NCBI GenBank assembly: GCA_037903355.1
Contig: JBAJFE010000004.1
Span: forward strand, 5,936,001-6,000,000
Reading direction: 5' to 3'
Length of the DNA stretch: 64,000 nucleotides
DNA from: Trichuris trichiura
Lineage: Eukaryota > Nematoda > Enoplea > Trichinellida > Trichuridae
Of this stretch, positions 1-64,000 are shown in pieces. Position numbers and translations under genes: made by a program. The notes under the pieces are model-generated. The model made no database searches. It had not been told where the DNA came from and saw nothing but the letters and a program-made list of their open reading frames with translations. Each line of letters opens with the position of its first letter. Positions within the stretch are counted from its first letter, which is position 1.

Positions 1-2060
1 ATCCACGGACAACGACGAAGACTATGACAGCTAGATGATGACAACGATGGCAGCAGCTACGAACCAGTAGGAAACGGTGGCCGCGAACATCGCCCTCACC
101 CCGCCAGCGATCGGTGAACCAACTGCGCCAGGCGACCACCAATCGCAAACAACCGGAAGGAACCGGACAGCGGCGCGCCGGGTAGCGCTGCCTTGATGGC
201 GGGTGAACAGCGTCAACGGCGAGCGCACCCGCGCATTCGATCGCCTCTTAGTATCGATCCGACCCTACGACCCGTTGGCATGATGCCAAAGCATCAATGG
301 CCTCCTGCTGGCGTGGTCAGCGCCCTGAACTGGGGATGGCCACGGTCAAAAGGCCTATCCTAACCTATACCTTCCGCGCAGGTGAGCAGAGTGCCCTGAC
401 CTTGCCGTTTTGTCAGGCGGCTGAGTGGCCTAGACGAGCTGGTTAAACGTACTCTGGCGCCCAAAGTGCCCGTGACCTGTCGCGCGTCAGCTACGAAAGG
501 GATTCACATGAGAACGAGTGCAGCCTTGAAGTTGCCTGATCCTCTTTGACAAATGGGCGCAACCAGTGGCGCAGAGCCGCCTGGTGAGCCACCATCAGGC
601 TTCACATGCTGTTGTTTTTGGAAGGAAGACCATACTGAAAGCAGTACTCGTACTGTTCCTTTCGATGGGTCAGCAACCGTTGAACAAACACCGTTGCAGT
701 AGATTCAAAAATGGAGTTTGCCCTTTCCGCAGCGGATAGTCATTTGGGATGCTCACAGTTGCTCACCGCTACTCCTGCGGTTCGACTGAAAATTCAGACA
801 TCCAACGACTAGCTTCTGCTGATAGCGCGGACACCGCCGGGAAAACTAACGGCCTGCTAACTGAGCGTTACTTTCCTCTACAATGCACGCAACAAAGTGA
901 ACATCTTTAATCCAGAGAGAGCTGTCTATTACTTTTATTAATACATGGAACAGTTTCGCTGAATCATGTATACTTACATGAGAAGCATATCTGCTTCTGT
1001 TTTCTAACGAATAGCAGCGTCAATTTACCGCTAAGCCACCCTTTTGCTTGGTGTTAGTTACGATTACCCTACTCAATGGCAGAGAAAGCATCAACTTTGT
1101 CCCTAAGCATTTGCTAATAAATCTTACTTATTCAGTAGGGCTACAAATTGTGGTGGCTTTTTACCGGGCTTAGTTCGCGGTCAAATGGGCAGCTATCTCC
1201 AACTGGCTGCTGGCAGCTGTCGAAATAAGGTAAATGCTAAAGAGGTGATTCTGACTCAAAATGTTATGAAAACCATACCAAGGTGAAGATGAAACATTCT
1301 GTAACATTACGCATTTTTGCAACTTGTTTTTATGGTGTTTCAATGCCTATAAGTATAGGAAATGCGCCATCAGATGGGTAACTGCAGCTGGCTGTAAAAA
1401 CGAGACAGAGTACATATGTCTCGTACTAATGTTTATTTGGGAGACCATTCAGGCTCTGCTCTGCGCCCTTATCAAGCCAAAACATTTCACTCCTATACTT
1501 ATGCAAAAGACAGTCGTCGCCAGTCGGGGATAAATTTTACACCATTCTAGCCACGCAAGTCAGAGTACGAAATAAAGAAACCCACCTGATTTCTGCTAAC
1601 GAGAAGTTCCGCGCTGCTGAAAAATACGACAAACCACTTTTTCCTATGGAGCCGTTCTGCTGATAAAGGCATGGAGCTTAGTAAAGTCGCTTGTTCTGTT
1701 CTCAGCCTTCGATGATGGAAGAATGCATTTTTCCTTTAGTTTGTCAGTGATAGGAGGGGGCTCATTAGGAAAGTCTGATATCAGCCTCCAATAAGGGGCT
1801 GACAAGCCAGGTTCACCTCAGCTGACGAAGAAAGTTCATGAGGTTTTGCTCTTGTTGAATTTTTAGTGACTTGGCGGAGTCAACAGCAGTAGACGATTAT
1901 GTGGTATTTCTCATATTGAAGTTCAGCTCCTCTTAGCAAGGGGATCCACCTTTTAACTGACTTGCAGGGTCTTAACAGTATTCAAGTTTGCCACTGCCTT
2001 GACAGGATTGAACTAAGGCAGAAACTGTAGGAATAAAAAAAACTACTTACTTTAGGAAAG
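1..2060. other. Leading region without a recognisable gene
   Basis: The first 600 bases or so are richer in G and C than the rest of the window; the remainder is ordinary AT-rich sequence. Only short open frames occur and none resembles a family I know. No repeat or RNA gene was recognised here. Confidence 0.5.
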
Positions 2061-2138
2061 ATGGAAGAGTTTTCAGGGAAAGTAACAGAAGCATGGCAAA
2101 GGACTATGGAAACTATTAAGCAAAGGGCCGAAGAAAAT
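2061..2138 (+). CDS. Candidate first coding exon of an unidentified gene
   Basis: A 26-codon open stretch begins at an ATG five bases after a TTTAG acceptor-like site and ends exactly at a consensus GTAAGT donor at 2139. The peptide is charged and helix-forming (begins MEEFSGKVTEAW, ends KQRAEEN). An AG just upstream of the ATG resembles the 5' arrangement of other genes in this window. I found no convincing downstream exon, because the following kilobases are filled by transposons that may lie in its first intron. The family is not recognised, and it could be chance. Confidence 0.3.
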
Positions 2139-3646
2139 GTAAGTCCAGTATATTGAGACTAATGCGCAGGTAATGTAAATGAGCGCGCATCAGCTGTCAG
2201 CGTAGCATATTTTAGATTGAAACAGTTCAGACTGTTGAAGATAAGATTCTAAATAATGGTTTAGCAAGACGTCAGGTGATGTGAAGGACGTGCTCTTTTA
2301 ACCGTATTAGTCATTTCACTTTAGCACTTTACGGATAACTGTTCTGCTGAAGACAACAGCATTGTAATTTACTACATTTGGTGAAAACGATTACAGTTTT
2401 CAGCTCGCAAAAATGTCTAATGAGGATTAAGAAACAGGGTTTCAGGGAATGGTGTAGTATGGGAACAAAGTATTCAAAATAATGGCCCCGCTTGCATGTA
2501 ACCATTATGTTTAAGATGTCTAAGTTTCTAGAACTTTTTATTTCTTCACACTGGTGTTAGCAAGCGATAGGAATGTAACCAGTATTTAGTACGAGATTAC
2601 TTGGCTCGAACTCTAAAACTACTGTCTGGAAAGAGGGGTCATATAGGTGCTGACTCTTTGGAAGAGAGATCAAACAAATCGAGCCGAAACCGATGCGGCT
2701 TCGGGCGCTATGATGTAAAAGATCTGTTTCCAACCGTTCCTGTGCACTATGCTTACATCATTATGCAGGAAACACTGTCCTCAAATATTTCCGTAACAAA
2801 TCGAACGGAAACTGCAGCCCTACCGTCTAGTCCAGCTGATTAGGCTGTGAATGAAGGAAGCAAAGTGCTTTGATTTGAAAGCATCGCGTTTCTCATCAAA
2901 GTGAAGCATGATCAGATTCCCACCCGAATACTAATACTTATGGCATATTTAGAAGACAAAACGCGCTCAACGAATATCTCCTACCATTATCTCAAAATTT
3001 TAAAGCCATAGGCGGACGGCGTTTCTGCCATCGTCTAGAGGGGATACGAAGGCCCCTTATTTGATCTCCTGAAAGAGCTCTTCGCTGACACGGTCGTTCA
3101 TCATTAAAAAAAGAAAAAGGATTTCTTCAAAGACATTCTTTTTATGAAAAAAGACAGTCAATTAAGAATGAGTGCATGCAGGATGCCAAAACTTACGGAA
3201 AGATATCTAGGCTTCTTTTCGACTCATCTAGTCACTGTGTAACTAGGTATCATCATTGGAATGGCAGATCGAGCAGTCAGCCTTTACAGACTTATGTACC
3301 TAAACGGAGAAATAGACTTCTTCCCTACAGCTTTGTTGAAAAATGGTTGCACGGAAAATTAACTGATACTGCACGAGAAAACGGTTGGAAAAATTGGAAA
3401 CAAGAAAGCTATTCCAAACCTTTTTTTTCTTATTCAAGAAGCACGTCCATTGTTTCAGTTTTATTGAACGGACACAACCCATTAAGTACAACATCATTTA
3501 TTGATGTTAAAGCAGCACTAATGACAGACTATTCTGGATTAGCAGAGTCCGATCATTCCATTCCCAGCAGAGTCAACTACTCAGTGGCATATGAGTTCTT
3601 CCTGACTGGCCAAAACGATGAAGGTAATGAAAGGGTGCAATTCACG
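2139..3646. other. Region before the Tigger1-like element, no assigned gene
   Basis: It contains an open frame of 166 codons on the + strand (3176-3676) whose last codons run into the terminal repeat of the element starting at 3649. The frame therefore cannot be an intact native gene, and its product is not recognised. The rest shows only short frames. Confidence 0.4.
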
Positions 3647-3648
3647 TA

Positions 3649-6106
3649 CAGGCATACCTCGCTTTATTGCGCTTAGCTATAACTGCGGTGTGCAAATTAG
3701 GACGAACTGCGTAACCGACAACCTGCTGTAGATATGATGTGAGCCTCCACGCCCATCTTTGGTAGTGTTGGACAACGCAGACTTCCTAATGAGAAAGCTT
3801 GATTTTTCAGCACCAGTTCTTCGGCTGCGTCATGTAGTGCAGTTTCTTCTGGCTATATTTGTACGATAAATGACACTGGTTGATGAGCTATCGCTGCTCA
3901 ACCGTCATAGTTTGGGTAGGTCAATCACAGAAACGAATTTCTCTATTTCTGCTTATACTTCATACCATCTTGCCCTAAAGGTCAACAGTTTGACGAAAAT
4001 AGAATAGTTGTTTTTTAGGAGTATCAGTCATTAAGGTAAGCGTAATTAGTATTCTCAACCTTCACTGATAGCGGCTCATCAATAAGTTTTTTGGTTGGTC
4101 AGCTCTTCTTCCATAAGAGTTGCTGTTTTCCGTCAACGAGAAAGATTCATTTTTTGTAGAATTCAAGGCACTCCAATTATAGTAACAATCATGGCTCGTA
4201 AGCCTTCAAGCGAAAGAGGTGCCACGCATCCCTCACTTTGAATCGTATGTTGGAAATAATCAAGCTTAGAGGGAGTGGCCGAAGGTTAGACATTTGCGCC
4301 AGACTATCAAATGGTTGAATCAAAACAAAAGTTCTGCGACGAGATGAAAAATAATACCCCGCTGAATGCATGTAAAATAAGAACGCGAAATAGCATTACT
4401 GCTCATACGGAAAGGATTCTGCTAGTATAGGTAGAAGATCAAACTAGACACAGCGTTTCTTTAACTAAAGGTCTAATTCAGAGCAAGGCAATACATCTCT
4501 TCAACTCCATCAACGTTGAAAGAGGTGAAGAAAGTGCAGAAGAAAGGTTTGAAGCCGACAGAAGTTGGTTTGTAAGACTTGAAAGAAGTAATCCGCACAA
4601 GGTAAAATTACAGAGCAAAATAAAGCTGATGTTGAAGCTAAAGCAAAGTTTGCAGAAGATTTAGCTAAGATAATTAATCAAGGTGGCTACAAGTAATAGC
4701 AGACCTTCAACGTAGACGAAACAGCAGTGTTCTGGAAGATGTCTAATAGGACTGTTCAGAGATAGATGAAACGTCAATGCCTGGCTTCGAAGGTTAAAAA
4801 GACCGGCTGTGTCTCTTCTTAGGGGCCAGCGCAACTGTAAGTTGAAACCAATGCTCATTTACTATTTTAAAAATCCTGAGCGCTTAGGAATTATGCAGCA
4901 TCTGTCGTTCCTATGGTTTAAAAATGGAGTTAGACATCCTGGATGACAGGTTACCTCTCCAAAAGTTGGTCTATTGATTATTTTAGACCTGCTGTTGACA
5001 ACTACTGTACACACAAAAAGATTCCTTTCAAAGTGTTACTGATTTTAGACAGTGCACCTTGTCACCTAAGAACTCTGGTGGATATGTACAGCGAGATTAA
5101 TGTTCGCTGCTTGCCATCTAAGACAACGTCTATTCTGCAGTTGATAGATCAAGAAGTAATCTCCATTTTTAGGTCTTACTGTTCAAGAAAAATATTCCGT
5201 AGATGAGGATTTCTCAGTAGCTCTGGACAAATTAAACTGAAAAGCTTCTGGAAAGGATTCAAAGTTCTGGACACCATTAAGAATATTCGTGATTCATGGG
5301 AGTTAAAATATCAGCATTTAAAGATGTCTGGAAGAAGTTAATTCTCATGCTTATAGGTGAATCTGAGAGGTCAGAAGGTTCAATGGAGGAAAATATTATA
5401 AACGTGGTACAAATAGGTAGAAAGTTGGAATTGCAAGTGGAGCCTGAGGATGTGGATGAGCTGCTTCAATCTAATGGTGACTTTCACAGATGAGGAATTA
5501 CTTCTTATTGGTGAAAAGAGATGATTATTTCTTGGGATGGAATCTGCGACTAAAGAAGACGCAGTGAACACTGCTGAAATGACGATTAAGACATTGCAGT
5601 GTCATATGGATTTTGTTGATAAAGAAGCAGAAAGATTCGAAAAAATGGACACTATTTTCGAACGAAGTTATACCGTGAGCAAAATGCTACCAAACAGCTC
5701 TTCATAGCAAAGAAAAATCTTTCACGAAAGGGAGAGACAGTCGATGCGGCAAGCTTCATTTTGTTCCTTTACCTAATTGAATTGTCTCAGTCATGAGTTA
5801 TGCCTTCACCAGTTTTGTCCTGGGACATTGAGCAGCCATCAGCATTGAAGCAAGAACTAATATCAGCAAAAATGTTAGGAATTACAGAAGGCTCAGGTGA
5901 TCATTAGCCTTTTTAGCGACAATGATGTTCAAAGTACTGTAGGCGCACTTTTTTGACGTGGTGTAAATTCACACTTAGCAGGCCATTAGTTAACATAGTA
6001 TGATGTGAAGGCAAGTTTTTAACGCACTGGGAAAGCAAACAATGCGCCCGATTCGGTTTACTGCAGTGCTCCAGCACCGAGTTTGCAATAAAATGATGTA
6101 TGCCTG
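3649..6106 (+). mobile_element. Full-length, decayed Tigger1-like (pogo superfamily) DNA transposon
   Basis: The element is 2458 bp and flanked by TA on both sides (3647-3648 and 6107-6108), the target duplication expected of the Tc1/mariner/pogo group. The left end reads CAGGCATACCTCGCTTTATT and the right end, in reverse complement, reads CAGGCATACATCATTTTATT. From memory these closely match the terminal repeats of mammalian Tigger1, and the length is near the roughly 2.4 kb of that family. Between the ends, on the + strand, lie frame-broken pieces of a Tigger transposase in the right order. The many stops and shifts show it is inactive and old. Relationship to mammalian copies is recalled, not searched. 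Confidence 0.9.
4690..5790 (+). pseudogene. Broken Tigger-type DDE transposase
   Basis: Fragments in several frames follow the order of a pogo/Tigger transposase: a catalytic-domain start with the NVDET motif (first Asp codon 4715-4717), a segment with LILDSAPCH (second Asp 5048-5050), and LQLIDQEVI (third Asp 5147-5149). The last two aspartates are separated by 32 residues, the DD32D spacing of Tigger elements. The C-terminal region follows (FWKGF, NIRDSWE, then a VEPEDVDELLQ stretch). All three catalytic residues can still be read, but frameshifts and stops separate the pieces. The N-terminal DNA-binding region (about 4190-4690) is too decayed to follow. Confidence 0.88.
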
Positions 6107-6632
6107 TAAGTTAATTTTTAAAAGAGGAAGCTAGAAGAAGAACACAGTACAAAAAATGGGTTTTGCCATAGCACCCTGGCGAAGGAAAGGTAATTTCAGA
6201 AATCTCCAGGAATCTAGACTTTGTCGACTTTCTCAAGAATCCACTGAATCTACTATCAACTCTTCCATCAGACAGAGTCAATACCTGCGCAGAAACCAAA
6301 TCAGAAGTAATCTAAAACGTAAAATGTAGCTGAGGAACCAGCTGCATTAGGAAGACAAGGTACATAGTGTCAATCAGGTTCCAACAACGCGAAATGTCAT
6401 CTGAATAATACAGGAAAGGCGAAATGTCTCACTGGAAAAGTTGTAGCACCAAAGGAGCAAACTGCAAGCTACAGGAGCCAGCCAAGATAATCGAAGAGCC
6501 ATTAAATGTCTCAGCAGCTGTAGGGCATATGACACCACATCTCTACCCAGATGAAAAAGTCACCAGCTCACGACTGATCCATGAAATCCATTAACCTAAT
6601 TCCAGCTTCAGGAAGGTCAGAAAAGCTATGTA
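6107..6632. other. Spacer between two DNA transposons
   Basis: AT-rich sequence with short frames only. No gene or repeat was recognised. Confidence 0.5.
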
Positions 6633-7926
6633 TGAGGGTTGTTTGAAAAGTTTCCGGAAAAATTATATACAAATTTTATTTGCAATGATATCAAAATTAT
6701 TTCTCAACGTATCTTCTATCGACCTCTAGGCATTTTTGCAGACGGTTTCCACCTCTGCAGAGCTTCCTTGTAGAATCCTTGGGGCAGTGTGTTGCATCAA
6801 GTCGAGATGGCGCGTTTCACGTCATCCATTGACTCGAACAGCGTGCCTTTTAAATGTTCTTTTAACTTTCGGAAGAGGAAAAAGCCTGATGGGGAAACAT
6901 CTGGACTGTAGGGCGGGTGTGGAATAACTTCCCACCAAAACTTACGAAGAACAGTCGTCACAGTCCTTGACGAATGAGCAGGTGCGTTATCGTGATGAAA
7001 AAGGACACCAAGGTGCAACTTGCCACACCGTTTTCTTGTCAGTGTGGTTTTTAATTTTTGCAATACTGCTTTGTAATAACTTGCCGTGACTGTTTGCTCT
7101 TCTTCGAGGAAGTCAGAACTGCTCCGTCCAAGTCTCAGAATATGGTCCCCATAACCTTTCTTGCCGACCGCTCTGCTTTGAACTTGACTGAACCTGCTGA
7201 CCCTCTCGGGAACCACCGCTTGGATTGGACCTTACTCCCAGGGTCATATTAGTAGATTCATGTTTCATCTCTCGTGACGATACAATCAAAAACCCGGTCT
7301 CATTTGCTTCAATCTTCGTTAAAGGTTCGCGAGAAAGGTTAACGCGTCGAACCAGCTGCTCTTCGTGCAACGCTTTCGGGACCTACCGACCTGAAAGCTT
7401 CCTCAGACCAAGAGTTTCATGCAGCATTCCAAATGCTGGATGGAAAAAAATCCTAGCCATTCTAGCAGTCTTCTTGATGGTAATTCTGCGGCCTCCTTCC
7501 ACTAGGTTCCGAACAAGGGCCACGGTTCCTTCGCGCGTTGTGGTGGCTGATCTTCCTGCTCTCCGGTCGTCTTCGATAGCCTTTCTGCCCTCCTTGAAAC
7601 GCCTTATCCCCTCATAGACAACCGATTTAGATAGTGCACTACTTCCGTAAACCTGCTACAAAGACTGAATAATCTTCTTCGGCTGCCAACCAAGTTTGAA
7701 TAGAAATTTAACGTTAGCACTGACCTCAAAACGAAGATTTTCCATGCCACGAGAAAAGCGATTACTTTAGGAGCAGCTTGTACCATATTGGCGCAGCGTC
7801 AGATAAGGCTACCGCTCCGTGTGAATCCAAAGGTAATGGAGATAAGATTAGCCATGTTTTAACCCATCGGTTGGCTTCCTGTTAGACAGTTAACCGTCTT
7901 TCCAGGAACTTCCCGAACATTCGTCT
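6633..7926 (-). mobile_element. Mariner transposon copy, about 1.3 kb
   Basis: The element is flanked by TA dinucleotides, and its imperfect terminal inverted repeats begin TGAGGGTTGTTTGAAAAGTT at the left end. The right end is more diverged (reverse complement AGACGAATGTTCGGGAAGTT). The 1294-bp length is typical of mariner. The transposase lies on the - strand in broken frames. Confidence 0.85.
6797..7786 (-). pseudogene. Mariner transposase, inactivated
   Basis: The - strand encodes the C-terminal half of a mariner D,D34D transposase. HHDNAPAHSS carries the second catalytic Asp, followed by PYSPDVSPSGFFLF and KLKEHLKGT. The residue 35 positions after the second Asp, normally the third catalytic Asp in the PSD motif, is Gly. 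Upstream segments (about 7113-7370 and 7604-7786) hold the middle and the helix-turn-helix part in other frames. Frameshifts separate the pieces, so no intact protein can be made. Confidence 0.85.
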
Positions 7927-8969
7927 TACATACGTCGCGACCCATGCATCAATAAGGACATTTGGTCAGAGAACAGCAACGTGTGGTGCGCAATGGCGGT
8001 TTCTCCAGAATAGTCTTAACGCCATCGATCCTATGGTCAGTCTTTTTCACAACAACACTATCCATGAAAGTCAATTTCCCTTAAGTTCAGGGCTACAGTT
8101 CCTGAGCAACTGTGGCAGTGCTAGCTGGCGGATGAAACTCCCCACAGAGCACATAGTGAAAACGCTCTTCCTGAAGAGCGCCATGAATGGTCGCACAAGT
8201 GTGACTTACGGTTAAGCGATAGTGAGTGCATCTAGGGCGACAATGGCTGTGGCATGTGGTCTGTCAGAAGCGAGCTGATGATAAGGTCTCGTTCAAGTGA
8301 ACTCATGGACTCCGCTAATGGGGGGATCGGGCTTTACGTGAGGAAGCTTTTTTTTCCCAATAATAACTTTCTTCGTCGTACGCTCCTGCTTCAGTAAACA
8401 GTTTGATGAATCGAAGTCCTTGTTCTTGGGGCAAGTGTTCTGCAACAGCAGCAGTGGTACTTGATCACGCAGAGGTCATTTACTTCTGTTAGTACTATAA
8501 CTGGAACGAGTTAAATAAGAACTTTGGTTAGCTGGATTAGCTGAGAAGCAAACATTTTTTAACTTGATCAAGGAATGTATAAAACGTTAAGATATGGCGT
8601 TCTTTGTTTCCAGGAAGTTGTACAGTAACTTTCCCTCATGACATGCTTTTTCCAAGTAAAGCTATCCTTGCAGCACCTCTCTAATTCAATTTCTCAGACT
8701 CTGAAAACGGCAGCAGCTCGCTTTCCTCTACCACTATGAGTTTACCTGAATCTGCTGCTATGTTCTTATTCTTATTTCTGGAACTCTGCTATTTTCTCTA
8801 TGAACTAGTTCTTTTAAAGATGCGGAACAATTTTTGTTGAAAGATATGTCAATGAAGAAAAAATGTGTTCTAATTGCCCAAAACAAAGTCATAGTTAATA
8901 ATGACTTTGCATAGATGTAAGTCAAATCATTCTTTAGGTGAAGAATGTGGAGTTGGAACAGCAACCACA
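7927..8969. other. No gene recognised
   Basis: Short frames only. Parts of 7930-8400 look like decayed transposon sequence, but no motif is clear enough to name a family. Confidence 0.4.
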
Positions 8970-9720
8970 TTTGGCATCAAAAATAAGAAATAAAGCATCA
9001 CCAAGTTTCCTATGCACTTGGCTGAGGAAGATTGGAATCCTGACCACAAGTATACGCAGAAATTTCTGAATGAAAAAATTAAGCCAGCTTTTTATGTGCA
9101 GTTGATGCAGCAACGCTCAACCGAAGACTTGCTACCTGGTATCTCGCTAAATGGAAAAGCGCCAGACTTTAATTCATAGCTAAACGAAGTTAACTATTTC
9201 ATAGCTAACTGTTGCTGCCCTGGAAAGTTTACGGGCGACAATATTCGAGAACATGTAATTCAAAGGGAGAGATTTTTAGCAAATGGAACTTCTGTCAGTT
9301 AATTCGAAGAAACGAGATGAGATTTAGGTAAGAACAAATATAACTACGATTTCAGTTATAATGCATATAGAAGTGGACTCAACTGGAAAACTCTGCTGAG
9401 AAAAATCATTAGGATCTCATAGGGAGAAATGTGCACTAAGTTGCAATTAGACTTCAGAATCTGTAAGTCTTGTAGCTTCTGCAACTTCTTCTACTAGACG
9501 TCTTATTGTAGGGGTATTATTGACTGGTAACGTTCTCTCGCACGTATCTGTTGGATGTCTCAACAGAATTGATGAACTTGTGACCGTGAAGTTCCTCCCG
9601 CCTAATATTACTTCCCTAATGCAGTCGGTAGGTCAAGGTGTAACCGAAAATCTGAAACGCCCATATCAAAAGTTACTGTTTAGATATCTCCTATTATCAG
9701 AAAGTAACATAATTTAAAAT
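8970..9720 (+). pseudogene. Jerky/Tigger-type transposase relic
   Basis: Two pieces of a pogo-superfamily (jerky-like) transposase are visible. Around 9340-9430 a stretch reads DFSYNAYRSGLNWKTL, corresponding to the YNADETGLNWK motif at the start of the DDE domain; the acidic pair is replaced, so the first catalytic Asp is lost. Around 9580-9717 a frame reads VKFLPPNITSLMQSVGQGV, the region around the third catalytic residue. The middle of the domain is missing, which indicates an internal deletion. Terminal repeats were not found, so the borders are approximate. Confidence 0.7.
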
Positions 9721-10630
9721 CAGCTTTTATTATTAGTAATATACGGAAAGATTGAACGACTATTATTGTATATGAATGATAGTGCGGGATTGCTGTCCCA
9801 TAAAACGGTCACCATAGGAAAGCTTATGGAATAAGCTTATCGACAGAGGGGCGGTCGAAAGTTCTGGCAAAATCTGTGCTCACGAAGAAACAGGTGAAAT
9901 TTTGGAGGGTTGAAAGTTCTCCTATTATCAAATGAACGTGACAGTTCGGATAGTCGCAACAGAAAAGATCTATGCTCCACTGCTGAACGATGATGAAACT
10001 GCTCAATCATTATGAAGAAGTGTAACAGAAATCAGGAGTTGATCAAGCTAAAAATTTGAAAAACAGGCATGCCCTCCGTGCGGTAAGGCTTTTCAATGCC
10101 TGGAAGTTGCTTTAGGGCGGTTTGGAAGCAAAAAGATCTGATTCGAGGGGGTATCACGCTTAAAAACTATCAGTAATTCATCAGGCTAGAAACGAATGGC
10201 ATCTTTTAGACGAACGTGTAGAACGACGTTATAAGAAAAAGTTTAATTTTGTGGTGCGAACTCATCTACTAAACTTGTGGTGCATTTAAAAACGTTTCAG
10301 CAAAGTTTAAATTACAATAAATGAAGCAACAACAAAGAAAAAGCATTTAATTATCCGTGCTACCCACTGTCCCGTTTAATTGGAATAGTCTATGTTTTAC
10401 TGTATGTAAATGAGTATTAACTTAAAATTCGTGGTAGGATTTCAAATTGCATGCACCGCGACAGGTTACTTTGCAATTCTGGCAGTTGGGGTTAGCGAGA
10501 AGAGCATTTTTACTATTTAATCGAGCTATTGTCAACGTAGGGCTGACGCATATTAAGCGGCCGCAAGTTAAAATATTGCCTGAAAGTTGGTCCAGTGGAT
10601 AAACGGAAGGAAGTCAGACATTTAAATTAA
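9721..10630. other. No gene recognised
   Basis: AT-rich sequence following the jerky-like relic; only short frames. Some of it may belong to the same decayed element. Confidence 0.4.
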
Positions 10631-10864
10631 CTACTGCAAGACCTCAAACCAACTGTTTATACGCTTCTCCATACCTTCAGAAAACGCCATGGTGTATTGC
10701 ATGTCCATAGAAACTGCAGCTAGTTTACCTGTAAATAGTGCGGCCATTTCAAGGTTGTACACTTTGTGGTCAGGATTAATTATTTTTCTATGCAGCAGTG
10801 AATGAATGTCATGATCACCAATGCGCGTTATGTCACTGTTTGCCAAGTTGGCTGCGCCTGAAAA
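10631..10864 (-). CDS. Candidate terminal exon of an unidentified gene
   Basis: A 78-codon open stretch (77 amino acids plus stop) starts directly after a CCCACATGCAG acceptor and ends at a TAG. The peptide has an ordinary protein-like composition (begins FSGAANLANSDITRIGD, ends KRINSWFEVLQ). It begins in phase 0, and the candidate exon at 14990-15069 ends in phase 0, so the two could be consecutive exons with the Tigger-family element at 10955-12394 inside the intron. The family is not recognised. The main risk is that it is a chance open frame. Confidence 0.4.
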   Translation of the reverse strand, partial: FSGAANLANSDITRIGDHDIHSLLHRKIINPDHKVYNLEMAALFTGKLAAVSMDMQYTMAFSEGMEKRINSWFEVLQ

Positions 10865-11089
10865 CTGCATGTGGGAAGAAAATTTAAGTACAATCACCGT
10901 GTATTCGCGGTTTCAGTTACGTGATTTTTCATTCTAAGCCCACGTAATTAAATACAGTAGGCCCTCGTTTTCCAAGGTTAATTCGTCCAAAATTTTTAGC
11001 GTTTTACCGAGTTACATAGGATACCCTATGAAAAATGATTATATTAATTACCATCATTATGATTATATTATTAATTACCTTCAACGACA

Positions 11090-11315
11090 TTACCATGATC
11101 GCTGACGACGGGACAAGATAAGTCCTGAAAGCTAGGAACATTAAGTGTCTTCTTCTGAACTTTTCCTTAACAATTGCTCATCCATCCGTTGGTAGGGCAC
11201 TTGCATCGGTTTGATTTCAAACTCCATCAACGGGCCAGACAATAAACCGTATTGAAGATATGAAAATCCATCGCCCCGTTAAGGAACATCCAGTTCTCAA
11301 GACCAAAGAAAAAGG
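11090..11315. repeat. Foldback family A, half copy nested in a Tigger-family element
   Basis: It shares the family landmarks: GACGACGGGACAAG, the CTCATCCATCCGTTGGTAGGGCA block, and the outer end around CCCCGTTAAGGAACATCCAG ending near TTCTCAAG. Only one arm is present. Confidence 0.7.
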
Positions 11316-11713
11316 CTAAATAGCTTACATCCTAGCCGAGTATTTCATCCTGCCCCCTTGAATTCCTTCCGGAACAGTTATCATACCTAGTGATCCTACG
11401 AGGCTTGGTACTACAGAAGCTAGTTATCAGATAAGGACATCAATGAGACTGTGCTTGTCCAATGGGGCCAGCGATCAGAGTCCAGGCCATTAGATACAAG
11501 AAAGGATGAAAGTAAGACGCTCTTTCTTTAAACCCCTGCGAATCGCCTTGCTTTAATGAACTAAGCGATCTACTGGTGCATGGAATGGGTACAGAGCAGG
11601 GGAAATATAAAATACACAGGAGAAATTAAGCAGAAATAGTGAACATCACACAGAACACACCCACATAGAGCAAAACGTCTACGGCAGAAACGTTTGGGGC
11701 ACTGTGAATCAAT

Positions 11714-12290
11714 TTACCCACTTTCTGTGGGTGGGCGCAGATCCCCTGGAAACCGGCCACTCCTACGGTTTTTTGAACTTGTTAGTAGCAAAACTTCTCG
11801 CCTTAAAATGTTAGGCTTCGCAGCCGCCGGAGCTTTATTTGAAAACATTGTTATAGGGAGCTGTATCTGCCTTTTCTTCGCTTTATCAAATAAATCTTGT
11901 AGCGGTTTCAACGAAGCCGTTATTCCTCGTATAACCATGATGCCACGTTCCATGAATAGATCGTATTCAGCTATCTTATCCTTTAGGACCTGCGCTTGCC
12001 GGAAAATACTGGTAAGCTTTTGCAACGTCCAATCTGAGGGTGTTTAAGCTCCTGTTATCTTCCATAACGTCGTCGTCACTGGCCGTAGGTGATTGCATCA
12101 GTTCCTCGAGTTCCTCGTTGGTGAACGGTTCTCCACAATCTATGTGCTCCCTGATATGGTCTTTTATCATGTCGGAGAAACTCTCACCTCCCAACTCCTT
12201 AGCAATATTGACTATGTCCGTGACCTGCTCATCGATGGCACCTAAGTTATCGCATTCACTGACTGCGTCTCCCCACAAACCAGCAACCAC
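11714..12290 (-). pseudogene. C-terminal part of a Tigger-like transposase
   Basis: Two overlapping frames on the - strand together give the acidic C-terminal region typical of Tigger/jerky transposases. The first includes FTNEELEELMQSPTASDDD (about 12290 down to 11976) and the second reads RQAQVLKDKIAEYDLF and onwards (12025 down to 11714). A frameshift lies in their overlap. The catalytic domain is absent. The family call rests on recalled similarity of this tail region. Confidence 0.65.
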
Positions 12291-12394
12291 TGACTGTTCT
12301 AGGCTTCATCTCGTGTACCGCCGTGCAAAAGATGACTATTTCACGCCGGGCGAACCGCGTCGTATAGAACTCCACGGATAACGAGGGCCAACTG

Positions 12395-14989
12395 TATTAC
12401 GTAACTCGCAGCTTGTGTAAGAAATAAAACCGGTTCTTGGCATTTCTACACGTCAGAATCGAGCTAGGCACTTAAAATAATATTATTGATGGAGTTATTA
12501 TGGATTTCTACAGCTATTTTATGGTACTGCTTACTTCCTTATCGTCCAACTGAGGCTGCTAGCATCTTGCGGTTCCTCGCTGCTAGAGGGAGACATGCTA
12601 TTGACGCTATGTGCTTTTTTATCGACGACTCACAGATCAGATGCTACAGTTGAATAAAAATTCAGTAAGACAAAGTTAAGAGCATTAGAGTGTGCCAGTG
12701 TATGCCAGTGTATGCGTCTGGACTATTCCTCTGGCAGTTACAAGGCACTGAAGCCTTGCTGAGCTTCAGATGCTATGGCAGCTTGTGAATCAGACCTCCT
12801 GGTTGGATGTCCGTTTTTGCTGAAAGACTTCCCAGGAGGACTACCGGTTCGCTGATCAGCCACGCTAGAGGAGAACCGGTTTGGTGACTGCTAAATAGGA
12901 AGAGCATAGGTTTGTTGCCCTGCGCCCTTGAGGAACAACGTTTCGATGCACCTTACCCGAGAAATGTTAGCGTCAAGAAAAAACTGGTTTATTTTGGCAC
13001 GAATCTAATCCGTTTTCTTATTAAAGTCACGCTGTAAACGCGCTTATAAGCGCTCGCTATTATCTACAGTTACCCTAGAAACGTATTCCCCGCGGATACA
13101 GATGTACCGCTGTGCATCCTTAATTTTGTTGATACAGATGGATCCAAGGTAGCCCTGAAAGCTACACTTTTTCGAACTTTTGCCTATAAAAGAGGCTTCA
13201 AGTTAACAAGGACAACCATGGTATCGTCATTATGGTGAACGGTGGCCTTGCCACCATTTCAGCAGCTACTGAATTAAATGTACACACAAAAACTATCATC
13301 TACGTTTCAAACAGCGGAAACAAGAAAAACTACGGAGAAGATTACATGCAATGATTATAGCAAGGTGTGTTGTTTTAAAGATTGTAGAGCCACACCAAAC
13401 TGTGCTGAATTTTCAGATGAAATAGTTCGTATGTATCCTAGTGTGGCACAGCGACTGATCCCACCTTATTCTGCTCGGGTAACCAATACTGCGCCCAACT
13501 CCCTGAATTCACGCACAATTTTTCGATGAATAGCTGCATGGAAGTTCTCTGGAACACTTGCTGGGCCTTTGTCATACACCGCATCCGGCTTTCAACCTGG
13601 ACATCTGCGGCTGACTTGACTGACAGGGGCGTATGGCTTCCAGCAGGGGATATGAGGCATCATAGTTAAAGAATAACCGGCTGCACCTATTTCCTAACGA
13701 CGAAAAAATGTGTACATACGCTAGCGAAAGGTACTACTAGACATTGGTAGTCGCGCTGCAGAGAATTCGATCTCATCACGTTTTTTGTGCATTTGCGCCT
13801 ATTTACCTGACGCATTGACGACACTTAGAATGTAGATAACCTTGCGCAACACTTTAGCAGTTTAGTAACTTTTATGCACTGATGTAGGTTTTCTTAGGAT
13901 GAGAATGCATCCTGGACAACAGCTTTTTAAAACACCTCGTTTGATGTCCTTTGTTTCATTAACGAGAATATTCATCAGAGGAGTTTTAATAGATTACGCC
14001 AATACAAACATAATGTCGTTAATGATAGGACAGGCAATGCCCACCTGGTCATTCTCTCATGTAGTGTGACCCCTGAAGATTGGTCAAGGCTGAGAACTAA
14101 AAGCTCCAGGCTTAAAAATTACTTTTCTGAAAAGGTACTACCGTAAACAAAAGCTACAATATAACCTTCATAGCAAAAGTGCATTAAACCTATTTTTTAA
14201 TATTTAAGTCAAATGTGGGATTTTTCATCTTTTTTGCGGAATTTTATTGTGTATTTATTTTGGAAACATTACAAAGCGTTTATTTCAACTTATTCATGAA
14301 CGAATCTTTCGAAGGTTTCGGTGCCCCACGTGTTCTGTTTTCAACGATCTTTTAAAAAGTCTTTCGTTTTCAATCACATATTTTTTATGGAAACAACCTT
14401 CCCATTATACTTCAAGCTTTATGGCGTAACGTACAGAAACAACCTTTCCCAGTCTTCGAAGTGCATGCCAAAAGGATTCCTCTGGTGACCATAATTACAG
14501 GTACTGACGAAATTGTTTAAACATGGAAAATGTATGCTTAGTCTATCGGTCATTGACAGCTTTATCTGCCCAAGCCTGATTGAGCCAGGCTTCTTGTGAT
14601 TACATTGGTGGATTTCAGTAAAGGCGTATTAAAGATACACGAAAAGACCGTGCCACAAGTTTGGGGTGAAAGTGATACTTGCAGCAAGAATGCACAGGAA
14701 CAAATTTAGTAAAATAGCCGTAAAATAGTTTAGTAAACGCACGTTTTTCTAAGGATAATTTTTGCTGTGCCAGCCTGATATGCCTGTGCTATTCCTGCTT
14801 TGATCAGGGGTGACAGGTCTACTGTCAGGCCTGTTCTCTGAAAAGATTTTGTTGATCTCATGAGGGAAAATAGTTTATTACACACATACAGAACGCTGTC
14901 GTAAGCCTTGAGACATACTTTCTGAAATTTTTAAACTGTTCAAGAAGGTATGAAAGGAAACGAGGTATCCCCACTTCCAGATACTTTAC
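12395..14989. other. No gene recognised
   Basis: AT-rich sequence with short frames on both strands. If the exons at 10631 and 14990 belong to one gene, this stretch is part of its large intron. Confidence 0.4.
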
Positions 14990-15069
14990 TCTGAGGGTAA
15001 AACTGACTGCCGTTCTAGTAGTTCCATCTGCAGGGTCTTCTGTCTTGGTAACGTCAAAGGTGAATGGCA
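14990..15069 (-). CDS. Candidate internal exon of an unidentified gene
   Basis: An open stretch of 80 nt lies between a TTATTCTCAG acceptor and an AGA|GTAAAG donor. It encodes a protein-like peptide (begins PFTFDVTKTEDPADGTTR after a split codon). It starts in phase 2 and ends in phase 0, matching the start of the candidate terminal exon at 10631-10864. No upstream exon of the right phase was established. A 85-codon frame starting at 17752 could hold the gene's first exon, 269 bp from and divergent to PDPR, but that link is speculative. Confidence 0.35.
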
Positions 15070-18010
15070 CTGAGAATAATACAAACTAGTGTTCAAAAGA
15101 ACAGAAATTAATAAATCTATCTAGCAGTTATCTTGAAAACAATTTCAGGTGACTATCTGTACAGGTATTGCATCTGTTCAGGTGACAGATTCTGTATTGG
15201 CAGCTCTTTTCAGCTTTTTGCAATTAGGAAAAAGAGCTAAATTTTCATTTGACAATTGTAATTTTCATGCATACTGAGGCATGCCTGAAAAAGTAGGAAC
15301 GAGACTTCAGCCTAGGGTTTATGTAACCAAAAGAAAAAACATTGAACGGATGGTCATCCTACCAACTACGGTGGTAAGACGGTGAGCGCGACGATTTAAC
15401 TTTGAAACATTCATCTTGACGCAGGGCAAGATTGGTACGCAGGTGTGTACCGATCTTATCTGCAAGGCTGTTCTTGGCCATTTGACCACCGACTATAGGT
15501 TTACTTTATTCCATGCTATTCCCACTGAAACTTCGGGTTCCCATGGACACTTTTCAGCGTGAGTTCAGCTTGACTTTCCGATCTGATCAATCCATATCCC
15601 GTGAAATTACAAAACAACATAAACTCACCATTGGAAATTCTGGCAAAAAAATGGACCACGACGAGGATTTTGCCCACAGATTTCCTGGCTGAGTTGCATG
15701 TTTTAGTTCAAGTAGTGTCTTTTAGTCCAAAGTTTAGGGGGTCCTATGATTCCAGTGAAAATCATTGCCTACTTTCTGGGCAATTGTGGCTGAGTCAAGT
15801 ACCTCTAGAGAGGCGGTAACGTTAGCGGGATGAATTCAGAGCTTGAACGAATGATCACAAAGTAAGAGCAGCAAACCAAAGGAGCTTGACCAAGACAACT
15901 GAAGAAAGAGCAAAGCAGCTGTTCGGCGACAGCGAAACAACGAGAGCAAACTAGAAGCAACTGACCTTTGCGGCAGATGAGCGCTGGTGAATCAAGAAGG
16001 TAACGGTAGAGACGCCGGGATTCTTTCGCCGCTATTGCATACGGTTAACTAAATTGAGGGCCAGCAACCAAGCGGTGAAAAACATGCGTTCCATACCTAA
16101 CTGATCTGATTGATGCGAAAGATGCCAAGCGTCGGCATCAGACGCACTAGCCAAAAACGCCTGTGGAGAATGTTGCGTATTAGCGCAAGCCTAATATCAC
16201 CAAGATTTTGTTGTGATCGCGATGGTGCGACTTATTATTCTCTGACCCAAAACAACAACGGTCACGCGCATAGAGATCGGTTATGGAGTCTGACCTCAGT
16301 TCTATGACTGTGGACAACAGGAACAATGACGGGAGAGGCTGTGTGTTGGTGGTATATGTCGTTCTGAACGGTTGGTTGTGATAGACGCAGTAAAAGCGCA
16401 CTGTTTGAAAATAGCAGAATAAGAAGGTGAATACGGAGTCTTTACCTCCTCCGTCACCGTTGTACCCTTCGGTTAAGCATTTATTCTTCGGTTGAAGAAC
16501 AGCTGTCTGCTGTTTTCGCATTTCAGGGTCTGCTGGCCTTGTAGCACTTCGCTTGTATCTTTCGATCAAGCAGTAGCTTGAGTGCGTGTCGTTCTGTTGC
16601 GTGTTCAATTTCGACTGATCACGTGGAATAGTTCGAATAATTCACAAGAAGTACTCGCGTCGAAATGGCATGCACACTAGCAGTTGCTGAACTGAAGGAT
16701 AAAATAGAGGCGACAAAACAACGGGCTGCATTGCTGTTGTTTAAACGGAAGGTACAATGGGGCAGCGAATCGTCCTGTGCGCAGGAAAAGGGGCAGTAAA
16801 GCTTGAGAAATATTGCACAAGTTGGAAAGGATCTACGCGTGTGGACTTGGACTAAGCAAACGTAATACAGGATGCAAATTTTAATACGAATTTTTATCGA
16901 GCCGAAATCAGTTTTAATTCTAATTTTTGACTGTATTCCTTTTCATTGCATGGTATCTTCAGCTATTTAGAATAAATTGCTACGCCAGTACTACGGAGGG
17001 GCACCAGAACAAAAATTTAAATAGTCTTGACACGTACTCACTCGTTCTATACTTCGCGAACGCTAATTATTCCTTCCTTAAGGGTGAATTACGTACGTTG
17101 ATTGATATAACTGAGATGAACTTGGAAATCGTAATATAAGCGAGCGTGACTTTGCATGCCCATTTAAATGCTACAACTAGTTTTACAAGCGCACGTTTGT
17201 TGTTTATTGCTTTTCTACCATTAATTTTCGTTAATATTTAGTACTCCCGTTATTAATACCGTCAGAATAGTTGATTTCATGTTAGCATCTGTTTCCATTA
17301 AACGAGCGTGCGGCAGGTCGGTGTGGCCAGTTATACTGTGCATCTGGCTGTGAGTTCTCGAAGCAAAATACTCTTCAGGAATCCACCATTGCGGTTTCAA
17401 AGCGATTTATTAACCAGTTTTTAGAGTGCTGATGATTAGGCTTAGGCATAAGGACTTCGTGGGTCTTAATTTGCCAAGACTGATTGCTGGGGATTCAATT
17501 GTCAATATCTTGAATGCAGTGACTCTTGGTCATACGTTCGCTCATGCAACGTTTGTTTGGTTTGGTTTCAAATACGTGAGACCATGAAGTATTAACATTC
17601 GTTTGCATGACATCCAGTGCTTTACAATGGTAGAAGTTTAGGCAGAGAAACCCTGATGAACAGCTTTGAAACTGAAACTTCTTGTTTAACATCTCAAATC
17701 GGCAGCAGCTGGACAAAGAAGTTTCAACAGTCGTGTAAGAACAGCCTGCCATCTTAACGTTGCTAGATTGAACTGGCTACGCCGAATTGACCTGCGCCGC
17801 CTATTTATACACTAGCTTCAGGTTGCTTTACGTGACTTTAGCTGAAATAATGGGTATAGGATTACTTTTTTCTTTCTTCTTTTCTTCATATAGGATTACG
17901 TTAGTTTTGTCCATTTTGCATGGAACGTATGGCAGCTCTATCTTTCTAACATTATCATCTTGCGTGCGCAAGTGTTTGCAGTTTAATTTTTCCTCCAGTC
18001 AATGTGTTAT
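15070..18010. other. No confident gene; possible retroelement relic and PDPR upstream region
   Basis: The stretch 15840-16780 is richer in G and C and contains glutamine- and lysine-rich + strand fragments vaguely like a retrotransposon gag, too broken to name. A 142-codon frame on the - strand (16180-16608) has no recognisable features. The frame at 17495-17752 (- strand) starts close to and divergent from PDPR. The last few hundred bases presumably hold the PDPR promoter, but no TATA box or other element stands out. Confidence 0.35.
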
Positions 18011-18020
18011 TTTTAGCACT

Positions 18021-31999
<13,979 letters not shown>

Positions 32000-32049
32000 T
32001 TCTTTTCTGATCTTAGCTGTCTTATTTCCTTTTAGTCTGTCGAAATAGC

Positions 32050-32208
32050 TGAAAGGTTTCGTTTTGGCAGAAGTATTCATTTGCACAGATGACTGTGCCG
32101 AAACCGTTATTAATTCAGTTCGCTTTTACAGTCTTTCAGGAAAATCGGCTGTTGATTACCTAAAGGATGGACTCAGCAAAAATGAAATGGTGCGCATCGC
32201 AAACAACG
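32050..32208 (+). CDS. Candidate orphan exon downstream of PDPR
   Basis: A frame without stops (reading AEVFICTDDCAETVINS near the start and NEMVRIANN at the end) finishes at a GTACTT donor-like site. Composition looks protein-like, but no ATG, no clear acceptor and no partner exon were identified. It is not part of PDPR, whose stop is at 31997-31999. It may be an exon of a short unrecognised gene, a relic, or chance. Confidence 0.25.
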
Positions 32209-34507
32209 TACTTCTTTTGTTCGTAGCCTTTATTAAAATTATTCTTTTACGGGTTTCAGAGATTTTTTCTGTTTATTACTGTTTCATCGTGAAGATTAAA
32301 TGTATTTTTTAATGAGAATGCACCTTTTCGTCTTCAAAATATCATTTTTAATGTCAGAATTTGTGAATATATCAAGAAGGTTCTACATTTACGCAGCTTC
32401 AGATTTCTTTTCTCCACGTAGTAGATATGCAAAGAGGGAAATGGAGTAGCAGTAAGTAGTTAAACCTACTAGTAGATCTTAGACAAGGCACATGGGATAA
32501 GTGCTTAGGGGACTACATCAGTGCACCGACCTTGTTTCACAACTAGTGCGTTTAAGAATAGAAGTCTATTATTTTTTTGTGGTCGGTGACTAGAGTGATC
32601 TTATTAAGGAATTAGGTAATAGCTTTACATATTGCTCATTAAGAAATTCATCGAAATAGCTTTCTTTAAGATCAAGTTTTGAATTTTTGCTTAAGCTCAC
32701 CGCATTAGTGAATACCCATTTTCAATTCCCGTCCGCCATTTCAAAATCATGGAAATTATGGGCAAACTGCAGCCGCAAAATTCCACACCCTATTTATGTT
32801 GGGAGCTGAAACTTTCCCATTCAAAACCGATATTTTTGACAAGTTTATGTGTTGCATTTTTCCTAAAATTGCCGGATAACCTCTTCTGAATCACTAGTTC
32901 TCTTTGTCTGCCAGCGACAGCAATCTTTCCACCTAGTTGCACCCTTTTTATTATTCCCATTTTGACGTATTAACACGAAACTCTTTCGAATGGGCGCGTG
33001 CAAATGCATAGTTGGAGTACGGAATCTTCAGCCCGTGAAATGCTTTTATTGAGCGAAGGTTTCGGGAAGCCACTATTCCCGTCTTCAGCGCAAACGTGAT
33101 GGCAAAACGCAGAGAACTACTACTCCCAATAACTGGTTAGCTCTCTGGGCTTTTCCAAATGTTTTCTTCTCTTTGCATTGTCGAACATTATGCACTTCTC
33201 GTCTGCATCAGTAGTTCCTCATGGCTATTCCCCCACTTCGGTTTTTCCAGCAGGGAAATACAGACTTTCAAGCGGCTAACTGATTGCCAGAAAACCGATG
33301 TGGGCCTACCTACTGGACCCTTGGATTTTACTGGTGGTATGGAGCCGGCAGGTAATGTCGAACGGTAAATACGGAGTGAGTCCGCAGTTCCCGTTTTGTC
33401 AGTGCAGAATTTTGGTCAAGCATTGACAGCGATTCTTCATCTTCTAATTTTTTAGGGCCCTCTGACCCTGTCGGTCGCTAACGTCAGTGTTACAATAATT
33501 TTGGTAGCACCTACATCACTACTCACACTTCCTTGCGCGACATTTTCAAGATAAGGGTTGTCCAAAATTCTCATGACTTTTGGTACAGTTTATCATTGGT
33601 CTAATTTCGTCAGGCTGCCTTTCCAGGCAGCAACGAAAATAAGAGCAAATAAATGAAGTCCAGCAAGTCATTCTGGGAACTTTGAATCACCCTGTTATGA
33701 AATCATTACTTCCTGCGCCCAACACAAAACATTTTTGGGCCCACACAGGAGATACAGACTTTGACAAAAAGCTAGTAACGATGACTATTTTTATTGTTGG
33801 AATGGGTAGGGTATTCGATGCGACGTTTTCAGGTACAAGCGACCTCGGCTAGCTTTTTTCCCTTTGAGACTTGCTGACATTGCCCTGTTGCCATTCACTT
33901 CGGCTACAACGTAGTATACTCAGTCTTAGGAGTATCTTAGGGTTTAGCTGTTACTGAAATTCAACTTAGCCTCTGCTTATATTCCAATCGGACTGTACGT
34001 AGTCAAACAGTCGTACAGAGATCAGTTGAGCATTGCCTCGCAGCAGCAGTACCATTTGCCACCCGCTTGATAGATGGTTTTCGCTGCTTTATGTTCATAA
34101 TAACCCACTTGATGAATGAATTTCATTCATAAGAGCTGCATCTTGGAGTTTTTAATCTCAGTTTTGTGCAACAGGGTTTTTTGATTACCTCCCATTGAAG
34201 TTCATCTGTTCATTTTCACTCCTTTTTATTGTGCGAAGCATTCAAGGCAAATTGTGCATCGTAACAAGCACTAATTCTAAGATAATGAAAAAGTGAAAAC
34301 TAAAACTCAGTAGACTTTTCTTGAAATGGAGCATCCGAGGGTAGTGGAATAGCATTAATACGTCCTCTAGTCAAAACCGTTTGACGAGGTCAAATTTGCC
34401 GTATTTCATTTACCCTTGATTTAATTTGCCTCTGAGACGATGGCTACCAATCATCTGACGTTTCCATACGAGCTCAAGAAAATCTGACAAAGGTTTTAAC
34501 AAGCTCC
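32209..34507. other. Intergenic, no gene recognised
   Basis: Short frames only. Around 33030-33100 a fragment (GGTTTCGGGAAGCC, then CCCGTCTTCAGCGC) resembles the inner end of foldback family B. Confidence 0.45.
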
Positions 34508-34515
34508 ATCTAAGT

Positions 34516-34674
34516 CATAGTTTCTCAACCTTTTTTGCCCCAGGGCTCCCCTAGGCCTTGTCAGGGCCCCCCCCTAATCCTTGTAAGGGCCCACCGTTTA
34601 TTGGGACAATGTCCTGCCGCATTATCCTCCAGGGCCCCCCAGGGGGGCCCCAGGGCCCACGTTGAGAAACACTG
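34516..34674. mobile_element. 159-bp hAT-type MITE with 8-bp target duplication
   Basis: The element is bounded by ATCTAAGT at 34508-34515 and again at 34675-34682, an exact 8-bp duplication as made by hAT transposases. Terminal repeats are CATAGTTTCTCAAC and, in reverse complement, CAGTGTTTCTCAAC (12 of 14 identical). The interior is very rich in GGGCCCC-type runs, unlike the AT-rich surroundings, and has no coding capacity. Confidence 0.9.
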
Positions 34675-34682
34675 ATCTAAGT

Positions 34683-35276
34683 GATGTGCGCCCGTGAAGA
34701 GCTTTTTGAATTTCATGCCTTTTTCACGAAACATACCGCTACAGCAAAGATTAGAACAAAATTTCTACACACCCGTTACAAGAAAAGAAAAAAAAGGAAG
34801 GGTATTTTTAGCATATCTCATTATCTGAGCAAATATTTGTTCCTCAGTTTAAAAATATGTTAAGGAAATGCCGATTCTTTTAAGCCTAGTTAGAGTACAC
34901 GATCTTCTCGTCATTAATATAAGTTATGATGCTTTCAATTGCATCATTCTTCGTTTAAAATTCGCGTAGGAATATGATAGCAAATTGGTCAACATATGAT
35001 GAAGAACTAAGTACAACAGGTTTGCAATCCACCGTTTACATCCATTGCGACTTTGCACGGTAACCACTGACAGTATGTAAGAGTTTGATGTTTACTTTTA
35101 CAAAACTGGCATTTTTCCGCAGTGACTGACAATTAAAAAAGCGAAGACACTACATGCTATTTTATGATTTAAACGATCGCAGTATGATTTCTTTGCTGAA
35201 CTGGACGGACGATGACATTTTCGCTCTTCAAAGCACCTGCGGCATAGAGAAACTTTGAAATCAGGAACAGCGAGGC
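34683..35276. other. Region 3' of troponin C
   Basis: AT-rich sequence with no recognised feature. It should contain the troponin C 3' UTR, but no canonical AATAAA was found close to the stop. Confidence 0.4.
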
Positions 35277-36252
35277 TTAATCTCCACCAGACATCATTTC
35301 CATAAATTCTAAAATAAAGTGAAATGAAAAGTGAATTTCTTGGACTAAATTTTCAGTTGACCGTCGAAATCGACGGTTCCAGAGCCATCCGTGTCGATTT
35401 CTGCTATCATTTCGTCCAGCTCATCTTCAGTAATGTTTTCATCCAAGGCTCTGAGTATGTCTCTGAGATCAGAAACGTTTATGTAACCGTTTCCCTACAG
35501 CACGAAAGCGTTTCACCAAAGCAGCTCAATGCGATTACGTGAGCAGTGAATGTACCTCTTTGTCGTATAAACGAAACGCTTCTCTCAGTTCTTCTTCCAT
35601 ATTAGCTGAATCATCTTCCTGCATTACAAAGCGAGCTACTAACGCTGCGAACTCTTCGAATTCGATCTCTCCACTTCCTGAATTTTTTTGTTGAGTTCTA
35701 ATATACCAGTTACAGCAAAGTAATACCGTCAGTGTCAAATTCTTTTATTAGCTGCTTCAAATCTCTTTCCTCAAATGCCTGTCCCATCGTACGTAATATC
35801 TGGCCCACTTGACTGGTGTGAATGTAGCCTTTCTTCTCCTTGTCAAACATATTAAAGTATTTTCTGAACTCTAGAATAAGCAATGCTGGTCGCGCTAGAC
35901 TAAGTATTATGAAAGTCTCACGTTCAATTTGTTCATTGCTCAACTGTGACAGTGCTTCTTCGACTGCTTCGCTTGTCTAAAAATAGTGTTGCACTCAGTG
36001 GCTTAAGTTAAAGAGAAACTGCAAGCAAAACGTTTTACTTTCCTTACGTTGGGAGCTGCCCAAGGTATCTGCAGCATTAATGTTCCAAACTACTCAACAT
36101 ATTAAATTTCACATGAAATTGGTCAAAATTAGAGCACAAGGTATTATTAGTACTGATTCAAATTTGCTGACGAAAATAGTCTAGTTCATGTTATATTGGT
36201 ATATCTTTGTTAGATGCACCCAACGCCTGCGTAAATCAAAATACCTTACCAT
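35277..36252 (-). CDS. Troponin C
   Basis: Calcium sensor of the thin filament; with troponins I and T it switches muscle contraction. Exons on the - strand: 36250-36252 (ATG only), 35922-35976, 35727-35870, 35556-35677, 35362-35494, 35277-35308, giving 162 aa with consistent phases. All but the first intron are 49-61 nt. Four EF-hands are visible. Loop 2 ([12 protein letters not shown]) and loop 4 ([12 protein letters not shown]) are canonical calcium binders. Loop 1 ([12 protein letters not shown]) ends in Gln, and loop 3 ([12 protein letters not shown]) ends in Asp instead of Glu, so they probably bind poorly or not at all, the invertebrate sites II/IV pattern. The start codon alone before the first intron is also known in troponin C and calmodulin genes. 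A further 5' UTR exon may end near 36341 (GTGAGT). Confidence 0.93.
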
Positions 36253-39200
36253 GGTTACTGGGACCGTTTCACGAAGAGATTTTCAATGCTTTTCAGTGAG
36301 CAGCAAGACGTTCGTTTGACTACTGCGCGTTAACTCACCGCTGTAAATACTACACTTCGCCAGCTCGAGCAGTTGCTCCAGCTGAAGCCTTGAAGCTGTC
36401 GTGAACGCAGCTGCTCCCACGGCAGCAACTTATACGAGGAAGTTGCATGTGTACTTCTTTGCTTTCGCAGCCAGTCGTTGAGCATCGAATCCAGAAAGCA
36501 GCTGTCACCCAGCTGAGCTGGTTTGTAACGCTAACACGGTTCTATTTTTGCGTTCGATCTTCTGTTACTCTTCCAAGTCGTTGCTTTCGCTTGTTTGCAA
36601 TCGTAAAAAGGTTGCAGCCTTAGATGTGCGGACCTTAGACTCTTGCCACTTCCCCAGGGAATAGCTTTTCTGATTAGCATCTAGAAAATAGAAATTGCAA
36701 ATAGCTGAAACGCAACAGCTACAAGACAACATTCCCCCACCGTGCATTCATTTTATTCAATGTTTCCAAGCGTAGCTTGGATCTTGCAATATTAACCTTT
36801 TACTTTGGTCAGCCAGTAACAAGCACATTTGAAACTGGTTTATGTTTACTTTTGCAACGGATAGTTTAGGATGGCACATAGTAACTTCTTATGGTGAAAG
36901 GTTTAACTAAACAAGTGGAAAATACCAACGAAACCTTCACAGAAAGGTGTTTTGCAATTAGGTTCACCATTTATACGTGCTATGCGCTTGGAAGAAGGTT
37001 TCTCCTCTGCTCCCTTTCAGCAGTGTGTGCGATTACGTGTACCTAAAGAAACCTAATTTGTTGGCTAAGTGAAAATCAGTATATGTTGGCTGTTACAGAG
37101 GATGTGGCAGCGGGCCAGACGATGATTTAATACACCTTCGAGGAACTGCACCAAGGATCCACTAGGAAAAATACTCACTTAGACTGTCAGGAACGTAAAT
37201 TCGTGTCATCTTATCAGATTTAGCAGTGCTGTTAAGAGCTTTTCTTTCTTCCAAAAACTACTTTCTTCGTACAAACGCAGTGAACGGGATCGTACCATAT
37301 CAGTTCTGGATAGTGACCATATTAATAATTAACTTGCAGTTACTGAAGACTGCCTACCCAATAAAAAGAGTAGTAAAGCCACTAATAAAAACGCGTCAGC
37401 CGTATTGATACTAGTATTATGTTTCTGAAACAACTCCAGTCACTACGTCGTCAGCATTGAGTGAATTAGTACTAGTATATTTCGCGTTAGTTTTTGTCAA
37501 AAAATTTTTCTATCCCTATCTTTGCAGTTTTTTCCCTCGATCGAATTTAGCATATTATCGTTTTCCTTGATCCACTAGTCACTGTGTTAGATCCTATCGA
37601 GACTGAGAAGAAGCGAGTTCTGAGCGTATAGAATAAACATTGGTATACTCCTTTGATTTTGATAATTCCAATTATCAGCAAGGAATGAATTATTGGTCAA
37701 CATTTCGCATTGAGAATTTGACATGTCCCATTATACGCCTGCTAGCATGGTTCAGTGGTTAAAGACACAAACTTTTAGTCGAAGGAGGCATGAAATGCTG
37801 TCTCACTGCGAATGATTTTGGCTTCTATCAATTGTCGTGAGCTCACAAAAAATTCTTGAGTACGGCGTGACCTACAACTCCAAACATCTGACTATATAGT
37901 CTCTTAGGCCACTGCATCTTGACAGACTGTAATAGTGATTTCCCTTCATTAGAGATAAGAACATCATAGTATGTTCATCCAACATTTGTTAAGGGGATTA
38001 GGTAGCTTGTATGTGTGTAACCGTTCTATTAAACAACAGAAAGGTGTAACATGTTTCAGGATTAAAAGCTACTCTATAGCTAATATGAACAGCGTTGAAA
38101 AATAGATGATACGCGAAGAAGAAATTAGCAAGAGGACTGTTTATTATTCCTTTCAGGTAGCGGCTTATTCCTGTTCAGGTGCCGTCCAACGGCGACAGTG
38201 GATCCTATTAAATTTTTTAGCTATGTTCAGTCAGTCGCGTAGGATAAATGTTACATTTACTATTAACGTTATCAACAATAATAATGATCAGCTGCTCATC
38301 TTTTGTTTAAATAATTGTTCTTAAAGTGCAGGCAGTCATTGCTATCAATGAAATAAACGGTTTCATGTAAAATAGAAGTCGCAACCCTTCGTTATCAGCA
38401 GACTGATAGCTATGCAGTAATTTAACCCTTGCATAAGCTCTAACGGATTTTTAGAGCAAAAGACTCATAAGAATGAGCATCGCACTAGCCTTGTTTATTT
38501 ACTTTTCCTAGCGTTATTGCAATTTCATTTCTATACGTAGCGATACTATCTGTTACACTTTTCAGTAAAAGCAGAACTTAAGGAAAAATTACGTCTTGAC
38601 GTTACTTTTAAACGTCAACTAATGACGAAACAAGGCAGACCTGAAGTCTCTGCTAATGAAATTTGCAGTACACGATTTCGACCTGCGTAGAAATCATGAA
38701 ATAACTTTAGTTATTTAACATGGTTTCCACTATTTCTAATTACTTTCCGAGAATATTATACCGCTAGATAGATTCCCTCGTATTAGGAGTAATCTGGCTT
38801 CAATTTAAGGAAGCGAATCTGATGAAATACAAAATATTTTGAAATAAAATTTGAAACTTTGAAATTTGCTTTAGTATTTGATACACGTTAACTACGGCCA
38901 ACTCGTCTAACCTGAGAAGAATTGTTGCATCGCTTTGAAACACGTCTTGTACTGCCTTTAGCGACTTGACAAGTTTTTCCAAGACGCTGATGATGTTTTT
39001 GTCACTTTAAGCCGTACCGCAGTATGACCTTTTTAGTTGACACATGTTTTGGCGACACCTAGCTGAACATCTGATAGTGCAGAAAGTACTGTTTTACAGA
39101 AATGATTTTGAAGGGACGACGGGTGATTTTAAAAAGCTGATAGCATTATATCAGAGGTCTCTTGAAAACATGGCTCCCTTTCGTATGAAAAATAGGTGTC

Positions 39201-40061
39201 CTTTGCAAACGAAAAGTCTGTCTAGTAAAAACGTGGTTCTTAAAGTGTCACGCGATTGTACCTGCGATCAGACCGCATAAAATATGTCGTGCATGGCGCT
39301 ACAGCGAGGTATGAAACTGTCCCTCAATGACTGTCAGATGAAATGACCGCAGATTTCGTTAACGTACCGAAGCTACTGCTAGAATTTTGCAACCGTTCGA
39401 TTCCTCTATCTACTAATAAAGGGAGCAAGTACCATTAGGTATGGCTTCCATAATCAGAGTGATCTATATTGCAATTCTTCTGGCATAAACCAGAGCTGAC
39501 AGAACTCACGCGGTATAGAGAAGTGCATTGACGTGTTCTAAGTTACTTCTTCAACTAATGTTTGCATGCGTGCTTTGCGTTGGGCAGCTGATGAACAGTG
39601 GCGGTTTTGAGGGGCTTACTGACTTTCAATCTAACCCAGTCAAACTAACTGTGGAGTGAAATACGACATTTGTTCAATGTCTTGTGCTGGCTACTGTAGC
39701 AGCATTTGTTTAGTGCCAGAGCAGTTTAATAAACCGTTGGTTTATACTCTCAGTAACTCTTTTGGTTAGTGACTGGCATTCATAAGAGCCTTACGTTTAA
39801 CCTTTTAATTTGAATTTTGTGCAAGATATTTTTTCATGAGTTTCCATTGAGTATATGGAATCGTACTTGTTCGTTTTCAGTCCTTTTCATTCAGCGAAGA
39901 ATTCAAAGTAAATCACACCCCATCATCAGTACTGATTCTAAAGTAATAAGAAAGTGAAAGTTGAGAGTCAGTACACTCTTATTGAGATTTAGTATTTTAG
40001 GGCGTATCCAAAGTGGATGGTAGCAGAGCAGCGTCAGTACTTCTCTGGGTTAAAGTAGTCA
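36253..40061. other. Intergenic, with one possible isolated exon
   Basis: The start contains the troponin C 5' UTR and presumably its promoter. A - strand stretch at about 38915-39000 reads VLEKLVKSLKAVQDVFQSD and ends near a GTTAGA donor-like site; it may be an exon or a relic, unassigned. No other gene was recognised. Confidence 0.4.
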
Positions 40062-40069
40062 GCCTAAAT

Positions 40070-40672
40070 CAGTGCTTCCCAAAGTGGGCGAAATCGTCCC
40101 CTTGGGGACGATAATGGTCTCGAGGAGGGTGATGTGTTCGAAACGAGACATGGAAATTTAGGGGGTCAACTAGGGGTTTTGGGAAGAGCTGCTACTACGT
40201 GTTGTTCTATTGAATCGCACACAGAACCTCTTGTGATGCAGAGAGCCGAAATCCTGAAGTCAAAACACCGAAAGGATAAAACCCAGAAAAGAAAAACTAC
40301 CACTGTCGTGCTTCCTGTCTCTTAATGAAGTAATTTCATTTTTTCAGGATATGATCGTTCAGGACTTCGAATCAGGATTTTGACCGTTCGAGATTTTATC
40401 ACTCAGGATTCATCAATGGGGATTTTGTCATTTCAGATTTGGAAAGACGCGCCCTGCAATGAACTGCAAGGCCTTATGACTTTATTGTTACGGAAGACAA
40501 CCTGTTTAATATGCAGAGAAAGTCAGTGAACTGATGACGCGACACACCTGGACCTATCTTCGTCGTCGAGTCAACTCAAGTCTGGGTAGTCCACTACTGA
40601 GAGAGATGCGAATGCAATGACAAAACGTTTGCCTTAGAAGCGGACGATGGCACAAAAGTTTGGGAACTACTG
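40070..40672. mobile_element. Non-autonomous hAT-like element, 603 bp
   Basis: The ends are CAGTGCTTCCCAAAGTGGG at the left and, in reverse complement, CAGTAGTTCCCAAACTTTTG at the right. They are flanked by GCCTAAAT (40062-40069) and GCTTAAAT (40673-40680), an 8-bp target duplication with one change. The interior has no transposase. The ends resemble those of ZBED5/Charlie-type hAT elements as recalled; a hAT transposase relic of that type lies at 62985-63770. Confidence 0.8.
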
Positions 40673-41103
40673 GCTTAAATCGTCTTTAGGTATAAACGAC
40701 CGCGTCCCCAAGTTAAGCATCCTTTGGTCAAAGCGGTTAATAAAGTATCTCCAGGTCTAGTTTATCCTCACTTAAAACATTAGGGGTTAAAACTTCCTCA
40801 GGCAAAATGTCTCCATGCTTTAACGTCTGCTGGCAAAAATGCCGTCACCAAAAGGACCAGCTTCATCTGTTGCGATTATTTAGTCCAATATTGGCCCTTT
40901 CAAAATGAAAACTGATACTGCTTCTTAAAAACTTTAGTGGAATTTGCGATTTGTTCTCCATCCGTCGTTAATGATTGATTAAGTTCATCTTCACTCATTC
41001 GTTATACTTGAAATGGTTTACTAATTTCCTTCAAGCAAGTTCGGCTTAGAACACTGTTTTAAAACTATTTAAAGCAAGATCTTCTTTGAGGGCTGCAGTT
41101 CAA

Positions 41104-44100
41104 TCATTTTAGTACACGACGCTTTGTTGGTCTCCAATCAGCATTGCAGACAATTGGCGGACACAGAAACTTCATGGCTTGTTTCAGTCTCTCTTTTTTC
41201 AACGTCTGTTGCCCTATTGCGTAGTTCCTGACAAATGAATTCTTTCTTCCAGGATAAATTTCATTGATAGCCTTAGGGCTAAAGTAAAACTCGTCGAAAA
41301 CATTCAAGTCATCGTTTTGCTGTCCGGGTTCATCTCCATTTATGGTGTAGGTGAGCAGCAGAGCTGTCTAAATGAATTAATTCTTAATTTATTGCTTTTA
41401 AGGAATAAACAGCTTATTTTGATTATTTCACTTTGGAAGTAATCCATACCTGGTTGCGCCTATTTTCATCCGAAGTTATCGCACAATGAGGTTTAAAACT
41501 TTCAGCTTTGACTGTTAGCTTGTAGCTTTTACAGAAATGCGCAAATTAAATGCTATTTGTTACTATAAATCATGTTTAATGGAAGTTCTAGACTTTCTTC
41601 TGACATTATAAAATTATGCAGCGAATACATAAGTTTTGTTTACGGAACAATAGATTTTTGTGGAGTGTAAAATTTGTTTAAGGAGAAGATACCGTTTTAA
41701 CATTATTAAAAAACCAGAGCGCTGGCGGCTAAACTACAGAAGTACTGACGACGGACGTAGGTTTATCACCCGATAGTTCTGGTTTTTTAATAACGTTACA
41801 ACGGGATCCTGTCCGTAAACAAGTTCTACACTACATGAAAATTCTGTAGTTAAAAGTCAGCGATCAGCCAATCACTTGCGTGGTTACGTGCTTATGCTCA
41901 TTGAGAATTGTATAATTTTCTGTGCAGTTTCTACGCATAGCTGAAAGCTCACTCCAGTCAAGGCAATTGCAAAATGCTTCAAGGTGTTCTATAACAACAT
42001 TGTTTACCAGCGGTTTATAACAGTACGTTGAACATGTGCTGCAAGTAAGCACTAAACGTTCGTAATTGCCACTGCTTACTGTACAACAAGCTGTATAAAC
42101 AACTGACTTTACCACTGCAGAAAAACGTCTTACTGAAAGTGCAACTTAGAAAGTAGCAACAAAAAATAGCACCTGGCTACGACTTTAAAGTTAAATTAAT
42201 TGACTAAAACAGCATATACAGAGGTCAGAAAATTATTTTTAGGTGAACCATTCTCGCAAGATTTATACTATGAAAACATAGTTCCGCTTAACTGGTGTCT
42301 ACCAACATAATTGTACGGAAAAGCTACCCGTTCAAAAATTGTTTAATTGCAAAGCTTTCCGGGACAGGTGATCCCCGAAAGCTTCGCAATTAAACAATTT
42401 TTGAACGGGTAGCTTTTCCGTACAATTATGAAGATTTATACTATTCATAATAAAAGTATAAGACGATCCATTTGAAAACGTCATGAGGAAATAACTGTTT
42501 AATCTCTCAATGTGCACTTATGTTCCTATGCATCATTCGAAGTAAGCAGCCGCTGGAGGCTTAATATAAGAGACTGGACGTTTTTGAAGATCTTTTACGG
42601 CTTTTCCCGTTTTTTTGTTGCTACCTGTAACTAAACGAAACAATTGCTCTACCAACGGATGGATGCGCCATTATTAGAAAAATTCAGAGCGCAGCCAAAT
42701 TACAGAAACCAACATTAAAAAACGAGAGAAACTGCAAAAGATCTTCAGAAACATGAAGCACAATCCCGTTACGAAGCCCCCGGTGTTCAAGAGATTGGAT
42801 AGTGATTTCAGTGTTCCGGCACCTTCTTTCGATGTAGTGATTCAATTAAAGTATAGTCGCTGGAGCTGAAGAATGAAAGCTGGAACGGCAACTGTCAGTG
42901 GTGCGAGAATACTGAGAGCGAGCTGGGTGAAGACTTAAGGATCATTTTTTCTTTCAGCGGTATTATACATATTGTTAGCTATTGTTACACTTGCTGTTTT
43001 CATAATGTAAAAGTTTTATTACGGAAGTATTCCCGTTTAATGTGCTAAATAACTCCGGAACTTTCGGGTCGACCGAGACCCGTCTTCAGCGGTTGTGAAT
43101 TACGGATGTCACATCCGTAATTCACAACCGCTGAAGACGCGTCTCGGTCGACCCGAAAGTTCCGGAGTTATTTAGCACATTAAACGGGAATACTTCCGTA
43201 ACAAAACTTTTACATTATGAAAACATACGCTCCCGTACCAAGAAACCACATTTTCAAAATAGTTACACTTGCTTTCTAAATATTTGCGCGCTCTTGCGCA
43301 CTTCTATTAACAAATGGCCTTTCTTACATCATTTAAAAAACCTTTATTCCAGAAAAGAATAGAAGCTGATTTTTCAGGATTAATTGATTCCATCCTCGGC
43401 TGGTTATTGTTCTTAAAGTATTGAAGACAGAATCAGTTCCGCGTTTATGGGAGATTCTGTAGCTAACGAACTTGGATCATATACTGCTTGGAACATGAAA
43501 CAGTCTCGTTTAAAGAAGTCCAGTTTTGAATCTCTTAAAATGGGTTGTTGATTTCTGTTAATTCTTTTAGGGCAGAATTTCTTGTAATGGACGTATATGT
43601 TTTCAGGAGAAGCAGTTACAGTGACTTATGTTGATGTCGTTAAATAATTTTGAAGACACGAAAGCAAAGCCTTAATGATCGTATAGATTGAAAATTCATC
43701 AGTGTCTGCGAAGAGGGAATAAGGAACCCAAGATGGTGCAATCGTTCCGTTTATTCTTTTTAATAAATGCGCAGAAATTTTAATTAGTACATGTTCCTTT
43801 CACTTCGGAGCTGCTATTTCATTTGATTGCATTTGTAAAATGACATCTGCAGTTTATGAGCAACTACTTGAGTGACAGAACGACAAGAAACTGTCATTAA
43901 AGACGGACTCTGCTCATATTTATTCGTTGGTATGGAGCTTTCAACTTTACCTAGTCCTAGGCGAAGACATGTTGTCATTGACTGTTAAAATAGCTAATAC
44001 CAAGTTTTCAATCGCTCACCAACATCTGAGTTCAAAACCTTCCTACTAATAAAGGGGAATGAACAAACTGCTTGCCTTCAACGTTAACGTTAGTAATTAA

Positions 44101-44269
44101 GGCATAGCTATTCGTTTTAAGGTATATTAATAGAAGGCAAACATACGTTTGGTTTTGCAGTTTTAAATACTATAACTTTAACTTAAACTCATTATACGGA
44201 AGTTCAGTTTGAGTATATATTAGTTCTATGAACTGTAATGAAACTCACCAGGCAGAGCAGCGCCACCAT
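41104..44269 (-). CDS. Small secreted protein, possible peptide-hormone precursor
   Basis: Two exons, 44249-44269 and 41104-41367, join in phase 0 to give 94 aa. Exon 1 begins at an ATG directly after a CTTTGCAG acceptor (so a 5' UTR intron or trans-splice site is likely) and ends at GTGAGT; exon 2 begins after CATTTAG. Residues 1-15 (MVALLCLTALLLTYT) form a clear signal peptide. The mature part is about 75 aa, with an amidation-type Gly-Arg-Lys at 47-49, a pair of cysteines spaced CPPIVC (76 and 81) and a Lys-Arg-Arg at 89-91. These suit a processed neuropeptide or hormone, but I recognise no family; a secreted effector is equally possible. The 2.9-kb intron holds several palindromes. Confidence 0.55.
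41690..41830. repeat. Short foldback, family B-like
   Basis: ACATTATTAAAAAACCAGA at the left pairs with TCTGGTTTTTTAATAACGT at the right. Outer parts (GTTTACGGAACA and GTCCGTAAAC) also match in inverted orientation. A spacer with GACGACGGAC lies between. Confidence 0.75.
42306..42430. repeat. 125-bp near-perfect palindrome
   Basis: Left arm begins CATAATTGTACGGAAAAGCT and the right arm ends with its exact inverse, centred near 42368 (GGGACAGGTGATCCCC). Arms of about 58 bases with only a few mismatches near the centre. Confidence 0.92.
42575..42800. repeat. Foldback family A, rearranged copy
   Basis: The left part has GATCTTTTACGGCTTTTCCC and CTCTACCAACGGATGGATG; the right part has GCAAAAGATCTTCAGAAACA and the outer end CCCGTTACGAAGCCCCCGGT. 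The second arm is truncated. Confidence 0.7.
42996..43224. repeat. 229-bp near-perfect palindrome, foldback family B type copy
   Basis: Two 114-base arms surround a single central C at 43110, with two mismatches counted by eye (GACCCGTC against GACGCGTC, and GTTTTATTAC against GTTTTGTTAC). Landmarks are GTGCTAAATAACTCCGGAAC and GACCCGTCTTCAGCGG. No coding frame. The near identity points to a recent origin or ongoing correction. Confidence 0.95.
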
Positions 44270-45863
44270 CTGCAAAGTGTCAGTGACCTGCGAAACAGAA
44301 GTAACACACAATGCTCTGAAGCTGCTTTAAGAGAGGCACCTGATTATTATTTCTAAAGAGCACCAAGAGAATTAAGTCGCTCAAAAAACTCATAAGTGCA
44401 TATTCGCATACCTGGATAGATTCAAAAAGGCAAAGAGTTGCACACTGCTCAGGCAGAAAAAGGTTGCTCAAAGTTTTTCATCAGCTCGATAGGAGTGGTA
44501 TTTAAGTTGGATAAAGCTTCGATTCCTTAAGTAATTGAATCGAAAATTTCAACTGTGCTGACTCTTCACTTTTTAGTCCGCTCAGCAAGGCCTGATTAGG
44601 AAGAACCGCCAACTGTCCCAGTACATCTGATATGCTCTAAATTGATCAAAACGGCATTTCGTCAAGAACAAGTTTCAGTAATTTACTGCAATATAAGAGT
44701 CATGATGAGTTTGGCAGGTCAGTCAGAGGATTTAACAGTATGACATTTGAAATAAGCGGCTTTCCCTCCTAAGTCGAGGAGCAGGCCACTCCAATTACCT
44801 CGCTTGATTAAATTACTTCATTTGCAGTTGCCACCTCTTGACGTCTTGAAATATAGTTCTACTGTCTCGCTAAAGCTGCTTTGATCTAACTGTGAATATG
44901 AAGGACGAGTCAGAAAATCACACACCAAGATAACACATTAACAATATCAATGTTTTTCAACTGAATGTCGGCAAATAGCTTTAAATTGGTTCTTCTTCCA
45001 CTTCTGAACATTAATATTAATACTAGGTTTGTCCATGTGAAGATGGATAGCACTGTCATATAGAAATTTGCATTGAAATGCTTTTCTGCGTGCAGTCAGT
45101 TATTCTTGTTTACTAATGTCTTTTTGAAACATGCAAGTTCATTACCGCATGAGCTTAATTTAATTGCCTTTGCTTTCTCAATTGTGCGTCCGCTGCTGTT
45201 TCAGCTAAGCATGAAAAACTGCAATTTCCACGAGATTTTGCATGACAAATTAATACATAGGCATACGGCATCTGAATCCTACCGCAAAACTGGCGAGTGT
45301 GAAAAAGCCGCTAAAACAGGCACGATGTTTTATTACTTTAATATATTTGCCAATGGACATATTGGGAATGAAAAGAGATGTAGTGCATGTCAGACGCCTC
45401 CTTTAGGCAACAAAATTTTAAGAAAGGAAGCTGGGTATCTGTGAAGTCACTTATCAGACAATCGGCAGGCACCTCTGACAGGTTATTATAGTAAAGAGGC
45501 CAACGGCATGGATTTCATGCGCCTTGCCTAATATGCAAAAATTGATGGAATGTCACCTCTCTAAATGCTGTTGCTATCAAGGAAAGAGTGATGGTAGGAG
45601 TTCTATGGGCGATCAAAATAATTCTTAGGATTACTCCGTTAAGAATTGAAAGTGGATGTTGTGATTGAAAGTCAAGCAGCCTTTACGAATGAGTCAGTTT
45701 ATGGTGTACGTTCGTCCTAGCAGTGTCTGTCCTGACAACTAAGGAGTGCACGAGTGGGGTCAGCTATTTTTTCCTCCACTACAAATTTTATATACAAAGG
45801 ACTTATGCTGTTCAAGAAGTCAAGAAACATTTCTTGTTTACCATTCTCAGCTGCTGGGAAATA
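44270..45863. other. No gene recognised
   Basis: Region upstream of the secreted-peptide gene. A + strand frame of 123 codons (45073-45444) has no recognisable features. The promoter and any 5' UTR exon of the peptide gene should lie here. Confidence 0.4.
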
Positions 45864-47173
45864 CAGGTAGTTCTCATGCAACGCGTTCTTCGCTCATATG
45901 CAATTTTGAAATTATAGCACTTCCTCGCATAACGCGATTCTGATTCTGCTCATACGCGAATTTTACCGGCTGGAAACCATGGGCGTATTGCGAAGTCTTC
46001 CTGTGTTTTCGTCTACCGAAACTAAACACAAACCTCGCTCAAACCTCGACCTTATGTACGTTCTTCCGTGACGTGCAAACGAAGCACTGATTCTACTGTG
46101 AAAAAAGTGCTTACGGTTAATTTCAGAAGCTGTATCCTCAGAATGGCCATTAACAACGTTACAGAAGCCTGGAGTTACGTATCAAAACAATGCCTGCGTC
46201 GTGTTTTGCGGAGACGCATCCCAGATTTGATCTGCGATTTCAAAGACACAGTCTTAAGCGAAATTGCTGAAGGCTGCGTTTAGTTAGCAAACAGACCAGG
46301 CTTTGAAAAAATAAAATATTAGGACATTAAACACATTTTGAAATATCAACCGGATGGGCTAACCACCGATGAACTGCAGGAGAATGAGAAGGAAGAAAAG
46401 AAGCAAATGATGAAAACCAGAAAGTTCCTCCGCGGCAACTGACTAGCACTGAACTATCAGATGCTTTGGAAACTATTGAGCACCGGTTACGATGGCCCGA
46501 AAACAATGACTGTAATGCGGTACAAATGAGGATAGCCATAAAAGATATCCGAGTTAGCCTGTAGCCATATGATGCTGTAAGAGAGAAGACCATGCGCGAA
46601 ACAAAAAAGCCTTGAATTCTAGTATACCGCGCTGATGAAACATTGTCAGGGCAGCGGAAAGATGCCTCCTACTTTTAATAAGAACTCAGTTCGCTCATGA
46701 CTATAGATAGTGAGGTGAAAAAGTGAGCCCAATGGACCAGCGTTCTTTTCTAAAAATGAGATAATTTTAGAACTGAGAGGACCTCTTTCCATAGGCTAAA
46801 AACGAAAGCATGCCTCTCCTGAAAGTCGTTTTGAACTTTATCCGCCATAAAGAGTTGTATCATAAAAGTTGCCCAGTTAATACACGATTGCCACACAAGG
46901 AAAAAACATGTTATTCAGACCCTGTGTAAGACGATCCATATCTTCGCGTGCATAGCGGTTGAATAACTGCTCAGACGCAGAATAATTCCTTTCTCAACGT
47001 AGTTTATTGACGATATTTCTCATTGTTGTTCACAAGCAAAAAATCTTTTTGACGTTTTAAATCAAATCGTAATTTTTCTAAGGTTCGTGTCTCCTATAAA
47101 GCGACTCCGTATAACGCGAAATTTTCGACGATTTTCAAGTGACCATATTCTCGCGTTATACGAGAGCTACCTA
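45864..47173 (+). mobile_element. Third Tigger-family element, about 1.3 kb, internally deleted
   Basis: The left end CAGGTAGTTCTCATGCAACG and the right end in reverse complement (TAGGTAGCTCTCGTATAACG) form a terminal inverted repeat. The left end follows a TA; the right flank is CA, a decayed TA. A transposase tail lies inside on the + strand, and the catalytic domain is absent. Confidence 0.75.
46068..46615 (+). pseudogene. C-terminal part of a Tigger/jerky transposase
   Basis: INNVTEAWSYVSKQCLRRVL matches the region after the DDE domain where Tigger/jerky proteins read EAW and then a Trp-Arg-Lys segment. The acidic tail continues in another frame at about 46420-46615 (TSTELSDALETIEHRLRW). 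A stop at 46280-46282 and a frameshift separate the pieces. Confidence 0.65.
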
Positions 47174-48906
47174 TGTGCCATTTGCTATATCTTTTGAACA
47201 AACTCGCGGTAAATCTTGAGTCAGCAATACTTTCTCGCTGTCTATGGATGCCTCTGCTATTACCTGGGATAGGAAACTCTCCCTTGGTCCAACGTCTTTT
47301 TCTGATAACAGCTTTTGTGAAATTGCAGTTCCTTTGAATTACCTAGAATTTTGCTATCCTTATCATAAGGAAGAGCATTAATGTTATTCTATTGGGAAGA
47401 GGGATGTCGACACTAACTCCTGTAAGAGGTTCCAACTTTCTGTCATGGGATCACTAAGGAAAGAATCTTCTAGGTAATAGCTGATTAAGATTTCGTTAAG
47501 AAGAATGTCAAAATTTTTGACTTCATCACGGAATGCTCTACTACTTTTAACTGTAGAACTCTGTTTTCCTATTAACGGGGATTCTTTTTAAGTAGGAACT
47601 GATTTTAAAGATATTGTTATTTACTGTTGAAACCACTGATCTCATCAGTGTCATGTGTTATACATTATTGGTGAATCGTACACCTGCGGCCATTTACACT
47701 CTGAAGGAAATTTTAAGTATTCAATGATCCATGATAGTAAAATTTGCAAGCTAGAAAGAAACGTTTTTTAGGTCTTTCAGGTTCTCGATAGGGTCCCTCG
47801 GAATAGGTCTGTAGACACCGCTACCAAAGACCGCACGCATTTTTTCAACACAGACAGAACTACAAAATCAGTACTCAAACCTTTTTATTTCTGTGCTCAG
47901 CAAAGGCATCAGGTCGAGTAGCTCTGCAACGTCACGCAAGAGATCACAGGCAGTAAAGAAGCCCTACTTAAGTGCACCACGAAAACTTTCAGATGCTTTA
48001 AGAAGCACTATATATACAGTTGTAGCTAGTTTTTGAGCATTTTATGTAAGGAAAACTGCTTCACATAGTTTAGTTTTTCTTTCCTACTCTCTTCTACCTC
48101 CCTATAACCACTTCCACTACTTCGGTCGATATTGTGATGAACAGCAGCGGAAAGAACCGCGGCTGCCGTTTTCAGTTCAGAAAGCTATAGTATGTCAGAT
48201 TTTGTTTTAAAAATCAAAAGAACTTTATTTTATGAAACAACCGAAGCCTGTTAAAAGACACCCGGTCTTTTGAAATCAAAAGAATTAAAAAAAACTTAAT
48301 AAGTTCAGCGGAAGAGTCATGTACGCTTACCCATTCTTCAACAATCCTTTATTCATCCTTCATGCAAGGTCTTTAACGGCTGAGTTAGTTAGGTGCTGCG
48401 CGAGAGGAAGGAGTGCATTTGCGCATTGGTTTTCCTTTGACTTTCCAAACGCTGAATTGGCTATGCTTTTGGCAGAAAATGTCCGTAAGTTATGTTGTTC
48501 AGTCTTTGGCGCGTGCCTCCACTGAATTCTCAGTATTGGCAATCAAGTACACCATTTCTCCCATACTGAATTCTTTTAGGAATTTTTACACAGGTTTTCC
48601 AGGATTCACCGCATTCAGTAGGCGCGCCATTAAGGTGGTCTGATACCTCGACTTGAAAACCGTAATAATTTTTTGTCCATCGCCTGAATCAGCGACATGC
48701 AGTTAGGTAAGAAATAAATAGCGAAAACGTATTTTATACCAACAGTTTTGTCTTTGATCATACGCAGCAGCTGCTTAGACTAAGAAATATCCTGCAGTCG
48801 CGGTCCACGTCCGCAGAGATATTGTGGGCACTTGCGTCAGGAAAAATGCTCTTTCAAACGAAGCGAATGTCATTCACCCTTTTCCGTTGATTCGATAAAC
48901 CATTAG
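47174..48906. other. No confident gene; possible upstream exons of the + strand gene ending at 49099
   Basis: Coding-like stretches occur at about 48365-48480 (reading TAELVRCCARGRSAF and FPNAELAMLLAEN) and at about 48797-48866, next to splice-like sites. I could not join them in phase. The rest of the stretch shows nothing recognisable. Confidence 0.35.
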
Positions 48907-49099
48907 AAGGCGTGTTACACTTCTGCAGCTCTTTGAATGTGAGCATTTTCCGATAACTAATAATTTACATTTGTAGTCACCGGCAGCGTTAGAACACCAT
49001 AATCTAGTAGCAAGAGCTGTCGATGCTTTACAACACTTGCCTGATTCTGCATCCTCAGCCCTCAGAATCTTTTTAGAATACTTCGCTAAAACAAGCTAG
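48907..49099 (+). CDS. Candidate last two exons of an unidentified gene
   Basis: Exon 48907-48938 (after CCATTAG, ending at GTGAGC) and exon 48977-49099 (after ATTTGTAG, ending in TAG) join in phase. They encode a helix-rich C-terminus (LEHHNLVARAVDALQHLPDS and ALRIFLEYFAKTS). It resembles helical-repeat proteins in general, but no family is recognised. The intron of 38 nt is shorter than most here, which lowers confidence. The stop lies only 5 bases from the stop of the - strand candidate at 49105. Confidence 0.35.
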
Positions 49100-49104
49100 T
49101 CTAA

Positions 49105-49636
49105 TCAGCATTGCAAACCCGCCAGGATCAAACTGTTTAGCAGAAATCAACTTGAAAAACTCACAGAGTAGGTTCTTCTCTGATGGCTGAACGTTTTTCT
49201 TCCCACACAGCACATGTCAGTCTATGACGTCTCTTGAAACGGTACAGCTGAGCGGCACTATAACCATAGTGATAATCCAGCCCAGTTCCTTGCGAGAAAT
49301 TTTACCTTGCTCCTTCTCCACATCTTCAGACATCTGTAAATCATATTTGTCTGAGCCTTAAATAATGTTATTAGCACTTTGTCCAATACTGAAGCTTATC
49401 CGCCTTTCATTGTCATCTTCACTAATCTCTTACTTTGGTGAGCTGTTAACAAAAAAATGGAACAGTTTTTTCTTTTGTTTCTTTATGTCGCGCACTGTTG
49501 GTGAGCGCTGATGCTGTGTAATTCACGTGAACTTTTCAAGGACACACCATTGCCAAGTTTTTCAAAAATTTTAACTTACCCTGCTACACGTAATATGAAG
49601 ACTAACTTTTCGCCACGTCTGATTTGTTCCTGCATT
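49105..49636 (-). CDS. Candidate - strand gene, structure unresolved
   Basis: Three coding-like pieces: an ATG exon at 49577-49636 (begins MQEQIRRGEKLVFILR, ends at a GTAAGT donor), a stretch ending at 49165 before GTGAGT (reading YHYGYSAAQLYRFKRRHRLT and WEEKRSAIREEPTL), and a short last exon 49105-49132. An ATG also lies directly after an ATTTACAG acceptor at 49333. Reading across 49217-49333 needs a frame change, so either an intron is missed or the gene is broken. The family is not recognised. Confidence 0.25.
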
Positions 49637-51015
49637 TCGACGCGGCGAACAGACAGGTGTCAGTCGCGCAACCTTATCCTGACAGATGTGAGTCGATCGC
49701 CCTCTTCGTTCCGCCATGGTACGCTTCGACTAAACAGCAGTTATCTATTCATCCTGAATTCTAGGGTCAGTTGGCGCGCTTTTCTATTTGTCCCTTTGCG
49801 ACTTCAGGTCTTCCGTGGTCCGTCCACGCCTCCACTGCGATGAGCAAGTCGGCTCCTCCAGTCAACCCGGGCATGCCAGCTTGCTCCCTCTAATCCAGGG
49901 ATGAAAGCAAAGCTATGCACACCTGCAGTTGCTGATGAGTGGCGCTAATCCCTGTCGTTTGATCAACCATTTGTTCAGGGCAAGAAACCCCGCATGCCCT
50001 GGTTAATCCAGACATCAAAAGAATCCCACGTGCAGTAAGAGGGTGCAGGTGCACGGCTATAGTCCCATTTTAAATGCGGGGCTACCTCTCATGCTCAGTC
50101 AGAAAAGAGTTTATTCGTTGTCTTAAACAATACACGACAAACGAACTTCGAAAGTGAAAAAAGCAGAATCTTAACACAAACGCAGTATCCACACCAACCC
50201 TTCTCGCGGTCAGTCTACCTTAAAACACCTGGTGTTTGACATACTTTTCTGTTTATCGTGGGCTGCCCTAATTCTCAAAATGTGAAACAGTAAAATCATT
50301 GGTCAGCTTCATCATGGCCAACTTCCGTGACCTGCCTCTTGACCATCTTGCTCTATGAGCACTTGTTTAGTGCATCCATCGTTCAATTGCCTCAAGCAGT
50401 GATGGTCGCAAATTGGTGCAACTAATCCCTCTGTGAAAACACGTGTAGAAGTTTTTGTAAACATGCGTGCAAAGGGGCAGAGAATTGAGACGAGACGGGC
50501 AGAGGAATTTTGCAGTACTGAGTCGCTAACGGTCAGCTGTGTCGCCATCTGTGCTGATCGTTTTGCTACACATTTCTTCAGTAATAAACATCTCCGCATG
50601 GACTAGGGAATCAACCAAACAGTCACACCCTCCCGCGGCAACTTATCTACAGCAACCGGCTCAGGTACGACAGGATAGTCGTGGTCGCTCCAGCAGGGTA
50701 GCGTTCTCTAACCGACAGCAAAGGTTCGCAGCGTCATATCAGTGGCGGAGAATCAGCTGCTGCAAAACGCCCTGTGCTCAATACATCCTGTAACGCTTAT
50801 ACGAAGCGTTTCTTTCAATGTGTGGATCAAACAATGGCCAAGAAAACTGTCTGAGTGCATCAGTGCTTTCCAAAGGGCGATTAGAGGTTTCTGGAAAACA
50901 AGGAAGAGTAAAGAGGGTAATCGTGAGTAGGACCGGGGCGACGGAGCTTCTATGAAGCAATTGAAACTTTTAGGAGATAATTTGACATCTGCGTACTCCT
51001 TTCATGAGGGAGTTT
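49637..51015. other. No gene recognised
   Basis: The stretch 49600-50950 is somewhat richer in G and C, with several overlapping short frames on both strands, none matching a known family. It may be decayed retroelement sequence. Confidence 0.35.
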
Positions 51016-51405
51016 CTTACGGTTTTCTGTCTTGCTCATTGTTGGTTTCTAAAATAACCAAAGCAAATGCCCTACCAACGGATGGATGAACAGCTATTAA
51101 GGAAGATTCAGAACAATCTTATACGTTCAGAGTTTTCGGGACCAACCTTGTCCCACCGTCAGCGATGATGGTTATGTCAAACAACCGTTATCGCTGCCGA
51201 CGTGACAAGGTTGGTCCTGAAAACTCTGAACGTAGAAGATTGTTCTGAATTTTCCTTAATAACTGTTCACCCATCCGTTGGTAGGGCATTTGCTTTGGCT
51301 ATTTCAGAATCCAACAACGAGCAAGACAGAAAGCCATAAGAAAATTCAATCAGGAAAACCCTTGGAGCCGTTAAGAAGCATCCAATATTCAAGACCTGCG
51401 TTCTG
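51016..51405. repeat. Foldback family A, complete two-armed copy
   Basis: The left arm has GGAGTTTCTTACGGTTTTCT and CCCTACCAACGGATGGATGA; the right arm has CACCCATCCGTTGGTAGGGC and the outer end CCGTTAAGAAGCATCCAATA. The spacer contains GTCAGCGATGATGGTT. It belongs to the same subgroup as the copy at 23931. Confidence 0.85.
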
Positions 51406-52624
51406 TTGAGCAAACAGCGAGTAAAGGCTTGGCATGGTTGCTTGTGCACATTATAATGTAGTATGCAGAGGGATGCCAACATTGTCCCAACAAGTCAGTC
51501 TCAGATGCATCAGGTAGTTAGAACAAGTCTCCGCGACATGAAACGCAAGCACAGACACGCTATTTGAATATGGAAACTGACGGGATGACTGGTAGTGAGT
51601 CATTTACTCTGGTATCAAGAAAACGCCTTAGTGACAATACAGCTCCATGTCACCTCTCCACTTTCATGAGCCAATTTTTTGTCCACCACTAAACTGGGTA
51701 CCAACACTAAAATAGTGTCTTCTATGTAAGTGACCTCGGCGTTTAGCTTGACATATGTATATTCGAATATTTTTAGAAACGGTCTGTCCGCCGTCTTAAA
51801 AGTCTGCAGTGCCTGTAATTATTAATAAAGCAACATTCCTAACAAATGATAGGCAGAAATGTTTAGCACAAGTATCAACGTACGGCTCACCTAAACAAAA
51901 CAAGGCATTTGCTCATGCTTTCAAGCTCAATCACTAGCGTAATAATTGTTTTCAGATGGAACTTTTCCACTGTGACCAAACATAATAATCTGAGGCATTA
52001 AGCAAAAAATTATTTTGCAATCAGTAGGTGCTAATAAACGTGTAAATAAATCTTTCGCTGAAGGAAAGCTTCAAAACTTGCTTTTACACATTTTATGCTA
52101 ATTTATACACTTTACACAAATTATTTAGGCTAAATATTAGCCTAGAGTCATGTTAATGAACAGATGCAGCGTAGCAAATGGCATTTAGTTTCATTGGCAA
52201 TTTGGGACACTGTAAAGCGCACTAGTGTAAAGTAACCCTAAGTTAACTTTTTCTGTGGGAAAAAATAAATGTTTTATAGGAAATTGGTGGAACGGATGCT
52301 GTTGGAGCTAACTATGAAGTTTCTCTGCGATATCTTAGGAGTTGCAATAGCAGTGGACTGCTTTCTGATCGGTCGTGCCATTTTTTTGCTGCATTCCACG
52401 ACAGTAAAAGTAATGTTATGCATGATGCAAATGTTCATAAGTTTCTCGATACCGCATTTGAATAAAATTATTTCAGGTAAGCCATTATACCGCTACTTTT
52501 CCTTTCTTGCAGCGTCTTATTTTACATGTATCGGAAATTGTGATGTTTCAATTGTGTTTTTTGGTGAGCAAATCTTATCCACTAATAGCGCCATTGCTTA
52601 TATGTTAAAACATAGAGGGTTGCC
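51406..52624. other. AT-rich stretch with competing open frames near its end
   Basis: Nothing is recognised before 52250. From 52269, one frame gives a hydrophobic peptide of 126 codons, while another frame starting after a TTTATAG acceptor at about 52279 reads a more typical soluble peptide (AAFHDSKSNVMHDANVHKFL) up to a TAA. One may be an upstream exon of the 52625-53141 gene, but I could not decide. Confidence 0.3.
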
Positions 52625-53141
52625 ATGGAGATGTGTTCGGAAAAGCTAAATCTGAGATTTCGTCTTACAAATGAAGAGGGGTTAGTTTCAGAGAACGAAC
52701 CACTGCGAACTTCTTGCGAACTTCCGGAAGTTAGTGCGAATCTTGCCTTTTCATTATGACATTATGCTGATTAAGGTGTCGCTTAGGCAGGAAATACACA
52801 CTGATTCAGAAGAGAATACAGTAACAGAAGATTCAGACAGTTTGTATGAAGGGAACAGCCAGCCGCCAGACGATGTGGACTTAATTCGCATTGCAGCCGC
52901 AGTGAGCACGGTAGTACAACGCTTAACCGTTGGGCTACGGGAAAGTAGGTGTAGCTTGCCTGGCTATGGCATAAATTCTAGTAACCTTCTAAAACCGACA
53001 GCCGAAGTTATTGACAATACACCCTTCCAAAGTCTTCCTAGTTCTACTGGTTGGAGTGATCACAGTGACGAAATTTCAGTTCTCTCAGTGGACACTGAAT
53101 TTTATAGCTCCGTTGACGATTTTTGTGATCACGTTTCTTAG
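52625..53141 (+). CDS. Acidic hypothetical protein, two exons (may be partial at the 5' end)
   Basis: Exons 52625-52729 (ATG after GTTGCC, ending at GTTAGT) and 52791-53141 (after TTAGGCAG, ending in TAG) join in phase 0 to give 151 aa across a 61-nt intron. The protein is acidic, rich in Ser, Glu and Asp, with TDSEENTVTEDSDSLYEG in the middle, a short hydrophobic helix (LIRIAAAVSTVVQRLTVGL), and an acidic serine-rich end finishing DDFCDHVS. No family is recognised. The first exon may not be the true start, as coding-like sequence lies upstream. Codon composition and intron size resemble the solid genes in the window. Confidence 0.5.
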
Positions 53142-56100
53142 CCTGCTGCTCCTTCTTTTCTTTGGCCACTGGTTAAAGTTACAGCGGATGCAACAACATA
53201 TGTGCCTTAACTTTTAAATTTCAACTTCATGATACGCTAATAAAGACTCAGTTCAGCTAAAGTGAAAGCATATATTGGCAGTAAAATCTTTTTTACTACA
53301 ACGTGATTCATTAATAGCAAGTGATAGCAAGCCTCAGTCGTAACTGAATTAATTTTCTCGATGACGATCTTTTTATTCATTGGACTGTGTAATGCTCAAC
53401 AAAGTACGTTTATTTTAAAGTGACAGAGGAAGCAGTTTATCCTTTTCATTTATAGTTACAAGAAGGTGCTTTCTAACGCCATTTGTGTTTGCATAGTCAG
53501 TTTTGTGGTGCTTGACGGTAAATACTGCATTGAAACTAACGAGGTTCTCGTTTATTCATGAATAAAGAGAAAGTTTACTGATTTACTTACATACATCAGT
53601 ATAATTGAATACTATTAATATTCACGGCACATGTAATAAATACGTGACTTCAAGTTCCTAGCATCAGGTTAAAAATGTAAATGATGAAAGTGAAATTACA
53701 AATTCTACGATGACAGTTTCTAATGTGAAAGAGTGTCCACAAAACAAACATTAATGAAGATATTACAAAATTAATTAATAACAGAGACCACCACAAGCAA
53801 AAAACGGGAAAAGCCGTAGAAGATCTACCATACCACAGTACAGAATTAAGATATAACCGAATAATGTTGTTGATTGCGTTGTCATTCTATGGCAGCTACG
53901 GTTCTTTTAGAGTAGCTCCATCAAAATTCAGTCTCAGCGGCCTCTAATAATGCAGTAGATCGTCAACCAATTTAACTAACCATGTCCTGGGTTTAATTCA
54001 GATAACCGAAAAATTCGGGTAATAGCATAACTTTTAAGAATGGCTAGTCTTTTTGGGTCTTTTGTGCCACGGCGGTGCCGGAAGTGTCATGCGGCAACTT
54101 CAAAGGGGGTCAAGTGGGGACTATTATGTAACCTGAACAATGGGTGACCTAAGCCATTGTTCACTGCGCAGTAATGCGAGGGATGCGCATTACCAAAAAA
54201 ACGATGAACACCTGGAAACAGTTGCCCAGGTAGTCCGTATGGTAATTGAGTACTCGAGAGCCAAAGATTATCTTGCACCCTCGTTCTCACTTTGGTCGCA
54301 ATGTTGGTGACTCGCACGCAATGTTTCCAGCGGGCAACCACGCCCACAGTTCCCAATTCCGCAGACCAGGCTTCATATCACTGCATTGTTTGTCTCAGTG
54401 CGGAATTTTCGCCACCCAGCGATTGTTGGTAGATCGTTATATGTGATCAATGAACAGGGATAAGCAGCATGGGGCACGCAGTATGTTCCGTATCAACGAT
54501 CCTAAGTGTATCTCCACGTCGGAGCGCCAGACAATGTTTTAACAGTCCTGCGAGATCATCTGAGTCGCTCACATTGATATAGTCTGACCTTTGCTACGGT
54601 GCTGTCTGCTTCTAACTACTAACCATGGAAGAAAGATTCACGCGCTGACTGGGTGTGATGCTGTCAACAAAAATTTCAGCAGATACTGTGTTTCACAGCT
54701 TCCTGACCATCTGGGTTGCAGGGTTCAGCATTCTTGCAGCGATAATAACAGAACAAGGTCATTAATTCAAGACTGTTCTTTGGCGCGCATTGATCCAACG
54801 TTAGGAATGAAATTGTAACTCACGTCAGCATATCAACTCTAAGCAAATGATATGGTATAGCGTTTTCACCAGCATTTAAAGGCAGCCATGCAAGTACATA
54901 TTTATGATGAATCGATGGATAGATTGTTTACCACAAATACTTTTAGGGATATGATCAGCGATCCGGGCGGACAGTAGTCATTTTTTTGCGGAGATGGTTT
55001 ACAAGTCCTGATTGCGCGGTGCAGCACTAAACCCTGATGCACACATAACGAAAGTGTCATGCCGGCAAAAAATGGCCATGAACGTGACACAAACGACGCC
55101 TTGCCCTATATCAAAAGCGCTTTTATTTTGGATGGAATAGAATTACGGTTCTGAAACTGAAAACCCTCGAGCACTGGTCTTGAACCAGGCAAGACCTCAA
55201 GAAGCGGAACTGGCGAATGCATTAAAACGCAGGGTGAAGTCCAACGGTGACATTACGAAGGAGCAGAAAGCCGAAAAAATTTCAGTTCTGAAGGGATCAT
55301 ATCCAGAGAATAGATTTAAACACTAAATAATTATTTTAGGTCTTATGTTTTTAATTTCTTTGTTTTGCTATCTCCGCATAAAAATGCAATAAGCACGCAG
55401 GTGCAATTTTTCAGCAGTCGTCAAGGGTTGGACCTTTTCATACCCTTGCACTTTTGATTCTTGAAAGCTGGGCCTAAATGTCATTTTAGCAGTTTACCGT
55501 CTAATATGCAATCGATCTTAATTACGATTATGCAAAAACATTTAACAGAACATTGAATCATTTCGTTTTGCTTTTATTGCGCATAAGTAACCTGCAAAAA
55601 CTAGTACGCACCTCTTTCGTTACGAGAAATCCTATTTTCAAAGCTTGTTGATTCTTTTGCTTATTTGTAAATATACTTTGACTGCCCACTGTATTTTATG
55701 GCATCGCAGTACAATCCGTAAGCATAAACAAATTGCCTATTAAGCAGTGATACATTGTACAAAGCCATTAGACGGTTATCAAAACGTGAAACAAGGAGAG
55801 GAGAAGAAAAAGAAGTTAAACGGTTGTTGCAAGACCGTAATACAAAAATAAATTACGTTTCAAATGCATCCCTTCTTCATCAGCTCAGCTGAAAAGACCC
55901 ATGCAGTTTTGACCATAATGACAGATCATTTTTGCTTTTAAAATTTACACGTTTTGATAGTCTGACTTGGAATTTTGTGCTGGATCACTCGTTGCGGCTC
56001 GCCGGCGCATTCTTGCCTCCTTTTGCAACTCAGAAGAGAGCTTTTCCGCTTGCTGTGCGGAGCTACACTACTTCGACGGATTGTTACCCACACCAACACG

Positions 56101-56335
56101 GCGGCCAGGCATGAACCGCAATTGGCATGTTCCCAAAGGACTCAAACACGTCTTTACGCAATACACTACGACTTCGGCGCTTGAAACAGTTTACAATAGC
56201 CCTCTTTCTCGTACTTGTGAACACCAAAAAGCGCGAGGATGCTAGAACGCAGCAAGTCTGTAATCATCAGCCTTCACCGCTTAAAACCGGCATTTTACGC
56301 CCCTCCATCAACTTCCAGAAGCGCTTCTAACGTCA
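53142..56335. other. No confident gene; short repeat fragment and possible relics
   Basis: At 53790-53825 a terminal piece of foldback family A is present (AAAAAACGGGAAAAGCCGTA). At about 54610-54700 the + strand reads GRKIHALTGCDAVNK, a motif I associate loosely with mobile-element proteins, but it is isolated. The rest has short frames only. Confidence 0.35.
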
Positions 56336-56339
56336 CTTT

Positions 56340-58690
56340 CTACTCGAAGGTTGACATTGATCCTTGAACTCTCTAGGGAGAAGTTGTATAGCAGCCGCAG
56401 CAGAAGTGGATGATGGAGACGGAAGCGTGGGCACAGACAGTCGATACGGTAATCGAGCCCAGAAGACAAGAAAGTTATTTTGTACGCTCGTTTTCATATT
56501 GGCCCGCGTCTTCAGATAGCAAGGAGATCTTCGGTGACGGCGTTTCGTTTTGATCGTCAATTGTGCTCTGGGTCTGTCCAATAGTAACGCCAGTAGTCCT
56601 TATGCGAAACCATTTGAGCAGCGTTATGCTGAGCCGAGACGAAATCAAGACGGCCTGCAGTTCAAGCCTTAGGACGTTCAGATACTTCAGTGACGCTACT
56701 CAGGCCTTAGAACTGGTGAAGGAGATGGCGACATTTCCACTGCAATGCGATTTTCGCAGATAAGCAGTGTGGCCATATTCAGATTGGGAACCGTCCGAAA
56801 AGAGGTGTATCTGTGCAGACCCGACGGATTTGAATGACGTTAAGGCGGGAGGAACTGTCAACGATTCGATATGGAGGATTTCAGCTATCCATTTGTTCCA
56901 TGTTGACATTACGGGTTGCGACAGTGGGTCGTCCCAACCGAGCTTGAGCAACCATGTCTGGCTTAGGATACACTTCACTTGCAAAGTTGCGGGAGTACCG
57001 AATCTGAACAGGTTGAAGAAATTGGGTGCAATGCCTAGCATGTCACGTTTCGACGATGTCGTTGGATTTGTCAGAGTTGGAAATGAAAGGAATCATTGTC
57101 GTTGCTCCACCACAAGCGGAACGTTCACTCCTGAGGCAGCAGGTTGAAATCAATGTCAAAACTTGGCTGAGTGCGTTCCTTAGCCAGGAAGGTTCTTAAC
57201 ACGGAGAGCGAGGAGGACAACCACTTCGTTAAAGGGAATACGGCACATGTGAGAAACCGTGTTAACTCATAACAAGACGATACGGCTTCAGGTCCAGAAG
57301 TGAATGAGTCGAGGTAGTGGGTAACATGAAAGTTACTCAGTACCTTCTACCATACGGAGAAAAATCTTACTCGATGATCTTCTGCTGCTCTTTTTAGCAT
57401 GTAAGTACAAACGGTAGGCTAGCAGACCGCGCTGAAGATGTGTAAAGTCACCTGATGATTTTCCACCAGTTCTGTTCTCCGTAGTTTACGGCACAAAAAG
57501 CGCAACATCGACTGATCCACTTCCAGGACGAGAACCTGGCGAAGTATTTTAACGATACAGGCTGAAACTCCCATTGCATATTTTCGAAAGCGGACCAATA
57601 ATCCAAACAGGTTCGTTAGCGTATCAGGTCCGGTCAACAACATGTTATTCAGCAAGACGCCATTCATTCTGTCGAAAACGTCGAAGACGATCCATAACTT
57701 TCTTTGTTTATTCAGGTTTTCCACCACGTGATGAGGCAGAAACCAGCTCCGGCGATTGAAGCTTTCGATGGGGACTGGCTTGGCAAAGCCAGCTTAGAGA
57801 TAATCGTTGGCAGCGTTGGCGTAGTCGTCAACAAGATGCGTTCCAATGAAATTGCCGTTCTAGACTAGCGAATCCAGATTCAGCGGTTGATAGGCAATCT
57901 GGGAAATCTTTTGCCAGGTTCTTCCACAGCATCTTGCACTGGTAGCAACAATTGAACTTCACCGTCGACGATCGCAAAGTATCCTTAGCCAATTTATCAT
58001 CTGGACTTAACATCTCTTTGCAGCTTTTCTGAATTCCCAGACACTCGGTGGACCAAAAGCCCTTAACGAGGGTTGTCAGATCATGATTCTGACCGTTAAT
58101 CATGACATGGCAAATCGTCTTAGCAGCTAGCGGTTGGCGTTGTAGGCCATCAAGTGGGCGAGCGACCGACAACGCTACAACCGAAGGGTGCCTGGATGGC
58201 ATGGAGTGTCTTGATGCTCATAAGGGGCATTATGGTTCGATATTGTTCGTGAGTTTCTACGAAGTCCATGTCGACGAGGATAGCGACGATGCCAGTATTT
58301 AAAACGTTGAAGTCGATACTTTCTTAGATCAGGCCAAGTTTTCATCAGACGTGAAAAGTCGACTCGTCTGTAGGCCACATTAAGCATGGGAACGGTTAAT
58401 ATCTAATCTACTTCGAAAGTGTGACGTTTACCCAAGGGCTTTAACTTGAAGCTCACCATTTTAAAGCGAAATATTGTGTCGGCTCCATGGAAGGTACTCA
58501 GATGAACATCCTGCGTCAGGCCTGTAAGACTGACCATATGGATCACATCTTTTCGGATAAGAAGATCCGCTACCAGGGTCGAGAAGCACGTATTATCCCC
58601 AGCGAAGTACTTGGCTCTGACAACTGAAATACCCTCCCCGGTGGTATAACGGAAGACCTTTATCTTACCAATAAAAAACAATGGATCGGT
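56340..58690 (-). pseudogene. BEL/Pao retroelement polyprotein relic
   Basis: Along the - strand, from high to low coordinates, broken frames follow the order of a BEL/Pao pol gene: the aspartic-protease/DUF1758 region (58681 down to 58403), the linker with LSPDDKLAKDTL (58202 down to 57828), reverse transcriptase with VFDVFDR and MLLTGPDTLTN (57727 down to 57419), and an RNase H-like part with LGWDDPL and LFSDGSQSEYG (57041 down to 56700), continuing to about 56340. The reverse transcriptase YxDD site reads Y-L-D-S in the reading I can follow, so a catalytic Asp is lost. No integrase, gag or long terminal repeats were recognised. Multiple stops and shifts show it is dead. Confidence 0.85.
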
Positions 58691-58804
58691 AAAAACGGTT
58701 CATTCGATCATAAACAAGAAAACCTGAAGTAATGATAATTGCAAAGTGAATGTCAAGAAATATTTAAAGTAACAAAAAAGGAAAAGCGCAATTTCCAAGT
58801 AATC

Positions 58805-60842
58805 TTAAAACAGACTTTCCAATGACAAACATTTTTGCCGTCTACGCAGAAAGTCAAACCAAGTACGCGATGGCAAGTGAAATTCGCTTTTGGCCATTAC
58901 ATTTTTGGATTGAGAACGTTTTCGACAACGATAGCTTGACCTCTTACGCCGCATTTTCTTCGATGGACGAAGCTCGTTCAGGAGAACTTTCAAAACCGTT
59001 TCCACTTGGTGACCCAGAAGGACTGAAATTTCAAGGAAGGCGCAGCCATAACTCTTTGCAAGCTCTTTTCCTTCTGAAACAAAGTTCAATGTATGTCCAT
59101 GAAGTAATTACCTTCTTTTGACAGTTTTGCTTCCTGACGCACTGGGTAACAGAACGATGTCAAAAGAAAATGAACCATAAAAATTCATTGAAAAAAGTCG
59201 TATTCAAACAGAATAGATATCCTATTTAGATAATTATTCGCTTTTACAAACTTTGTATTGTCTTTGCCAAAAATATAGATACAAATTGATGCTCACATAT
59301 GCCTGGTGTAAGCTACGTTGTGCGTTCTTTTCAAAGCTGGACGATCAGCATTAAAATATTTACGGAGCGAAGGAAACAGAAAATTACGGAACCATCGGAT
59401 TCTACTGTTCCTTAGTTAGCATTTGGGTAAATGGCATAAAGACATCAACATAAGTGGTGTACCATTATGAGGAAACGTCAGTAAGTTTTAAGTAGAGCAC
59501 TCCTAAAGCCTAATATACATCGATCTCACTGCTCCGTATATTGATTAGATAGGCCCTGGACAGCACACTCCAGCCAAAATTCAAACATAAATGTTGAGCA
59601 TGTATGTTAACTACAAGCTACTCTAAAACTGGCAAAGTGGCAAATAATATTCAATGATTCGCAACGTTAGTAGATTAAACTCACCGTCGGATTCAATTGC
59701 ACGATGTCTTTCCAAATCCACTTTGTTCCCAATCAGCAACATTGGCACGTAATTCTGTTTCTCCGGATCATCAAATTCACTAGTGATTCGATACATGATG
59801 TCAGCAGCAACGCTAAACGTCTCGTTGCTGGTGACGTCATACATGATGATTAATGCCGTTTGCTCATCGGTAGCAGAAAGTTTTTCCTAGCAAAGTAAAT
59901 TAATTAAAACTTTTCCTGCAAGATTTACTTAGGCAAATACAGGTACTGTACTTCCACGTTTGAAGCAAACAAAACATTCATTTCCTTCTACCAAAATGGG
60001 TATCACACATTCGGAACCGTGCTCCGGTTGATCTGAAAATAAAGTGCAGTCCTGTTACTGAAGAATTTCAGTGTTCAGATTGTTTTATAAAGAGAATCAA
60101 AAAACTTGACAAAACAAAACGCACCCGCTTCTTTAAGGTCGCTAATGAATAAGTTCTTGAGCTCTTCAATTAGTGAAGCTCTTCCCACTGATTCTTCTCC
60201 AATAACATAAACCTTGAAGATTCTTTCTGACGATACGGCTTTTTCACTTTGGGCTTCGTTTTCTGCATCTATATGTTCCCCCTGAGCGCTACTGTATACC
60301 GTGCTTTCACTAGTGTCTGTTGGACTGCAAACATCAGTTAAACTTGCATTGCTTCGATGAACGTAGCAGAAGCCGCGTTCCACTATGTTCCCTTCATTGT
60401 CAACCCCAAACGTCTTTACCTTTTGATAATAGGCACTTTCCGGTAAGGTTAGAAATCGTTGCTCCACATGACTTGGAGAGCGCAAGATTGGCCAGTCGCT
60501 ATATCGGCGCGCTGATTTACGATGTGCTTGATGAAACTTTAGGGGCAGACTATAAGAACGACTTCGAAATGGTCTCTCGTCAAAAGAATAACCGCCGGGC
60601 GAAGGCGAACGATTATAATAAGGCTGATTTGTGCTCGGACTCGAGGAACGTCGTGAAGATGAACTAGTTTCTGGGAGTGCAGCTTCAGCTAGACTCAGTT
60701 TTTTACGATCTTTCGGCTTGTGGAATCTGAGGCTTGACATTGCTGAGATCACGTAGTCCAAAGACTTTTTTCGAAAGCAAGAAGATGGATGCAGCCGACT
60801 AGATTCTCCTTTTTCACCAAGTTGATCAGGATTGTTCCTCAT
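58805..60842 (-). CDS. RGK-family (Rad/Gem/Rem-like) small GTPase
   Basis: RGK proteins are Ras-related, act at the plasma membrane, and inhibit voltage-gated calcium channels. Exons 60125-60842, 59947-60032, 59685-59886 and 58805-59073 join in phase to 424 aa. Residues 1-205 are serine-rich and basic, as in the long N-termini of RGK proteins. The GTPase core starts near 208. The P-loop (215-223) reads GEESVGRAS: the invariant Lys is Arg and the following Ser/Thr is Ala. The G3 region lacks DxxG, as in RGKs. NKVD (321-324) is canonical, and EISVLL marks G5. A basic stretch is followed by KCLSLESLF at the very end, matching the RGK C-terminal cysteine motif; there is no CAAX box. The BEL/Pao relic lies just 3'. 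The alternative is another divergent Ras-like GTPase. Confidence 0.87.
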
Positions 60843-62940
60843 TATAACGGTTCATGCGCATTAACTTTTCCAAATTTCAATTTCTGTAGTCCCCTGAAAA
60901 GTACTTTTCAGTTAAAACAAAAACACTGACTTGCAGAGAGAGAAGCTTTCAAATATACATTTTTATCAAGACACGAGACTGTGAAACTCTATCAGTGGAA
61001 AAAGGTAAATTAAAATGATTGCAATGTTAATGAAAAACGGCTGATTTGAAGGGGAACATGATAGGACTTCGCCATGCAAGCAACAGATGTTTATTTTTTA
61101 AGACAGACGATCAGAACCCAATTTCTATCATAGAAAACATCGACAGTTCATTTGCTTCTTCTTATTTATGCTTTTAATTTTGCATATGTTTGTTTACATT
61201 TCATTATATTTTATTTTTATTCTTTAATTTTACTTAATCTTATATGGTACATCAACAGTTAGAAATGAAGACAGGATGATTTGTAATTGGACGAAGCGCT
61301 TTTATTTATCGATGATCTTTCCCTGGCTTTAACGAAACAGCTGCTCTATTGACGAATGGACGAACGAATAGTAGGTAAAAATTCAGAACCACATCTAATT
61401 GTGTTCACAGCTTTTGGAATGCTCTAGTGCTGCTTTTAGATCCCCAATTTCGCTACCGACAGAATCACAACGTTCTGAAAGTCTCGAATAGGGTTAATCG
61501 CGCTCTGTATTTTTTTCTTAATTATCGCTCATCCATCCATTAGTACGGCAGTTGTTTCGTTTAATTTGAATTACTTAATACATCAATAAAACATGAAAAG
61601 TCGCAGTAAGATCGTCGATAAGTCATATACCAAAGACACAAGAAGGTACGTTTAAACTTACGACTACAGTTAAGCTGTCACTGACTACAAGACAATTCCA
61701 CATTGCTGACTAATACTAAGATATTGATGATGGAATCAGATGCATCCTAAAAGCTCAGCAACAAAGGGTGACAAAGCAATGAATCTAATGTGACTAATGT
61801 GTTTTGAACACGAAAACTTTTAAAAAGTTATCAAAGTTCTCTATTTCATCGCTCTGTCGGTCACAGGCTACTTAGAACAGAATTGCTGGGAACAGAACTA
61901 TAAGACTTCAACGTTTAGCATAACTGCTGTCTTCTAGAAAACACGTTCTACTAAAAAAATTAGGCATGCTTGTTTAACAGGAGAAAAACAGCGTTGAAAC
62001 ATGAAGTAGACCACAGGTTGTAACTTGTGCTTTGCAGAAACTAAAGCGCTTCCATGTGCGATTAGTCTTATCCGCAAACAAAATTCCGCGTTCTGCTGTG
62101 CGAAATCAGTCAGTTTCCTAGGTCAGCAATGACCGATATAGTTCACGAGACCGACGTCCATAAAGGACTGGAGTCTAGACAGGAATGATGGAAAAAGGAT
62201 AAAGGGAGTGAAGGACAGTTTCATTAAAAACAAAACCTTGAATGCATAGCACTTCACGTGGAGTTCGTAAATTGTCATGGCATATTTTATTTACAGTTAC
62301 AGCCATTTTGTACAGACGATTTTTCTTTCGGAGCTTGCGGGTCCACTCTCGACCCGTCTTCAGCGGTAAGAACTGATGATGTTTGCGGTGACGACGGGTT
62401 GTAAGAATGATATCTAAAGTTGGCGATGTAAAACTTCAAGGAGACGACAGAGACAAAGAGCGTGCTGCAAGGGCGGCATATGACTGGCAAACGCGGTGAG
62501 TACTTAAGAGGCTGAGAAATTTAAGGGGTCACTGAAGGGTAGGTAAGTGTACTTTCTTCACTCTGCTGGCAATCATGCTTTCAGCGCTTATCAGCAAAAC
62601 ATCAGAAGGCAATCGGCAACGAAAAAGCAAAGTTTTACGTTATATCACCTCTAAGAGCGAGCTTCATGGACACTAATTCTCCTTTTTCTCTGTTTGTTTA
62701 TGCAACACTGCCCAACTTTGGAAACAGTGACTTATTTAAAAACAACGGTATGAGTGGAAGAAGGACATGTGAAAACAGTCATAAAATTGTAGTGTTTTAC
62801 ACCCTGAGTAACAATTTTCGTAATTTTCTCAATTAATCTTTGCTGTGAACTGCTTGCATAACCCTGTCGTAAGACAAAATCCTCTATCGTATGAAGATAT
62901 CAATCATACTGATTGAAATAATCACAAAGATCCTCTGAGC
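60843..62940. other. Upstream of the RGK gene; repeat fragments, no gene recognised
   Basis: Diverged family A sequence lies at about 61290-61620 (AACGAAACAGCTGCTCTATT and the inverted CATCCATTAGTACGGCAGTT). A family B end lies at about 62300-62370 (GACCCGTCTTCAGCGG). The RGK promoter is presumably at 60850-61000, but no element stands out. Confidence 0.45.
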
Positions 62941-62984
62941 AATGATACAGCACAGAAGGGAGCAACGAAATCAGCAATGACGTA

Positions 62985-63770
62985 GAAGCAATCTTTGGCA
63001 GTTTTATGACGAGTACACCATTTGCCCTACAACTTAATGAATCTATTTTGTCTGGCAGTCAAGTAATACCGCTAGTTTATGCTCATTTTACGAAGGATAA
63101 GCAGACATTAAAAGAATAACTGTCTGCCAAAGGACCTTTACCAGATGCTGAAGGAGACAGGATTTCTCTCTGTAGAATTTATTAAAGAAAAGAATACTTG
63201 TCTTACGGACATAGTGACCATGGAAACTGAGAAAACTCTATTTATAGTGAGAGACCACCGTGGATTTAACGTGCACTTGAGAGAGTTGGTTGCAAGTGAA
63301 TTAGCAGTTCGTTGGAATAATTTGTGACCAGCATTTAATTGAAAAAAAGTGCTGTCGCTTCAGTTACTCACTGTAGTTCGTCCCTGCAACAATAAACAAA
63401 ATCAAAAGCAAACCGTTGCATAACAGATTATTCAGTTTTACTCAGTGATCGATGAAATCTTTAACCGCTTCTTACTTCACGCTTTAATTCGCTGGATAAA
63501 AAATTGCACTTGTTTGAGTCTCTTTTACTACATTTTCAAAACAGACTTGGAATTATTAGGGAATAATGATGCTATTCTGCCCGATAACTTGAAGACATTG
63601 GCCAATATATCATTCTTATTGGAGTTATTGTTGAGGTTGAACGAGGTGAATTCGCAGCTGCAAAGCGATGACCTTAACTTAAGCAGGACAAAGGATATTG
63701 TATTTACATTTGTTTCTAAGGTATTATTTTTAACAAGTTCTGAAATGTAGTGGATTATATCAGTTTTCAC
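62985..63770 (+). pseudogene. hAT transposase relic (ZBED5-like)
   Basis: Broken + strand frames resemble ZBED5/FAM200-type hAT transposases. SFMTSTPFALQLNESILSGS and VYAHFTKDKQT (about 63000-63110) correspond to the catalytic-domain start, where LDEST is expected; LNESI shows the catalytic Asp replaced by Asn. A later stretch (about 63590-63720) reads LLRLNEVNSQLQSDDLNLSR. Stops and shifts are frequent. The element probably continues past the window edge at 64000. Confidence 0.7.
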
Positions 63771-64000
63771 TCCTTACTTCACTCAGAAAAAACGCAAAAA
63801 CTGCTGATGATGATATTAGATTCTACTGCCACCGTTTGAAAAGTACAAACTTCATGAAACGGTTAAGTTTTCTATTCATGAAAATTCTGGACTGAGTTTT
63901 AGACCCACTCTACAGTATGAAAGAAGCAGAGCTGGAACCATGGGAAGAGTTAATCGAACTGAGGAACAATTAAGGGTTGGAACTGAAGTTTAACATGTCT

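What the first reader, a model, noticed from the sequence alone, without database searches (positions are those of the whole stretch)
3649..6106. Full-length Tigger1-like element with ends close to those of mammalian Tigger1
Both terminal repeats, the TA target, the length (2458 bp) and the DD32D transposase fragments fit Tigger1, a family best known from mammalian genomes. In an ecdysozoan, possibly a parasite, genome this suggests either a broadly distributed old lineage or transfer between host and parasite. The match to mammalian consensus sequences is from memory.
Basis: partly seen in the sequence, partly recalled or inferred. Interest (0 to 1): 0.75.

Follow-up and report, generated by a model that had tools for sequence, protein, structure and literature searches.

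The report
Dead Tigger1-type transposon in a whipworm
A decayed "jumping gene" in a whipworm genome belongs to the same lineage as Tigger1 of mammals, so the element most likely crossed between very distant animals by horizontal transfer, possibly but not provably between host and parasite.

Summary
Window 3649-6106 is a full-length, dead pogo/Tigger DNA transposon: TA on each side, 23-bp inverted ends, a DD32D transposase broken by stops and frameshifts. The genome (72.7 Mb) is a Trichuris whipworm; its COX1 is 100% identical to a T. trichiura record. The family has at least 23 places there, 64-77% identical to the window copy: a star-like set of old, almost neutrally decaying copies. The transposase groups with Tigger1 of amniotes; joining it to frog, crayfish and snail relatives is rejected (dlnL 140). 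Vertical descent cannot explain that; horizontal transfer can. The worm family is a sister family, not a copy of mammalian Tigger1: the protein is 74-76% identical and the 5' region differs beyond about 38 bp. Direction, and direct host-parasite transfer, are undecided. One library search found no relevant paper naming Trichuris with Tigger.

The parts
3647..3648 (.). TA target site, left copy
   Evidence: sequence
3649..3671 (+). 5' terminal inverted repeat, CAGGCATACCTCGCTTTATTGCG, 22/23 to the recalled mammalian Tigger1 end
3649..4190 (+). 5' untranslated region (542 bp); shared with other worm copies, but matching the recalled Tigger1 5' end only over about the first 38 bp (10.8 bits)
4191..5907 (+). 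remains of the transposase gene (ATG at 4191, stop TAG at 5905, placed by eye), broken by stops and frameshifts; best matches T. suis P0081 and amniote TIGD1/Tigger1
4431..4664 (+). open piece with the Tc5-type HTH part of the DNA-binding region (PF03221, E 0.017, below the Pfam cut-off)
4934..5206 (+). open piece of the DDE_1 catalytic domain (E 1.7e-13); second and third D at 5048-5050 and 5147-5149; first D at 4715-4717 lies upstream of it
   Evidence: codons read
5908..6106 (+). 3' untranslated region, homologous along its length to the recalled Tigger1 3' end
6084..6106 (-). 3' terminal inverted repeat (reverse complement CAGGCATACATCATTTTATTGCA)
6107..6108 (.). TA target site, right copy
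   Evidence: sequence

Best explanation
The element is a dead full-length copy of a whipworm family of pogo/Tigger cut-and-paste transposons in the Tigger1 clade. An active ancestor entered the Trichuris lineage by horizontal transfer from the pool that also gave amniote Tigger1 (inferred). It spread by TA-targeted cut-and-paste: the ends, the TA and the catalytic triad are shown, the activity is inferred. It spread in one old burst (star-like tree, shown), before or near the T. trichiura-T. suis split (inferred). The copies in this genome then decayed almost neutrally (codon-position test, shown). The copy in the window does nothing now.
For: Structure. Family: 35 matches, 23 places by my grouping, a lower bound. 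Host: COX1 100% to a Trichuris record. Transposase: searched with T. suis P0081, the best hits after T. suis itself are gharial 76% and mammalian TIGD1 proteins; Bombina 66%, Cherax 64%. ML tree: worm copies plus three T. suis proteins 100%; the sister position to amniote Tigger1 rests on nodes of 75-85%. Alternatives rejected: worm with Bombina/Cherax/Bradybaena dlnL 140, all invertebrates together dlnL 124. Non-coding 3' end: profile match 122 bits, E 2e-39, best of 1000 base-shuffled sequences 3.6 bits; worm-worm 63.4%, worm-Tigger1 65.8%, majority base equals Tigger1 at 149/190 columns. Decay: mismatches at codon positions 0.447/0.419/0.480 over 105 pairs.
Against: At the protein level the T. 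suis copy (74-76% to Tigger1) is about as close as the conserved host protein RPL3 is between worm and mammal (245/328, 74.7%), so the protein alone does not prove transfer. The nodes that put worm and amniotes together against lgn57 and the rest have 83-85% support. The 5' region does not match the recalled Tigger1 5' end beyond about 38 bp. TA is not clean at all ends of other copies: 3 of 5 readable 5' ends are preceded by TG.
Confidence: 0.82

Rival explanations
1. A sub-case of the best explanation: direct transfer between a placental mammal and a whipworm living in it (either direction), at about the time Tigger1 was active in mammals.
For: Trichuris species parasitise mammals (established knowledge); the closest relatives of the worm family found are amniote, mostly placental, Tigger1; Tigger1 expanded in placentals between about 190 and 100 MYA (PMC3517439, passages); worm copies are about 0.2-0.4 substitutions per site from their root.
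Against: The worm family is sister to, not nested within, amniote Tigger1, with about 0.19 aa substitutions per site between the two; relatives in kiwi, gharial, snake, frog and crayfish allow intermediaries.
Confidence: 0.22
2. Vertical inheritance of a very old Tigger1 lineage from a common ancestor of nematodes and vertebrates.
For: Tigger-type elements are widespread in animals (PMC9219625, abstract, section 3.3 and passages); protein identity alone is about that of RPL3.
Against: About 78% agreement of non-coding 3' ends (149/190) over more than 500 My; the distance to Tigger1 (0.21) is no larger than the decay of most single worm copies since their burst (0.18-0.39); invertebrate Tigger1-like proteins do not group together (dlnL 124).
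Confidence: 0.06
3. Contamination of the assembly by vertebrate DNA.
For: None; considered because the DNA resembles a mammalian repeat.
Against: 23 places on 9 numbered contigs, diverged from the window copy and decayed wherever read, unique flanks of the window copy, and T. suis proteins of the same family on contigs of 196-444 kb.
Confidence: 0.01
4. An ordinary nematode pogo family whose ends resemble Tigger1 by chance.
For: The genome is rich in pogo transposases (751 DDE_1 candidates, 150 scored).
Against: Proteins of 36 other pogo loci of this genome gave listed matches of about 24-43% to the copies, apart from one stretch at 72-78% at an edge of L048 that lies outside the Tigger1-type copy; the young abundant family shows another end; the Tigger1 grouping holds in the tree.
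Confidence: 0.01

Closest known systems
TIGGER1 / TIGD1 of placental mammals (also gharial and kiwi proteins)
   Same: TA target, CAGGCATACCTCG end (recalled), DD32D, same domains, homologous 3' non-coding end (recalled), T. suis transposase 74-76% identical
   Different: worm family forms its own 100% clade; 5' region differs beyond 38 bp; length 2458 against 2408-2419 bp in four mammals (PMC3517439 passages)
Trichuris suis proteins P0081, P0241, P0247 (hypothetical proteins M514_25343, M514_24498, M514_20879)
   Same: same family as the window element (100% clade), with open frames of 456, 372 and 335 aa
   Different: far less decayed than any copy read here (tree branches); P0081 lacks the CENP-B_N domain, P0241 is annotated as partial and P0247 is short, so none is a complete transposase as annotated
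Trichuris suis P0063 (family Q)
   Same: Tigger1 clade, 71.7% to gharial Tigger1
   Different: only 65% to P0081; one decayed place seen in this genome, C1:6999919-7001434
Tigger1-like proteins of Bombina (P0060) and Cherax (P0066)
   Same: outward relatives, 72-74% to gharial
   Different: 64-66% to the worm P0081; grouping the worm family with them is rejected

Membership tests
pogo/Tigger DNA transposons | TA target duplication and short inverted ends | tested here: met
   window copy: TA both sides, 23-bp ends. Over copies, window included: 5 of 5 readable 3' ends followed by TA; of 5 readable 5' ends 2 preceded by TA and 3 by TG
pogo/Tigger DNA transposons | CENP-B_N/HTH plus DDE_1 domains with DDxD spacing about 29-36 | tested here: met
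   DDE_1 and DD32D in the window (sequence); HTH_Tnp_Tc5 only E 0.017 in the broken window copy, CENP-B_N not tested there; both present in P0063 and P0001
Tigger1 clade | transposase groups with Tigger1/TIGD1 rather than other pogo clades | tested here: met
   node support 75-85%, two alternatives rejected by dlnL 124-140
Tigger1 (Repbase family, strict 80-80-80 sense) | at least 80% nucleotide identity over 80% of the length | tested here: not met
   window copy 65-69% to the recalled 3' end, majority base 149/190, no match in the 5' region beyond 38 bp; reference ends recalled, coding DNA not compared
Horizontally transferred element | more similar than host genes | tested here: inconclusive
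   protein about equal to RPL3 (74-76% against 74.7%); non-coding ends far more similar than vertical descent allows; no mammalian DNA held for dS
Horizontally transferred element | tree at odds with the host tree | tested here: met
   nematode family next to amniotes, with a frog among the outgroups together with crayfish and snail
Horizontally transferred element | patchy distribution among nematodes | not testable with these tools
   no other nematode genomes held; among the 120 proteins listed per search, the only nematode named is T. suis, and unnamed proteins are present

The most novel reading that the evidence does not exclude
Whipworm-like parasites were donors, or close relays, of mammalian Tigger1: the worms carry two lineages (P and Q) that may branch outside the single shallow amniote radiation. 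A tree with Q outside P plus amniotes is not rejected (dlnL 2.5, AU p 0.34).
Probability: 0.13. Interest if true: 0.88.

Novelty: new member of a known kind. Interest (0 to 1): 0.6.

Why it matters
Tigger1 is a well-known DNA transposon of placental mammals and I know of no established source for it. A sister family fossilised in a parasite of mammals makes the origin testable: sequenced Trichuris, Trichinella and Capillaria genomes can show when it entered the worms and whether it came before or after the mammalian burst. A 2022 survey of Tigger found interphylum transfer only between placental mammals and arthropods (PMC9219625, section 3.3).

Tried and rejected
Looked for a real mammalian Tigger1 DNA stretch to replace the recalled one: a 33-mer in viral contigs, a 23-mer in genome contigs, and end strings in papers gave nothing or four unrelated papers in a listing. 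To see whether the recall was coloured by having read the window first, I compared the 38 columns where the window differs from the majority of the 12 other copies in the 3' alignment: recall equals the majority in 26, the window in 7, neither in 5. Its coding end also reads AEGSDDG*, as in P0002 and P0047 (by eye).

RPL3 as a host yardstick came out equal to the transposase, so it was not counted as support; its exons were picked by eye, which favours conserved stretches. COX1 was compared with the PDB through the record P0121 but not used. Both flanks are unique, so no empty-site copy could be shown. The 5' region was tested with a profile of 14 copies and matched the recalled 5' end over about 38 bp only (10.8 bits, best shuffle 2.1). 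Ribosomal L4 was too fragmentary to use. The scan for ends of other pogo families was rough: of 11 loci, 4 showed the true end, 5 gave inner or unrelated inverted repeats, 2 none.

Rows dropped: 6 of 21 copies with under 230 residues were left out of the tree; 13 of the remaining 15 copies plus one other worm family were left out of the topology tests; the 3' alignment used 13 copies, with L045 and L047, which also had matches, left out. Two of the 23 places (on C7 and C13) were never fetched. The topology test used 5000 resamplings; the program advises 10000 for AU.

Full report
What is there. Positions 3649-6106 hold a 2458-bp element between two TA dinucleotides, with inverted ends of 23 bp. 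The first 23 bases differ at one place from the sequence that I recall as the end of mammalian Tigger1; the same 23-mer with up to three mismatches is found 12 times in the 72.7-Mb genome and its reversed control never. A transposase frame runs from ATG 4191 to TAG 5905-5907 (placed by eye) but is broken. Its open pieces carry DDE_1 (E 1.7e-13) and a weak HTH_Tnp_Tc5 (E 0.017), and the three catalytic D codons at 4715, 5048 and 5147 give DD32D (read). A single-frame match to a relative contains 15 stops. Flanks of 500 bp on either side are single-copy at the sensitivity of that search.

Whose genome. COX1 on contig C59 is 100% identical to the representative of a cluster labelled Trichuris (A0A2H4PUT3_TRITR, T. 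trichiura); T. muris is 85% and Trichinella 76%. The cluster pools sequences of 90% identity, so the genome is a whipworm at or near T. trichiura; the exact species is not settled.

The family. A DNA search of the own genome gave 35 matches, which I group into 23 places, at 64-77% identity to the window copy; the tool calls such counts lower bounds. I read 20 of the other 22. Fifteen copies, the window's included, keep enough transposase for a tree; it is star-like, with short inner branches and long tips. Mismatches at the three codon positions are 0.447, 0.419 and 0.480 over 105 pairs, close to what decay without selection gives; misread frameshifts inflate all three. I saw no intact copy; the best-preserved, on C11 (L041), is 69.7% to T. 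suis P0081 and 61.7% to gharial Tigger1 by pieces. Counting the window copy, five 3' ends still end in CCTG and all five are followed by TA; of five 5' ends that still begin with CAGG, two are preceded by TA and three by TG, which I read as decay of the TA.

Relationship to Tigger1. A published study reports more than twenty kiwi insertions at 97% or more to a bat Tigger1 but could not rule out contamination (PMC4971623, passages). Searching with the worm protein P0081, the best matches after T. suis are gharial 76% and mammalian TIGD1 proteins, most of them 70-77%; Bombina is 66%, Cherax 64% (the best 120 of 741 listed). In the ML tree the worm copies and three T. suis proteins form a 100% clade, joined by T. 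suis P0063 (75%), sister to amniote Tigger1; the neighbouring nodes have 83-85%, while the order inside the amniotes is unresolved. Placing the worm family with Bombina, Cherax and Bradybaena costs 140 lnL units, and putting all invertebrates together 124; leaving P0063 outside costs only 2.5. Proteins of 36 other pogo loci of this genome gave listed matches of about 24-43% to the copies, with one stretch at 72-78% beside, not in, a copy (lists cut at 60 and 40 rows), and the abundant young pogo family shows a different end.

Non-coding evidence. A profile of 13 worm 3' ends matches the recalled Tigger1 3' end over 253 bp at 122 bits (E 2e-39; the first 40 or so bases are coding); the best of 1000 base-shuffled sequences scored 3.6 bits. 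After the stop codon, worm copies are 63.4% identical to each other and 65.8% to Tigger1, and the majority base of the worm copies equals Tigger1 at 149 of the 190 columns with enough letters. In the K2P tree the Tigger1 branch (0.21) is no longer than most worm tips (0.18-0.39). An untranslated end cannot stay this similar for the more than 500 million years since nematodes and vertebrates parted (established knowledge), which is the core argument for horizontal transfer. On the 5' side only about 38 bp match, so one lineage has a different 5' region or my recall of it is poor.

Limits. The mammalian DNA ends are recalled, not fetched. Three things speak for them: the match itself, the coding end that agrees with kiwi and muntjac proteins (by eye), and the test that the recall follows the other copies' majority rather than the window (26 against 7 of 38 columns). 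Protein identity alone does not prove transfer, since RPL3 is 74.7% between worm and mammal. Timing is rough: 0.2-0.3 substitutions per site, at C. elegans-like mutation rates recalled as 2-3e-9 per generation and one to three generations a year (the range used in PMC4724142, passages), gives some tens of millions to about 150 million years. This overlaps the 190-100 MYA window for the mammalian expansion (PMC3517439, passages) without proving that they coincide.

What is known. Tigger is reported from many animals, including two nematode species of one order that the parts I saw do not name (PMC9219625: abstract, section 3.3 and passages; its supplements could not be read, so those two might be whipworms). 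Its only interphylum transfers were between placental mammals and arthropods. Tigger elements are polyphyletic, with Tigger1 and Tigger2 far apart (PMC7325037, passages). Transfers of other elements between nematodes and mammals have been proposed, such as RTE1_Sar and bandit (PMC6542046, passages). A search for Trichuris with Tigger gave one unrelated paper (listing); Tigger1 with nematode gave three, the two surveys above and a tool paper (listing).

Verdict. The element is a dead copy of a whipworm sister family of Tigger1, most likely acquired by horizontal transfer. Direct exchange between host and parasite is attractive and open.

Noticed in passing
own genome, L009-L038: A young, high-copy pogo family (about 2.4 kb, the longest pairwise matches mostly 96-98% identical with one at 90%, many open frames of 528-537 aa, end CAGTAGAACCTCC where seen) suggests recent or current transposition in this whipworm.
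   Followed up: partly
L081 and L082 (C61:135972, C35:277366): Two similar copies (94.5% over 2.7 kb) of another Tigger-type family with open frames of 590 and 599 aa; more matches of that kind across the genome.
   Followed up: partly
G000:C1:6999919-7001434: A decayed copy of the second Tigger1-clade family, related to T. suis P0063 (77% and 61% aa in two pieces).
   Followed up: partly
window 9514-9699, 46083-46376 and 48817-49059: Further weak pogo-transposase remnants; DDE_1 passes the Pfam cut-off around the first and the third, the second was not tested.
   Followed up: partly
G000:C28:999478-999825: A COX1 fragment with stops on a 1.3-Mb contig, probably a nuclear copy of mitochondrial DNA.
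   Followed up: no
P0057 (lgn contig of 2157 bp): A Tigger1-like protein of unnamed origin that branches next to the worm-plus-amniote group; naming its host would help to root the transfer.
   Followed up: no
window 3089-3676: A 195-aa stop-to-stop frame that runs into the element's left end and has no Pfam match.
   Followed up: partly
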